Below are positions 1 to 50,519 of a stretch of 50,519 nucleotides of DNA, piece after piece. Both the position numbers and the translations under genes were made by a program. How positions within the stretch are numbered: the first letter of the stretch is position 1; each line of letters begins with the position of its first letter. This stretch comes from Candidatus Thorarchaeota archaeon (GTDB lineage Archaea; Asgardarchaeota; Thorarchaeia; Thorarchaeales; Thorarchaeaceae): positions 1 through 50,519 of the forward strand of contig JAEORG010000271.1 in the NCBI GenBank assembly GCA_016841005.1, written 5' to 3'. Under the pieces are notes generated by a model. It was given only the letters and a program-made list of their open reading frames with translations. It was not told where the DNA came from and made no database searches.

Positions 1-215
1 CTCCCTTGCTCAGGGTCATTAGCAAACATTCTATCAGGGTGTGAACCTTCTAAAATTGCTAATCGTTTTGCAAGTGTTGGCTTTGAGGTCTTTGTCCTCT
101 TCGCAAGCCAGTCCAATGTTGCTAGCGGACTTTCCTGAATTGCAATTAGCAATTTCAGATAGTCTCGAGTTATTCCTCTGAATTTATCCAACTCCTTTTG
201 CTGTTCACGATTCAA
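1..215 (-). CDS. Winged-helix DNA-binding protein, N-terminal part (runs off the window)
   Basis: The reverse strand is open from a TTG codon at 215 to the window edge and encodes about 71 residues. They form a small helical domain containing LLIAIQESPLATLDWLAKRT followed by SKPTLAKRLAILE, which has the helix-turn-recognition-helix look of a MarR/ArsR-type winged helix. A stop lies just upstream in frame, so TTG is the only usable common start. It lies 5 bases after the stop of the secreted-protein gene at 221-754, so the two are probably co-transcribed. There is no clear ribosome site, and coupling to the upstream gene is likely. The rest of the protein, and so any sensor domain, is outside the window. 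The HTH call is by eye. Confidence 0.6.
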   Translation of the reverse strand, partial: MNREQQKELDKFRGITRDYLKLLIAIQESPLATLDWLAKRTKTSKPTLAKRLAILEGSHPDRMFANDPEQG

Positions 216-220
216 TTGGT

Positions 221-754
221 TTACAACTGTTTGATGGTCATATCAATCTCTGGCTCGTCATTCGGAATTCCTGGTGGATCAAATATGATTGTGTCTTCAT
301 CATATCCAATGACGACGTTAATACATTCCGCTTTAACTGTAAAAACATACCATCCTGAGTCCGTTGCATGGTTAATCCATCCCAGAGTTATCCCAACACC
401 ATTCGGTGTCGTGATTTGAAAATTGAATGTGTTCTTTTCTCCTGTTGGCATTATCAACTCCGTTTCAATTTTGATTACATAGTTAACTCCACTATCATCA
501 TTAATGATGTAGTCATCACCATCAGTAATTAGCACTCTAAAACTCGTGACAACATCATCTTCTAGCCCGTCATCATCATAATCTGTATATTCAGCCTGAT
601 CGATTATTACATCAATCTGTACATTTGCGTAGGCCAATAGGTTTGGCTCGGTAGGAGAGACAGACTGCGTATGTAAGGTGGTAAGATTAGAGCTCAAAGT
701 CAGTAATGACAAGAAGAAGGTAGTTAGTAAAAATAACTTGACACCCCTGTTCAT
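221..754 (-). CDS. Small secreted protein of unknown function
   Basis: 177 residues starting at ATG 754. A GTG at 766 gives four more residues, but ATG 754 has GGTGAT four bases upstream. Residues 1-25 form a signal peptide (basic MNRGVK, then a Leu/Thr/Phe-rich core). The mature part looks like one or two beta-sandwich domains and contains an acidic stretch (YTDYDDDGLEDD) resembling a thrombospondin-type-3 or EF-hand-like calcium loop. No membrane anchor is present, so it is exported free or processed. No family is recognised. It sits directly upstream of a winged-helix gene on the same strand. Confidence 0.6.
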   Translation of the reverse strand: MNRGVKLFLLTTFFLSLLTLSSNLTTLHTQSVSPTEPNLLAYANVQIDVIIDQAEYTDYDDDGLEDDVVTSFRVLITDGDDYIINDDSGVNYVIKIETELIMPTGEKNTFNFQITTPNGVGITLGWINHATDSGWYVFTVKAECINVVIGYDEDTIIFDPPGIPNDEPEIDMTIKQL

Positions 755-944
755 CCCTATCACCACTGAAGTTTTGCATCAATTTATATTATAGGTCTTA
801 TGGTAAAATTAGTAAAATAATAAACACTTCTATAACTTTCTTCCCATTTCCTAGTTTCGATATCTTCATAGGAATCGTATACATGAACATCTTAACTTCT
901 TTAGAATATTGAATTATATCAAACTAAAGGTGAGGATTATTGAT

Positions 945-1700
945 ATGACTAATTCTAGAGTGACGATCTATCATGTGAGTGATATCCACGTTGGAGAACC
1001 AGGAGTATCAGTAGTAGAATTAAGAGAGATGTTTGATAAGATTGAGAAATGGTCAAATGATGTGTCCAATCCTCTCCTCCTAATCACAGGTGATATTACA
1101 ACTGAAGGCCTCAGAGAAGAATATGAAGCATTTGCTAAGGCATTTGAAGAGTTCTCAATCCCAAGTGTGATTATCCCAGGGAATCATGATGAGCGCAATT
1201 ACGGTACTGCCATTTTTGAAGAGCTAATTGGTGAAAGATATAGAACCTATGAAGACGAGTTCATAGCTCTCTATGCTGCAGACAGTGCTGAACCTGATAA
1301 TGATGCTGGACATGTTGGTCGAACGCTGTACAATCCAATTCGAGATTTCTTTGCATCAGCCAAGGAGAAGGTGAAAATCTTTGCACTACATCACCATCTT
1401 GTTGCAGTCCCGTTTACTGGAAGGGAATACAACGTCGTTGAGGATGCAGGTGCAATATTAGGGCTACTTGATTCTTCTGCTTGTTCTATTGTGCTGAACG
1501 GACATAGACATGTACCCTGGATGTGGAGATTGAATGATATGGTTCTCTATTCAACTGGTACATTGATGTCTAGAAGAATAAGAGGTGCCTATTCTCAAGT
1601 CCTCTCAACTATTGATATCTATCCTGATGAGGTAGAAGTAACTCTCAAGTATCGGGATGGAACTTCTAAGAAATTTCCAAAAGTACCTATACGAAAATGA
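945..1700 (+). CDS. Metallophosphoesterase (calcineurin-like, Icc/CpdA type)
   Basis: 251 residues, cytoplasmic. All five metallophosphoesterase motifs are visible: D13-x-H15 (SDIH), G49-D50 (TGDI), G79-N-H-D82 (PGNHDE), a histidine cluster at 149-151 and G186-H-R-H189. These residues bind the two catalytic metal ions. Length and motif spacing fit the class III cyclic-nucleotide phosphodiesterase/Icc group, but the substrate cannot be read from sequence; it could be a cyclic nucleotide, a nucleotide sugar or another phosphoester. I start at ATG 945 because AGGTGAGG at 928-935 is ideally spaced. An upstream in-frame start near 909 would add 12 residues without a ribosome site. Confidence 0.88.
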   Translation: MTNSRVTIYHVSDIHVGEPGVSVVELREMFDKIEKWSNDVSNPLLLITGDITTEGLREEYEAFAKAFEEFSIPSVIIPGNHDERNYGTAIFEELIGERYRTYEDEFIALYAADSAEPDNDAGHVGRTLYNPIRDFFASAKEKVKIFALHHHLVAVPFTGREYNVVEDAGAILGLLDSSACSIVLNGHRHVPWMWRLNDMVLYSTGTLMSRRIRGAYSQVLSTIDIYPDEVEVTLKYRDGTSKKFPKVPIRK

Positions 1701-1760
1701 TAGATTATCCATTACAACGGCAGCTTCTTAGGCACCACAGTTTCCCTTCACTCGGTACTC

Positions 1761-2978
1761 ATGAATCCCTTTGAGCGTTATGTCCAACTCTGTGGTGAAA
1801 TCGGACACTTTACAGAGAGTGTCACCGGTTCGAACCTCGTAGATGCATACACCGGGCCTCCTGAATTATCTCCTGAGCGCCAGAAAAAGGATTGTGATGC
1901 CAAGACTTTACTTCATGAGGTGGGGGAGTTACACGACCTGATCTCAGATGAAGCTGAAGATGAAGTGCGGCAACAATATCTCCTTGGGGAGATTGATTCT
2001 TTCTGGACCACCCTTAGATGGTTATCAGGAGTTCCTATGCTTTATTCTGACATAGTTGAAGGTATGTTTAACATTCAAATGAGAGGATTTAGAGAAAGTG
2101 AGATAGATACAGTAGTAGAAGTTCTTGAGGATCAACTTAGTACCCACTCAGGGGATAGTCTTCAAGAGAAGGTGAATCTCTTTAGTAAGGAAGGAGAGGT
2201 AACTGGAAATACACTTAGAGACCTTATTGAAAAAGAACTTCAACAAAAAGCGAATATCATTGGAAACCAATTCAAGGAAAAAATCTTCTCTTTGATGGAG
2301 CGAGAAATTACAGATAATGGTGTAGAGTATCGCTGTGTATCAGATAGACCATGGAGTGGCTACAACTGGTATCAGGGGGGATTCAAATCGCTAAATGAGT
2401 TCAACATCGACCGACCATTTAATCGAGATCAACTGGCTTCTGCAATCTATCACGAATATGAACACCATGTTTCAAATCTCTGGAAAGAACAATTGTATAT
2501 TGATACAGGGAATGTCGAGCTTTCAATTGTACCGTTACATACAGGAAGGTGTGTCATATCAGAGGGAACAGCTGATACCGCTCGCGATTTTCTCCAAATT
2601 GCGGAACAGGATGAGCGTGCAAGGATATCTAATACGCTCTCCAAAATTCGAAGAATGACAATCATCAATGCGGCTATCATGTTGAACTCAGAGAAGAAAT
2701 CCACTGAAGAAGTAATGGAGTATTTAGTAGCAAGAGGTTTCCGAGAGCCTGGTTCATTTACTCTTTCATTCATTCAACCAAGCCAAAGTGATGGTAGACC
2801 GAATTTCTGGGCTCCCTATATATTCACATATTTCTTTGGACGGCAAGATTTTGTCCTGCCTACTTACGAGAAGGCAACAAATGAAGATCAACTTGCAAGA
2901 TTTTATAGAACCATGTACCTTAATCCCTATTCTGGATCTAGTCTCACTTGGAATCTTGCCTTTGACTGGCTGTTATGA
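1761..2978 (+). CDS. Putative zinc metallopeptidase with HExxH and downstream Glu (gluzincin-like)
   Basis: 405 residues with no signal peptide or membrane span. A zinc-binding motif H231-E-Y-E-H235 is followed 33 residues later by S267-E268-G-T-A-D, the spacing and style of a gluzincin third ligand (compare DUF885 and M32-type enzymes, where HExxH is followed by an EG..A motif). The N-terminal 220 residues are mainly helical and include two His/Glu-rich stretches (LLHEVGELHDL). The exact family is not recognised, so the peptidase assignment rests on the motif pair. The gene starts at ATG 1761, 60 bases after the phosphoesterase, with no evident Shine-Dalgarno. It ends 4 bases before the convergent aminopeptidase gene. 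Confidence 0.6.
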   Translation: MNPFERYVQLCGEIGHFTESVTGSNLVDAYTGPPELSPERQKKDCDAKTLLHEVGELHDLISDEAEDEVRQQYLLGEIDSFWTTLRWLSGVPMLYSDIVEGMFNIQMRGFRESEIDTVVEVLEDQLSTHSGDSLQEKVNLFSKEGEVTGNTLRDLIEKELQQKANIIGNQFKEKIFSLMEREITDNGVEYRCVSDRPWSGYNWYQGGFKSLNEFNIDRPFNRDQLASAIYHEYEHHVSNLWKEQLYIDTGNVELSIVPLHTGRCVISEGTADTARDFLQIAEQDERARISNTLSKIRRMTIINAAIMLNSEKKSTEEVMEYLVARGFREPGSFTLSFIQPSQSDGRPNFWAPYIFTYFFGRQDFVLPTYEKATNEDQLARFYRTMYLNPYSGSSLTWNLAFDWLL

Positions 2979-2982
2979 TATT

Positions 2983-3996
2983 CTACAAACTTAACTTGCC
3001 ATTCTCCATAATCGTCCTTTGGCGACCATCTGAGTATGTAATCCCTACTGTTGGCTTGTCCACAAGGAAATCTTGATGGTTGGCTGAATTATTTGCCACA
3101 ACTCCAGGATAATCCATATTGTTACCAAATGCAACATGAATTGCATTACCAACCTTTTCACTCTCGAGAAACTCTTCTACAATTCTTGCTTTTGGATTCA
3201 GTCCGATGGCGAATTCACCTACATGTTTGGCCATCTCATCGGTTGCTTGGGTTTCTTTAATCAGAGAAAGCGCGCTCTTATCTTCACTTTCAACACTGAT
3301 TACTTTGCCATTTTCGATGATTATAGTCACAGGCGACTTTAATGGACCTACTCCACCAACAGCAAGGTCACAAACCAAAGTACCATTCATAGATGTTTCA
3401 ACAGGCCCAACAAGAACTTCACCTGTTGGAAGATTCATCCACTTCATGTCCTTCCAATTAAGGTAGGTGTCACTAAACCAAGTTCTTCCCTTAACAGAGA
3501 GTGTAAAATCTGATCCACTTGGGGATGTAACATGAACAGTGTCAACTTCCTGTAATATTGCCAGTAATGACCGCGCGTATTTTTGCATTTCCGCATTCTC
3601 ATCTATAGATAATGAGAGCGCTCCTTCTGTTAGCATATCCATTGTTATACCTGGACAATGACCAAGTCGTGAACGTCCCTTTCTTGTTTCTAGGTGGATA
3701 ATGGCAATTCTGAATGGAGTTTCCTTTGCATGGCCTCGAAGAATATTGATGAAGATATCAGGTGTATTTGGCGCATTAATCATTTCGACCAAATGTTTAG
3801 GTGGTGTAACTCTGTAACGATCATTCTCAGTTTCAAGAATAGCCATTCTTGACCACAATCCTAATTCAATCGCACCCTGTACGAATGCATCCGCGACATC
3901 CTTTCGTACATCATCAGCAACGATTAAAATCGATTCCCCAGGTTTTGCTTCTAAAACAGCTTCAAGTGCATTTGCAGCAGCAGTCTTTGGATCCAT
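2983..3996 (-). CDS. M29-family aminopeptidase (AmpS/AmpT-like)
   Basis: 337 residues. Thermophilic M29 aminopeptidases remove N-terminal residues from peptides using a two-metal site. The ligand pattern is visible: E193 in LPTGEV, E261 in GEFAIGLNP, H287 in AIHVAFGNN, and H307 with D309 in NHQDF. The N-terminal AAANALEAVLEAKPGESILIV is the typical opening of the family. I start at ATG 3996 because GAGGA lies about 6 bases upstream and the family begins here; a start at 4032 would add 12 residues. It is about 100 bases downstream of the membrane-protein gene at 4101-5501 on the same strand, separated from it by a strong terminator hairpin, so it likely has its own promoter. Confidence 0.88.
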   Translation of the reverse strand: MDPKTAAANALEAVLEAKPGESILIVADDVRKDVADAFVQGAIELGLWSRMAILETENDRYRVTPPKHLVEMINAPNTPDIFINILRGHAKETPFRIAIIHLETRKGRSRLGHCPGITMDMLTEGALSLSIDENAEMQKYARSLLAILQEVDTVHVTSPSGSDFTLSVKGRTWFSDTYLNWKDMKWMNLPTGEVLVGPVETSMNGTLVCDLAVGGVGPLKSPVTIIIENGKVISVESEDKSALSLIKETQATDEMAKHVGEFAIGLNPKARIVEEFLESEKVGNAIHVAFGNNMDYPGVVANNSANHQDFLVDKPTVGITYSDGRQRTIMENGKLSL

Positions 3997-4069
3997 CTTG
4001 ATTCCTCTCATTATCGCTTGTTGCAACCCCATTTTAGACTCTTCTGATTTAGGTCAAAAAGAAGAAGAG

Positions 4070-4093
4070 GGATGATAGTAAACACTATCATCC
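4070..4093 (-). terminator. Hairpin terminator of the 4101-5501 gene
   Basis: A perfect 10-bp inverted repeat (GGATGATAGT at 4070-4079, ACTATCATCC at 4084-4093) with a 4-base loop lies immediately after the stop of the reverse-strand membrane-protein gene. Read on the reverse strand it is followed by a pyrimidine- and T-rich run, as expected for a stem plus U-tract terminator. Confidence 0.7.
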
Positions 4094-4100
4094 AGATCTC

Positions 4101-5501
4101 TTAATCTAGTGGTTGATTCCTTGCATTGTCATATGCATTCTCTAGTTCTCTACTCATAGCTGAAGGTATTACAGTCTTGCCTGTGATGTCTCCTTCTTTC
4201 CTTCTAATGAACACATAAAGTAGAGTCACATACACGATGTCGAAGGTTCTGAGTATCAGAGTCATTGGTATTGCAGCGAAGACAATAAACACGACCGTCA
4301 CAAGTATGGTCAAGAAAATGTCACCATTTGTAACGAACCATCCTAGCAGTGCTCCTCCTGCAGCAAAGGATATGAATACGAAGAATCCTAGGACTCCAAA
4401 TCCCCATCTTACTGCAGTTTCTTTGATAATAACATCCACGAAGTTATTCTTCACCAAGCCTGCACTTCTTTTTATTCCAGCGGATGCTCCGAGTTCTTCT
4501 GCAACCATTGCTGGGATTGTGAAGTAATTGATATAGAACCATACAATTCCGATTATGCCACTGCCAATATTTGCCGCAGCTTGACCCATGCCACCAACTT
4601 CTCTACCAAGCCTCTGTAGAATTATTCTGATTATGACAATGATTACGCTTAGTATACTTAGGACTATCAGTCCCCCGATGACATTCAGTGCACCCCTTAT
4701 ACCATCACCAAGAGCTGGGTCTTTTCCTCGCATGTAGATGTATACCATTCCAGAAGATGTTGCATATGAGAAATTATAGAAGAAGATTGTTACAAAAAGA
4801 TAGAGTACGATACCGACAGCAAGCGGCCATCCATTCTCCACTGTAATTGTTGCAGTTCCGCTAATATAATCAGTTACAGGAATTCCCATTACATCTAGCA
4901 GGAAGAAAGTAATTGCTCCCCAGAATACTGCTGCGACAAGAGTGAAGATCATTGTGAGAAGTGGAGGTACGAACACTCCTTTCTCATCAAGACAGACTTG
5001 CCCTGTGAGTTTGATAATCTCTCCTGCCCTTTGAACTCTACTTCTAAACACTGTGAACAACAGAACAGTAATGAATAGAGTAAAGATGCCTGGAATCATA
5101 ATGGGCCATGAAGCTGCAAGAATCGCAAAATTAAATCCAGTCAGGACGAATAATATCAAGACACCTGCCCACGCGATGACATTCATGAAGATCGCACCGA
5201 TATATATCAAGGTCCCTCCCAATCTCTTAGCTAATACTGATGCTCCCATCGCGATAAGATAGGTGAATATGATAATTCCGATGAAGAAACCAACAATATA
5301 GAGAATGTTCTCAAGGAAGAATGTTGGAATCGCCAATGCATCCAATGCAGCGATAATTGCTGCTCCATAGAGATCCCATAAGTAACTGAGTGAATAGACC
5401 CCTAATGCAATGAACGCTCCAAAAACAATCACAAGTCCCATGATTGCTCCTGTATGACTTGGATACTCATTTTGTTCGTGATAATTTAACAAATCCGTCA
5501 A
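4101..5501 (-). CDS. Polytopic membrane protein, DUF6159-like
   Basis: 466 residues with about ten to twelve hydrophobic segments and short loops. Around residues 330-360 the sequence FTIPAMVAEELG...IKRSAGLVKNNF resembles the conserved core of DUF6159 membrane proteins, in which a TM helix is followed by an amphipathic IKRSxxL helix. The N-terminal 15 residues and the last 40 are hydrophilic and probably cytoplasmic. No transport-family motif or catalytic residue is visible, so no function is claimed. A perfect hairpin terminator follows directly (4070-4093), so it is probably transcribed alone. The 126 bases upstream are shared with the divergent uspA-like gene. Confidence 0.7.
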   Translation of the reverse strand: MTDLLNYHEQNEYPSHTGAIMGLVIVFGAFIALGVYSLSYLWDLYGAAIIAALDALAIPTFFLENILYIVGFFIGIIIFTYLIAMGASVLAKRLGGTLIYIGAIFMNVIAWAGVLILFVLTGFNFAILAASWPIMIPGIFTLFITVLLFTVFRSRVQRAGEIIKLTGQVCLDEKGVFVPPLLTMIFTLVAAVFWGAITFFLLDVMGIPVTDYISGTATITVENGWPLAVGIVLYLFVTIFFYNFSYATSSGMVYIYMRGKDPALGDGIRGALNVIGGLIVLSILSVIIVIIRIILQRLGREVGGMGQAAANIGSGIIGIVWFYINYFTIPAMVAEELGASAGIKRSAGLVKNNFVDVIIKETAVRWGFGVLGFFVFISFAAGGALLGWFVTNGDIFLTILVTVVFIVFAAIPMTLILRTFDIVYVTLLYVFIRRKEGDITGKTVIPSAMSRELENAYDNARNQPLD

Positions 5502-5597
5502 TAACTATCGACTCCTCCAATAGACGAATCCTAGCAAATGGTTGTATTCATTCAAGTTAAACCTTATCTCTCAAAGCCAGATGTGCCATTTCAGCTC

Positions 5598-5605
5598 TTT
5601 TTTAA
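5598..5605 (+). promoter_or_regulatory. TATA box for a leaderless UspA transcript
   Basis: TTTTTTAA is centred about 26 bases upstream of the ATG at 5628. Archaeal transcription starts roughly 25 bases after the TATA centre, so the mRNA should begin at or next to the start codon. There is no Shine-Dalgarno, which agrees with a leaderless message. Confidence 0.5.
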
Positions 5606-5627
5606 GGAATATTAACAATAGTTTATT

Positions 5628-6101
5628 ATGGAAGATATTCTATATTGTGAACCAGGGAGAATATTCTGCAGCTCACAGAAAGTATTGCTAGCAGTTGATG
5701 GAACTGAGCAAGCTGCAAAAGCTGCTACCGTTGCATACGAGATTGCTGAGATGACTAAGTCTGAGTTGCATATTATTCATGTTATTCCAATTCCAGCTGT
5801 TCATCAAATTTCCATTATGACTGGTGATGACGAGAAAACTATCAAGGAAAAATATGCTGGAAATGGTAGGAAATTACTAGATGGTTATAAAAAAGCGGCA
5901 GAGGAATATGGGATTAAGGTGGAACTTATCCTTGAAGAAGGTCTACCTTCTGAGCGAATTGTTTCGTATGCTAATTCCTCAGGCGTTGATCTTGTTGTTA
6001 TGGGTGCACGAATTGCATCTACTGACAAGAAAAGAAGACCTATTGGTAGTGCTACGGAGAGGGTAATCGAAGGAACTGATTGTCCTGTTTTAGCTGTATA
6101 A
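5628..6101 (+). CDS. Universal stress protein (UspA family)
   Basis: 157 residues, cytoplasmic. It is a single Usp domain: KVLLAVDGTEQAAKA (strand 1 with the conserved Asp), ELHIIHVIP (strand 2), DLVVMGARIAS, and a C-terminal IGSATERVIEGTDCPVLAV. The usual ATP loop is G-2x-G-9x-G(S/T). Here the second glycine is replaced (GARIAS) while the final GSATERV is kept, so nucleotide binding may be altered. There is an unusual N-terminal extension of about 17 residues with two cysteines before the domain. It is probably leaderless (TATA at 5598-5605) and diverges from the membrane-protein gene at 4101-5501. Usp proteins are linked to stress and energy state, but no specific role can be read here. Confidence 0.88.
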   Translation: MEDILYCEPGRIFCSSQKVLLAVDGTEQAAKAATVAYEIAEMTKSELHIIHVIPIPAVHQISIMTGDDEKTIKEKYAGNGRKLLDGYKKAAEEYGIKVELILEEGLPSERIVSYANSSGVDLVVMGARIASTDKKRRPIGSATERVIEGTDCPVLAV

Positions 6102-6126
6102 ACTGAAAAATAGTATTGAGTTGAAG

Positions 6127-6387
6127 CTATTCGTCGCTCAACTCACGAACCATCTTAATGAGATTTCGGATTTTTAGAAGTTCCAAACCTGGAGTTGCAT
6201 ACGATGAAGTGATATCTAAAGCGACTTCCCTTGGTATGCCAGCCCTTAACATCGCTTGATAGAATGTTTTTGCGCTCTTCCTAACTTGGCTTCTAGATTT
6301 TCTAAGGACCCAGAGAAGTTTCGTTAGGATTATTGTACCGCCTTTAATAGATGTCCAAATGATAGACCCTATAGAACGAGCAGTCAT
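6127..6387 (-). CDS. Short helical protein, partner and relative of the next gene upstream
   Basis: 86 residues, basic, helical. Its core KTFYQAMLRAGIPREVALDI matches the core of the 129-residue protein encoded immediately upstream (QFYRKLIEEGIPEPVALEMT): both have FYxxLxxxGIPxxVALxxT, so they are likely paralogues or partners. The N-terminal 28 residues (SIIWTSIKGGTIILTKLLWVL) are hydrophobic enough for membrane association, although a lysine interrupts them. The start ATG shares one base with the upstream stop (TAATG), so translation is coupled. No family is known to me. Similar FY..L...G....A...T motifs occur in small archaeal proteins of unknown role. Confidence 0.65.
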   Translation of the reverse strand: MTARSIGSIIWTSIKGGTIILTKLLWVLRKSRSQVRKSAKTFYQAMLRAGIPREVALDITSSYATPGLELLKIRNLIKMVRELSDE

Positions 6388-6776
6388 TATTCGTCCTCAT
6401 CCTCGTCATCCCATTCGATGACCTTACCTCTCCTTTTCTCAGATGTGATACCTTCAGTAGCCATGCCAATTATTTTTTCAAAGTCAAGTGCTCCAACAAA
6501 TTTCTTTGTCATTTCAAGGGCTACCGGTTCGGGTATACCTTCTTCGATGAGTTTCCTGTAAAACTGACCAACCGCAGCGCCCATATTTCCTGCTGCTTCA
6601 GGACTATAGACAGACCCAATTATTCCGCTTATCAATTTAGGAACTGACTCATTGATTGCACTAAAGAGCTCAGGAAGCGCTTTGGCAATTTCTCTTAGTT
6701 CATCAGCATCATCAGATGCCTTGCTTCTTCTTTTTTCATTATTATCGTTTGATTCATCACTCAATGTGTTTTTCAC
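6387..6776 (-). CDS. Acidic helical protein with an FYxxL-GIP-VAL motif
   Basis: 129 residues starting at GTG 6776. It has a hydrophilic N-terminal 25 residues, a helical middle (ELREIAKALPELFSAINESV), the FYRKLIEEGIPEPVALEMTKKF motif near residues 72-94, and a very acidic tail (IEWDDEDEDE). It has no signal peptide and no catalytic residues, so an adaptor or regulatory protein seems more likely than an enzyme. It is the first gene of a two-gene operon with 6127-6387 through a TAATG overlap. A TATA-like TCTATATT lies about 30 bases upstream on the reverse strand, just after the terminator of the M20 gene, so the transcript may have a very short leader. Confidence 0.65.
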   Translation of the reverse strand: MKNTLSDESNDNNEKRRSKASDDADELREIAKALPELFSAINESVPKLISGIIGSVYSPEAAGNMGAAVGQFYRKLIEEGIPEPVALEMTKKFVGALDFEKIIGMATEGITSEKRRGKVIEWDDEDEDE

Positions 6777-6807
6777 CGTGATATAGTATGGGTGGTCACT
6801 GAATATA

Positions 6808-6832
6808 GAAAAACTGGTAAAAAGTGACCAGT
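6808..6832 (-). terminator. Hairpin plus T-run terminator of the M20 peptidase gene
   Basis: ACTGGT (6813-6818) and ACCAGT (6827-6832) form a perfect 6-bp stem with an 8-base loop. On the reverse strand the stem is followed by TTTTT. A longer overlapping inverted repeat (GGTCACT at 6794-6800, AGTGACC at 6823-6829) spans the same place and could also be an operator for the next gene downstream. Confidence 0.55.
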
Positions 6833-6860
6833 CTAGGGACTAATACTTGTACATATTGAA

Positions 6861-8195
6861 TTAGGAGAGAAATTGTTTGGCTATCTGATAGTATGCTTTT
6901 GATGTTAGATTAATGGTGCCAATGGCAATCCTTTCGTCATCTCCATGGAAAAGACGTTGGATTGTCTCCATGTTCAGGGTATCGTCATGAAGAGCAAATC
7001 CATATGCTTGAGTACCGAACGCCTCTCTGAAAAGTCTAGAATCTGTTGCTCCGGGTGACATGAAGGGAACAAGAATCGTGTCTGACCCTTTTAGCTCACG
7101 TGTCACATCCTGCATCGTTTCAACTAGCGGACTCTTAACATCACTTGCTGTTCCAGGGTGCATATCACCACCTTCTTCCACGGGTATTTGTTTAATGATT
7201 GCTTCTTTAGCTAAATCTCCTAGCGCTTTTCGAATATGCGAATAGACATATTCCTGGTCTTGGTCTGGGAGAATACGAATATCAAGATACAATGTTGCCT
7301 CTCCAGGAACGACATTGACTTTTGTACCACTCATAGCTAGATTTGGAGATATCGTCATCTGTGTTAAAGCATGAAGGAATCTTGCCATGCCTATGTTGTC
7401 CTTACTCAGCGACTCGAGTACTCTTGATAATGTTGATGTATTCATAGCTAATTTTCTTGCAGCACCATTCATTGGTAAATTCTCTAGAAGAGATTTGACA
7501 AACTGTGTATTGCGAGGAGGTTGATAGTTGGACAGTAATTGGGTTGCCTTTGCCAATTTGATTAGTGCATTATTGCTCTTGTAAGGAGAGCTACCGTGTT
7601 GCTCTTCACCTTTGAATTTAATTTGTGTCCAAGCAATTCCTTTCTCAGCGAACCAGTAAGCCACTCTATTTTCTGTAATTGGTTCTCCCCCCTGCTCAGT
7701 GATAAGATAATCCACTTTGACTTTCTTAGGATGCTGCTCTATCATCCATTTAGCACCAAAAGTTCCCGACGCCTCTTCATCTGCAACAATAAGTAACTTC
7801 AGATCTCCCTTGGGTCTGAATTCTTCCTCAAATAAACGAGCAAAGACAACTGTCTGACATGCTACAATGTATAACATATCAAGCGCCCCACGACCCCAGA
7901 TACAACCATCTTTCTCGATTCCATCGAAGGGTAGTACACTCCAAGTCGTTTCGTCTTCAACAGGTACAACGTCAACATGTGAAGGTCCAAACATCAGACT
8001 AGGTGCCTCTCCAGTTCCTGATATTTCTGCAAATAGATTTCCTCTTTCAGGACCGGATTCAAAAATATCATGAGGAATCCCGAGAGAATCAAGATACTTG
8101 CTTACAACTCTAATATTCCTCATCTCTCCACCAGGTGGATTGACACACTTGTTCCGAATCATATCAATAAGAATGATCTTTGCATCATCTAACAT
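6861..8195 (-). CDS. M20-family metallopeptidase (ArgE/DapE/carboxypeptidase S type)
   Basis: 444 residues, cytoplasmic. M20 enzymes hydrolyse peptide or acyl-amide bonds with two zinc ions. The ligands are visible: H73-V-D75 in GPSHVDVVP, D106 in GRGALDM, E140-E141 (ADEEASGTFGA) and a late His in FHGDDERI near residue 414. The dimerisation lid lies between about residues 190 and 310. The substrate is undecided among dipeptides, acetyl-amino acids and acyl-diaminopimelate-like compounds. The start ATG 8195 has AGGGG six bases upstream. The gene is monocistronic by context, bracketed by terminators at 8230-8254 (preceding gene) and 6808-6832 (its own). Confidence 0.9.
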   Translation of the reverse strand: MLDDAKIILIDMIRNKCVNPPGGEMRNIRVVSKYLDSLGIPHDIFESGPERGNLFAEISGTGEAPSLMFGPSHVDVVPVEDETTWSVLPFDGIEKDGCIWGRGALDMLYIVACQTVVFARLFEEEFRPKGDLKLLIVADEEASGTFGAKWMIEQHPKKVKVDYLITEQGGEPITENRVAYWFAEKGIAWTQIKFKGEEQHGSSPYKSNNALIKLAKATQLLSNYQPPRNTQFVKSLLENLPMNGAARKLAMNTSTLSRVLESLSKDNIGMARFLHALTQMTISPNLAMSGTKVNVVPGEATLYLDIRILPDQDQEYVYSHIRKALGDLAKEAIIKQIPVEEGGDMHPGTASDVKSPLVETMQDVTRELKGSDTILVPFMSPGATDSRLFREAFGTQAYGFALHDDTLNMETIQRLFHGDDERIAIGTINLTSKAYYQIAKQFLS

Positions 8196-8229
8196 TCGTG
8201 TCCCCTAAGTTCAACTTCCGATGGTGACT

Positions 8230-8254
8230 AAAAAGTTCTCTGAGTCCTCTCAGA
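8230..8254 (-). terminator. Hairpin plus T-run terminator of the small membrane-protein gene
   Basis: TCTGAG (8239-8244) pairs with CTCAGA (8249-8254) around a 4-base loop. Read on the reverse strand, the stem is followed within four bases by TTTTT (A-run at 8230-8234). It lies between the 8316-8585 gene and the M20 gene. A second inverted repeat (AGTCCTC at 8243-8249, GAGGACT at 8273-8279) overlaps it. Confidence 0.55.
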
Positions 8255-8315
8255 TAGCTTGAGTATTGATTTGAGGACTGATGGGTATGTTGAGAGCGTA
8301 GTCATAGATGGAGAA

Positions 8316-8585
8316 CTATAGAGATGAGATTCGGAGATCTCTGGTGGTGGGCACCAGAGACTCTCCGCGGAAGTTGCGACTCCCTGCTCCGCAGATAACT
8401 GCGGTGACCCCTATCAAGGAGAAACCCAAAACGACGGGACCTATGAGGAGAGTGGAGAAGAGTGAGAGGAGTGCCAGCAAGAAACCGGAGATAGTCTTTA
8501 TTCCAAATTGTCTTGTTTGGTTGCTGTTCCGTGGTGGCGCGTGCAGGTTCATCACAAACATCTCGTGTGCGCTGTCAAGCGTCAT
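8316..8585 (-). CDS. Small two-helix membrane protein
   Basis: About 89 residues if ATG 8585 is used; ATG 8549 gives 77 and is also possible. Neither has a convincing ribosome site. A hydrophilic N-terminal segment is followed by two adjacent hydrophobic helices (FLLALLSLFSTLLI and VVLGFSLIGVTAVI) separated by Gly-Pro, then a polar tail of about 25 residues. The layout resembles DUF4190-like short membrane proteins, but no family is assigned. It is downstream of the coiled-coil winged-helix gene on the same strand, with a strong TATA box (8670-8677) and an operator-like repeat before it and a hairpin terminator after it, which supports a real transcription unit. Confidence 0.45.
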   Translation of the reverse strand: MTLDSAHEMFVMNLHAPPRNSNQTRQFGIKTISGFLLALLSLFSTLLIGPVVLGFSLIGVTAVICGAGSRNFRGESLVPTTRDLRISSL

Positions 8586-8633
8586 TTCGGTGGCGGCCGA
8601 ATTAATCCCTCGAACGTTCCGGTTCGGTTGAAT

Positions 8634-8677
8634 CGTTTGACGTTTGACAATTACCAAACGTATCAAATGCATATAAA
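8634..8677 (-). promoter_or_regulatory. TATA box with a palindromic operator-like repeat
   Basis: On the reverse strand TTTATATGC (plus positions 8669-8677) is a good archaeal TATA box. About 25 bases downstream, over the expected transcription start, lies a perfect inverted repeat with 7-bp arms, ACGTTTG (8640-8646) and CAAACGT (8655-8661), with an 8-base spacer. A tandem copy of CGTTTGA (8634-8640, 8641-8647) adds a direct repeat. This arrangement suits binding by a dimeric repressor that controls the small membrane-protein gene. Confidence 0.5.
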
Positions 8678-8747
8678 CCTTATGAATGACGAGACTTTGT
8701 TCTATATTAGTCGCAAATGTGTGAAAAAGAGAGTGTGTGATTTGAGG

Positions 8748-9233
8748 TTATTTTGCAAGTGTGAAATATCTCGCACGTTCGTCCTCGTCTTCGATGACCA
8801 TGAGTACACCGCGTTGAATGAGCGTATTGACTCTCTCACGGACTATTCTTCGTGATGCGGTTCCCCTCTCAGCTCTGATAGAAGCTGTAATTTGACTAAT
8901 ATTGAGCGGTTGTGAACTGTCAAGTATCTTTATGATTAACCATGATATCTGATCTTTCTTCAGGTCTCCATACCTCGATTCGAGTCTCTCTGCTTTGGTG
9001 AACTTGGACATCAATTTCACCATACCGTCGTAAAACTCAAACCCTTCTCTGATGACCTGAGCAGATTCACTAACTTCCTCAATACCCGGACCAATCCGCT
9101 CTATCAGCGCTTCGACTCTCTGAAGTCGTTTTGAAATCTCATTCAACCTGTCCTGAACCTCATCTAGCGTAAGTTCTGACTTTTCCTTCGAATCCGCATC
9201 AGCCGCAGGTTTTGGAGTCAAATTTGTAACCAC
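8748..9233 (-). CDS. Coiled-coil plus winged-helix protein
   Basis: 161 residues starting at GTG 9233. Residues 1-18 are polar and disordered. Residues 20-60 form a predicted coiled coil (LDEVQDRLNEISKRLQRVEA, then LIERIGPGIEEV). Residues 90-160 are a winged helix: DQISWLIIKILDSSQPLN, ISQITASIRAERGTASRRIV (recognition region) and a beta-hairpin wing ending in YFTLAK. The fold suggests a transcription regulator or DNA/nucleoprotein adaptor that dimerises through the coiled coil. It is divergent from the ClC gene with 99 bases between. The palindrome at 8640-8661, 90 bases downstream of its stop, is a candidate binding site (inference). Confidence 0.65.
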   Translation of the reverse strand: MVTNLTPKPAADADSKEKSELTLDEVQDRLNEISKRLQRVEALIERIGPGIEEVSESAQVIREGFEFYDGMVKLMSKFTKAERLESRYGDLKKDQISWLIIKILDSSQPLNISQITASIRAERGTASRRIVRERVNTLIQRGVLMVIEDEDERARYFTLAK

Positions 9234-9332
9234 TCACTAAATATACTAAGTTTTGATAAATGTGATGACGAATGCCACATACGCCAAAGGGTTTTATCAT
9301 CGAACGATTGACAGTTAGGAGGGTCTCATCCG

Positions 9333-10778
9333 TTGTCAGCTGTAGAGTCAGAGGATCAAATTGACGAGAAAGTGATTCCACTCCGAGAGCTTTTTCATTT
9401 CAGCCATTTCAAATCATTCTACAGACTCTACGTTCCCATCGCAATCATCATTGGATTTGTTGCAGGATTAGCAATGGTCGTATTTCAATGGTTGATTATT
9501 GGATTCACCACAGTGTTTTCGATCATGCCGATATTCATTACGCCCATCATCGGTGGAGCGTTCTCTGGGCTTATGATATATGCTGGAAGACGTGAAGTAC
9601 AGGGAAGCGGCATCTCTATGGCAATTGAGATGACACATGAGCCGTATAGTATAGACAAAGGCACTGCAATCACGAAGTTACTAGCGACCTCTATCTCTAT
9701 TGGATCTGGAAATCCTGTTGGACGAGAGGGGCCCGCTGTGCTAATTGGAGCTTCAATCGGGAACACAATAGGCAGACGTTTGGGATTCCATGAAGACGCT
9801 CACCTCAGAGTCATCTTAATGATTGGATCCGCTGCAGCAACTGCAGGAATCTATAAGGCTCCACTTGGAGGGGCACTATTTGCAACAGAAGCACCTTATA
9901 GAAGAGATGCAAGACTTGGTTACTTTGTACCTACTGTAATAGCAGCACTTACGTCGTATATCGTATATGCAGCTATAATGGGAATTGAACCTATCCTACA
10001 CTTTGGTGCAAGCTTCAATCTTACTTTGGAAATAATTCCAATGCTAATCATCTTTGGAATAATTGCAGGTGGGATATCTATCCTATTTGCAGTAGTACTG
10101 ATGATTACACGTAACTTCTTCACAGTTAAACTACCTAATTGGGTTGATCCTATTGCTGGCTCAGCTCTTGCATGTATTGCAATCTTCATTACTGGATTAG
10201 CCGTAGACCCATCTCTAACTATCGCAGGTATGGGATATGAGGTTATCAATAGTCTTGCAACGACAACAGTTCCACTTGCTATACTCTTTATGCTTCTAAT
10301 CGGGAAATTATTTGCATCATCTTTTGTAGTAGCTGGAAGAACATCAGGAGGTGTTCTTGCATCATCTCTCTTCGTTGGTGCTATGTTAGGAGCAATATTT
10401 GGAGAGGTTTTCTATCCTGATCTAGTTGGGGCCTTCATCGTTCTGGGTATGGGAGCAGTACTAGCAGCGACCACAAACACACCAGTTGCAACTACTATTA
10501 TGATGTTAGAAATGAGCCTTTCATTTGAGTTAGCCATACCACTTGCACTTTGTATTGCTGTTTCATATTTGGTTAGTGGAGGATCGTCACTCTATGAGGG
10601 TCAAAAAGTAAGCAGAGAAGACGAAGAAACAGATTATTATAAACTCGCAAATAAAAAACCGGATCCAGAAGATAGACTAGGTCATGATGAGAATATCGCT
10701 AATCCCTCAAATTATAAGAATCTCCTAGAGAATGACGAAACGCATCGTGGCCTGGAGGAGGATGAAACGGGCAGTTAA
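9333..10778 (+). CDS. ClC-family chloride channel/transporter
   Basis: 481 residues, integral membrane. ClC signatures in order: QGSGIS (usual GSGIP), GSGNPVGREGPAVLIGA (the GREGP glutamate is the gating/proton glutamate), GIYKAPLGGALFATEA, GRTSGGVLASSLFVGAMLGA (usual GGxFxPxLxxGA), and GMGAVLAATTNTPVATTIMM. The gating Glu is present, so Cl-/H+ exchange is possible, and the acidic residue in ALFATEA is near the position of the internal proton glutamate. The C-terminal 50 residues are hydrophilic and acidic with no CBS domains. The start is TTG 9333 with TAGGAGGG at 9316-9323. Confidence 0.93.
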   Translation: MSAVESEDQIDEKVIPLRELFHFSHFKSFYRLYVPIAIIIGFVAGLAMVVFQWLIIGFTTVFSIMPIFITPIIGGAFSGLMIYAGRREVQGSGISMAIEMTHEPYSIDKGTAITKLLATSISIGSGNPVGREGPAVLIGASIGNTIGRRLGFHEDAHLRVILMIGSAAATAGIYKAPLGGALFATEAPYRRDARLGYFVPTVIAALTSYIVYAAIMGIEPILHFGASFNLTLEIIPMLIIFGIIAGGISILFAVVLMITRNFFTVKLPNWVDPIAGSALACIAIFITGLAVDPSLTIAGMGYEVINSLATTTVPLAILFMLLIGKLFASSFVVAGRTSGGVLASSLFVGAMLGAIFGEVFYPDLVGAFIVLGMGAVLAATTNTPVATTIMMLEMSLSFELAIPLALCIAVSYLVSGGSSLYEGQKVSREDEETDYYKLANKKPDPEDRLGHDENIANPSNYKNLLENDETHRGLEEDETGS

Positions 10779-10810
10779 CTTATCAAGATTCGTGAAGTAT
10801 ACTCTAGCTA

Positions 10811-10837
10811 GGTTGACTTGAATCAACCGAGTTCAAG
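10811..10837 (+). other. Overlapping hairpins that could form a pseudoknot or switch
   Basis: GGTTGA (10811-10816) pairs with TCAACC (10823-10828). The six loop bases between them, CTTGAA (10817-10822), are perfectly complementary to TTCAAG (10832-10837). The two stems are therefore either alternatives or the two halves of an H-type pseudoknot. They lie 15 bases upstream of the ribosome site (GGGAGAG, 10852-10858) of the subtilisin gene at 10865, and 33 bases after the ClC stop. Confidence 0.35.
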
Positions 10838-10864
10838 CTGCATTTGTTGCTGGGAGAGATTCAT

Positions 10865-13537
10865 ATGAAACGGTTTGTGTGCACGCTTATTGTATTGCTA
10901 ATTACCACTCCAGTATTTCTTGTTGTGACACCACAGATAATTAATGATAGTTCCTCATTCAACCAAAATCGCGTTGTTGATTTCGATGTGCTGGCGAATA
11001 CCTTTGGCGATACAATTCCAATTGTTGCAAGCTTCGATAATATGCAAGAATCAACTATTGAGTTTCTAATATCGAAGTTTGGCCTTGAATTTAGTCTTGG
11101 ATCTGCACAGTCAAGCAGAGTAGGATCTTTTTATCTGATTCAAGGTTCAGCAGCTGCTTTAGATGATCTTGCCCAATTCTCGGATGTTGACATCATTGGT
11201 CCACAGACACTTGCTAGTCATACATATGCGGCGAGAGATGTTTCTATGCCAGAAATCAACGCCACTCTTGTCTGGCAGACATTGGATGATTTGGGACGTA
11301 ATGTAACAGGGGAAGGAATCCTAATTGCTGATTTGGATTCTGGAGTGGATTGGACACATCCTGATCTATGGTATGCAAATGGTTCATCATATAATTGGAT
11401 TGATCAAAACACTGACACCTTTGTTACAAATGGCACAGACTATATCGATTTAGATGATAGTGGTACTGGAGTTCCTAGTGAAGCTCTATACTACATTGAC
11501 CTTGATGGAAGCGGGACCTTCAACTCAACAACTGAATGGATTTGGGTTGACAACGGCACACAGAATGGAGTTCCAAACATTGGGGAACCCTTCTTTGTTG
11601 TTAATGACACAAATAACGACGATGCACTTAATGTAGGTGAATCATTGATTATGCTCAACAAACCAAAAACACGGTATATAGTTGAGAAGATTGCCAGTAA
11701 TTTGCAAGTGTGGGATCGGAATACAAATCTAACAAGTAGCACACATGAAGATACTGATGGACATGGAACTGCAGTTTCCGGTATTCTTCTTGGAGGTCAA
11801 GTTGGCTATAGAAAGTATGTTGGAGCTGCACCAAATGCAGAACTCATGATGATTAAAGTATTAGGTCCATCTGCATCTACATTGACAATTGAAGAGGGAC
11901 TCACATATGCATATAATCAAGGTGCAGAGGTAATCTTGATTGAAATAGGTTCTTGGACCTATGAATTTCTTGATGGGAGCTCAGCTGCTGAAGTATTAAT
12001 TGATAGTATAGTTGCATCTGGAATTCCTGTGATTGCACCTAGTGGAAATCTTGGAGGAAAGGATAAGCATGCGCTGTTTACAGCAGCTATTGATACGCCA
12101 TATACTGTCGACTTTAGCATACCTCCCGTAGGTGGTCCACCAACAGAAGGTGAGTATATTGATTTTGATATTGAAGAGGTGTACATTACTGTATTATCTG
12201 TTAACACAACTGATTTCGCTGCATGCAACTTTAGTGTAATAATGAATATGGGCGGTCCACTTGTAACAATATATCTTCATCCTGGAACCGGGATGTGGAA
12301 TTGGGTCTTCGAACCTATTGTTTTCGGAGGAGGTTTCTCGGTTCGTGCGGACTCTTTTATAGAAAGCTCCTCACGATCAACTAGCATGCTTGCCATTCGA
12401 TTGACAGGTACTTTACCAATTACAACCACTCCTCCATGGCACTCAATCAATGTAACAGCTCCACAGGAAACTGTCTTTCACGCATACATCTCTGACGATC
12501 AAAGTTCATGGACTGGAGGATGCATTTGGAAGACAGATGTGTCAGATGATTATGAAATAACCTGGCCATCTACTTCTGATTCTGCATTAAGTGTCGCAAG
12601 CTATAGAACAAGAGATATTCTTCAGTCGTCATGGGGTCCAAGTGATACTCTTCATGATTTAGCTGGCTTTTCATCGCGTGGACCGAGAATTGATGGAACT
12701 CTAAAACAGGGTGTTGCCGCACCCGGTGGATATGATGTAATCTCCATCTACTCGAATGCTTCCCTCTGGGCTGACTGGTATAATGCATTTGGAGCGTATC
12801 CATTCAATGAGTCTTTTGGATCATACCAATTCTTTAGCGGAACAAGTGCCTCAGGCCCTCATGTAGCTGGTACGGCAGCTCTTATGCTTCAGACAAATTC
12901 ATCTTGTGGCTCAGAAGTAGCTAATATAATCAAATTGAGTGCAGTGTCTGATTCCTTCACTGGCAATGTTCCCAATCCTAATTGGGGATGGGGAAAACTA
13001 GATGCATATGCTGCAGTTCAACAGGTGACTCCAGTTCCTGATACTTCACCTCCAACCATAGGAATCCCATTTACGACCCCTGCAACGCCTGTTAATTCGA
13101 CTCCAACAACCATCGAGGTTTCTGTGTCAGATTTCAGTGGTGTTGACACCGTAATTCTAGGGTACTTCAATGGGTCTACTTGGGTCAATATTTCGATGTC
13201 ACTTGTGGGTTCCTATTACTCAGCAGAAATCCCCCTACTGCCTACTGGTACAAATGTCATATATCGAATATATGCAAATGATAGTCTTGGAAACAATGCA
13301 ACAAGCCCAGATTATTCATTCACCATTCAGTCTTCTACGGCCACTACAACAACATCGACTACGGCAACAACAACAACCACTACAACAACGAACACAACGG
13401 GATCTTCGACAGATTCTACACCCACTGGTGGAGAAGGGGAGCCCGATTATCTGACATTGGCATTGATGCTAGGAATTGTGCTTGCAGTGCTCATCCTAGG
13501 GTGTATCGCATCTCGTAGAAGAGAAAGATATCAGTGA
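10865..13537 (+). CDS. Membrane-anchored subtilisin-like protease (S8), Thr-rich stalk
   Basis: 890 residues, secreted and anchored. It has a signal peptide (MKRFVCTLIVLLITTPVFLV) and a propeptide-like region to about 125. S8 catalytic residues are all present: Asp near 158 (ADLDSGVDWTHPDLW), His near 300 (TDGHGTAVSG), the oxyanion Asn in APSGNLGG and Ser near 661 (SGTSASGPHVAG). Between Asp and His is an insert of about 110 residues with acidic DLDGSGT and DTNNDD loops that look calcium-binding. The C-terminal part holds an Ig-like domain, a Thr-rich stalk (about 20 Thr), one TM helix and a basic tail (RRRERYQ). The start is ATG 10865 with GGGAGAG six bases upstream, rather than the in-frame TTG at 10844. 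Its sequence GNLGGxxKHAxF after the Asn is shared with the 25982-29161 protease. Confidence 0.93.
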   Translation: MKRFVCTLIVLLITTPVFLVVTPQIINDSSSFNQNRVVDFDVLANTFGDTIPIVASFDNMQESTIEFLISKFGLEFSLGSAQSSRVGSFYLIQGSAAALDDLAQFSDVDIIGPQTLASHTYAARDVSMPEINATLVWQTLDDLGRNVTGEGILIADLDSGVDWTHPDLWYANGSSYNWIDQNTDTFVTNGTDYIDLDDSGTGVPSEALYYIDLDGSGTFNSTTEWIWVDNGTQNGVPNIGEPFFVVNDTNNDDALNVGESLIMLNKPKTRYIVEKIASNLQVWDRNTNLTSSTHEDTDGHGTAVSGILLGGQVGYRKYVGAAPNAELMMIKVLGPSASTLTIEEGLTYAYNQGAEVILIEIGSWTYEFLDGSSAAEVLIDSIVASGIPVIAPSGNLGGKDKHALFTAAIDTPYTVDFSIPPVGGPPTEGEYIDFDIEEVYITVLSVNTTDFAACNFSVIMNMGGPLVTIYLHPGTGMWNWVFEPIVFGGGFSVRADSFIESSSRSTSMLAIRLTGTLPITTTPPWHSINVTAPQETVFHAYISDDQSSWTGGCIWKTDVSDDYEITWPSTSDSALSVASYRTRDILQSSWGPSDTLHDLAGFSSRGPRIDGTLKQGVAAPGGYDVISIYSNASLWADWYNAFGAYPFNESFGSYQFFSGTSASGPHVAGTAALMLQTNSSCGSEVANIIKLSAVSDSFTGNVPNPNWGWGKLDAYAAVQQVTPVPDTSPPTIGIPFTTPATPVNSTPTTIEVSVSDFSGVDTVILGYFNGSTWVNISMSLVGSYYSAEIPLLPTGTNVIYRIYANDSLGNNATSPDYSFTIQSSTATTTTSTTATTTTTTTTNTTGSSTDSTPTGGEGEPDYLTLALMLGIVLAVLILGCIASRRRERYQ

Positions 13538-13621
13538 TATGAATCTGATACATTAAGCGTCATGAGGAACTCTTATCTGTAGATGAACCGAATCCGTCCC
13601 TGACTGCGAGGATAATAGACA

Positions 13622-13972
13622 ATGTCAATGAAGAAACTTGGTGAATTCTCTCTCAAATTCAAAGATTCAGGTGGCAATAAGTCCATGCCCATTGAAGTCA
13701 TGGTCGATAGAGAGAATACCACCGTAATTCTTGATTGCGATTGTTGCCAGGAAACTCTCTCTAGCAGACTACCTGGCGGTGTCCTCATACCTATCGCATC
13801 AACCTTGAAGAAATTCTTTGAAAAGAATGGTATGAGAATCGTTCGAGTGCGGACATCTGGAACTATGATGCGTCGTACATACAAGGGGGTATTGGATGAG
13901 GCACTTATCCCTGAAATGATATCGCACTTAGAGCAACGTGTATCGGATTTCTCAAAACGTAGAAAAAGGTGA
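13622..13972 (+). CDS. Small protein of unknown function with a CDCC motif
   Basis: 116 residues, cytoplasmic, alpha/beta. A beta-rich N-terminal half ends in TTVILDCDCCQE, followed by a helix (IPIASTLKKFFEKNG), a strand (MRIVRVRTSG) and a final amphipathic helix with a very basic end (FSKRRKR). Three cysteines in DCDCC could bind a metal, but there is no second cysteine pair. I do not recognise the family. The start is ATG 13622, with GAGG about 11 bases upstream. It lies 85 bases after the subtilisin gene and is convergent with serC across a GC hairpin. Confidence 0.6.
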   Translation: MSMKKLGEFSLKFKDSGGNKSMPIEVMVDRENTTVILDCDCCQETLSSRLPGGVLIPIASTLKKFFEKNGMRIVRVRTSGTMMRRTYKGVLDEALIPEMISHLEQRVSDFSKRRKR

Positions 13973-13976
13973 AGGC

Positions 13977-13992
13977 GGGGGAAATGCCCCCC
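13977..13992. terminator. GC hairpin between convergent genes
   Basis: GGGGG (13977-13981) and CCCCC (13987-13991) form a stem across the 32-base gap between the 13622-13972 gene and serC. It could stop transcription from both sides, although neither side has a long T run. Confidence 0.4.
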
Positions 13993-14004
13993 TGCTCACA
14001 ATAC

Positions 14005-15090
14005 CTATTGATTGTTATTCTTGAATTCTTCCAAAAATTCTGCTAATTCCTTAACACCTTCTATTGTCATAGCATTGTAGATTGAAGCTCTCATACCACC
14101 TACAGACCTATGTCCCTTGAGTCCAATAAGATCACGTTTTGTACCATCTTCAACACATCTTGTTTCTAGTTCTTCACTCGCCATGGTGAAGGTCACATTC
14201 ATGAGTGATCGAGAATCCTCCCGTGCATGTCCTTTGTAAAATCCATCTGACGAATCAATTACATCATATAGAATTCTTGCTTTTTCGCGGTTGGTTTTCT
14301 CAATTTTCTCAATACCACCAAACTCCTTCCAATATTCTAGAGACAGTTTGCTCATATAGATGGGGAAGACTGGAGGAGTATTGAACATAGAGCCTTTTCC
14401 AGCGTGTGTAGACCATTTCAGCATCGTAGGTGTGTTCTCAGGAACTCTCTCCAATAGATCTTCTCTTACAATTACTAGGGTCACACCAGCAGGACCAAGG
14501 TTCTTCTGTGCTCCGGCATAAATGACACCAAAATCTTTCACATTCACAGCTCTTGCCATCAAATCTGATGACATGTCTACGACTAAGGGCACATTGTCAG
14601 GAGGTATAGGCCAATTATGCCATTCCGTTCCATAGAGAGTATTATTGCTAGTGATGTGAAGATATGCCGCCTCTTTGCTGATACTGAACTCTTTAGGAAT
14701 GTAGCTGAAATTATCATCTTCTGAGGAAGCAATAACATTCACATCTCCATAGAGTTTTGCCTCTTTGATAGCTTTCGTAGACCATCCCCCTGTATTGATA
14801 TACTCCATTGGCTTTCCTTTTACTTGCATATTTATTGCTGTCATCAGGAATTGTGTAGATGCTCCACCACCTAGCCATAGAATCTTGTAGTCATCAGGTA
14901 CATGCATCAATTCTCTAACAAGATTCTCAGCAGCTGCCATTTCGTTCTCCCATTCTTTTGAGCGATGTGAGATTTCCATCACTGACATTCCAGTGTTTTC
15001 AAAGTTCAGCAGGTTCTCCTGTGCCTTCTTAAGTGCAGGTAGCGGGAGAGTTGCAGGACCTGGGTAGAAATTATATACACGCTTTGTCAT
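14005..15090 (-). CDS. serC: Phosphoserine aminotransferase
   Basis: 361 residues, class V aminotransferase. It converts 3-phosphohydroxypyruvate and glutamate to phosphoserine and 2-oxoglutarate in serine biosynthesis. Family marks are the N-terminal NFYPGPATLPLPAL, the MEISHRS motif, GGGASTQF (phosphate binding), D172 in VVDMSSD, the PLP lysine K196 in AGAQKNLGPAG, and a C-terminal HRSVGGMRASIYNAM. Length matches bacterial SerC (about 360). It starts 13 bases after the stop of the DUF1015 gene, so they form an operon and DUF1015 is transcribed first. The GC stem at 13977-13992 follows it. Confidence 0.95.
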   Translation of the reverse strand: MTKRVYNFYPGPATLPLPALKKAQENLLNFENTGMSVMEISHRSKEWENEMAAAENLVRELMHVPDDYKILWLGGGASTQFLMTAINMQVKGKPMEYINTGGWSTKAIKEAKLYGDVNVIASSEDDNFSYIPKEFSISKEAAYLHITSNNTLYGTEWHNWPIPPDNVPLVVDMSSDLMARAVNVKDFGVIYAGAQKNLGPAGVTLVIVREDLLERVPENTPTMLKWSTHAGKGSMFNTPPVFPIYMSKLSLEYWKEFGGIEKIEKTNREKARILYDVIDSSDGFYKGHAREDSRSLMNVTFTMASEELETRCVEDGTKRDLIGLKGHRSVGGMRASIYNAMTIEGVKELAEFLEEFKNNNQ

Positions 15091-15103
15091 TTTGTTACCT
15101 TCA

Positions 15104-16438
15104 TTATTTTGTCAGTTTGTTTATAGTAAATCCAGTCCATACTTTTGGCTGGAAAAAGGTGCTTTTCTGTGGCATCACCTCAAAGTTTTTCGATACTGCT
15201 TCAACTTCCTCCACCTTTGTTGGGTTCATGAAGAATACGGCTTGAGCTTCTCCTTTCACCGAGTTGATTGATTCTTCAACAGCATCTCCGATTCCTTTGA
15301 GATAAACAACGAATCCTCCACCTTTCATTGTGCCTTGCATCAATTTCTCTTTGTCGATTCCTAGCATCTTATCAAGAACCAACGCATGAAGAATTGATAC
15401 ATCGAGATTTCTTAGTTCATCTGAACTGTCAGGCATAACTTCCCTCATAATGCTCAAATCCTGTAGTGTTAGAGCATAGAAATATCCATCATCTATGAAC
15501 AATCCTAGAGTATGCTTTCCTTTCTCAAACATCATCTTCATCTGGGCGAACATAGAATCTTTGTCACTAAATGATTCTAGCTCGAAGTAGTCCTTAATTT
15601 TGTTAAGAAGACGCTCTCCACTAAAATTGTCTAGGTTCTGTACTAGTCTATGTGTTGGCAGAACAACAAGACCGGGATTTGATATATTGACGAATGTAAG
15701 CATACGGTACTTTGCTGAATCAAGATCTGGATTCTCCATTGACAGTTGAAGCGCAGTCTTGTATCTATGGTGGCCATCTGCAATAATGACATACTTGTTC
15801 TCCATAAGGCGTGATATTTCCTTACTCTTTTCCTCGCTTGAGATTCGCCAGATTCTATGTCTGACATCTTCATAGTCAGTAAGATCGATATCAGGATTAT
15901 TAATCATTGATTCTTCTAAAATTGCATCAACTTTTCCCTCATGGTCTGGATAGATTACGAATATCTGTCCAAAGTTGGCCATTGTTTCTCTACAAAGACT
16001 TAATCTATCAATAATGTCTTTAGGTAAAGTTTCTTCATGTTGGAGCACTCCTGAGAATGTTCCTCCATTTGGTGCTGTCTTTGCGAAATCCTCTAATTCC
16101 ATTAGGCCAATAAACCCAAAACGAAAGAGTTTCATCCCGTCTACTTCGAAATCCTGACCATAGACATAGAAACACTCAGATTCATCACGAATTAGGATTT
16201 CATCCTTTATCCAAGAATTCAGATAATCTCTTGCGCGAGTGTATTGATTCTGTGATTCAGTATCATTGTCTAGGGCTTTATTTTTGATTATCCAAGCGAT
16301 ATTGAAATTCGAGAGAGATTGAATTTCGTCAACTTTCTCTCCTTTAATAATGTCATAGGGTGGTGCAACAACCTTGGAAAGGTCTTTGATTTTCTCCCTA
16401 TTATATCGATACGCTCTGAACGGAACCACTCGAACCAT
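15104..16438 (-). CDS. DUF1015-family protein, ParB-like DGHHR motif
   Basis: 444 residues, cytoplasmic. Family signatures are VVPFRAYRYN at the start, VAPPYDII (residues 24-31), QHEETLPKDIIDRL (132-145) and ADGHHRYKTALQL (220-232). The D221-GHHR225 element resembles the phosphate-binding motif of the ParB/sulfiredoxin-like fold used by free-serine kinases such as archaeal SerK and SbnI (recalled comparison). DUF1015 genes are often next to serine-pathway genes, and here the gene is 13 bases upstream of serC in one operon, so a role in serine or phosphoserine metabolism is likely (inference). I start at ATG 16438 (MVRVVPFRAY), where the family begins, rather than at 16459. Confidence 0.85.
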   Translation of the reverse strand: MVRVVPFRAYRYNREKIKDLSKVVAPPYDIIKGEKVDEIQSLSNFNIAWIIKNKALDNDTESQNQYTRARDYLNSWIKDEILIRDESECFYVYGQDFEVDGMKLFRFGFIGLMELEDFAKTAPNGGTFSGVLQHEETLPKDIIDRLSLCRETMANFGQIFVIYPDHEGKVDAILEESMINNPDIDLTDYEDVRHRIWRISSEEKSKEISRLMENKYVIIADGHHRYKTALQLSMENPDLDSAKYRMLTFVNISNPGLVVLPTHRLVQNLDNFSGERLLNKIKDYFELESFSDKDSMFAQMKMMFEKGKHTLGLFIDDGYFYALTLQDLSIMREVMPDSSDELRNLDVSILHALVLDKMLGIDKEKLMQGTMKGGGFVVYLKGIGDAVEESINSVKGEAQAVFFMNPTKVEEVEAVSKNFEVMPQKSTFFQPKVWTGFTINKLTK

Positions 16439-16611
16439 CGTGCACACTTCCAAATGCATAGAGCTGCTGAGCGCCTCAGCCGTCGTACTTGTGACATAAG
16501 TCTTTCTTTCAAGCTACGAGTCAATGCATGAAGAGTTTTTTAGGCCAAGCGTCAAACTTAAATTGAAACCGGTAGCGTGCACGCGAGCCATACATATTTG
16601 GGGGTACATTC

Positions 16612-16869
16612 ATGGAATTCTGTGAAAAATGCGGCGCGATGATGTTGCCACAAGTAAAAGACAAGAAGAAGATCTTGAAATGTAGAGAATGTGGATACGA
16701 AAAGCCTTTGAAGACCGATGGGTATAAAGTTGATTTTCGTGTCAAGCATAGTCCCAAAGAGAAAATCGTCGTTGTTGAGGAGGAAAGTCGTTATCAGGAA
16801 GAAATGACTGAAGATGAGCGGCGTGAGCGAAGAAAGGAAATTCTTGAGTTCTATGAGGGTGAAGATTAG
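16612..16869 (+). CDS. TFS/RPB9-like zinc ribbon protein lacking the C-terminal ribbon
   Basis: 85 residues. The N-terminal ribbon CEKCGAMMLPQ...KCRECGYEK (C4, C7, C24, C27) matches the RPB9/TFS N-terminal domain, and KVDFRVKHSPKEKIVVVEEE matches the TFS linker. Full TFS (about 110 residues) ends in a second ribbon with the acidic residues that stimulate RNA cleavage; here it is replaced by a charged helix (DERRERRKEILEFYEGED). The protein may bind RNA polymerase but should not support cleavage. GGGGGT lies about six bases before ATG 16612, and a TATA-like CTTAAAT is about 55 bases upstream. A palindrome GCGTGCACGC (16575-16584) lies near the expected transcription start. Confidence 0.8.
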   Translation: MEFCEKCGAMMLPQVKDKKKILKCRECGYEKPLKTDGYKVDFRVKHSPKEKIVVVEEESRYQEEMTEDERRERRKEILEFYEGED

Positions 16870-17002
16870 GATATTCATATCCACTCCGAACAATCTTTAA
16901 GTCAGCTAAGACAATATGCTACAAGTGGAGCTAATGGACTACACTAGCTGTTGCCTACTTTTTTGCCGCTAATTTACACATAATAAAAATTCAATCAGAG
17001 GA

Positions 17003-17887
17003 ATGTCATTGACAGAGATGAATAAAACGCTTAATTACAATGTTCAAAAATATGTTCTTGAGAATGGTAGTATTGCAGATGTTCTCCGTTTAAATTCTGC
17101 AGGATATGATATTCCACAAGAGCAAGTATCTGCTGCTTTAGATGATCTCAAAACTATGCAGAATCGAGATGGTGGTTTACCATTTGATCTTGTCAAAGGA
17201 AACCCTAGCTCTGTGAAGATAACTTCTGAGATTCTTCCACTTATCGCAAAATATCATGAGGCACACACAGATTTCTTTGGTAAGATGGTAACCTTCTTAA
17301 TTTCTCGTCAAAAGAAAGATGGCGGATTCGCAGAAACATTGAATCTCGATCCACATATCGAGGATAAATTTGGTATGACTTGGGGACGAGAGTGGTATCC
17401 TGTAGGAAAGAGCATCACTTGGTTGACCGGAAAAGCACTGGAAGCTCTTTGTATCATAAATTTCGATGACCAAGAACGGTTGAGGAGAGCTCGTGATTTC
17501 CTCTTGTATTCCCAAAACGAAGATGGCAACTGGCCTGATTATAAAGAGAGAGATGAATCCGATCCACTTGGAACAGGAAACATACTTCCTGCACTCCTTG
17601 CAATAGGTGTATCAGATGAGCACAAGGTGTACCAAGATGGTCGAGCGGCTGTGCTCCAACACCTTACTTCTGCTATCGATACCAACACTGTATTTGATAT
17701 GGTTGATTTGGTTGCGGTTGGAAAACCTGTAAATGATAAGGAACGAGAGGTTATCTCAGAAGGTCTAAAACTTGTAAAGACCACACAAAGTACAGATGGT
17801 GGGTGGATACCCGAAGGAGCAAAGAAGAGTGATCCAGAATTAAGCTCTATCTTAGCATTTGTCTATAAGAAATGTCTTGAGTATTAA
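17003..17887 (+). CDS. Prenyltransferase/squalene-cyclase-like alpha-toroid repeat protein
   Basis: 294 residues, helical. Four repeats with the QxxDGG signature of the alpha/alpha-toroid (QW-like) superfamily are visible: QNRDGGLPF, QKKDGGFAET, QNEDGNWPDY and QSTDGGWIPE. The catalytic DxDD motif of squalene-hopene cyclases and the CaaX prenyltransferase zinc site are not apparent, and the protein is half the length of a cyclase. It is therefore a toroid protein of unknown substrate, perhaps binding a lipid or glycan. The ATG at 17003 is only two bases from GAGG (16998-17001). TTG 17009, seven bases away, may be the real start. The next gene's ribosome site directly follows its stop. Confidence 0.7.
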   Translation: MSLTEMNKTLNYNVQKYVLENGSIADVLRLNSAGYDIPQEQVSAALDDLKTMQNRDGGLPFDLVKGNPSSVKITSEILPLIAKYHEAHTDFFGKMVTFLISRQKKDGGFAETLNLDPHIEDKFGMTWGREWYPVGKSITWLTGKALEALCIINFDDQERLRRARDFLLYSQNEDGNWPDYKERDESDPLGTGNILPALLAIGVSDEHKVYQDGRAAVLQHLTSAIDTNTVFDMVDLVAVGKPVNDKEREVISEGLKLVKTTQSTDGGWIPEGAKKSDPELSSILAFVYKKCLEY

Positions 17888-17901
17888 GGGGAGTAACTAT
17901 C

Positions 17902-18429
17902 ATTACACGAGTTGTTGCAATTCTTAAGAAAAGTAGTAGGTACTCTGCTGGAGTTTTTACTTCTTCAGGTCTTTATGCAACTGCCTTACCAAGAAAAACG
18001 AAAAAGGAAGCAAGTCAATCAGTAAAAGGGGAAGGACTTTCTCTCAGCAATGACCCTGAACATAAACAGATACTTGATCTTGTCCATTCTATCTATGCAG
18101 GATTACCTGTGAGGTTAGGTCAAGTAAAGTTTGATTTTTCAGATTTAACAGATAAAACAATTCGAATCCTCAGTGCAGTACTCACAATTCCGAGAGGTGA
18201 AACTCGAACATATAAGCAGGTAGCTAAAATGGCTGGTCTAGACAAGGCAGTCAGATTTGTTGGAACTGTGATGTCTAAGAATCGATTTGCTCCTATTGTT
18301 CCTTGCCACAGAGTAATAGCTGCAAGTGGAATAGGTGGATATAGTGGAGGAGAGGGGTTTGGCGTGGCTACCAAGAAACATCTACTTCTCTTGGAGGGTG
18401 CGAAAATCGCAAAGAAAGACGTATTTTGA
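17902..18429 (+). CDS. ogt: Methylated-DNA-[protein]-cysteine S-methyltransferase, probably starting at ATT
   Basis: About 175 residues. The C-terminal domain is unmistakable: PRGETRTYKQVAKMAG, the Arg/Asn finger region AVRFVGTVMSKNRF, the PCHRV methyl-acceptor (Cys about 135), and GIGGYSGGEG. It removes alkyl groups from O6-alkylguanine in DNA by transfer to its own Cys. The first GTG in frame (18109) would remove the N-terminal domain, yet the frame stays open upstream to a TGA and encodes a normal Ogt N-terminus (RYSAGVFTSSGLYATALP). The only well-placed initiator is ATT 17902, with GGGGAG (17888-17893) eight bases before it. This implies an AUU start or a sequence error. It lies 14 bases after the toroid gene. 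Confidence 0.88.
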   Translation: MTRVVAILKKSSRYSAGVFTSSGLYATALPRKTKKEASQSVKGEGLSLSNDPEHKQILDLVHSIYAGLPVRLGQVKFDFSDLTDKTIRILSAVLTIPRGETRTYKQVAKMAGLDKAVRFVGTVMSKNRFAPIVPCHRVIAASGIGGYSGGEGFGVATKKHLLLLEGAKIAKKDVF

Positions 18430-18517
18430 TGCGATTCGCGGATTGATTTCTCATAAGTCTTTATTACGGGTTGGATATAGGCCTACAGGGACCTATGCAT
18501 ATTGGGAGTGACAATTA

Positions 18518-18994
18518 GTGAACCTCAAAGTTAGACGAAACGGCGATATTATAGAGCTGCGCAAAGTAGAACTTGAAACTTTAAGCCCGCCGTTGTATCG
18601 TACATTAATAGGATACAATTCGCTGAAACGACTTGGATATTCCATCTCGTTTATTCGGCCAAAGAAGAGTTCATCCGGTGATTTTGAAAGGATTCGTTAC
18701 AATTTCATTGAGCGTGGTGCGATGACTCGGCAACTTGAAGATGATTTAGAACCAGATATGAAACGGGGAATTCTGAATCAGTTGCCGCGTGGTGATTTCT
18801 CAATTGTACTTCTACTTACTCAGATTCCAAGGCGTGGTGTCAACATTAGGCTTGATAAGTTTGAGTATGAATTTCTTGGCTGTACCTTACTCCGTAATCA
18901 AGAAGTGCTTGATGTAGTGATGAATACTACTCCCACCAGAGATATTCTCATGCCTGCATATGAAACCCATGAAGCACAAATATCAGAAGCATAA
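18518..18994 (+). CDS. Protein of unknown function
   Basis: 158 residues starting at GTG 18518, with GGGAGTG (18504-18510) about seven bases upstream. It is basic at the N-terminus and mixed alpha/beta, with no signal peptide, TM helix, cysteine cluster or known catalytic motif. Recognisable stretches are LSPPLYRTLIGYNSLKRLGY and NIRLDKFEYEFLGCTLLR. I do not recognise a family. It is a separate unit between the methyltransferase and the convergent small membrane-protein gene, which begins 7 bases beyond its stop on the other strand. Confidence 0.6.
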   Translation: MNLKVRRNGDIIELRKVELETLSPPLYRTLIGYNSLKRLGYSISFIRPKKSSSGDFERIRYNFIERGAMTRQLEDDLEPDMKRGILNQLPRGDFSIVLLLTQIPRRGVNIRLDKFEYEFLGCTLLRNQEVLDVVMNTTPTRDILMPAYETHEAQISEA

Positions 18995-19001
18995 TTGCTG
19001 A

Positions 19002-19163
19002 TTATAGCTTGCGAGTATAGGGTGTAATATTCTCTTCAAGTGCTTGTAAAGCTTGGCGATGCTTTCTAGCTCTATAGGCTGCTACTACTCCTCTTCCAGC
19101 CAGGATAAGAATGGGCACTACCCAATAGATAACGAGTAATGATATAGTGTCGAATTGAAGCAT
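19002..19163 (-). CDS. Small single-pass membrane protein
   Basis: 53 residues starting at ATG 19163, with GGAGTGAG ending six bases upstream. A short N-terminus is followed by one hydrophobic helix (ISLLVIYWVVPILILAGRGV) and a basic helical tail (AAYRARKHRQALQ), which predicts N-out/C-in topology. The frame stays open back to 19301, but that extension overlaps the start of the 19279 gene and has no ribosome site, so the short form is preferred. Function is unknown. Confidence 0.5.
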   Translation of the reverse strand: MLQFDTISLLVIYWVVPILILAGRGVVAAYRARKHRQALQALEENITPYTRKL

Positions 19164-19278
19164 GTTTTTCTCACTCCATTCTGAAAATTGAATCAAATTA
19201 AGCATAGCGTACGATGCAGTTTCATTCGTTTTCTTTATCAGGTAGTATCTATCTGATTGACTGACCGAGGTTCTTAAA

Positions 19279-20967
19279 ATGGCTCGAACAGGAAGAGACA
19301 TTCCAAAGGAATTAGCAGAGTTTGGACAACGTCAATTTAATGAAACCGGTGCTCAATCAGTTGAAGTATTACGCGTGAAGGCGGCAACTATTCGTAAGTA
19401 CTGGGCAAAATTGGGAGGAATTGCATTTCTTGTTTCAGTTGTGAGCCTTGACCGAGTGAGAGTCTATTTCTTTTCTTCAAAAGGAGTCATGTTGGTGGGA
19501 GAAAACATTGATCATGAGCTGTATTCAAAGATACGCAGTAAATCCAAACTTGTGAGGAAGTATGAAAAACCAACACCTCCAACAGAATTGGAACTAAGAA
19601 TGGAGGCGACCGAAGAGTTACGAAATCATTTATCCAAATCTATTCGAAGGGTTTCTCGGTATCTCGGGATTAAAGAACCAGAATTTCCACTTACATTTGT
19701 TACAAAGTCCGAGTTAAGATCCATTGATCAATCATTCTCGATGATTGTTGAGGATGATGGTGCTCATATATTTCATGAAGACTCAGTCAAATCGCAGCTC
19801 TTCGAAGGACTATCTCTTAGGAGTGCCTTTCTCTCGCTTCTGGATTCACCAAAATCTCAGGAACCTATATCCCATTGTATTGGAAATTCTTTAGCTTCAC
19901 TTCTTCTGAAAGGACCTCAAAAAAATGAATGGGATAAGTATCTTAGAGAATATAACAAAAGTAGTGGGCTTCAGGATATCAGTAATCATCTTCTAAAACA
20001 TAGGGAAACATACGGTTCTGATGGTTTCTCAAAGATACTCGAGATACTACGATTTTCACCAGAGCACACGCCGTTCTCACAATGGTTTGATGCTATATCA
20101 TTGTTGCATTCTTCTCACGAAGTATCTCTTGGAACTGATGCATGGTATACAATCGATGGCTTCTGTAAGTCATTGACTAAACCCCGTAAGCTGGCTTCTA
20201 GACGTTTTATGTTAGAAAAGATACACCTATCACCTCGAATACTATGCAATCCCGAACCTCTTGGAATCTCATTAAGCGCAGGGCAACATAGCGCAAAGAA
20301 TACAGCAGATTCCGATTGGTTGACCGTTGTAACTAGAAGAGGAAAACAGACACAAGCACTTCAAGTGAATGAGAATCTGGAGAATCCTATTGTCGAGATT
20401 CGATACAAGCTCGATCTACAAGATGTATTGCCGAAATCAGGAGGTATCCAGTCACGAGGTCGTCAGCTCATCCATTGGGTTGCGAAGACTTTTGGTGTAA
20501 AAGAGGAGCATACAGGAGGATTTGAAGCATCGATTTCATTCGGAAAAAAATCAATTAGTGAATCTGAACGGGCAGTATTGGAGAGATTAAGTTTGGGACG
20601 TCTTGATATTCTGTCAAATACATTGATTGGATCCCCACAACGAATAGAGTCATTAGTGAATTCAGGTTGCATAACACTAGTTCCAAATTTCTCCCATATC
20701 GGTATTGAACCAACCTATCTCTTAGAGGGAGATACCGAGACCATTACGAATCTCTGTTTAGATTATTCATTAGAGTCAACAATGCTAATTACTAAATCAA
20801 CAACATTCGGAATTCTTGCTTCTCCAGCAATCTGGGGGAAACGATTGCTTGATGCTATAGATGATTCTGTTGAAATTAATCCCATCATAAGAACTTCTTC
20901 TTCTCGTGGGATAATTCGTCATGAGCTACCGTTTTCTGGGTTAGAAATGTCTGCCTGGTATAACTAA
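19279..20967 (+). CDS. Large protein of unknown function
   Basis: 562 residues, soluble, starting at ATG 19279. The N-terminal 60 residues (ELAEFGQRQFNETGAQSVEV) look helical and basic. A possible beta segment (VVSLDRVRVYFFSSKGVMLVG) follows, then a long mixed region. There is no TM helix, Walker motif or complete metal motif. Single histidines (ISHCIGNSLASLLL, IFHED) do not form HExxH. The C-terminal third (FEASISFGKKSISESERAVLE) looks like a beta-rich domain. No family is recognised. It overlaps the TPR gene by four bases tail to tail. A promoter would have to lie within the 115 bases before the start, which also hold the small membrane-protein start. Confidence 0.6.
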   Translation: MARTGRDIPKELAEFGQRQFNETGAQSVEVLRVKAATIRKYWAKLGGIAFLVSVVSLDRVRVYFFSSKGVMLVGENIDHELYSKIRSKSKLVRKYEKPTPPTELELRMEATEELRNHLSKSIRRVSRYLGIKEPEFPLTFVTKSELRSIDQSFSMIVEDDGAHIFHEDSVKSQLFEGLSLRSAFLSLLDSPKSQEPISHCIGNSLASLLLKGPQKNEWDKYLREYNKSSGLQDISNHLLKHRETYGSDGFSKILEILRFSPEHTPFSQWFDAISLLHSSHEVSLGTDAWYTIDGFCKSLTKPRKLASRRFMLEKIHLSPRILCNPEPLGISLSAGQHSAKNTADSDWLTVVTRRGKQTQALQVNENLENPIVEIRYKLDLQDVLPKSGGIQSRGRQLIHWVAKTFGVKEEHTGGFEASISFGKKSISESERAVLERLSLGRLDILSNTLIGSPQRIESLVNSGCITLVPNFSHIGIEPTYLLEGDTETITNLCLDYSLESTMLITKSTTFGILASPAIWGKRLLDAIDDSVEINPIIRTSSSRGIIRHELPFSGLEMSAWYN

Positions 20968-22988
20968 ATCGATTCCTCTTCTGGAGTACAGAATATATTC
21001 ATCACTAGCTCATCGACTCTATCAAATGTACCCTCTTGAATATCTTCAAGCTGGATATCAGGTAGCATCTTTTCGAGTTGATTTGCGAATTCCCTCAAGA
21101 GGTATCTTATATCAAATGATTCCTGTTGCGCAATCAAAGTTACAATCCTTGTATCTGTATGCTCCATCATTAGAGTAAATCCTTCATGGTTAATAGATCG
21201 CAACATCCCAATCTTTCCCATTACCTCACTGGAGAAAGTTGTGATGGCTGAAATAAACCCACCAATCAATCCACTATCCATTTCAATCTCTGAATTGAAA
21301 TGATAAACGTATTCAGAGAGTCCTGATTCTCTGTCGAGAGTAATTAAGACATGAATATCAGGTCTCGGAACAGCTTTGAATGTTCCAGCTGGCTTGAAAG
21401 CCGCAACTCTTTGCATCTTCTCTGAGATATCTGATTCAGACACCGTTTCCGGAGAACGTCCTTCAATCAAATCAAGCTGGTATCTTGCGTGCTCTTGGAG
21501 TCGAGAATCTTCAACATAATTCGCAACACTTAGAGCTCGTTCTGTATCTCCCTTTGCCTCCAATTTTCTTCCTGCAACTCTGAAAATATCACTCCGTAAC
21601 AATAAAGCCTCAGCATATAGATGTTGAAGACCTTGTTCTTTGGCAATCTGAATTAAGTCATCTAGATGACTCACAGCTCTGTTGAGTTCTTCCACGTCTC
21701 CTGAATCCTGATGTGCAAGCATATGGGTCTGAGCAAGATTCATCTCACCACGCACAAGTAACTCGAATAATGACTTATCTCGACCAATCTTTACGACTTT
21801 CTCAAAGGCATTTGTCGCTAAGCTCCATTTCTTACGGTACGTGTCATATGCACCTTTAGCCAAAAGGTATGCGGCCTGATGTAGAGGTTTTTCAGAAGTT
21901 GCAGCTCTTTCCTTAACAATCTGTAATGTTTTCTTTGCCTCCTTCTCACGATTAGTTCTGACGAGAAGTATCACATGCCATGCATAAACTTCAATTGTTC
22001 CAAATTGAGTTTTTTCTTCAATTCTTATTGCTTCAGTTAGATATTCCTCTGCCTCATCATATTTGCCTAATAAGAGTGAAATCTCTGCCATATTTGCTAA
22101 TGGAGGTGTCTTTGTAGCATCTGTATCCATCAGTTGGTATGCTTGCTTAAAGAACTCCACTGACTCTTCAAGTTTGAGAGTATTTGCCCTTAAAGTTCCA
22201 AGGTTGTTGTATGCAACAGCAAGTCCGAGGTTAAATGACAGGATTTCGCTTATTTCTTTCACTCTCAGGTAATGTCTTTCTGCCTTCTGGAAACTCCCTG
22301 AGAGATTGCAAATATTGCCTCTAAGATTTTCAGATAGAGCAAGAAACATACGATGATTTCCTTTCAATGCCATATCTTGCAGTGTATCGTTTATTCGCTC
22401 AGCTCTAGCCTCTTCTCCAACTACCCTTAACAAATCTCCAACTACATATAGAGTAAACATAGTTTCCGTCAGTGGTTCTTCGACTTGTTCAGGATATGTT
22501 TCCAACAGATTGTCGAATTCCATTACAGCAACAATTACGCTTGTGTCTCTTTCTGCTGCGGCAAGTAGAACCTTTGCAGTGCTCAAACGGACCTGATCTG
22601 ATGAAGGAGATTCTTCTGACACATTCTCTTCAATTTCCTTAAGTGCAGCAGATAATCCTTCTGTATCTGATAGAGTAAAAAGCACAATACAACGAAGGCT
22701 TAGTACTTCGATACTATGAGATCCAGTCGAGATGAAGAGAGCCTCAGCAAGTCTTCCTCTAGTGAGGCAAGCTTGAACACCCAATGCTAGGATGTCGTTA
22801 GATTGGACTTCCTTCATGCACTCTTTTGTTGCCAAGTCAATAACCGAATCTGTGAATGCAGCGAAATAATCAGTTCCCTCCTGTACTCTAGGCTGGACGT
22901 CCTTATCTATATCTCCCCACGGAATTGTGGAACGGGACTTCATATGTATAAATTCGGGTGGTACCTCTTGTGCGGTCACGACATGCAC
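20964..22988 (-). CDS. TPR-repeat protein with a C-terminal longin/roadblock-like domain
   Basis: 674 residues, cytoplasmic. From about residue 90 to 520 it is helical repeats with clear TPR units, for example LAVAYNNLGTLRANTLKLEE and LANMAEISLLLGKYDEAEEY, resembling MalT/NB-ARC-type TPR arrays. After a linker (540-550) comes a domain of about 110 residues beginning HVLITLDRESGLSEYVYHF, with LIGGFISAITTFSSEVMG and EGFTLMMEHTDTRIVTLIAQ. This strand-helix-strand pattern is the longin/roadblock-like type often seen in Asgard archaea, where relatives regulate small GTPases in eukaryotes. No GTPase gene is in this window. The start GTG 22988 follows a TATA-like ATTTATG by about 22 bases, so the mRNA may be leaderless. 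Confidence 0.75.
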   Translation of the reverse strand: MHVVTAQEVPPEFIHMKSRSTIPWGDIDKDVQPRVQEGTDYFAAFTDSVIDLATKECMKEVQSNDILALGVQACLTRGRLAEALFISTGSHSIEVLSLRCIVLFTLSDTEGLSAALKEIEENVSEESPSSDQVRLSTAKVLLAAAERDTSVIVAVMEFDNLLETYPEQVEEPLTETMFTLYVVGDLLRVVGEEARAERINDTLQDMALKGNHRMFLALSENLRGNICNLSGSFQKAERHYLRVKEISEILSFNLGLAVAYNNLGTLRANTLKLEESVEFFKQAYQLMDTDATKTPPLANMAEISLLLGKYDEAEEYLTEAIRIEEKTQFGTIEVYAWHVILLVRTNREKEAKKTLQIVKERAATSEKPLHQAAYLLAKGAYDTYRKKWSLATNAFEKVVKIGRDKSLFELLVRGEMNLAQTHMLAHQDSGDVEELNRAVSHLDDLIQIAKEQGLQHLYAEALLLRSDIFRVAGRKLEAKGDTERALSVANYVEDSRLQEHARYQLDLIEGRSPETVSESDISEKMQRVAAFKPAGTFKAVPRPDIHVLITLDRESGLSEYVYHFNSEIEMDSGLIGGFISAITTFSSEVMGKIGMLRSINHEGFTLMMEHTDTRIVTLIAQQESFDIRYLLREFANQLEKMLPDIQLEDIQEGTFDRVDELVMNIFCTPEEESI

Positions 22989-23125
22989 TTATTTTCCCGA
23001 GCGCATAAATCTGTAATGGCTCTTACGGTTCTCTACTCTAATGTGCATCTTGGCGTCTAACACAATATTCATAGATATACGACGATTGGAATTTTGTCGG
23101 TTCTAGTATTGGAGATGAGGAATAA

Positions 23126-24514
23126 TTGTTTGATGTCTTAGAAAAAGCTCTGGAATCTGGACGTGACCTAGGTGCGTCGTATTTGGAGCTTAGAGGAGAG
23201 TCAGGTTTTGTTGAGTACATTCAGATGGATGATGGAAGAGTCAATGCTCTTGCTCAACGACTTGAACGCGGAGTAGCCATTAGAGTTCTTGCTGATGGTG
23301 CATGGGGATTTGTATCAACAGGAAATTTGGATACACTTGATGCGTCAGTAGAGAGTGCATTCAAGATGGCAAAAGCAGCCGCAAAAACTCGTAAAGAGCC
23401 AATCAAGTTGGCTGATATTGCTACATACCAAGATGTTGTGAAAAGCAAAGCAAAGCGGGATCCTAGGCATGTACCTATTGAAGAGAAGATTAAGTACATG
23501 AATGACACAACGAAAGTGATGCAAGATTATGATGATCGTGTGACCGCAGTTACTGTCAAGATTAGGACTGCCTCAGGTCAAAAATTCATAGTAACATCAG
23601 ATGGCACCCATATTGAGAAACCTATAATGCTAGTTTGGGTTTATCCTTGGGTTACTGGTAAGGAAGGTACGCGTCTGAGTGCTGCAAGATTTGAGGAAGC
23701 ATCTACTCATGAAGGTTGGGAATATCTGGAACGTTTTGCAACTCCAGAGTATATCGGAGAAGCGGCTGCTAAAAGAGTAAAATTACAACTGGAAGGTACG
23801 CAAGCCAAAGGTGGGTCATTTCCATGTGTATTGGGTCCTCGAGTCATTGGAGTTCTAGCTCATGAAGCACTTGGGCATCTCGCAGAGGCAGACTTGACAA
23901 TTCAAAGTGCATTCAATGGAAAGGTTGGAGAGATTGTTGCAGCTGATGGAGTCAGCATGACTGATGATGGAACAATTGCAGGCAATTTGGGTACTGCTCC
24001 ATATGATGATGAGGGAGTGAAACCATCTCGAGTTGAAATCATCAAGGACTCTGTTTTGACTGAACTCATGACAAATCGAGAATATGCCTCAAAGATTGGT
24101 CAGAGAGTGACAGGAAATGCTCGTGCGGAAACATATCGCTATCAACCAATAATCCGTATGAGAAATACATTCTTCGAAACTGGCGATTTTGCTGATGAAG
24201 AACTCTTTGAAGGAATCGAATTTGGTTACTTCTGCGCAGACTTTAGAGGTGGGCAAGCGCAGATGAATGCAAGTTTTCAGGTTGGTATTCAAGAAGCATA
24301 TGAGATCATCAACGGTGAAATTGGTAAACCGGTTACTGATCTTTCTATTTCAGGGATTGCTACGGACTCACTTTTCAAGATTGAGGGAATCTCGAAAGAA
24401 GAATTTCCTTGGGAGCTTGGCAGATGTGGGAAAGGACAAGAGGCATTTATTTCCTCAGGTGGACCAAACATTCGGTTTGCTCAAGGTGGAATTACATTTG
24501 GAGGGAAGCACTAA
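23126..24514 (+). CDS. tldD: TldD, metallopeptidase subunit
   Basis: 462 residues. TldD is the catalytic partner of the TldD/TldE protease, which cleaves unfolded peptides (microcin B17 leader and CcdA in bacteria). Its zinc motif HExxxH is present as AHEALGHLAEAD, near residue 250. Other family marks are a glycine-rich C-terminus (GRCGKGQEAFISSGGPNIRF) and the N-terminal ASYLELRGESG. The start is TTG 23126 with GATGAGG five bases upstream. The tldE start lies one base after its stop, so the subunits are made together. Length matches the family. Confidence 0.93.
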   Translation: MFDVLEKALESGRDLGASYLELRGESGFVEYIQMDDGRVNALAQRLERGVAIRVLADGAWGFVSTGNLDTLDASVESAFKMAKAAAKTRKEPIKLADIATYQDVVKSKAKRDPRHVPIEEKIKYMNDTTKVMQDYDDRVTAVTVKIRTASGQKFIVTSDGTHIEKPIMLVWVYPWVTGKEGTRLSAARFEEASTHEGWEYLERFATPEYIGEAAAKRVKLQLEGTQAKGGSFPCVLGPRVIGVLAHEALGHLAEADLTIQSAFNGKVGEIVAADGVSMTDDGTIAGNLGTAPYDDEGVKPSRVEIIKDSVLTELMTNREYASKIGQRVTGNARAETYRYQPIIRMRNTFFETGDFADEELFEGIEFGYFCADFRGGQAQMNASFQVGIQEAYEIINGEIGKPVTDLSISGIATDSLFKIEGISKEEFPWELGRCGKGQEAFISSGGPNIRFAQGGITFGGKH

Positions 24515-24515
24515 G

Positions 24516-25874
24516 ATGATTGGAAAGGATGAATTACTTGATCTCTGTAACCGTATTGTAAAAGAGGGTAAGAGTTTAGGTGCAGAAGCAATAGAAGTTC
24601 AAGCTGAAGGTTCAAAGGAACTTGAGTCCAATATAGAGATGGGACAAGTAAGTAGTGTTCAGATGACATCGGAGGTTGGAATTGCAATCCGTGTTATCAT
24701 CGGAAAGAAAATTGGGTCTGCATTCACTAACATACCGACAAAAGAGGCAACTAAAGAAGCATTGGAGTTAGCTCTAGCAGCTGCAAGAGCTACTACTGAT
24801 GATGATAACTGGACTTCACTACCAGGTATATCCTCATATCCTTCTGTTGATGGTCTATGGAAAGAGTCTGTCACTAAAGTCGAAGCATCCAAGGTCGCAG
24901 AGCTAGCAACAGAAATTGTTGAGAAGAGTACAGCTCTAGAACCTGGACTCATAGCTGGATTTGGAGGTTCTGGAGCACTTGACTATGTTGGAAGCTATGC
25001 AAACAGTAATGGTGTTTCACATGCCGAAAAAGGAACTGTAGCTTACATATACCTTGCAGGTGTTGCTCCTACAGAAACAGGTATGACTCCGAGTGTTTTT
25101 GAAGTCGACTTTTCTCGTGGTATTGAGCTAGATATTGACCGTGTTGTTGATGAAATAGTATCGACGATACGAATTGTTAAGAATACATCTCATGGTAAGA
25201 GTGGAAAACATACAATTGTGATGCATCCATCTGCATATAGTCAATTGATGCAGTTCACATTGTTACAGTCCATCCGTGGAGATAATGTTGCTCGAGGAAA
25301 ATCGAAAATCGGGGACAAACTTGGTGAAACGATTGCATCAGAGAAAATCACAATCATTGATGATGGTACTGATTCTCGAGGACTTAATGCTTCAGAGGTA
25401 GATGATGAAGGAACTCCTCGTCAGAGAACTCCAATTATCGAGAAAGGTGTTCTTCGTTCATTCATATGGGATCATTATTGGGCTCAGCGAATGGGTGTAA
25501 AGAGTACCGGTAATGCAAAACGTAACAAGCGCCAAGGGCTTGTTGAAGTTGCCACGTCAAACATTGTGATCGAACCTGGAATAAGAGAGGTAGAGGACAT
25601 AATCTCTGAGATCGATTATGGCTACTATATCCGTGGAGTTCAAGGTGCACATAGTTCAAATCCGGAATCAGGAGATTTCAGCATAGTTGGTAACCCCGCC
25701 ATTCTCATTGAAAAAGGAAAGATGGTAGGTGCAGTGCATGGTCTCATGGTTTCTGGCAACATCTTTGATCTTCTTAAACAGACTGTGGAAGTGGCGAAGA
25801 TTCAACGTAATATGCAGACATTCATTGGACCAGATATCGTCTTCAGAGATGTTGATATTATATGTAAGGAATAA
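24516..25874 (+). CDS. tldE: TldE/PmbA, partner subunit of TldD
   Basis: 452 residues. TldE is homologous to TldD but lacks the zinc motif; it forms a heterodimer that encloses the active site. Family marks are LGAEAIEVQAEGSKELE near the start, GIAIRVIIGKKIGSAFTN, and the C-terminal PESGDFSIVGNPAILIEKGK. No HExxxH is present, as expected. The start ATG 24516 is one base after the tldD stop with GGAGG (24500-24504) before it. The frame is open further upstream to 24267 inside tldD, but that part translates to unrelated sequence and is not used. A perfect hairpin follows at 25883-25903. Confidence 0.92.
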   Translation: MIGKDELLDLCNRIVKEGKSLGAEAIEVQAEGSKELESNIEMGQVSSVQMTSEVGIAIRVIIGKKIGSAFTNIPTKEATKEALELALAAARATTDDDNWTSLPGISSYPSVDGLWKESVTKVEASKVAELATEIVEKSTALEPGLIAGFGGSGALDYVGSYANSNGVSHAEKGTVAYIYLAGVAPTETGMTPSVFEVDFSRGIELDIDRVVDEIVSTIRIVKNTSHGKSGKHTIVMHPSAYSQLMQFTLLQSIRGDNVARGKSKIGDKLGETIASEKITIIDDGTDSRGLNASEVDDEGTPRQRTPIIEKGVLRSFIWDHYWAQRMGVKSTGNAKRNKRQGLVEVATSNIVIEPGIREVEDIISEIDYGYYIRGVQGAHSSNPESGDFSIVGNPAILIEKGKMVGAVHGLMVSGNIFDLLKQTVEVAKIQRNMQTFIGPDIVFRDVDIICKE

Positions 25875-25882
25875 TTTTGTAT

Positions 25883-25903
25883 GGTTGGAAACTTTTTCCA
25901 ACC
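25883..25903 (+). terminator. Hairpin after tldE
   Basis: GGTTGGAAA (25883-25891) and TTTCCAACC (25895-25903) make a perfect 9-bp stem with a 3-base loop, 8 bases after the tldE stop. The downstream tract is only weakly T-rich, so it may be a terminator or an RNA-stabilising end. Confidence 0.5.
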
Positions 25904-25981
25904 GAATTCCTTTATTGTCTGGAAACAGAAAGCATATCTGTTCAACTCATAACCTGACAGTCTATCCTAAGAGGTAACACT

Positions 25982-28900
25982 ATGTACAAACAATTGTTCA
26001 TGCTTCTTCTCGTTTTGACGACAATTCAAATTCCTGTTGCTGCGAGTGAAACATCATCATATAGAACTAATCTGGCTTCACCTACGATAGAGCCTATTAT
26101 TGACTCAATGCTTAGTATGGAAATATCAAACCACATAGAATCCAAGATTCTCTCGAATGTCAAAGAAAATAACGATGTAAAAGCGATTCTCCGATTCCAA
26201 GAAGAACTTACAACCTCTGAGATTGAATACGCTGAATCTTTGGGAATTCAATTCATCAGAAGAAGCGGAGAAGTTGTGCATGTAGGTACAGTTTATTCAG
26301 CTACGGTGAGTAGCAATTTGTCTCTACAGCGTATTGTACCTTTGGGTTTAATTCAGGCAACTTCAGGTTCAAAGCAATTTTATCCAGCAATACCGTCCTC
26401 AGTTCCTGCAATAGGTGCTCCTGAGGTATGGTCAAACTTAGAAAAAGATGGCGAGGCAATTGATGGGACTGGAACAACAGTAGCTGTTATTGATACTGGT
26501 GCAGCTTGGTTACACCCTTCGTTGTGGCGAGCAAGTACGGATAGTCTTTCGGTAATATCCAGCGGACCTGATTATTATGTTGATGTAGATGGTGATTCAA
26601 TTGCTGATGCAGATGAAGGACCAATCAACACAGTCCAAGGCCAGACAGGACCGGTTATTGATTATTCAGAGGATTACATGTTCATCGATGTTAATGATAA
26701 TGGACTATTCGATTATAGTGCTGGTGATAGATGGCTTGGGGGAATTGATTCAAATCACGATGGTGATATCTCTCTAGATAGTGAAAATGTTGTTGTTCTA
26801 GGGGAGTCAAAAGTTGCCATATTTTATGACCAATACTCTGGAAATGTATATGTCAGAAGTGTAAATCTCACGTCTGCATTAAATGTTGGAGATACAAATG
26901 GACATGGTACTCATGTATCTTCAATAATAGCTGGTGGTCAGCCAGGTATGACCAACTATGTGGGGGTTGCTCCTGGAGCAGATTTGATAATAATTCGAAG
27001 TACATTAGATTCTGCTGCAGTACTAGATGGAATTTCTTTTGCTGTACAGAATGATGCAGATGTTATCAACATGTCATTCTCGAGTTATCTCGGATTCCTA
27101 GATGGTACAGATCTTGAAGACATTGCTATCAGCGAAGCAATGACTGAGCATGGAGTTATATCAACACTTGCGGCGGGCAATCTAGGTGGTCGCCCCAAAC
27201 ATGCAAGATTCCAATCCACCAATAGTCAAAATGGTAGTGCTACTCTCTCTGTTCTTAATCCACCAGATTATTCTTTCCTCAACCTACTATGGCGAAGTTC
27301 AGATGATGACGAACATGTTATTCTATCGCCTCCAGGTGGAGATGATATCGATATTGGATCTTTCAGTTCATTAGAAGGAACTCCGCAGATACTTGAAACC
27401 GATAATATTAGTGCATATATTTTTCCAGATACAAGTGAACGGGGATTTAATCGTTTAATTATCCAAATTTCTGAGGAAACTCATTATTGGGATAATGGAA
27501 TTTGGGGAATAACAGTGACTAATCCAAACGGCGAAGATGTTTGGATAGATGGTTATGCTTGGGACAATACATGGACTGGCACATCTATGCGTTTTCAAAC
27601 AGGTGTCGACTATACTCGAACAATAAGCTCACCAGGAACCTCTGATTTGGGAGTTACAGTGACAGCCTACAATGAGGTCACAACGGACCTAAGTGCCTCT
27701 TCAAGTGTCGGACCACGAGTGGATGGTGTAGTTAAACCAAATGTTGCCGCACCTGGAGATGCGATTCGTGCAGCATACAATAGTGTCACTTCTCTTTGGG
27801 TTACAAGATCTGGGACAAGCATGGCTGCACCTCACGCTGCAGGCGTTGTTGCCTTAATCAGACAAGCATCTGGAGTTTCTAATGGTTGGAGTACATTATC
27901 TGCACTCTATCAAGGTGCAGGTGGGCAAAATAATCACTTTAGCCCAGCATCTACTAGTTGGGGTTTTGGTCTTTGTAACCCACAATGGTCTGTACAACAT
28001 CTTCTAGACCCTGTGGCTGATTCGATTTACTGGGGCGGTATTTCATCAATACTTGATGATCCCACCAACTCTTCAATTGATTCTGGTCTAGATATAGTCA
28101 ATGTCAAGGCTTACCTTACAAATAGCAATACTTGGATTCGAATAGGGATGCAGGGTGAACCAGACTTTTCTGGAGAGAATGAGTTGATTCTGGATTGGGA
28201 TCGAGACTCCTCACTTGCAACAGGTGAAATAGGCATTGATATGAGAATAATACTTACCTCCGGTGTCGCAAATATTTACGAGTGGTCAGGGAGTACGTTC
28301 TCTCTCTCTGGACAAGCCTCTTGGTCAAATGACACAACAGCAGTATATCTCTCTGTCAGTAGAGACCCTCAGGTAACTCATGGAAGATTCTTTCTAGTTA
28401 CTCAGAATGCAACTTACACTGATTTAGACGTCACTACTACGGTAACACTGATGAATCAATGGAGTCCGATTGTTCATTCTCTAGAGATAGAAAATCTTGA
28501 GAGTAACTTTACAATAAGTGGTACAGTGTTTGACAAAGACTCAGATACAAGTCAATTGGAGATAAATCTGAAAATTGTTGATGGTGGCTTAGATATACTT
28601 CAACAAAATGACCAAGATGGTCAGAATAGCTTTTCAATTGAGTACGATACTGAAGACTTTGAAACAAATGATATCGTATCACTAATTCTTACTGTGTCTG
28701 ATGGTGACATTGAGTTGAAACTTCCACCTATCCTGCTATCTGGAGGAAATGCATTGGAGTTGAACTTTGTAGAAGCAGAGTTGGATCAAACAACGGTACG
28801 AGTCGGACCTTTTATTTCAGAAAGAATTACTGGGCGTCTAGTACTTGAAGGTCACCTCTTGGCTGAAGAAGTCAGATTATCATTGATACCACCCACTGGG

Positions 28901-29161
28901 CTTCAGTATAATCTAACTCTTGCTGGAGTTTCTGGTGTCTACGAATTCGATGTTTCTCCCTCTAACATTGCAGTAAATACCTACGACGTCTATGCGGTTG
29001 CTATCCCTATTGCTGGAGATGAAGTAATACAGTATCTTGGTGAATTGGTGATAGTTCAAGATTATTTCATTGTAATCCTTATAGGGGGAGTAGGAGTGGG
29101 TATCTTGGTAGTAATCTACATCGTGCTCAAGTTAAGACTTAGACATAGTGTGGAGGGATAG
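25982..29161 (+). CDS. Membrane-anchored subtilisin-like protease (S8)
   Basis: 1059 residues. It has a signal peptide (MYKQLFMLLLVLTTIQIPVAAS), a propeptide to about 135, and a catalytic domain with Asp near 171 (AVIDTGAAWLHPSLW), His near 308 (TNGHGTHVSS), Asn in AAGNLGGRPKHARF and Ser near 612 (SGTSMAAPHAAG). The Asp-His insert carries two acidic DxDxD-type loops (DVDGDSIADADEG and DVNDNGLFDYS) suggestive of Ca2+. Beta-sandwich domains fill 690-1010, then one TM helix (IVILIGGVGVGILVVIYIVL) and a short basic tail. It shares the insert and the GNLGGxxKHAxF motif with the 10865 protease, so these two form a subfamily. The gene is followed after 3 bases by the flavoprotein gene. Confidence 0.93.
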   Translation: MYKQLFMLLLVLTTIQIPVAASETSSYRTNLASPTIEPIIDSMLSMEISNHIESKILSNVKENNDVKAILRFQEELTTSEIEYAESLGIQFIRRSGEVVHVGTVYSATVSSNLSLQRIVPLGLIQATSGSKQFYPAIPSSVPAIGAPEVWSNLEKDGEAIDGTGTTVAVIDTGAAWLHPSLWRASTDSLSVISSGPDYYVDVDGDSIADADEGPINTVQGQTGPVIDYSEDYMFIDVNDNGLFDYSAGDRWLGGIDSNHDGDISLDSENVVVLGESKVAIFYDQYSGNVYVRSVNLTSALNVGDTNGHGTHVSSIIAGGQPGMTNYVGVAPGADLIIIRSTLDSAAVLDGISFAVQNDADVINMSFSSYLGFLDGTDLEDIAISEAMTEHGVISTLAAGNLGGRPKHARFQSTNSQNGSATLSVLNPPDYSFLNLLWRSSDDDEHVILSPPGGDDIDIGSFSSLEGTPQILETDNISAYIFPDTSERGFNRLIIQISEETHYWDNGIWGITVTNPNGEDVWIDGYAWDNTWTGTSMRFQTGVDYTRTISSPGTSDLGVTVTAYNEVTTDLSASSSVGPRVDGVVKPNVAAPGDAIRAAYNSVTSLWVTRSGTSMAAPHAAGVVALIRQASGVSNGWSTLSALYQGAGGQNNHFSPASTSWGFGLCNPQWSVQHLLDPVADSIYWGGISSILDDPTNSSIDSGLDIVNVKAYLTNSNTWIRIGMQGEPDFSGENELILDWDRDSSLATGEIGIDMRIILTSGVANIYEWSGSTFSLSGQASWSNDTTAVYLSVSRDPQVTHGRFFLVTQNATYTDLDVTTTVTLMNQWSPIVHSLEIENLESNFTISGTVFDKDSDTSQLEINLKIVDGGLDILQQNDQDGQNSFSIEYDTEDFETNDIVSLILTVSDGDIELKLPPILLSGGNALELNFVEAELDQTTVRVGPFISERITGRLVLEGHLLAEEVRLSLIPPTGLQYNLTLAGVSGVYEFDVSPSNIAVNTYDVYAVAIPIAGDEVIQYLGELVIVQDYFIVILIGGVGVGILVVIYIVLKLRLRHSVEG

Positions 29162-29164
29162 ACA

Positions 29165-30448
29165 TTGAAGCTTGTGGTGATTGGATATGGCCCTGGAGGG
29201 GCTGCGGCCGCAACTGCAGCGAGAATTTTTGATCCAAAATCTGAGATAGTAATCTACACGGGCGAAACCTTAGATGCACATCGAAAACCTGGAGCGTCAT
29301 ATGCTCTTGAGCATCCTGACACTAAGGACTTAGTCATACAGGATTGGTCTATCAAAGCTCTTTCAAATCGACGTATCCGAGTTGTTTCAGGTGTCACAAT
29401 CGATGGAGTTGACACCTCAAAACGTACTATTTCAGGAACTGACTCGAAAGGTAAGAATTTCGAGGATTCGTATGATAAGATTGTGGTCGCAACTGGAGGA
29501 TTACCGTCAGTTCCTTCTATTCCTGGAGTTGACCTCCAAGGAGTATATACAATTCAAGATATGGTAGATACCAGTAAGATTGGTAGTAGCCTTTCTGGTA
29601 TGAATCGTATACTTATTGTTGGAGCAGGGTTTAGTGGACTAGAAGTCGCAGAACGTTTTCTCTCATTAGGAAAACAGGTGCATCTCATTGTGCGCTCTCG
29701 ACTTATGCGACGTCAACTTGAGCAACCAATGAGTAATGAACTGCTATCTAGAATTCAAAAAAGACTTGTAGTACATCAAGGTGTATCTCCGTCATCTATC
29801 GAAGGTGAAGATTTTGTTACTGGAATCAATCTTGATGGCGAAATGCTAGAGGGTGATGCAGTCTTATTTATGACCGGGGTGCGACCAAACACGAAATTGG
29901 CTATTCAAATGGGACTTGAGCTTGGAAGTTTAGGTGGAATCAAGGTAAACGAATCAATGGAGACATCCAAACAGGGAGTTTACGCAGTTGGAGATTGTGT
30001 GGAAATGTCAGACTCTCTTTCTGGACAACCTATCCTAATGCCTATTGGAAGTGTTGCTGCTCGTGCTGGGCGACAGGCTGGGGTTGCAGCTGTTGGTGGA
30101 CGAAAAATCTATGGTGACACTTCTTTGCTCTTTCAATACGATCGCCTTTTTGAAACTGATATTGTATGTGTAGGAAATTCTTCTACACGAGCTAGTGAGG
30201 TAGGTATTAAGGCAAACATACATTATCTAGAAGATCCCGCGGAATTTTCAAAGGTCGCAGTAGTCACAAATGATCAAGACCAAGTCATAGGTGGTCAAGT
30301 TATAGCAGCTCGTCTCGGAGCACGGATTGGATATCAGATTCTTGAACGAGTGGAATCTAAAGCCATCTTTAGAGATCGACCACTACTTGATTCCACACAC
30401 AAACGGATGAAGGACCTTATTGAACAGACGTTTGGTCCTATTCGATAG
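29165..30448 (+). CDS. FAD/NAD(P)-dependent oxidoreductase, CoA-disulfide reductase/NADH oxidase-like
   Basis: 427 residues, cytoplasmic. It has an FAD-binding GYGPGGAAAA at residues 7-16, a second Rossmann motif VGAGFSGLEVAERF for NAD(P)H, and YAVGDCVEM for the flavin. The fold fits the NADH oxidase/CoA-disulfide reductase/NirB-like group. The active-site cysteine of that group (usual SCGLPY) is absent: the equivalent region reads KPGASYALEHP. It therefore cannot use the Cys-based disulfide or peroxide chemistry and may be a ferredoxin, rubredoxin or other reductase. The start is TTG 29165 with GGAGGG (29154-29159), 3 bases after the subtilisin stop. Its 3' end overlaps the convergent S8 gene by 11 bases. 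Confidence 0.88.
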   Translation: MKLVVIGYGPGGAAAATAARIFDPKSEIVIYTGETLDAHRKPGASYALEHPDTKDLVIQDWSIKALSNRRIRVVSGVTIDGVDTSKRTISGTDSKGKNFEDSYDKIVVATGGLPSVPSIPGVDLQGVYTIQDMVDTSKIGSSLSGMNRILIVGAGFSGLEVAERFLSLGKQVHLIVRSRLMRRQLEQPMSNELLSRIQKRLVVHQGVSPSSIEGEDFVTGINLDGEMLEGDAVLFMTGVRPNTKLAIQMGLELGSLGGIKVNESMETSKQGVYAVGDCVEMSDSLSGQPILMPIGSVAARAGRQAGVAAVGGRKIYGDTSLLFQYDRLFETDIVCVGNSSTRASEVGIKANIHYLEDPAEFSKVAVVTNDQDQVIGGQVIAARLGARIGYQILERVESKAIFRDRPLLDSTHKRMKDLIEQTFGPIR

Positions 30449-33365
30449 ATGGTGGAGAATGATCCTTTGGCTCCTCTTCCCATTCAGGAGACCACTCTCT
30501 TTCAATTCTAGGACGACTCGGTTTCTTACGTCCGAATTTCAGTATTCCCACATACAATAGAGCGACACCGACAATGGCAAGGAGACTATACATAACACCT
30601 AGTAAAAGGTCATCATCAACTGCAGGAACCGGAACAAGAAAGGTCTTGATATAATTTCTAACATGACCTTCTGAATCTGAGGCAAGTATTGTTAATTCAT
30701 AGAAGCCCGCATTTTCTAATTCAAACTCAAGGAAGTATTTGTACCCTAACGATTCTATGACTGTTGTAGGAATCTCAGTACCTGCAGAATTCTTGAGAGT
30801 GATATCGACCTGATCAAGATTCTCATCAAAAATGTATGCAGTGAAGTTTGCTAGTTCTCCAATCTCGCCATATTCAAATTTGACATCAAAGATTCTTGGT
30901 TCTATTGGAAATATTGCCTCTGCGACATTCTTGAGTAATCTCAGATTATCTGCATTCAACCTTTCAGCATCGTATATCGTAGTATCAAAGAGTAATGAGC
31001 CATCAGAGAGTGCTATGACCTTACCTTCTCCCACATTTACAACTGCTAACAATGCATGTGTTTTCAATGCATCTGTCCAAATGAGCCCTGTTGCTCCTGC
31101 AACTGAAGGGTCGACGGAGAGAGTGCCTCCATTCAGAATGAAGATATTCCTGACTCCATCCGTAAGTTGATTTGTTTCAACAGATCCTCCATTGTCTGCC
31201 CCATAGACATCACCACTATCGTTGCCAATCCAATTCCTCTCACACTGAATGCCATATGGTTCTAAGATTTGATTGTAAGATTCAAAGGCAAAAGCGGGAA
31301 TATTATTTGTAACGTCAAATCCTTCTGATAGAATTAAGAGGACACCACCTTCTTGAACATAATCGTGGATGATATTAATCTCTGTTTCCGAATATTGTGT
31401 TTCTGTGTCCATAATCATTAGCACTTCAGATGTAGCAAGAGCTGCAGTAGTTATTTGAGGGAATGTCAAAGCATTCGCCCAATTTGTTGGATATGCAGTT
31501 ACTATCATACCCTGTTCACGTAAATAATCTCCAAAATATCTGAAATAATCTGGATCATCAGGATCCTCAGCAGAGTGATGTGCCATATCAACTAAAACTC
31601 GACCACCATAATCAGTGATGAGAAGATTAAGTTCCATTGAAGCAATTACTTCTCCATTCTTGATCATGTCAACTGACCCTGTGTATCTTCCTAAAGCAGA
31701 AAGTGGAAGGTCTTCAGGAACATCAAGTCCAATACTGAAGTAATTCTGTCCTGTAGGAACATATGGGTTCTCTCCCAATGTTATGAAGTCTGATGCGTTA
31801 CCAGTTGCTTCTAGTATTACAGATCCTCTATTTACTGTTGAAATTACTGTGACATTCTGAGGAGATCTACTATCTCCTATAATGAAAACTTGATCTGACC
31901 CTGGAAGTGTAGGGAATCTGAGTGGCGACATTATTGTAATAACACCAGATGTGTTGGTGTATAACTCTGAGGCTTTTGTCACATTAGCTAGTCCGAATCC
32001 CTGCTCCATTGGGTCGACTCCTAAATCTGTGGCACCTGCCATAAGGAACGCCTTAATCTCTACGGGAGTCATTCCCGGATGTTTGTCTAGAAGAAGTGCA
32101 GCTAATCCAGCAATCTGTGGAGCTGCCGCAGAAGTTCCTGACCAAATTGTATATGGTGCAGTGAATTGACTTTCATTGTATGGTTGGTACTCTGTCGGAT
32201 CAGAATTTTCCAACCGCCCTGATAAGACAAGATACCCTGGTGCAAGAATATCTGGTTTAGTAAAAACACCGTGTGGTTCTGTCTGTTCCCTTACTACTGG
32301 ACCACGACTGCTGAAAGATACAATGTCAATTGACCCAATTGATGCTCCAACTGTTATCGCGTTGTTATCAATACCTGGTGATGTTATTGATTCAGTTGCT
32401 GGTCCTGAATTACCTGCAGCTATCACTACAATAATTCCGCCTTGAATGGCCGCATTTATTTCTTGAACAGTTGGTTGGGGATATAGCGGATTATCCGGCC
32501 ATACACCTCCTAGACTAAGCGTAATAATATCAACGCCGCTTGTTCTCGCGTACTCAATGCCTTGTGCAATAATTGAGTCATCTGCAGCACCTTCAGAATC
32601 TAAAGCTTTTATGACAAGAAGCTTTGATCCTGGTGCAAGTCCTGTATACTCTCCCGAAGTTCCAACACCAGTTCCTGCGACTAACCATGAAACAGCTGTT
32701 CCATGCCCATTATCATCATAGGCGTCAATTCCATCTTGGGGATCCATATCATTTTGTCCACCTATGAGGTCATAGAAACCGTATATCCTGCCTTCCAAAT
32801 CTGGATGAGTTCCATTTGCACCACTATCAATTACTGCTACAGTAACTCCAGTGCCATTGTAGCCCTCTGCATAAATCGAATCAGCTCCGAGGTATTTGTC
32901 AGAATGAACATAACTATCTCCTAGGCCAGTTTGGTCGGCTTCATTCTCAATGGGCGATGAATCAATCACTCTCTGTTGATCGTATCCGAGGTATGAAACC
33001 CCATCTAGTTTTGTAAGCATTCTAATTGCATCTGACGTTGCATATGCGGATGCTGTTGGAATCATGTCAAAGATGTGTCTGACAGATAAGTCTGGAATGT
33101 CAGCTTTATTCAAAGTTTCCTGAATAAGTTGAGAATCAAAATAATCTTGAAATTGAATGACTATAGGATGAATAATATCAGATGATTCATCCATCTTCTG
33201 AGTGAGCTCAGGAGATATAATTTCACCAATGGACGCTACTTCAGAAGTATTTGTAGGAAATTGAATTTCAATTATTGGTAGAATTAGAAGTCCAATAACA
33301 ATTCCTAGAAGAATGATGTTGCTGTTTTTCCGTGCGAGTCGCGACATTGTAGACTGCCCATCCAA
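30438..33365 (-). CDS. Membrane-anchored subtilisin (S8) with GATase-like domain, site-1-protease-like architecture
   Basis: 975 residues. N-terminal signal anchor (NIILLGIVIGLLILPIIEI), propeptide to about 140, catalytic domain with D180 (AVIDSGANGTHPDL), H221 (DDNGHGTAVS), N319 (AAGNSG) and S412 (SGTSAAAPQIAG). A beta domain covers 480-585. Residues 587-820 (GGRVLVDMAHHSAEDPDD, then LMIMDTETQYSETEINI and EGGVLLILSEG) look like a GATase1/DUF4350-like Rossmann domain. An Ig-like domain, one TM helix and a 35-residue acidic, Pro-rich cytoplasmic tail follow. The order catalytic-beta-GATase-TM-short tail is that recalled for eukaryotic MBTPS1. The start is ATG 33365; a second in-frame ATG is six codons in. 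A TATA-like TTAACTTA lies about 25 bases upstream. Confidence 0.92.
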   Translation of the reverse strand: MDGQSTMSRLARKNSNIILLGIVIGLLILPIIEIQFPTNTSEVASIGEIISPELTQKMDESSDIIHPIVIQFQDYFDSQLIQETLNKADIPDLSVRHIFDMIPTASAYATSDAIRMLTKLDGVSYLGYDQQRVIDSSPIENEADQTGLGDSYVHSDKYLGADSIYAEGYNGTGVTVAVIDSGANGTHPDLEGRIYGFYDLIGGQNDMDPQDGIDAYDDNGHGTAVSWLVAGTGVGTSGEYTGLAPGSKLLVIKALDSEGAADDSIIAQGIEYARTSGVDIITLSLGGVWPDNPLYPQPTVQEINAAIQGGIIVVIAAGNSGPATESITSPGIDNNAITVGASIGSIDIVSFSSRGPVVREQTEPHGVFTKPDILAPGYLVLSGRLENSDPTEYQPYNESQFTAPYTIWSGTSAAAPQIAGLAALLLDKHPGMTPVEIKAFLMAGATDLGVDPMEQGFGLANVTKASELYTNTSGVITIMSPLRFPTLPGSDQVFIIGDSRSPQNVTVISTVNRGSVILEATGNASDFITLGENPYVPTGQNYFSIGLDVPEDLPLSALGRYTGSVDMIKNGEVIASMELNLLITDYGGRVLVDMAHHSAEDPDDPDYFRYFGDYLREQGMIVTAYPTNWANALTFPQITTAALATSEVLMIMDTETQYSETEINIIHDYVQEGGVLLILSEGFDVTNNIPAFAFESYNQILEPYGIQCERNWIGNDSGDVYGADNGGSVETNQLTDGVRNIFILNGGTLSVDPSVAGATGLIWTDALKTHALLAVVNVGEGKVIALSDGSLLFDTTIYDAERLNADNLRLLKNVAEAIFPIEPRIFDVKFEYGEIGELANFTAYIFDENLDQVDITLKNSAGTEIPTTVIESLGYKYFLEFELENAGFYELTILASDSEGHVRNYIKTFLVPVPAVDDDLLLGVMYSLLAIVGVALLYVGILKFGRKKPSRPRIEREWSPEWEEEPKDHSPPSIE

Positions 33366-33529
33366 GTTCAGAATTCTAGCACGTAAGTTAAGGTTTTGCT
33401 TGAGGGCGTGATTGTATCAATAATATCAAACTCTCGGTCAGCTCGGAATCAAAGAGAAATGAGGAAATATCTTCTCATGCAGTATGTAGTACTGTAGGGC
33501 AAAATGCACTACTTGGGGTGTAGACTAGA

Positions 33530-33817
33530 ATGGGATTAACACACGAATATGAGAGACGGATACAGATTAAGCACTTTTTTGATGATCGCGACACTGGTGC
33601 GAAGAGAAGAACATGGCTTGAAGTGCAGATGGCACTTCCTCAAAAAACAACTGAAGGTTGGGTGAATGATGGTAAAGTACGTCTATCATTAGGGGACGAA
33701 CGTGACATTAAAGGAGCTTTTCTTTTGAATATAGAAGAAGTCTGTCGTCTTTACAAATCACTTGAGCTAATAATCAATGAACACGAGTCGTTGAAATCAC
33801 AACTATGGCGTGAATAG
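33530..33817 (+). CDS. Small protein of unknown function
   Basis: 95 residues, cytoplasmic, starting at ATG 33530 with GGGGTG about eight bases upstream. The N-terminal two thirds look like beta strands with turns (RRTWLEVQMALPQ, GKVRLSLGDERD), and the C-terminus is a long amphipathic helix (IEEVCRLYKSLELIINEHES). A beta-sheet plus helix of this size could be a nucleic-acid-binding or dimerising fold, but I cannot name a family. A nine-T terminator follows 20 bases after the stop, which supports a real monocistronic gene. Confidence 0.6.
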   Translation: MGLTHEYERRIQIKHFFDDRDTGAKRRTWLEVQMALPQKTTEGWVNDGKVRLSLGDERDIKGAFLLNIEEVCRLYKSLELIINEHESLKSQLWRE

Positions 33818-33836
33818 GTGAAAAAAACTATCGTCC

Positions 33837-33845
33837 TTTTTTTTT
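33837..33845 (+). terminator. Poly-T terminator
   Basis: A run of nine T bases lies 20 bases after the stop of the 33530-33817 gene. Oligo-T tracts are the main intrinsic termination signal in archaea. Confidence 0.65.
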
Positions 33846-33940
33846 CGCGACGATTTTCTGCTTTATGATATACTGCAAGAACAGATATATCTCTAGACTC
33901 ATTTTATCTAAAGTGTTCAGCTTGATTAGGAGTTACCAAA

Positions 33941-35062
33941 TTGGTCGGTCATCAACCATTGCCAGTCACCTTGGCGCAGATAGATTTCAATGCAGATTTT
34001 GGAAGTAATCTTGTTGCTATACTTCCTTATGCGTTACCTTTGATATTTGGCGGAATAATGTTGCTTCTCTTTCAGAGATATCTACCTCGAGAAGAGCCCA
34101 AAAGAAATGTCCTCTTATTTGTGGGAATAGTAGGAGTCGGGTCTTCGGTATTGATGATTCTATACGCTGGTTTCGGATCTATGTGGGTCACATTTGGATC
34201 CTATAACATTTTCATCTCTATTCTTCAACGTCTTACATTGATGGCGTTTACTTACAGTATTATCTATTCAATGATCTATCTGCTAGGGACTATCCTCATC
34301 TTTTCATACTTGGCGAATTATGTCATCTCCCCTCCAAATCCAGATTTTGTTAAAATTCAAGAGAGTCTAAAGGACGTACGTGAAACTGTTGAGAAAACCA
34401 CGAAGGAAAAGAAAGAATTGGAGGTAGAGAATAAACGATTGAACGAATTCTTGAAGGAGAAGGAGGAATCACTGGCTCTACTAAGTTCAGAACTTGACGC
34501 GTTGAAAGCATCAGTAGGTGAACGGGACTCCTCTATTGCAGAAATGGAGGCGAGGTTACGAGCAACTCCTCCAGAAGAGAGTTCAGAAGCTGAGCAAGAA
34601 CTTCTAGTAACTATTTCAAAGAAGGATCAAACGATTAGTAAGCTTCAATCAGAAATTGCTGACTTGAAACTGATTCTTGAAGGCTCTGAGAAACAGAAAG
34701 GAACTTCTGAAGTAGCTGAAGCTACTGGTGATGTGATGGCCAAGATTCAACAGTTGGAAGAACAACTTAACTCTGCTAATTCAAAACTGGCAGATTATGG
34801 TCGTCGATCTGAAACAGCAAATGAAGTTTCAGACAGTGTCATATCAGACTTAGCTGAGTTAATCTCCCAGGTACAGGGAAGTGGGCTTGATGATTCTACA
34901 AAGAAAGTCTTGACAAGTCTAATAGAAGGGTTAGGACGAGCGATGGGTAGAATTTCTGCTGTGTCAGCTGATAAGGATGACTCACCTAAGGTGGAACTCA
35001 TTGGAGCAGTCATGATGGTTCATGAGATTGTTGATGGGGTGAAGAAGCTCTCTCGGATGTAA
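33941..35062 (+). CDS. Three-TM membrane protein with a long coiled-coil domain
   Basis: 373 residues starting at TTG 33941, with TAGGAGTT (33926-33933) about eight bases upstream. Residues 25-45, 57-78 and 95-128 are hydrophobic membrane segments. Residues 135-290 are a nearly continuous coiled coil with heptads rich in Glu/Lys (EKTTKEKKELEVENKRLNEF), and the last 80 residues form a helical, mildly acidic domain (VISDLAELISQVQ). The long coil probably faces the cytoplasm and could tether or organise other proteins at the membrane. No homologous family is recognised. The 3' flank is the long leader region of the giant subtilisin. Confidence 0.7.
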   Translation: MVGHQPLPVTLAQIDFNADFGSNLVAILPYALPLIFGGIMLLLFQRYLPREEPKRNVLLFVGIVGVGSSVLMILYAGFGSMWVTFGSYNIFISILQRLTLMAFTYSIIYSMIYLLGTILIFSYLANYVISPPNPDFVKIQESLKDVRETVEKTTKEKKELEVENKRLNEFLKEKEESLALLSSELDALKASVGERDSSIAEMEARLRATPPEESSEAEQELLVTISKKDQTISKLQSEIADLKLILEGSEKQKGTSEVAEATGDVMAKIQQLEEQLNSANSKLADYGRRSETANEVSDSVISDLAELISQVQGSGLDDSTKKVLTSLIEGLGRAMGRISAVSADKDDSPKVELIGAVMMVHEIVDGVKKLSRM

Positions 35063-35158
35063 TATTTCTGAAAATATTCATTCATACAAACGATTGTCTG
35101 GACAGGATTATAGAGGTGATGTTTTCTCGAAAGAGCGTTATGAGCGCTTCTTAGTATG

Positions 35159-35166
35159 TTTAAATA
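35159..35166 (+). promoter_or_regulatory. Strong TATA box upstream of the giant subtilisin
   Basis: TTTAAATA matches the archaeal TATA consensus. Transcription should start near 35190. No other ORF on this strand begins before the subtilisin at 35433. Confidence 0.5.
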
Positions 35167-35283
35167 CCGTCATATCCTATTAAAGTTTGATATTAAGTAC
35201 TCATAACCCTTATCACGTATACAATATTGCGTAATCCTTAATAGTAGTTCTGAAATCTCAATTGTTTAATCACGCATGAAGTA

Positions 35284-35344
35284 GAGAACGCGGAATGAGG
35301 AGATGTGCTTGCTTGCCCGACGGGGCGCGTTCTCGGCAGGCACA
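35284..35344 (+). other. GC-rich hairpin in the leader of the giant subtilisin gene
   Basis: GAGAACGCG (35284-35292) and CGCGTTCTC (35336-35344) form a perfect 9-bp stem. Inside it, GCCCGACGGGGC can fold into a second short stem, and TTGCC can alternatively pair with GGCAGG just after the outer arm. The flanks are AT-rich. It may be a structured leader, a riboregulator or a small RNA. Confidence 0.4.
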
Positions 35345-35432
35345 GATATTATTGCAAACAGAGCGTGTCATAATTGATGAAACTCGTTCTGTATCTCTGT
35401 TCTCTATAGAATAGTGAGGAGAAAGAGAAAAA

Positions 35433-38400
35433 ATGAGCTTTAAGAACAAAGCAGCAGTTCTGCTTTTTGTTGCCGTATTATCACTATCAGTGTTTATGGC
35501 TCCGATCGGACCAACTAACCGAGCGGAAAGGGCAAGCTCACCTGAACTCTCTCCAGCAACTCAAGACGAAATCAATAACTGGTATAATATGATGGCGCAG
35601 CCTGGTTATTCTCCAGAGATTGATTCGGTCTTGGCTGAGTGGGTAGATTCAGGAAAAGTTAGCGACCAAATGGTCACAACGGAGAGAGGTGTTAGCGCAC
35701 TTGTCGTCACCGCTCCGAGTGTCGATATGAATGCAATCCGAGAGGTTGTATCAATTGACTATTTTGTGAACTTGGGCTACTTCTCGACCTTAAAGGTCAC
35801 ATTCAGTAGTCCTGCGGACGTTAACAGACTTGCAAAAATTGATGGTGTAGGCATAATTAATGCAGACTTGTGGCGAACTCCAATCGGGGATGACCTCGTG
35901 AAGGAGATCGATGTTGCACCAACAATACCCAGTGAGGGTGTTGACATGGACTTTATCTATGATGTTGTTGGTGGTGACTCCGGTGAAGCAAACAACTATG
36001 ACGGTACTGGTATTACAGTCGGTCATGTTGATACTGGAGCTGACTTCGGTAATCCAGCGCTACAAGGTGCATACAACACTGGTTCCTATGATGGAACTGG
36101 TGAAGGTGTAACACCAATGTGGTACTACGCCAACTCAAGTTATGTATCAAACATTACAGATTGGGTTGACGTACAAGGCAATCTTCTAACATATGTTGAC
36201 AGTGGAAATGTCTACCTCAACGTAAGTGGATGGGACCCCCTCCTTAACAATGCAGGTGGTGCCCGATACCTCTACGGTGACGGTGGCCCAGGCGTATCAT
36301 ACGTAAACCGTGTCGGATTCATCTGGCTATACAGCGTAGCATGGATCGAAGGATATGGGTTTGCACCTATGAACGCTACATGGCTAGAATCAACAAAGAA
36401 AGATTGGAAACTACCAGCCACAACAAACTTAGAATCTGGTACTGACTACCAAGTCAACTGGATTTACCAGCAGCATAGTAGTCCATACGCAAAATTATTT
36501 GCACCAGCACTTGTGTACAATGGTACTGACAAGGACTTCCACCTAGTTGTCAACTGGGAGGATGCTGATGCATGGAACTACATGTGGACAAACGCATTCT
36601 ACTGGAACTCAATTAACGTGTCACACTCATCAGCTGGTGACCTTGCTGATATCTACAGCAGATTCGACTGGGACTTCACTGATGATTTCGGAGCCGGTGA
36701 AATCTTCGACATGTCTTCTGCAGCAAATGCTATTGTAGCACACAACTACGGTGGTGGCCCTCTAGATGACTTCAGCCTCGGCTCACTATCCTGGGCATAC
36801 GATGCCTTTGGTTTCACTGAGTGGGGCGATTTCGACTGGGATCCAATGTTCGGAGGTTTCAGTGACCATGGTGACTTCAACCTATACTGGGATGATGGCA
36901 CTCACGGTACTGCCACCGCAATTCACGTTGTTGGTAGAGATGTTTCAGGTAATTGGTACGACGAAGATAACATGCACAAGGTCAATATGACTGGTATCGC
37001 ACCAGGTGCTGATATGATTTCTACTCGCGCTCTATCTGGAGCATCAGATTACTTCAGCTACCTTTGGGTGTGCGGATTTGACATGGTGAATGAGACTTCT
37101 GGTGAGTTTAACTACACTGGAAATCACATGGCAGATGTTGTGACCAACTCTTGGGGTTGGATTACAGAACCTGCTAGTCAGATGGACTACCTGTCCTTCA
37201 CTTGGGAGATTCTATCAACCCCAGGTTTACTTGATCCAGACAACATGGGTGGATACCCAGGCGTGCTACACGTCTTCTCAGCTGGAAACGAAGGTGCAGG
37301 TTACATGACTATTGGTCCACCCGGTTCAGCAACTGGTGTCTTAACTGTAGGTGCTTCAACTGTAAGTAACTGGTTAACATACCTCTATGGTCCAACTCAA
37401 CCATACGAAGGCATTGCAAGTTTCAGCAGCCGCGGTCCAGGTTTCACTGGCTACCCAGCTCCTGATATTCTAGCTCCTGGTCTTGCAGGGTACACTGGTG
37501 TCCCGTGGTACGCATACTACTATGGCGACTCTTGGGGTATTGATTATAATACAACCCTCTTCAGCGGTACAAGCCAGGCTGCACCTGTTGCAACAGGTGT
37601 TGTTGCTCTCGTTATGGATGCATTGGACTTTGATTCACACACTGATAGCGGATTCGTCGTTAAGGCAATCGTTCAATCTACTGCTAAGGATCTTGGTTAT
37701 GACCCAGCTATCCAAGGCTTTGGTCGAATCGATGCTGGAGCAGCTTGTGACTTCGTTGTGAACGGAGGCTTAGTTGGTGCTACGACGGACTCAATGTACA
37801 ACTTCGCACAATTCATTGGCGATGCATGGGCATATTGGGGAATTCTCCCTGGATCATATATCCCACGTGATATCAACAGTTCTGTGGTTGCATTCCCAGA
37901 TTCAAACTACGATGGTAACATATTCTTCGGTCAGATGTTCCCAGGTGACAGTGCTACTGTGACCTATAGTATGTACACGACCGCAGCTAGTATGTTTGAC
38001 ACACCAGACAGTGCATACTCGTATGGTGGTTCAACAGCGTACATGTACAACATGACTGACATGTTTACATTCGACAACGTCACCTTCTCCTACAATGACA
38101 CAAACATGGCAGGAGAGCAGATGTATGGATGGTATGATTTCGATGACCAGCTTGGCACCACGGATTACACCACTGTAATGAATTCTGACATGATTCAAAT
38201 CATCGTATCATTCGATGCAACAGAAGTTGCAGGCGATGAGCCATGGATGTTCCTCTACGACTGGAACGATGTTTCAGGCGATGGAATGCCGAACCTCTAC
38301 AACATATCTGCATCACCCCCTGACACAACCCACGATGAATTACATCGTCTGACAAGTGCTAGCAATGCAGCTAATGTCAACCTCATGCAATGGGTTCCAG

Positions 38401-40211
38401 AAACACTTACTGGTACATTGACACTCGTTATCCACGATCCTGCTCTTGATGTTGCCACCGGTTGGTGGAACGCTACTGCAAATCCTGGACACGACTTCAC
38501 TGTAACTGTCCTATGTTACACTGAGGATGTTCCTGACATGGATGTTGTTTCATTTGCTGATGAGGGAACCGCGACTGGTTCTGTAAACGTCACCCTTGAT
38601 GTCGATGCCACTACAGATCCTGGTATCTACACTGGTTACATCGCCTTCACAGGCGGTCTAGCTGTACCATACTCATACGTAGTTGTTGCTAACCTCACCG
38701 TTGATGGTGGAGCTGTCAACACACTGTTCAGTGACTATGGCGCTGACATGACTCCCTACGACAATGTCCTGTACGGATGTATGGAGGAAGACCCAGATGC
38801 TTGGGACTTCAGAAGCTATGTATTGTACAACCAGTATGATACTGCAGAATACCTCGGTATTCGTGCTGAATTTGCAGATGCAGGTAGTGATCTCTACATT
38901 GCTGTCTATGACAGTGAGAATGGATTACTTGCCTCGGGTTCTGCTTTGACGGACACAAGCACCGCGGTAATCGCTGAGATTGATGGTGCAGGGTACTACT
39001 ACTTGTTAGTACACCCAATTGCCCAAAACGGTACTATCGCACAGCCAGTCGAGTTCACGCTCGAGGCCATGCTGTACGATGCTCTAACCGATCAACCAGC
39101 AGTATGGAGCTACACTTCAGATGACAGAACCGGTGTCACACCTGTGGCAGACGGTAACTCCCTCTGGGGTGACCACGTTGTACTCAACGCTAGCTACCCA
39201 GCATTCAACCTACCAAACATGCCCGAGTATGAGATTACCTCAGCTACACTCGGATTCCTCTCTGGTGTATACCATCAGAACTCTGGACCTAACGTAATTC
39301 CATCTGCATCATACGATCCATTCTCTGGACCGCTTGATTTGACCCAATTCGCTTGGGACTACGTAGCTGGAATTGGTGAAGGTGATACCGTAGATATCGA
39401 AGTAGACTTTACTAATGGCGATTGTGACATTATGGTCTTCTGGGCTGACACTGACAATACCACCTGGGCTTACAGCAACAACCTTGTTGAAGACTCGATG
39501 GCTACAGGAGCACATCCTGAAGTTGGTTCATTCACAGCAGACCGCGATGGAAGACTCGCAGTTGGTATCTTCGACTACGACCTTGGCGCAGGTACTTGGA
39601 CAGTTACTGTCGACACCCGTGTTGGTGTATACGAAACCGCAACTGGCCCAGAGGTGACATATGACACCTACGACCTAGGCAGAAATGGTACCTTCCAAGT
39701 TCAGCTAACAGCTACAACCGCAACCAACCTTGACTTCGAGGTTAACTTCGCAGCATTGACCTTCGGCAACTACTTCAAGCCATACGTCAACTCCGTTGAT
39801 GTCACTGGTTCTGGAGCAGTGAAGACAATCACATGGACCATGTCAGACCTGAATGCAGGTGACACCCACGAGTACGAAGTGCTTCTATCAGCTGACGACG
39901 GTGAGACATTCCAGCTCATCGCTACAGGCTTGACCGCACTGACATACGCTTGGGACAGCACTGGCTTCACCATTGACAACTATGTGGTTAAGATTCGTGT
40001 CGAGGACAGCTATGGCCTAACTGATGAAATGGATTCAACTTCATTCTCAGCAGGTACTGTAGAACCTCCGTCAACATCTACTACACCTCCAACTTCAACC
40101 ACTCCAACAACGACAATTCCTGGAATTGATCCTCTGTGGATTGGTTTGATTGGTGGTATTGGTGTCGGTTTAGTCGTTGTCTTGATCCTATTCCTAGTTA
40201 GGAAAAGGTAG
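35433..40211 (+). CDS. Giant membrane-anchored subtilisin-like protease (S8), probably very highly expressed
   Basis: 1592 residues. It has a signal peptide (KAAVLLFVAVLSLSVFMAP) and a propeptide to about 170. The catalytic Asp is D200 (GHVDTGADFGNP), His is near 491 (DDGTHGTAT) after an insert of about 290 residues rich in Trp, Tyr and Asp, Asn is in SAGNEGAG near 619, and Ser is near 714 (SGTSQAAPVATG). Some 700 residues of beta-sandwich domains follow, then an Fn3/Ig-like domain, a Thr/Pro stalk (TSTTPPTSTTPTTT), one TM helix and a KR tail. Codons for Phe, Tyr, Asn and Asp favour the C-ending form, unlike the neighbouring genes. With the strong TATA box, GTGAGGAG ribosome site and hairpin terminator, this suggests an abundant surface protein. 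It could serve as both surface coat and protease (inference). Confidence 0.93.
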   Translation: MSFKNKAAVLLFVAVLSLSVFMAPIGPTNRAERASSPELSPATQDEINNWYNMMAQPGYSPEIDSVLAEWVDSGKVSDQMVTTERGVSALVVTAPSVDMNAIREVVSIDYFVNLGYFSTLKVTFSSPADVNRLAKIDGVGIINADLWRTPIGDDLVKEIDVAPTIPSEGVDMDFIYDVVGGDSGEANNYDGTGITVGHVDTGADFGNPALQGAYNTGSYDGTGEGVTPMWYYANSSYVSNITDWVDVQGNLLTYVDSGNVYLNVSGWDPLLNNAGGARYLYGDGGPGVSYVNRVGFIWLYSVAWIEGYGFAPMNATWLESTKKDWKLPATTNLESGTDYQVNWIYQQHSSPYAKLFAPALVYNGTDKDFHLVVNWEDADAWNYMWTNAFYWNSINVSHSSAGDLADIYSRFDWDFTDDFGAGEIFDMSSAANAIVAHNYGGGPLDDFSLGSLSWAYDAFGFTEWGDFDWDPMFGGFSDHGDFNLYWDDGTHGTATAIHVVGRDVSGNWYDEDNMHKVNMTGIAPGADMISTRALSGASDYFSYLWVCGFDMVNETSGEFNYTGNHMADVVTNSWGWITEPASQMDYLSFTWEILSTPGLLDPDNMGGYPGVLHVFSAGNEGAGYMTIGPPGSATGVLTVGASTVSNWLTYLYGPTQPYEGIASFSSRGPGFTGYPAPDILAPGLAGYTGVPWYAYYYGDSWGIDYNTTLFSGTSQAAPVATGVVALVMDALDFDSHTDSGFVVKAIVQSTAKDLGYDPAIQGFGRIDAGAACDFVVNGGLVGATTDSMYNFAQFIGDAWAYWGILPGSYIPRDINSSVVAFPDSNYDGNIFFGQMFPGDSATVTYSMYTTAASMFDTPDSAYSYGGSTAYMYNMTDMFTFDNVTFSYNDTNMAGEQMYGWYDFDDQLGTTDYTTVMNSDMIQIIVSFDATEVAGDEPWMFLYDWNDVSGDGMPNLYNISASPPDTTHDELHRLTSASNAANVNLMQWVPETLTGTLTLVIHDPALDVATGWWNATANPGHDFTVTVLCYTEDVPDMDVVSFADEGTATGSVNVTLDVDATTDPGIYTGYIAFTGGLAVPYSYVVVANLTVDGGAVNTLFSDYGADMTPYDNVLYGCMEEDPDAWDFRSYVLYNQYDTAEYLGIRAEFADAGSDLYIAVYDSENGLLASGSALTDTSTAVIAEIDGAGYYYLLVHPIAQNGTIAQPVEFTLEAMLYDALTDQPAVWSYTSDDRTGVTPVADGNSLWGDHVVLNASYPAFNLPNMPEYEITSATLGFLSGVYHQNSGPNVIPSASYDPFSGPLDLTQFAWDYVAGIGEGDTVDIEVDFTNGDCDIMVFWADTDNTTWAYSNNLVEDSMATGAHPEVGSFTADRDGRLAVGIFDYDLGAGTWTVTVDTRVGVYETATGPEVTYDTYDLGRNGTFQVQLTATTATNLDFEVNFAALTFGNYFKPYVNSVDVTGSGAVKTITWTMSDLNAGDTHEYEVLLSADDGETFQLIATGLTALTYAWDSTGFTIDNYVVKIRVEDSYGLTDEMDSTSFSAGTVEPPSTSTTPPTSTTPTTTIPGIDPLWIGLIGGIGVGLVVVLILFLVRKR

Positions 40212-40226
40212 GTAACTTAGCATAAT

Positions 40227-40259
40227 GGGGACGCAAGTCCCCTACCCCCTTTCTTTTTT
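40227..40259 (+). terminator. Hairpin plus T-run terminator of the giant subtilisin
   Basis: GGGGAC (40227-40232) and GTCCCC (40237-40242) form a perfect 6-bp stem with a GCAA tetraloop, followed by a C/T-rich tract ending in TTCTTTTTT (to 40259). It is one of the clearest terminators in the window. Confidence 0.75.
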
Positions 40260-40308
40260 ATATTCAATGAATAGAGTAGAATTCAGGCTATAGAAGGATG
40301 GACCATGT

Positions 40309-41295
40309 TCAAGAGAATACTTCAGTATTAACGATGTTAGGTGGGCGATTACCAGCCAAAGCTTGCATAATATTGTCTACACACATGTCCGCCATCTTTG
40401 CTCTAGTATCGATGCTAGCACTTCCGATATGAGGTAGTGTTACAACATTATCTAATTCTAATAGAGGATTAGAGTCAGGTGTTGGCTCCTGTTGAAAGAC
40501 ATCCAGACCTGCACCTCGAATAACACCTGTTCTAAGAGCTTTGTAGAGGGCGTTCTCATCCATAACAGCTCCTCTTGATGTATTTATTATGATTGCATCA
40601 TTTTTCATCAATTCAATCTCTGGTTGTGAAATCAATTTTTGTGTTTCATTTGTCAAAGGCACATGGATTGTGATGAAATCTGATTCTTTGAGTAACGTTT
40701 CTAAACTAACTCTCTCTGCATTTAATACTCTGATTGCATTTTCAGTGGACTCAGTTTGAGATCTCGAAGTGAACAGGATTCGCATGTTAAAACCTACTGC
40801 CCTCTGAGCAACAGCATATCCTATTCTCCCCATCCCGATAATTCCAATAGTCTTGTTGAAGACATCAACTCCAAGTAACATCTCAGGACCCCATGCAACT
40901 TTCCACCTTCCCTCTCTAACAAAGTTGTCAGCTTCAACTATTCTTCTTGCTGTTGCCATGATGAGGGCCCATGTTAAATCTGCGGTTGTTTCTGTCAAGA
41001 CACCTGGTGTATTTGTTACGATTATTCCCATCTCAGTTGCAGCTTTCACATCTATATTATCATAACCAACTGCATATTGGGCAATTACTTTTAGATTAGG
41101 AAGGGACTCTATAAATTTCCTGTCGATTGTATCCGAGAGAAGAGTGATAATCCCCTTACAATTTCTTGCACGTTCAATAATATTATCAGTTGATGGAGGG
41201 GTTTCCATCTCCCAAACATCTACATCGTATCTTTTTTTCAAGCGATTAAGTGCTGAACCTGGTAATTTCCTTGTAACAAATATTTTGTCTGCCAT
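40309..41295 (-). CDS. D-isomer-specific 2-hydroxyacid dehydrogenase (glyoxylate/hydroxypyruvate reductase-like)
   Basis: 328 residues, cytoplasmic. It has the NAD(P)-binding motif GIIGMGRIGYAVAQR, the substrate Arg in INTSRGAVMDE, a catalytic Glu about 29 residues further (QQEPTPDSNPLL), and the catalytic His in LPHIGSAS. The ADLTWALIMATARRI segment is typical of the glyoxylate reductase branch. The residue after the second Rossmann strand is polar (FTSRSQTES), which usually suggests NADPH preference. There is no C-terminal ACT domain, so it is not a standard SerA. It reduces 2-oxo acids such as glyoxylate or hydroxypyruvate. The gene is a single unit ending about 50 bases from the giant subtilisin's terminator. 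Confidence 0.92.
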   Translation of the reverse strand: MADKIFVTRKLPGSALNRLKKRYDVDVWEMETPPSTDNIIERARNCKGIITLLSDTIDRKFIESLPNLKVIAQYAVGYDNIDVKAATEMGIIVTNTPGVLTETTADLTWALIMATARRIVEADNFVREGRWKVAWGPEMLLGVDVFNKTIGIIGMGRIGYAVAQRAVGFNMRILFTSRSQTESTENAIRVLNAERVSLETLLKESDFITIHVPLTNETQKLISQPEIELMKNDAIIINTSRGAVMDENALYKALRTGVIRGAGLDVFQQEPTPDSNPLLELDNVVTLPHIGSASIDTRAKMADMCVDNIMQALAGNRPPNIVNTEVFS

Positions 41296-41474
41296 AGAAT
41301 AGATATTCCTATATGTTGCAAAAAGTATATCGGGCGTTCAAAAACGTATCAAATCAGAGTACCTACTCGAAAATGGATATATATGCGGTGAACCGTTTCC
41401 TTATATTCTATTTCGAGTAAATTTCTTGAAGAGTCGGTAACGACTTTCACTTAACACGGGTGAATACGGTGAAG

Positions 41475-41744
41475 ATGTCCAGTTTTGAGCTTCCACGCAG
41501 TGCCATAATTGTATTGGATCGTCTCACTAATGATGGACCGATGACACCCAAGGACATTAGTGATAAGGTTGATTTAGCGCCTCGTACAGTGTCTTTTGCT
41601 CTCAGAAAACTTGTTGGTCAGAATCTCTGTAAGAAGATACCCAATCTACGTGATATGCGTCAACCACTATATTTGGCCGATGGTGAGAAAGCAAGAGAGC
41701 TTCGTATGAAATACGAGCATGTTTTCAGACAAGTTTTGATGTAA
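41475..41744 (+). CDS. Winged-helix regulator (MarR-like), single domain
   Basis: 89 residues. It is nearly all one winged helix: SAIIVLDRLTNDGPMTPKDI, SDKVDLAPRTVSFALRKLVG (recognition helix) and a wing of about 15 residues (PNLRDMRQPLYLA), then a short helix. It probably binds DNA as a dimer. The start ATG 41475 is preferred over GTG 41460 because GGGTGA (41458-41463) then has an 11-base spacing. A TATA-like TTATATTC lies about 70 bases upstream. A T-rich tract follows at 41771-41785. Confidence 0.75.
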   Translation: MSSFELPRSAIIVLDRLTNDGPMTPKDISDKVDLAPRTVSFALRKLVGQNLCKKIPNLRDMRQPLYLADGEKARELRMKYEHVFRQVLM

Positions 41745-41770
41745 AAGAAATTACGTCAAATGGGTGTGAC

Positions 41771-41785
41771 TTTTTTCCATTTTTT
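41771..41785 (+). terminator. T-rich terminator
   Basis: Two T runs (41771-41776 and 41780-41785) separated by CCA lie 27 bases after the winged-helix gene, flanked by a short inverted repeat (ACGTCAAA and CCGTCAAAG region). Confidence 0.55.
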
Positions 41786-41834
41786 CCGTCAAAGTTAAGT
41801 GAGATTCAAAATCCTAGAGCACTGTTGTGGGAAT

Positions 41835-42029
41835 ATGGCACATGAAGGTCTCTCTCTCGTCATGGTTTTACTAGGTGCAATCCTTTTGGTTGGATACTAT
41901 TTGGGGCCAAGAAATGAAGTCCGGAAAGTCAAAAGGACAGAGGGAAAGATTATGCTAATTCCTACAGGTGTACTTTTGATGATTCTAGCAATCATCATCT
42001 TTTCAGGAGTACTAGATGGAGCTCCCTAA
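41835..42029 (+). CDS. Small two-TM membrane protein
   Basis: 64 residues starting at ATG 41835; an in-frame GTG at 41799 would add 12 residues that do not look like part of the domain. Two hydrophobic helices (LSLVMVLLGAILLVGYYLG and IMLIPTGVLLMILAIIIFSG) are joined by a basic loop (RNEVRKVKRTEGK), which predicts both ends outside and a cytoplasmic loop. No ribosome site is convincing. It overlaps the end of the convergent CitG-family gene by four bases. Function is unknown. Confidence 0.5.
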   Translation: MAHEGLSLVMVLLGAILLVGYYLGPRNEVRKVKRTEGKIMLIPTGVLLMILAIIIFSGVLDGAP

Positions 42030-42997
42030 TTGCTATTGAATGTCATCTCCACGAGTTTAAGCAAGATTGCTACTGATACCATATCTGCTGTTGTACCTGG
42101 ATTTAGTGTGTTCCCATCAGATCTAAGAATACTATCGAGTTCATCTAACAAATCCTCAGTACTACTCTCATCGTGTCCAGCACTGATGATTTCCTTTGCA
42201 AGCTGTTGAATTTCCTTTGCTTTTTCCAAACCTGCTTTTTTGATAATAAGTCCATCAGGCTGATATGATAGTAACCAAGTGAATGTTCTGACTATACCTT
42301 CCTCCAGATTTTCTAGACTATCTGATAATGCATTCAGGTACGGATAAGTTTCTCTGAGTGTTAGTTCAAAGTAATCAGACCATTCTTTGCTTATCGGTTC
42401 TACATCTGCTGACAAACTGAAGAGTTTTCTCAGCGTGAGTTCATCCTTCCTAATATTTTCTAACACATTCGGATTTTCAATATCATATCGGTCATGAATA
42501 TCTGTCCAAGTTTGCTCTTCTTTATTTAGAACTCCTCCAGGATTTGCCATATGAAATGCTTCGTAAACGTTCAGAGTGTCTTCTACTGATGTATTATCGA
42601 GTACAATTCTAATCCATTTTTGTAATGTGTTTATTGAGAGTCTATGTTCCTCCTGTAGAGCAGCTGCAGTTGCAACTACAACAGGAATGTAGAGAAGAAT
42701 TGTCCCTAATATTGTGTTACTCTTATTCAAACCACCAAATACATCTGCAGAACATTCGTGAATCAGCTCTCCTATTCCAATATCACTTGGATTGATCTCA
42801 GATGATGCTACTTGAATTCCTCTTTTGGCAGCAAGATGGAGCCCACGTCCCATTAGAGATGCGCTTGCCAGAAAATGCCTGTATCCGGTATCAGAGAATC
42901 TTCTAAGACGATTGACATTTCCAGGTTTTGGTGAGCTAACTTCCAAGAGGATAGAGAGCTGTGCACAGCTCGTCAATGTCCAGCATATGTCTTTCAT
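42026..42997 (-). CDS. CitG/MdcB-family protein (triphosphoribosyl-dephospho-CoA synthase-like)
   Basis: 323 residues, all-helical. The family opening LLEVSSPKPGNVNRLRRFSDTGYRHFLASA and the closing NPGTTADMVSVAILL are both present; these bracket the active site in CitG-type enzymes that make the prosthetic-group precursor for citrate or malonate decarboxylase/lyase. No citrate lyase or malonate decarboxylase gene is in the window, so the substrate is open. It starts at ATG 42997, perhaps with a short leader, from the AT-rich region at 43051-43060. The gene is divergent from the membrane protein at 43087. Confidence 0.85.
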   Translation of the reverse strand: MKDICWTLTSCAQLSILLEVSSPKPGNVNRLRRFSDTGYRHFLASASLMGRGLHLAAKRGIQVASSEINPSDIGIGELIHECSADVFGGLNKSNTILGTILLYIPVVVATAAALQEEHRLSINTLQKWIRIVLDNTSVEDTLNVYEAFHMANPGGVLNKEEQTWTDIHDRYDIENPNVLENIRKDELTLRKLFSLSADVEPISKEWSDYFELTLRETYPYLNALSDSLENLEEGIVRTFTWLLSYQPDGLIIKKAGLEKAKEIQQLAKEIISAGHDESSTEDLLDELDSILRSDGNTLNPGTTADMVSVAILLKLVEMTFNSN

Positions 42998-43050
42998 TAT
43001 TGAAAGCCTGATATTGGGTCACTTATCAAGTTCACGCCATTGCGAAAGGA

Positions 43051-43060
43051 ATAATTATAA
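43051..43060. promoter_or_regulatory. AT-rich TATA element between divergent genes
   Basis: ATAATTATAA is symmetrical enough to serve both directions. It is about 30 bases before the ATG of the membrane protein at 43087, so that message is probably leaderless, and about 55 bases before the CitG-family start at 42997. Confidence 0.4.
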
Positions 43061-43086
43061 TTCAATGATATCATGTTTTGATTACA

Positions 43087-43419
43087 ATGAGCCTATCTGC
43101 AAGATTGACCTTTTCTCAAGTTGGAATTTTAATCTCTATTATTGTGTATCTCGCAGTCAGAGGCTTCTTTGTTATACTGAATATTGGTTTACTTTGGACG
43201 CAGGCAGGTGGTTTTCTAAGCATTGCATTTCCACTAAGTCCTGTCATTGTTCTGGGCTTTTCAGCGTGTGTTGCTGCATATGGATTTTCATATCTGGGTC
43301 TTTGGGTGATGGATAATAACAAATACTTTCTTGGAATTTTTTTCATATTTCTTGGAGTTATTCTTGTTCCAGGAGGGCTAGGAGTATACTCTTGGATTGC
43401 ATTCCCCTTGCTAAGCTAA
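43087..43419 (+). CDS. Small polytopic membrane protein
   Basis: 110 residues with three to four hydrophobic helices (VGILISIIVYLAVRGFFVIL, FPLSPVIVLGFSACVAAYGF, FLGIFFIFLGVILVPGG) and very short loops. No motif or family is recognised. I use ATG 43087 rather than TTG 43078 because the TATA-like element at 43051-43060 places transcription start at this codon. It overlaps the sirtuin gene tail to tail by four bases. Confidence 0.55.
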   Translation: MSLSARLTFSQVGILISIIVYLAVRGFFVILNIGLLWTQAGGFLSIAFPLSPVIVLGFSACVAAYGFSYLGLWVMDNNKYFLGIFFIFLGVILVPGGLGVYSWIAFPLLS

Positions 43420-44162
43420 CAATCAAAAACGTGTGGCACGACTTCTGAGGCTTTACCTTTCAATACAATATCTGCAACATTATCTCGATTTGTTCCTTCA
43501 AGATTTATTAGAATAATCTTCGCACCTGAATTCTTTGCAATTTGAGGGATGAAGGCTGCTGGATATATTGTGAGACTGGTTCCTATAACCAACATTAGGT
43601 CAGTTGACCGTGATAGCTCTATCGCCTTTTGCATAGCCTCCTCAGGCAATGGTTCATTGAATAAGACTGCCTCTGATTTCAGAATCCCTCCGCATTTATC
43701 ACATAGTGGTGGAATTTCTCCAGCAACTACTCGACGATGTATCTCATCTCCAATGTACTCTTGATGGCAGTCTAGGCAATATGCTCGAAGGTAGTTTCCG
43801 TGCAACTCTATTACATTCTTGTTTCCAGCTGTTTGATGTAGATTGTCTATGTTCTGGGTGATGATTCCAATTAACTTGCCATTTGCTTCCAATTTTGCTA
43901 ACGCCTTATGAGCATCGTTTGGTCGTGCTTTGAGAATGACTTCTGCGAGTTCTTGTCCCATAGTCCAACACGGCGATGGATCTGCACGGAAGCTGTCGTA
44001 AGTTGCATATTCATGGGGATCGTATCGTTCCCAAAGTCCCCCTTCTGATCTAAAATCTGGAATTCCTGAATCAACACTGATTCCAGCACCAGTAAGTGCA
44101 GTAATCATTGATGCTTCTTTTACAAGTGATTTCGCACGTTCGATGATTGTACTATCGACCAT
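43416..44162 (-). CDS. cobB: NAD-dependent protein deacetylase (sirtuin)
   Basis: 248 residues. Sirtuin motifs in order: TALTGAGISVDSGIPDFRS, TQNIDNLHQTAG (catalytic loop), ELHGN with the catalytic His, a four-Cys zinc site (CLDC and CDKC), VLFNEPLP, GTSLTIYPAA. It removes acetyl groups from lysine using NAD+. The Tyr-x-x-Arg pair that gives SIRT5/CobB desuccinylase activity is not evident in PSPCWTMGQELAEVI, so plain deacetylation is more likely (inference). The start ATG 44162 has GGTG about eight bases upstream; GTG 44171 would add three residues. In archaea such enzymes act on chromatin proteins and metabolic enzymes. Confidence 0.93.
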   Translation of the reverse strand: MVDSTIIERAKSLVKEASMITALTGAGISVDSGIPDFRSEGGLWERYDPHEYATYDSFRADPSPCWTMGQELAEVILKARPNDAHKALAKLEANGKLIGIITQNIDNLHQTAGNKNVIELHGNYLRAYCLDCHQEYIGDEIHRRVVAGEIPPLCDKCGGILKSEAVLFNEPLPEEAMQKAIELSRSTDLMLVIGTSLTIYPAAFIPQIAKNSGAKIILINLEGTNRDNVADIVLKGKASEVVPHVFDC

Positions 44163-44257
44163 AACACACACACCAAGTTGAATGGCTCTCTTTTTGTTTT
44201 TGGTTGGGGATTCTTAGATAGATATTCTCCATAATACCATGTCGAAAGCTTTTTCTT

Positions 44258-44266
44258 CATATAACT
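44258..44266 (+). promoter_or_regulatory. TATA box for the grpE-dnaK-dnaJ operon
   Basis: CATATAACT is the best TATA match in the 227-base gap before grpE. Transcription from it would start near 44290, leaving about 100 bases of leader. No CIRCE element or other known heat-shock repeat is seen; a short CGAT/ATCG inverted repeat at about 44319-44331 is the only symmetry. Confidence 0.4.
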
Positions 44267-44389
44267 TGGAAAAAAGCCGGAGTCACTGAGGGAACCAACC
44301 TACCTAGAGTGTATTGTCGATACATTATCGGCAAGTGTCTCAATGTGATGGTCAGATTGATAGTCAATCATAGGCAGGGAATCAATGAA

Positions 44390-45163
44390 ATGCATGAAGA
44401 GAAAGGCGAGAAAGAAGAAGTGCTTGATAAATCCGCAGACTCAGTGTCCACTCCTAATGATGAAAAGACAGAAGTTTCTCTTGATTTTGATGACGAGATT
44501 GACATAATTCAAGAAGATGATGGTTCTTTTGAATTGCCACCAGTGGATGTAACTGAGGAAGCTCTGCTGTTAGAGAAAGAATCGGTTACTGACCTGAATG
44601 ACCGGTTGCTTCGATTACAAGCAGAATTTGATAACTATCGAAAGCGGATGAACCAAAGATTCTCAGATGCTGCACAATATGCAAGCGAGGGAATACTTCT
44701 CAAATTATTAGATGTCTATGACAATCTAGAACGTTCTCTTGCTGTTGATTTTGAAAGTAATCCGTCTTCTGCAAGGGCTGGCATAGAGGCTATTTTTCAA
44801 CAGATGCAAAAGATATTCACAGCTGAGGAAGTTCGTCCTATTGAAGCACTTGGGAAGGAATTCGATCCATACTATCAGAATTCCATTAACTCAATCCATG
44901 ATGAAGAACAACCTGACAAATTAGTTGTGGAAGAATATTTGAAAGGATATATGATTCGGGATAGAGTTCTACGTCCTGCCTCCGTATGTGTGAATCGTCA
45001 CATACCTCCTCCCGTCATAGATGAAACTGTGGAAGAAATATCCGCAGATGAGGAGTCTACTGATGAGGACCTACCTGCATTAGAAGCCTCTCAACAAAAA
45101 GATACGAATAAGGAATCTATAATTGAAGAAAATCGCACCGAAGAAAAAGGTGATCAAGAATGA
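44390..45163 (+). CDS. grpE: GrpE, nucleotide-exchange factor of DnaK
   Basis: 257 residues. It has an acidic N-terminal 50 residues, then a coiled-coil ([19 protein letters not shown]) and the GrpE head with conserved [24 protein letters not shown] and [19 protein letters not shown] tail of about 50 acidic residues after the head is longer than in typical GrpE (180-200 residues). It releases ADP from DnaK. I start at ATG 44390, with AGGGA upstream, because the 27 residues further upstream do not resemble GrpE. The stop overlaps the dnaK start by four bases (ATGA), so translation is coupled. Confidence 0.93.
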
Positions 45164-47055
45164 GCAAAGTAGTGGGAATAGACCTGGGGACAACGAACAG
45201 TGGTATTGCCTATATGGAAGGTGGCAAACCAACAATTATTCCAAATGCTGAAGGGAAACGTCTTACTCCTTCAGTTGTAGGAATAACTCCGCAAGGAGAG
45301 ATTATTGTAGGCGATTTGGCTAAACGACAGGCAGTATCTATGCCCGATCGCACAGTGAGGTCTATTAAGCGACATATGGGTGAAGATTACAGTGTTAAAA
45401 TTGGGGATAAGACTTACAGTCCCCAAGAAATATCTGCTATGATTTTACAAAAGCTGAAAAAGGATGCCGAGTCATTTCTTGGCGAACCTCTCAGGCAGGC
45501 TGTTATCACAGTTCCAGCATATTTCAATGACAGCCAACGACAAGCAACTAAGGATGCGGGTAAAATAGCTGGACTTGAGGTTCTTCGAATTGTGAACGAA
45601 CCTACTGCGTCTACACTCGCGTATGGAATGGACAAGGGCGAAGATGTCAAGGTCTTAGTCTATGACCTTGGTGGTGGAACTTTTGATGTTTCCATTCTTG
45701 AGATCAGCCATGATGAAGGTGAATTTGTATACGAAGTTCTCTCCACTAGTGGTAATACTAAATTGGGAGGCGATGATTGGGACAATCGCGTTATCAAATG
45801 GATGGTTGAAGAATTCAAGAAAGAAACTGGAATGGACATAACAAAAGACCTTTCCGCCATGCAAAGAATTAGAGATGCCGCAGAGCAGGCCAAGATTGAG
45901 TTATCAACCGTCATGCAGACGAACATAAACTTGCCTTATATAACTGCAGACCAATCAGGACCAAAACATATCAATCTTGATTTAACACGATCAAAGTTTG
46001 AGATGATGACTGACGACCTTGTACAATCTACAATTGGTCCAATCCGACAGGCATTGAGCGATGCCAAACTTGAACCAGAGCAGATCGACAGAATCCTGAT
46101 GGTAGGTGGTGCAACACGAATGCCAATGGTTCAAAATGTTGTTCGTGCGATGTTTGGAAAAGAAGGGGACAAGAGCGTAAATCCAGATGAAGTAGTTGCT
46201 TTGGGTGCAGCAGCCCAAGCAGGAGTTTTATCGGGACATGTACAAGATATTCTTCTTCTTGATGTTACACCTCTTACATTGAGTATTGAAACTCTTGGCG
46301 GAGTAGCAACACCATTGATTGAGAGAAATACTACCATTCCTACTAGACAGAGCAAGGTATTCTCAACTGTGCAGAATAACCAAACAACAGTTGATATCCA
46401 TGTTGTACAGGGCGAAAGGCCAATGATTGCAGACAATATGACCCTGGGAAGATTCCAACTTACTGGAATTCCTCCTGCTCCACGAGGTATACCTCAAATT
46501 GAAGTCATATTTGATATAGACGCAAATGGCATCGTCAATGTTACAGCATTGGACAAAGCGACTGGAAATAAGCAATCAATCCAAATCACTGCCTCCACAA
46601 ATCTGTCAAAAGCAGATATCGATAGGATGGTCCAAGATGCAGAGCGATATGCTGAAGACGACCAGAAGCGAAAAGCAGAGGTTGAGCTTCGTGTAAATGC
46701 TGATAATATGATCTTCCATACTGAGAAAGTACTCAATGACTTTGGGGATAAAGTCCCAGGAGACCTTAGATCGGAAGCACAGCAAAAAATTGAGGCATTG
46801 AAACAAGCAATGACTGAGGATGACAGTGAAAAGATTAAGAATGGAACTGCAGACCTCGAACAGACTCTTCATAAGATATCACAAGCGGCATATGGCGCAC
46901 AAGGTCCTGGTGGCGCAGGATTTGATCCCACACAAGCGGGATTTGATCCATCCTCGATGGGATTTGACCCATCCTCAATGTCAGGAGGGGACTCAAGCGA
47001 TTCTGACGGTAAAGATGAGGATGTTGTTGATGTCGATTTTGAAGATTTAGACTAA
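45160..47055 (+). CDS. dnaK: DnaK (Hsp70)
   Basis: 631 residues, cytoplasmic ATP-dependent chaperone. It has [17 protein letters not shown], the phosphate 1 loop, [44 protein letters not shown], and [12 protein letters not shown] (here MVGGATRMP), followed by the substrate-binding domain ([17 protein letters not shown]) and a helical lid. The C-terminal 45 residues contain three FDP-type repeats ([22 protein letters not shown]) and the usual acidic end [12 protein letters not shown]. It is second in grpE-dnaK-dnaJ. Hsp70 in archaea is generally thought to come from bacteria. Confidence 0.97.
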
Positions 47056-47079
47056 GAAACAGAATTAATGGTGACGCTC

Positions 47080-48120
47080 TTGGCAGATGAGGACTATTAT
47101 GAAATACTTGGTGTAAAACGCTCTGCAACACCAGCTGAGATCAAAAAGGCATATAGAAAGTTAGCTCGAGAGCTTCACCCTGATAAAAATCCTGGCGACA
47201 CGAAAGCTGAGGAGCGTTTAAAATTAGTGAATGCTGCTTATGATGTGCTCAGTGACCCTCAGAAAAAGGCTACATATGATCAATATGGCACGGCTGATTT
47301 TCAGGGGGTTCGCATGGATGACATTGGTGCAGTTTTTGATCAACTATTTAGACAGTTTGGTTTTCAGACTGGCAGACGTACACAACAAGCGCCTGGAGGG
47401 CCTCCTCAAGGAGAATCTCTACGAGTGTCTATACCCCTGACTTTTGAAGAAGCCTTCATGGGTATTGACAAGGAAGTGGCAATTCGGAGAAAGATCCGAT
47501 GCAGTGTATGCTCAGGAACCGGTGCTGCTCCAGGAACGTCTCCTGTTCGTTGTCCAACATGCAATGGTCGTGGTCAAATTACTAGAGAAATGGGTGGATT
47601 CATGAGAGTATCTCAGACGTGTCCTACCTGTAGAGGTGCAGGAGAGTCCATCGACACACCATGTACTAATTGCAGAGGGTCCGGTACTGAAACAACTCGA
47701 ATGGAGTTAACTGTTCCAATACCCGCAGGTATTGAAGATGGGGTTGTACAAAGGATAAGAGGGGCAGGCAATGTAGGCCCAAGAGGAGGACCACCCGGTG
47801 ACCTTATTGTTGTCTTTCAAGTTGAGCCTCACGATGTCTTTGTACGTAAAGGCCTTCATGTATTCATGAACATGGAAATCCCATTTTCAGTTGCGACCTT
47901 AGGTGGGGAAATTGAAGTTCCCACAATGTGGGGTACTAGCAAGTTGAGGATACAGAAAGGGACTGTTGGAGGTTCAATTCTTCGTATGAAAGGAAAAGGG
48001 GTTCATGCTGACGATGGTCGAAAGGGCGATCATCTCATTCAAGTGGAGATACGTGTTCCGGAGAAATTAAGTAAAGCACAAGAACGACTTCTCAGAAAAC
48101 TTGAACAAGAGAAGATCTAA
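47080..48120 (+). CDS. dnaJ: DnaJ (Hsp40), type A
   Basis: 346 residues. It has a J domain with LHPDKN (HPD motif at about 32-34), a very short glycine-poor linker instead of the usual long G/F region, four CxxCxGxG zinc repeats (CSVCSGTG, CPTCNGRG, CPTCRGAG, CTNCRGSG), and two beta-sandwich client domains. It delivers unfolded proteins to DnaK and stimulates its ATPase. TTG 47080 is preferred because GGTGA (47070-47074) is five bases upstream; ATG 47068 would add four residues. Its stop overlaps the convergent gene at 48117 by four bases. Confidence 0.95.
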   Translation: MADEDYYEILGVKRSATPAEIKKAYRKLARELHPDKNPGDTKAEERLKLVNAAYDVLSDPQKKATYDQYGTADFQGVRMDDIGAVFDQLFRQFGFQTGRRTQQAPGGPPQGESLRVSIPLTFEEAFMGIDKEVAIRRKIRCSVCSGTGAAPGTSPVRCPTCNGRGQITREMGGFMRVSQTCPTCRGAGESIDTPCTNCRGSGTETTRMELTVPIPAGIEDGVVQRIRGAGNVGPRGGPPGDLIVVFQVEPHDVFVRKGLHVFMNMEIPFSVATLGGEIEVPTMWGTSKLRIQKGTVGGSILRMKGKGVHADDGRKGDHLIQVEIRVPEKLSKAQERLLRKLEQEKI

Positions 48121-48692
48121 AATTCTAGCGGTTTACATAAGCAAGCTCGCATGCGCAAATCCGGAAAATTGTTGGTATTTGCAGCCCGAATTACCCAAGC
48201 AGTATCAGCTCCTCTGTTTGTTCCTCCAACACATACAATATCTCTGTCTACTGGAACTAATCCAGCATCAGCAGCCATCATCGCGATTTCTGCGCAAACC
48301 TTTGTACCTTGACCAAATGTACGGAACGCATAGGCAAGCATTTCTGTTAGTGAGTATGTTCCTAGAGTGTTCCTCAATCCGCGTGCGATTCCTGCAAATG
48401 CATGGGTTGTAGTAAGAACGTGTGCCCCAGAGTCTTCTATTAGTTGCTTCTTAGTATCATCCAATTCATTGAAGTTTGGTTTTCGAAATCCTGTGTGATG
48501 AGTAACGACTATTACTTTTCTTCTCTGTATCGAAGATGAAAATGTAACACCAACAGTTCCTTCAGTTGTTGCCACAACAATATGCTCAATTTCGGCATTT
48601 GATTCCAGAAATTCCTTCACTATACGAAGAACTTCACTAGTGTGTTCTTGTGACGCCCTCTCAAAATATACCGTGTGAATTTGCATGATCAT
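48117..48692 (-). CDS. Stand-alone pyruvate-kinase C-terminal-domain-like protein
   Basis: 191 residues. The whole protein resembles the alpha/beta C-terminal domain of pyruvate kinase (conserved protein group COG1751): AEIEHIVVATTEGTVGVTFS (strand-loop with T-x-G-x-T), RKVIVVTHHTGFRKPN, HAFAGIARGL, and a late IVCVGGTNRGADTAWVI. No catalytic barrel is present, so pyruvate kinase activity is excluded; it may bind a phosphorylated ligand or another protein. The ATG at 48692 is followed by another ATG two codons later, and there is no ribosome site. Confidence 0.8.
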   Translation of the reverse strand: MIMQIHTVYFERASQEHTSEVLRIVKEFLESNAEIEHIVVATTEGTVGVTFSSSIQRRKVIVVTHHTGFRKPNFNELDDTKKQLIEDSGAHVLTTTHAFAGIARGLRNTLGTYSLTEMLAYAFRTFGQGTKVCAEIAMMAADAGLVPVDRDIVCVGGTNRGADTAWVIRAANTNNFPDLRMRACLCKPLEF

Positions 48693-48713
48693 TTTTATGG
48701 GATGTGCTGATGA

Positions 48714-49193
48714 TTAGCGTTTCCTTTCTGCATCTGCTTCAATAAGAGAAGACTCTCTTCGCTGCCAGGACCTTAGAAAATACTCTGCAACGACGAAGAT
48801 TAAAAGAATAATGAGTGCAGCCCAGAAATCGACGATAGACTGGGGCAAAGACGAGATGAACCAAGCAGCAGCGATGACGACAACTAATGCAACTGTTTGT
48901 TTTAATATTGCACGGAGTAATTGATTATCTTTCTCGTCCTCATCCTCATCACTATACTGCGTTTTACCCCACTCTTCAGCGATTTCTTCTGGTTCGCCAA
49001 GAGCTTCTAATATATCTCGAATTAGAACTACTCTATCCGAAGAAGGATTTCTTTCTATCTTATCCCGTAGAGCTTCTTGGATGTGTGCTCTTATTTCATC
49101 TAACATATCATCGGTTTCAAATGAATCCGGTAAAACACGTGCGATATTATTCAGATACTCTTTGATTATCTTGTCCACTTGATCATCATTCAT
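48714..49193 (-). CDS. HAAS/DUF1700-type membrane protein, PadR partner
   Basis: 159 residues. The N-terminal 75 residues form a helical HAAS-type domain (VDKIIKEYLNNIARVLPDSF, LDEIRAHIQEALRDKI, ILEALGEPEEIAEEW), a motif typical of DUF1700-like proteins. Two adjacent TM helices follow (TVALVVVIAAAWFISSL, FWAALIILLIFVVAEYF) and a charged tail. Such genes pair with PadR regulators in many bacteria and some archaea; the protein is thought to transmit a membrane signal. The start ATG overlaps the padR-like stop (ATGA), so the two are co-translated. Confidence 0.82.
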   Translation of the reverse strand: MNDDQVDKIIKEYLNNIARVLPDSFETDDMLDEIRAHIQEALRDKIERNPSSDRVVLIRDILEALGEPEEIAEEWGKTQYSDEDEDEKDNQLLRAILKQTVALVVVIAAAWFISSLPQSIVDFWAALIILLIFVVAEYFLRSWQRRESSLIEADAERKR

Positions 49194-49543
49194 TCTCTCA
49201 ATCCCTCCAACTTCTCGAAATAATCCCCTAGAATCACAGAGAGTTCTCTATATACTCGATCCCCTTCACCAGTCAAGACGTATACTTTTCTTTGAGGTCC
49301 AGCATCTGATTTCTCCTTCCTTACATTCAGAAGTCTTTCTTTTCTCAGTCTGTGAAGTATTGGGTAAAGAGTTCCTTCTTTAACTTCTAAGAGTCCTTCA
49401 GTCTTTTCATTTAGTTCCCTTGCGATACCATATCCATGGATTCCGTTTTCATAACCTCTCACGATTGCAAGAACTGCGTACTGAAGAAGACCTCTTCTCA
49501 TCTCAATTTTCCAGCCTTCTTCAAAGCTTTGAGTCTTCTTCAC
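49190..49543 (-). CDS. PadR-family transcriptional regulator
   Basis: 117 residues. A winged helix starts at MRRGLLQYAVLAIVRGYENG and continues with IHGYGIARELNEKTEGLLEV, KEGTLYPILHRLRKERLLNV, and the RKVYVLTGEGDRVYREL wing/helix; these are the PadR hallmarks. It should bind a palindrome near its own promoter. GTG 49543 (MKKTQSF) is used because GAGG is nine bases upstream; TTG 49552 lies next to GAGG and is less likely. It is followed by the membrane protein at 48714. The promoter region lies in the 60 bases towards the MFS gene. Confidence 0.9.
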   Translation of the reverse strand: MKKTQSFEEGWKIEMRRGLLQYAVLAIVRGYENGIHGYGIARELNEKTEGLLEVKEGTLYPILHRLRKERLLNVRKEKSDAGPQRKVYVLTGEGDRVYRELSVILGDYFEKLEGLRE

Positions 49544-49604
49544 ACAGTCCAACCTCTTCCATGAGTAAGATGACTTCTCGCGTTGTTGTCCTTAAGTCTG
49601 TCTG

Positions 49605-50519
49605 TTAATGAGTAGGAAGATTATCTGCATCAAGTCGCCTATTTTGGACAAGAGCACGAAGCTCCCCTCTGATAGTTGATGTATATTTTTTGGGCTCATT
49701 TATGAATAGATAGAAGAATGAAGCAACGAATCTGAGAAATGAACTTATCATTAACATCCAGAATACAGCTAGGTACGCTCCTATAAATATAGCAAATGCT
49801 TCACCTACCAAACCTGCAATTAGTGAACCTGCGAGATAGATAAAACCAGTGAAAGTATTATAGACTGCAAGATGTGATCCGCGCTCTTCTTCTGGTGCGA
49901 CATCATAGATGTACGCTGTGATTGCATTAAAAGATGAAGCAGTGCAAAAGCCTGCTAATGCGTTTGCAATGTAGATGATCCAGACTGCTGGAATACCCAA
50001 GAAATTTGAAAGGGGCATACTAAGAGCATACATCATAGGGACTAAGAATAAGAATCCTCGTCCAAGGAGAATTAGCTGTTTTCTCCCCACTCTATCACTC
50101 AATCTCCCGAATGGCACTGTGAATATGACGGTAGACACAGTCATCACCGCTGATGCTATAGCAATCTCGAACAATGTATTGCCTAACCAGTTTCTCTGTA
50201 CTACAATGAAATAAGGCCAAGCCATAGACATTGCGAAGGAGAAGAAAACTGCAACAAATGCGAAGCGTCTGAAATCACCCGGCCTTGACAGGAGTTCATG
50301 AACTGGTGGGAATTTTCGTTTCTCTTTTACTTCTCGAGGTCTCTCTTGGATTCTTAGAGAAAGAAGTGATGCAATAATTCCAATTATCGCAGTAATATAG
50401 AAGGGAAGATAATATGCCTCTCTCCATGATTCTACACTAGGGAATACTACTTGTCCTAGCAATCCCATATTTTCCTGAAGCATTGGGATGATCATTGGAA
50501 ATCCTGCAATGAAACCAGA
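49605..50519 (-). CDS. MFS transporter, C-terminal part (5' end beyond the window)
   Basis: 304 residues visible. The frame is open to the window edge without a required start. It has six or more hydrophobic helices and a typical MFS motif A (GRLSDRVGRKQLILLGRG) in the loop between helices 8 and 9 or 2 and 3, plus a motif PEEERGSHLAVYNTFTGF common in multidrug-type exporters. The last 40 residues are hydrophilic. The N-terminal half is missing, so substrate and topology cannot be set. Confidence 0.88.
   Translation of the reverse strand, partial: SGFIAGFPMIIPMLQENMGLLGQVVFPSVESWREAYYLPFYITAIIGIIASLLSLRIQERPREVKEKRKFPPVHELLSRPGDFRRFAFVAVFFSFAMSMAWPYFIVVQRNWLGNTLFEIAIASAVMTVSTVIFTVPFGRLSDRVGRKQLILLGRGFLFLVPMMYALSMPLSNFLGIPAVWIIYIANALAGFCTASSFNAITAYIYDVAPEEERGSHLAVYNTFTGFIYLAGSLIAGLVGEAFAIFIGAYLAVFWMLMISSFLRFVASFFYLFINEPKKYTSTIRGELRALVQNRRLDADNLPTH

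Follow-up and report, generated by a model that had tools for sequence, protein, structure and literature searches.

The eukaryotic site-1 protease (S1P, also named SKI-1 or MBTPS1) starts cholesterol and stress signalling; it is activated by SPRING and makes RxxL-type cleavages in substrates such as SREBP and ATF6. On the established view, eukaryotes arose from Asgard archaea. In S1P, the GIFT domain acts on the oxyanion-hole residue N338 (PMC11231238). No paper on a protease with the S1P layout in Asgard archaea was found in the open-licence literature.

The window analysed here, a whole stretch of 50,519 nucleotides from a Candidatus Thorarchaeota archaeon (contig JAEORG010000271.1), carries the gene of a 975-aa subtilase that an earlier note had put forward as a candidate archaeal relative of S1P. 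Our comparisons identify it as an Asgard protease with the S1P layout and as a remote relative of S1P, through its S8 and GIFT domains; orthology is not demonstrated.

Gene and domain layout

The gene is a real ORF with a TTG start and an ATG at residue 7, and its relatives place it in Thorarchaeota. Pfam recognised the S8 domain at residues 171-458 (1.6e-54) and, beyond it, gave weak, sub-cut-off matches to ABC_transp_aux, DUF4350 and IFT52_GIFT at about 611-795. In the AlphaFold model (104 sequences, mean pLDDT 85.1, pTM 0.78), all the parts that had been read from the sequence alone in the earlier note, namely anchor, propeptide, S8, beta, Rossmann, Ig-like, TM and tail, were present roughly where they had been placed. 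The catalytic residues D180, H221, N319 and S412 were also confirmed, with no variation in the alignment with 50 relatives. The protein is predicted to end, as S1P does, in a single TM helix and a short tail, with a presumed membrane side.

30438..33365, minus strand: complete gene of the membrane-anchored protease (S8 / beta / GIFT-like), 975 aa (ORF, Pfam, AlphaFold model)
33273..33335, minus strand: hydrophobic N-terminal helix, residues 11-31, predicted signal peptide or signal anchor (AlphaFold model)
32961..33218, minus strand: propeptide, about 50-135 (about 52-133 in the model), beta-alpha fold (AlphaFold model)
31950..32903, minus strand: S8 catalytic domain, about 155-472, with D180, H221, N319 and S412 (Pfam, alignment, model)
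31608..31937, minus strand: beta domain, about 477-586, at the position of the S1P P-like domain (model, fold alignment)
30906..31607, minus strand: GIFT/GATase-like alpha/beta Rossmann domain, 587-820 (about 588-817 in the model) (profiles, model, Foldseek, VIA, hhalign)
30633..30896, minus strand: extra Ig-like beta domain, 824-911 (AlphaFold model)
30534..30614, minus strand: predicted transmembrane helix, 918-944 (AlphaFold model)
30441..30533, minus strand: short tail, 945-975 (31 residues), ending in EWSPEWEEEPKDHSPPSIE, cytoplasmic if the presumed topology holds (low confidence in the model)
30441..30455, minus strand: C-terminal PPSIE, conserved (PPxI.-end in 95/104 aligned relatives)

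Comparison of fold and sequence with S1P

When the model was searched against the PDB copy by Foldseek, human S1P came top (9csd_A, 1.3e-38; 8uw8_A, 1.3e-36), with Tk-SP near it (6.3e-35). In VIA, Z was 44-46 for Tk-SP versus 40.8 for S1P, and among the 50 matches listed only the S1P chains 8uw8_A and 9csd_A were aligned past residue 585. The alignment with 8uw8_A covers 152..821 (595 residues, rmsd 8.7) and spans the catalytic, beta and GIFT domains. As S1P is first in Foldseek and, among the VIA matches listed, the sole one spanning these three domains, the S1P-like domain order claimed in the earlier note is borne out by the AlphaFold model, Foldseek and VIA, and it is the S1P chains, rather than an unrelated fold, that align through residues 587-820.

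By sequence, the nearest PDB chain is Tk-SP (4.5e-50). S1P is not among the best 60 PDB matches listed, came about 45th in another search through S8 alone, and aligns with the 975-aa protease over S8 only (96 bits). The S8 domain was rejected as a mark, taken alone, of Asgard archaea as nearest to S1P, by the scores of an S1P S8 profile: its top matches are L171, L170 and L196, all in two genomes of a different archaeal phylum (140-141 bits), compared with 111 bits for the best Asgard locus found by PF23090 and 121.6 for the best Asgard row of any kind.

For the GIFT domain, the profile of the protease's own family matches S1P weakly (median 18 bits). PF23090 (MBTPS1_4th) is not listed for the 975-aa protease at E<=0.1 and, with E<=0.01 as the threshold, matches 19 of the 50 family members, the best of them at 1e-5; at that same threshold, DUF4350 matches all 50, ABC_transp_aux 47 and IFT52_GIFT 27. 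A profile of 16 GIFT domains from Asgard archaea other than Thorarchaeota reached 120 S1P sequences at a median of 56.0 bits (lowest 16.6), a match that is partly selected, since 15 of the 16 rows come from loci picked by an S1P model and the 16th is the second ORF of such a locus; in hhalign these domains scored 98.9 against S1P over 190 columns. Thorarchaeota GIFT rows, which were not picked by the S1P model, outscore GIFT domains without S8 on S1P (p 3e-5, with relatedness ignored). The homology is superfamily-wide, because S1P is also reached (94.9 over 180 columns) by a profile built on the GIFT domains that DUF4350 had picked out. From that profile L212, L217 and L222 (contig edge or second match) and L206, L208, L214 and L216 (S8-fused) were left out, and L221 was kept, yet labelled as fused in the tree and count (contig and frame length as the S8 of L134).

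The other domains gave no such link. MBTPS1_3rd (PF23094), the S1P beta domain, had no match in 50 family members and scored 0.2-0.3 in hhalign; across Asgard genomes it gave 2/227 weak matches, none above the cut-off, and the Bacillus subtilis control matched too. The pro-domain model MBTP1_N (PF23001) had no match in the 975-aa protease or 50 family members (hhalign 1.0). Beyond S8, the kinship with S1P extends to GIFT, as remote homology; the propeptide and beta domain are without a sequence link, and the family's own GIFT match is weak.

Two short similarities to S1P had also been quoted. Both motifs are present in the 975-aa protease, and the human S1P segment with the corresponding motifs agrees letter for letter with PDB chain 8uwc_A. 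The FDxxH-type motif is also found in protease-free GIFT/DUF4350 domains (L207, L211, L213, L215), in which the second motif (an acidic residue, then S/T..EI) is alike as well. As the motifs occur in such domains without a protease, they carry little weight alone, and they were rejected as proof of S1P kinship, being generic to GIFT/DUF4350.

Distribution in Asgard archaea

The MBTPS1_4th model matched 23 of 227 Asgard genomes, 6 inside the Thorarchaeota class and 17 outside, with an in-frame subtilase at 22 of the 23 loci. The same architecture had been considered as possibly common in distant prokaryotes; in the two other phyla searched, the model matched 0/246 and 0/249 genomes, and a further family search gave 0/5, such silence not being proof of absence. 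A Fisher comparison of 22/23 with 5/15 S8-fused domains is exploratory, the sets being picked by different models in overlapping genomes.

By BLASTP, the compact 807-aa Asgard protease P0242 is collinear with S1P (25%, 658 columns, 1e-36) through S8, the beta domain and part of GIFT, and by tblastn the 975-aa protease aligns with the P0242 locus at 30% over 741 columns (9.8e-57). The model of P0249, another compact relative, placed S1P first in Foldseek (2.8e-40, TM 0.57/0.61, 723 columns); in VIA, S1P was not among the 50 matches listed for it. The S1P layout is not unique to the 975-aa protease, and judged by sequence, a different Asgard subfamily stands closer to S1P.

Proposed function and gene neighbourhood

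The predicted layout of the family (signal, propeptide, S8, P-like beta, GIFT, one TM helix, short tail) and its fold, together with the intact catalytic set, its conservation and the remote homology of S8 and GIFT to S1P, form the established part of our interpretation. We consider it probable that the 975-aa protease represents a Thorarchaeota branch of membrane-anchored Asgard subtilases with this layout, and that it is a self-activating surface protease. It would be exported as an inactive zymogen that removes its own propeptide, and would then sit in the cell membrane facing outwards, its tail reaching into the cytoplasm. The GIFT domain, by analogy with what is described for S1P, would be non-enzymatic, packing against the protease and steadying its active-site loops. 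The substrates of the enzyme would be envelope proteins or single-pass membrane proteins close to the surface, and the cut may either be followed by S2P cleavage, in signalling, or itself be plain surface processing. The presence of S2P was rejected as support for signalling, as S2P-type M50 proteins were found in 19/20 Asgard genomes and also in 14/14 controls.

Membrane anchoring and the strongly conserved C-terminus suggest a partner inside the cell; the PPxIE end probably binds a cytosolic protein, possibly the conserved 95-aa neighbour. The entire PPSIE was rejected as a protein motif, as an 11-bp gene overlap also takes in its final two residues and part of the third; only the two prolines and an EW pattern upstream are free of it. 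The neighbouring features are as follows.

30438..30448, no strand assigned: tail-to-tail 11-bp overlap of the protease with the convergent flavoprotein gene (equal length in 8/8 loci examined)
29165..30448, plus strand: convergent FAD/NAD disulfide reductase, CoA-disulfide reductase-like, below the NCBI cut-off (profile match, locus comparison)
33530..33817, plus strand: 95-aa ORF, divergent from the protease, adjoining it in 12/12 Thorarchaeota-type loci
25982..29161, plus strand: S8 protease, 1059 aa, conserved neighbour (profile match, locus comparison)
35433..40211, plus strand: S8 protease, 1592 aa, kept or swapped for a divergent S8 in most loci reaching that far (profile match, locus comparison)

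This neighbourhood bears on another explanation, in which the protein is an ordinary subtilase outside the cell that serves to feed on peptides or to turn over the surface layer, with mere accessory domains and no regulatory role. S8 genes lie nearby (10844, 25982, 35433), as do a TldD/PmbA pair and M29 and M20 peptidases, and S8 proteins can be numerous in one Asgard genome (in G001, 10 matches spread over 8 frames). We give this explanation a considerable chance, somewhat short of even. The anchor and the strongly conserved PPxI.-end (95/104) suggest instead an inside partner, although they could serve localisation only.

Phylogenetic analyses

The S8 trees were built from 100 of 169 eligible rows, then from 69 (59 of those and 10 plasmid rows), and then from 64, five long rows being removed; the named S1P rows in the comparisons were from animals only. 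The protease's family fell beside enzymes of Bacillota and archaea, away from S1P, and in the 64-row tree the family was split from S1P and from other Asgard S8-GIFT rows at 98/95. Its grouping with Bacillota S8 proteins, AprX-like by their source labels, reached 98/90 in 20 rows (10 Bacillota-type, 6 Thorarchaeota and 4 other archaeal), with a bias from the bacterial rows having been chosen by similarity to the family. In AU tests of the S8 alignment, S1P was not rejected as grouping with Thorarchaeota (p 0.079), with GIFT-bearing rows including Thorarchaeota (p 0.0997), with GIFT-bearing Asgard rows other than Thorarchaeota (0.43) or with six plasmid S8 rows, five from Streptomyces and one from Pseudoalteromonas (0.16). 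As all four groupings are left unrejected, the S8 alignment discriminates weakly. S1P was on a long branch without resolved placement in the GIFT tree, and in the combined tree it joined by L112 at 81/85 with a branch length of 3. As far as such alignments go, the trees do not settle the sister group of S1P.

The split at 98/95 speaks for a reading in which S8 and GIFT were fused on separate occasions, in the Asgard archaea (perhaps twice) and again in the S1P line, the shared order being convergent. The lack of resolution in the GIFT tree, a propeptide and beta domain that are not alignable with those of S1P, and a GIFT-like stretch (E 6e-4) behind a beta-helix in L171, an S8 protein of another archaeal phylum, agree with such independent fusion. 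We nevertheless regard it as unlikely, given the collinear alignment of P0242 with S1P, the tblastn alignment of the 975-aa protease with the P0242 locus, and the homology of propeptides and beta domains among Asgard S8-GIFT groups (hhalign 97.5 and 97.9, respectively). In Asgard genomes MBTPS1_4th also selects almost only S8-fused GIFT (22/23), and one clade of GIFT-bearing S8 proteins with S1P is among the groupings left unrejected. Acquisition of the architecture by Asgard archaea from eukaryotes through gene transfer is very improbable: it has no positive support, although the trees lack the resolution to speak against it. Asgard S8-GIFT proteins show far greater diversity than the S1P rows compared (animals only, which limits the comparison), and of the 23 genomes that carry them 6 belong to the Thorarchaeota class and 17 lie beyond it; the gene order around the 975-aa protease is also conserved among archaea.

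Discussion

The predicted S1P-like fold and domain order of this Asgard protease, together with its varied Asgard relatives, make an archaeal origin of S1P a testable idea. The ancestor of S1P could have been an Asgard membrane protease of the S8 / P-like / GIFT type. The cut that opens regulated intramembrane proteolysis would in that case be a heritage of the archaeal host, predating the endomembrane system; the Thorarchaeota gene would then be a surviving branch, and the Asgard enzymes would still process or signal at the surface. We put this forward tentatively, as a scenario that is on balance rather doubtful. The S1P layout gains a prokaryotic counterpart within Asgard archaea, in and beyond the Thorarchaeota class. 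This opens a concrete approach to the origin of the first step in SREBP/ATF6 signalling, and the simple Asgard enzymes could serve to test the role of the GIFT domain.

Compared with S1P (PDB 8UW8, 9CSD), the 975-aa protease has the same order of S8, beta sandwich, GIFT, TM helix and short tail, and the S8 catalytic set is common to both. Unlike S1P, it carries an Ig-like domain ahead of the TM helix, its GIFT domain matches that of S1P weakly by sequence, and there is no sign of SPRING, Golgi or SREBP-like partners. With Tk-SP from Thermococcus kodakaraensis (PDB 3AFG) it has the propeptide and S8 in common; the sequence match stops with S8 (residue 466) and the fold match at 538, and Tk-SP is a 539-residue chain which, unlike the 975-aa protease, has no GIFT domain. 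Residues 587-820 belong with the Rossmann-like domains of GIFT, DUF4350, ABC_transp_aux and IFT52, a superfamily that, in contrast to the 975-aa protease, is mostly without protease fusion (10 of 15 DUF4350 matches in five Asgard genomes share no S8 frame). The compact Asgard S8-GIFT proteases P0242 and P0249 (807 aa) are collinear with both the 975-aa protease and S1P and have GIFT, the TM helix and the short tail; unlike the 975-aa protease, they have neither an Ig-like domain nor the PPxIE end, and they are nearer to S1P by sequence.

The protease gene and its relatives

The S8 protease gene described in the earlier note was confirmed, with an ORF of 975 residues and a catalytic set (D180, H221, N319 and S412) that does not vary in 50 aligned members. 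The features discussed below are:

30438-33365, minus strand: ORF encoding the protease, 975 residues
30441-30533: C-terminal tail of the protease
30438-30448: overlap with the convergent flavoprotein reductase gene
33530-33817: 95-aa ORF

The anatomy of the protein (S8, beta domain, Rossmann-like GIFT domain and membrane anchor) is given by prediction and is accompanied by conservation and remote homology. When residues 470-905 were used as the query, 141 proteins matched at E <= 1e-5 (7999 candidates scored), and the organism names among the best 120 of these were all Asgard archaea. P0002, which stands nearest to it in the protein collection (94% over the same residues), bears the name Candidatus Thorarchaeota. 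The tail has a conserved EW...PPxIE end, with PPxI plus one residue being terminal in 95 of 104 relatives.

Nearness to site-1 protease

Nearer to site-1 protease (S1P) than the window protein is a compact group of Asgard S8-GIFT proteases of 807 residues, which has 8 proteins in total at E <= 1e-3, one of them named Promethearchaeota. A single BLASTP alignment between one of these, P0242, and mammalian S1P (P0132) covers 658 columns (25% identity, 135 bits, 1e-36), running from upstream of S8 into the GIFT domain, where RVLWDQSHD is aligned with RVLWDQYHN of S1P. For the window protein, the alignment with S1P is confined to S8 (96 bits, 4e-24). In the structure searches against PDB, the model of P0249, another compact protein (pLDDT 76.9), had S1P ranked first by Foldseek (2.8e-40, TM 0.57/0.61, 723 columns); in VIA, Tk-SP of Thermococcus kodakaraensis was on top and S1P was absent among the best 50 rows.

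The GIFT domains were also compared as profiles with a set of S1P sequences, the best 120 of 1363 matches, in which those with names were animals. The profile of 16 non-Thorarchaeota Asgard domains gave a median of 56.0 bits on all 120 (range 16.6 to 64.4), the Thorarchaeota profile 18.1 bits (119 rows) and the profile of DUF4350-matched domains 6.2 bits. With hhalign against S1P, the non-Thorarchaeota set gave 98.9 over 190 columns, the Thorarchaeota set 84.8 over 70 and the DUF4350-matched set 94.9 over 180; by this last value the DUF4350-type domains are clear relatives as well, at a greater distance. In the reverse direction, the S1P GIFT profile had a median of 16.0 on 19 Asgard S8-fused domains, 11.6 on 8 Thorarchaeota domains (8.4 for the window protein) and 1.7 on 15 GIFT domains without S8. 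The propeptide (hhalign 97.5) and beta domain (hhalign 97.9) are common to the Asgard groups, and no link by sequence was found between them and their S1P counterparts.

In the S8 trees, S1P groups with GIFT-bearing Asgard rows. One tree placed it with L114_8713 and L147 (95/93), three long branches together; when these were left out, S1P was placed with L116 (88/30), then with L110, L114_4783, L117 and L122 (85/66). The window protein's family lies within a 34-row set lacking S1P (98/95). A combined S8-beta-GIFT tree joined this family to the 807-aa group (87/87), with a branch of length 3 leading to S1P, and none of four AU tests of S1P placement rejected its hypothesis.

Spread of the S8-GIFT layout

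MBTPS1_4th, Pfam's model for the GIFT domain of S1P, matched at E <= 1e-3 in 23 of 227 genomes from the phylum of the Thorarchaeota MAG G001, its cut-off being exceeded in 11 of them. There were no matches in 14 control genomes, nor in the phyla of a Methanothrix MAG (0/246) or a Bacillota MAG (0/249). An in-frame S8 domain was present at 22 of the 23 Asgard loci, the sole other locus (L103) being a 379-residue frame close to a contig end; for DUF4350, S8 was in the same frame for 5 of 15 matches (five Asgard genomes). Narrowed to the class of G001, the search matched 7 of 47 genomes; 6 of these are among the 23, therefore the other 17 lie outside that class. A MAG labelled Lokiarchaeota (G004, locus L010) falls in this same class in the genome collection, and its label may be wrong.

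With a threshold of E < 1e-5, the Asgard GIFT profile was matched downstream of S8 by 7 of 26 Asgard frames, several of which belong to its training set. None of 52 frames from another archaeal phylum, that of G006, did so (35 with room for the domain; some loci fetched twice), nor any of 70 frames from non-Asgard genome contigs, only 3 of them with room. One locus in the phylum of G006, L171, was matched at 6e-4; in its S8 protein, repeats resembling a beta-helix precede a weak GIFT-like stretch at residues 736-816. No plasmid record out of 72,556 was matched at E <= 0.01 by the beta-GIFT part of either the window protein or P0242; S1P retrieved 419 records and whole P0242 611, none spanning 80% of the query.

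One Asgard S8-GIFT group of 1257-1308 aa (L112:1777-5703, L113:5285-9058 and L120:4516-8331) ends in a C-terminal zinc ribbon, perhaps in a cytoplasmic tail.

Gene neighbourhood

The gene block of the protease is repeated in the Thorarchaeota-type loci L001-L012, beginning with an S8 gene (1592 aa in the window) and one for a coiled-coil membrane protein, then the 95-aa ORF, the protease, the flavoprotein disulfide reductase and a further S8 (1059 aa). The 95-aa ORF, which has no Pfam match, adjoins the protease in 12/12 loci with 57-71% identity, above the protease's own conservation. The remaining genes are present wherever the contig extends, excepting the first S8, which is absent in L006 and replaced by a divergent S8 (28-33%) in L004, L005, L009, L011 and L012. 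Between the protease gene and that of the reductase there is a tail-to-tail overlap of 11 bp, a length identical in 8/8 related loci examined. The stop codon of each lies within the coding end of the other; the isoleucine and last residue of PPxIE are within the overlap and the prolines outside. A 30-kb part of the window (10844-40211) carries four genes for S8 subtilases together with a PmbA/TldD pair.

Proposed function and comparison with S1P

Most likely, the protease would be exported as a zymogen, mature by self-cleavage and then cut surface or membrane proteins, with the GIFT domain steadying the active site and the tail, presumably on the inner side of the membrane, probably bound by a partner. 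Signalling together with S2P is possible, and unsupported.

In the open-licence literature, searched by title and abstract start with subscription papers and preprints outside its scope, no paper was found on an S1P-like protease of archaea, Asgard included; a few share terms with the topic (for example PMC8561730).

The likeness to S1P suggested in the earlier note held for layout and remote kinship. By these tests the window protein is outside the S1P family, as two defining domains were not recognised. One origin of the layout shared with S1P is favoured by collinearity rather than proven by the trees. The wider result, more interesting than the single gene, is a diverse Asgard family with the layout of S1P.
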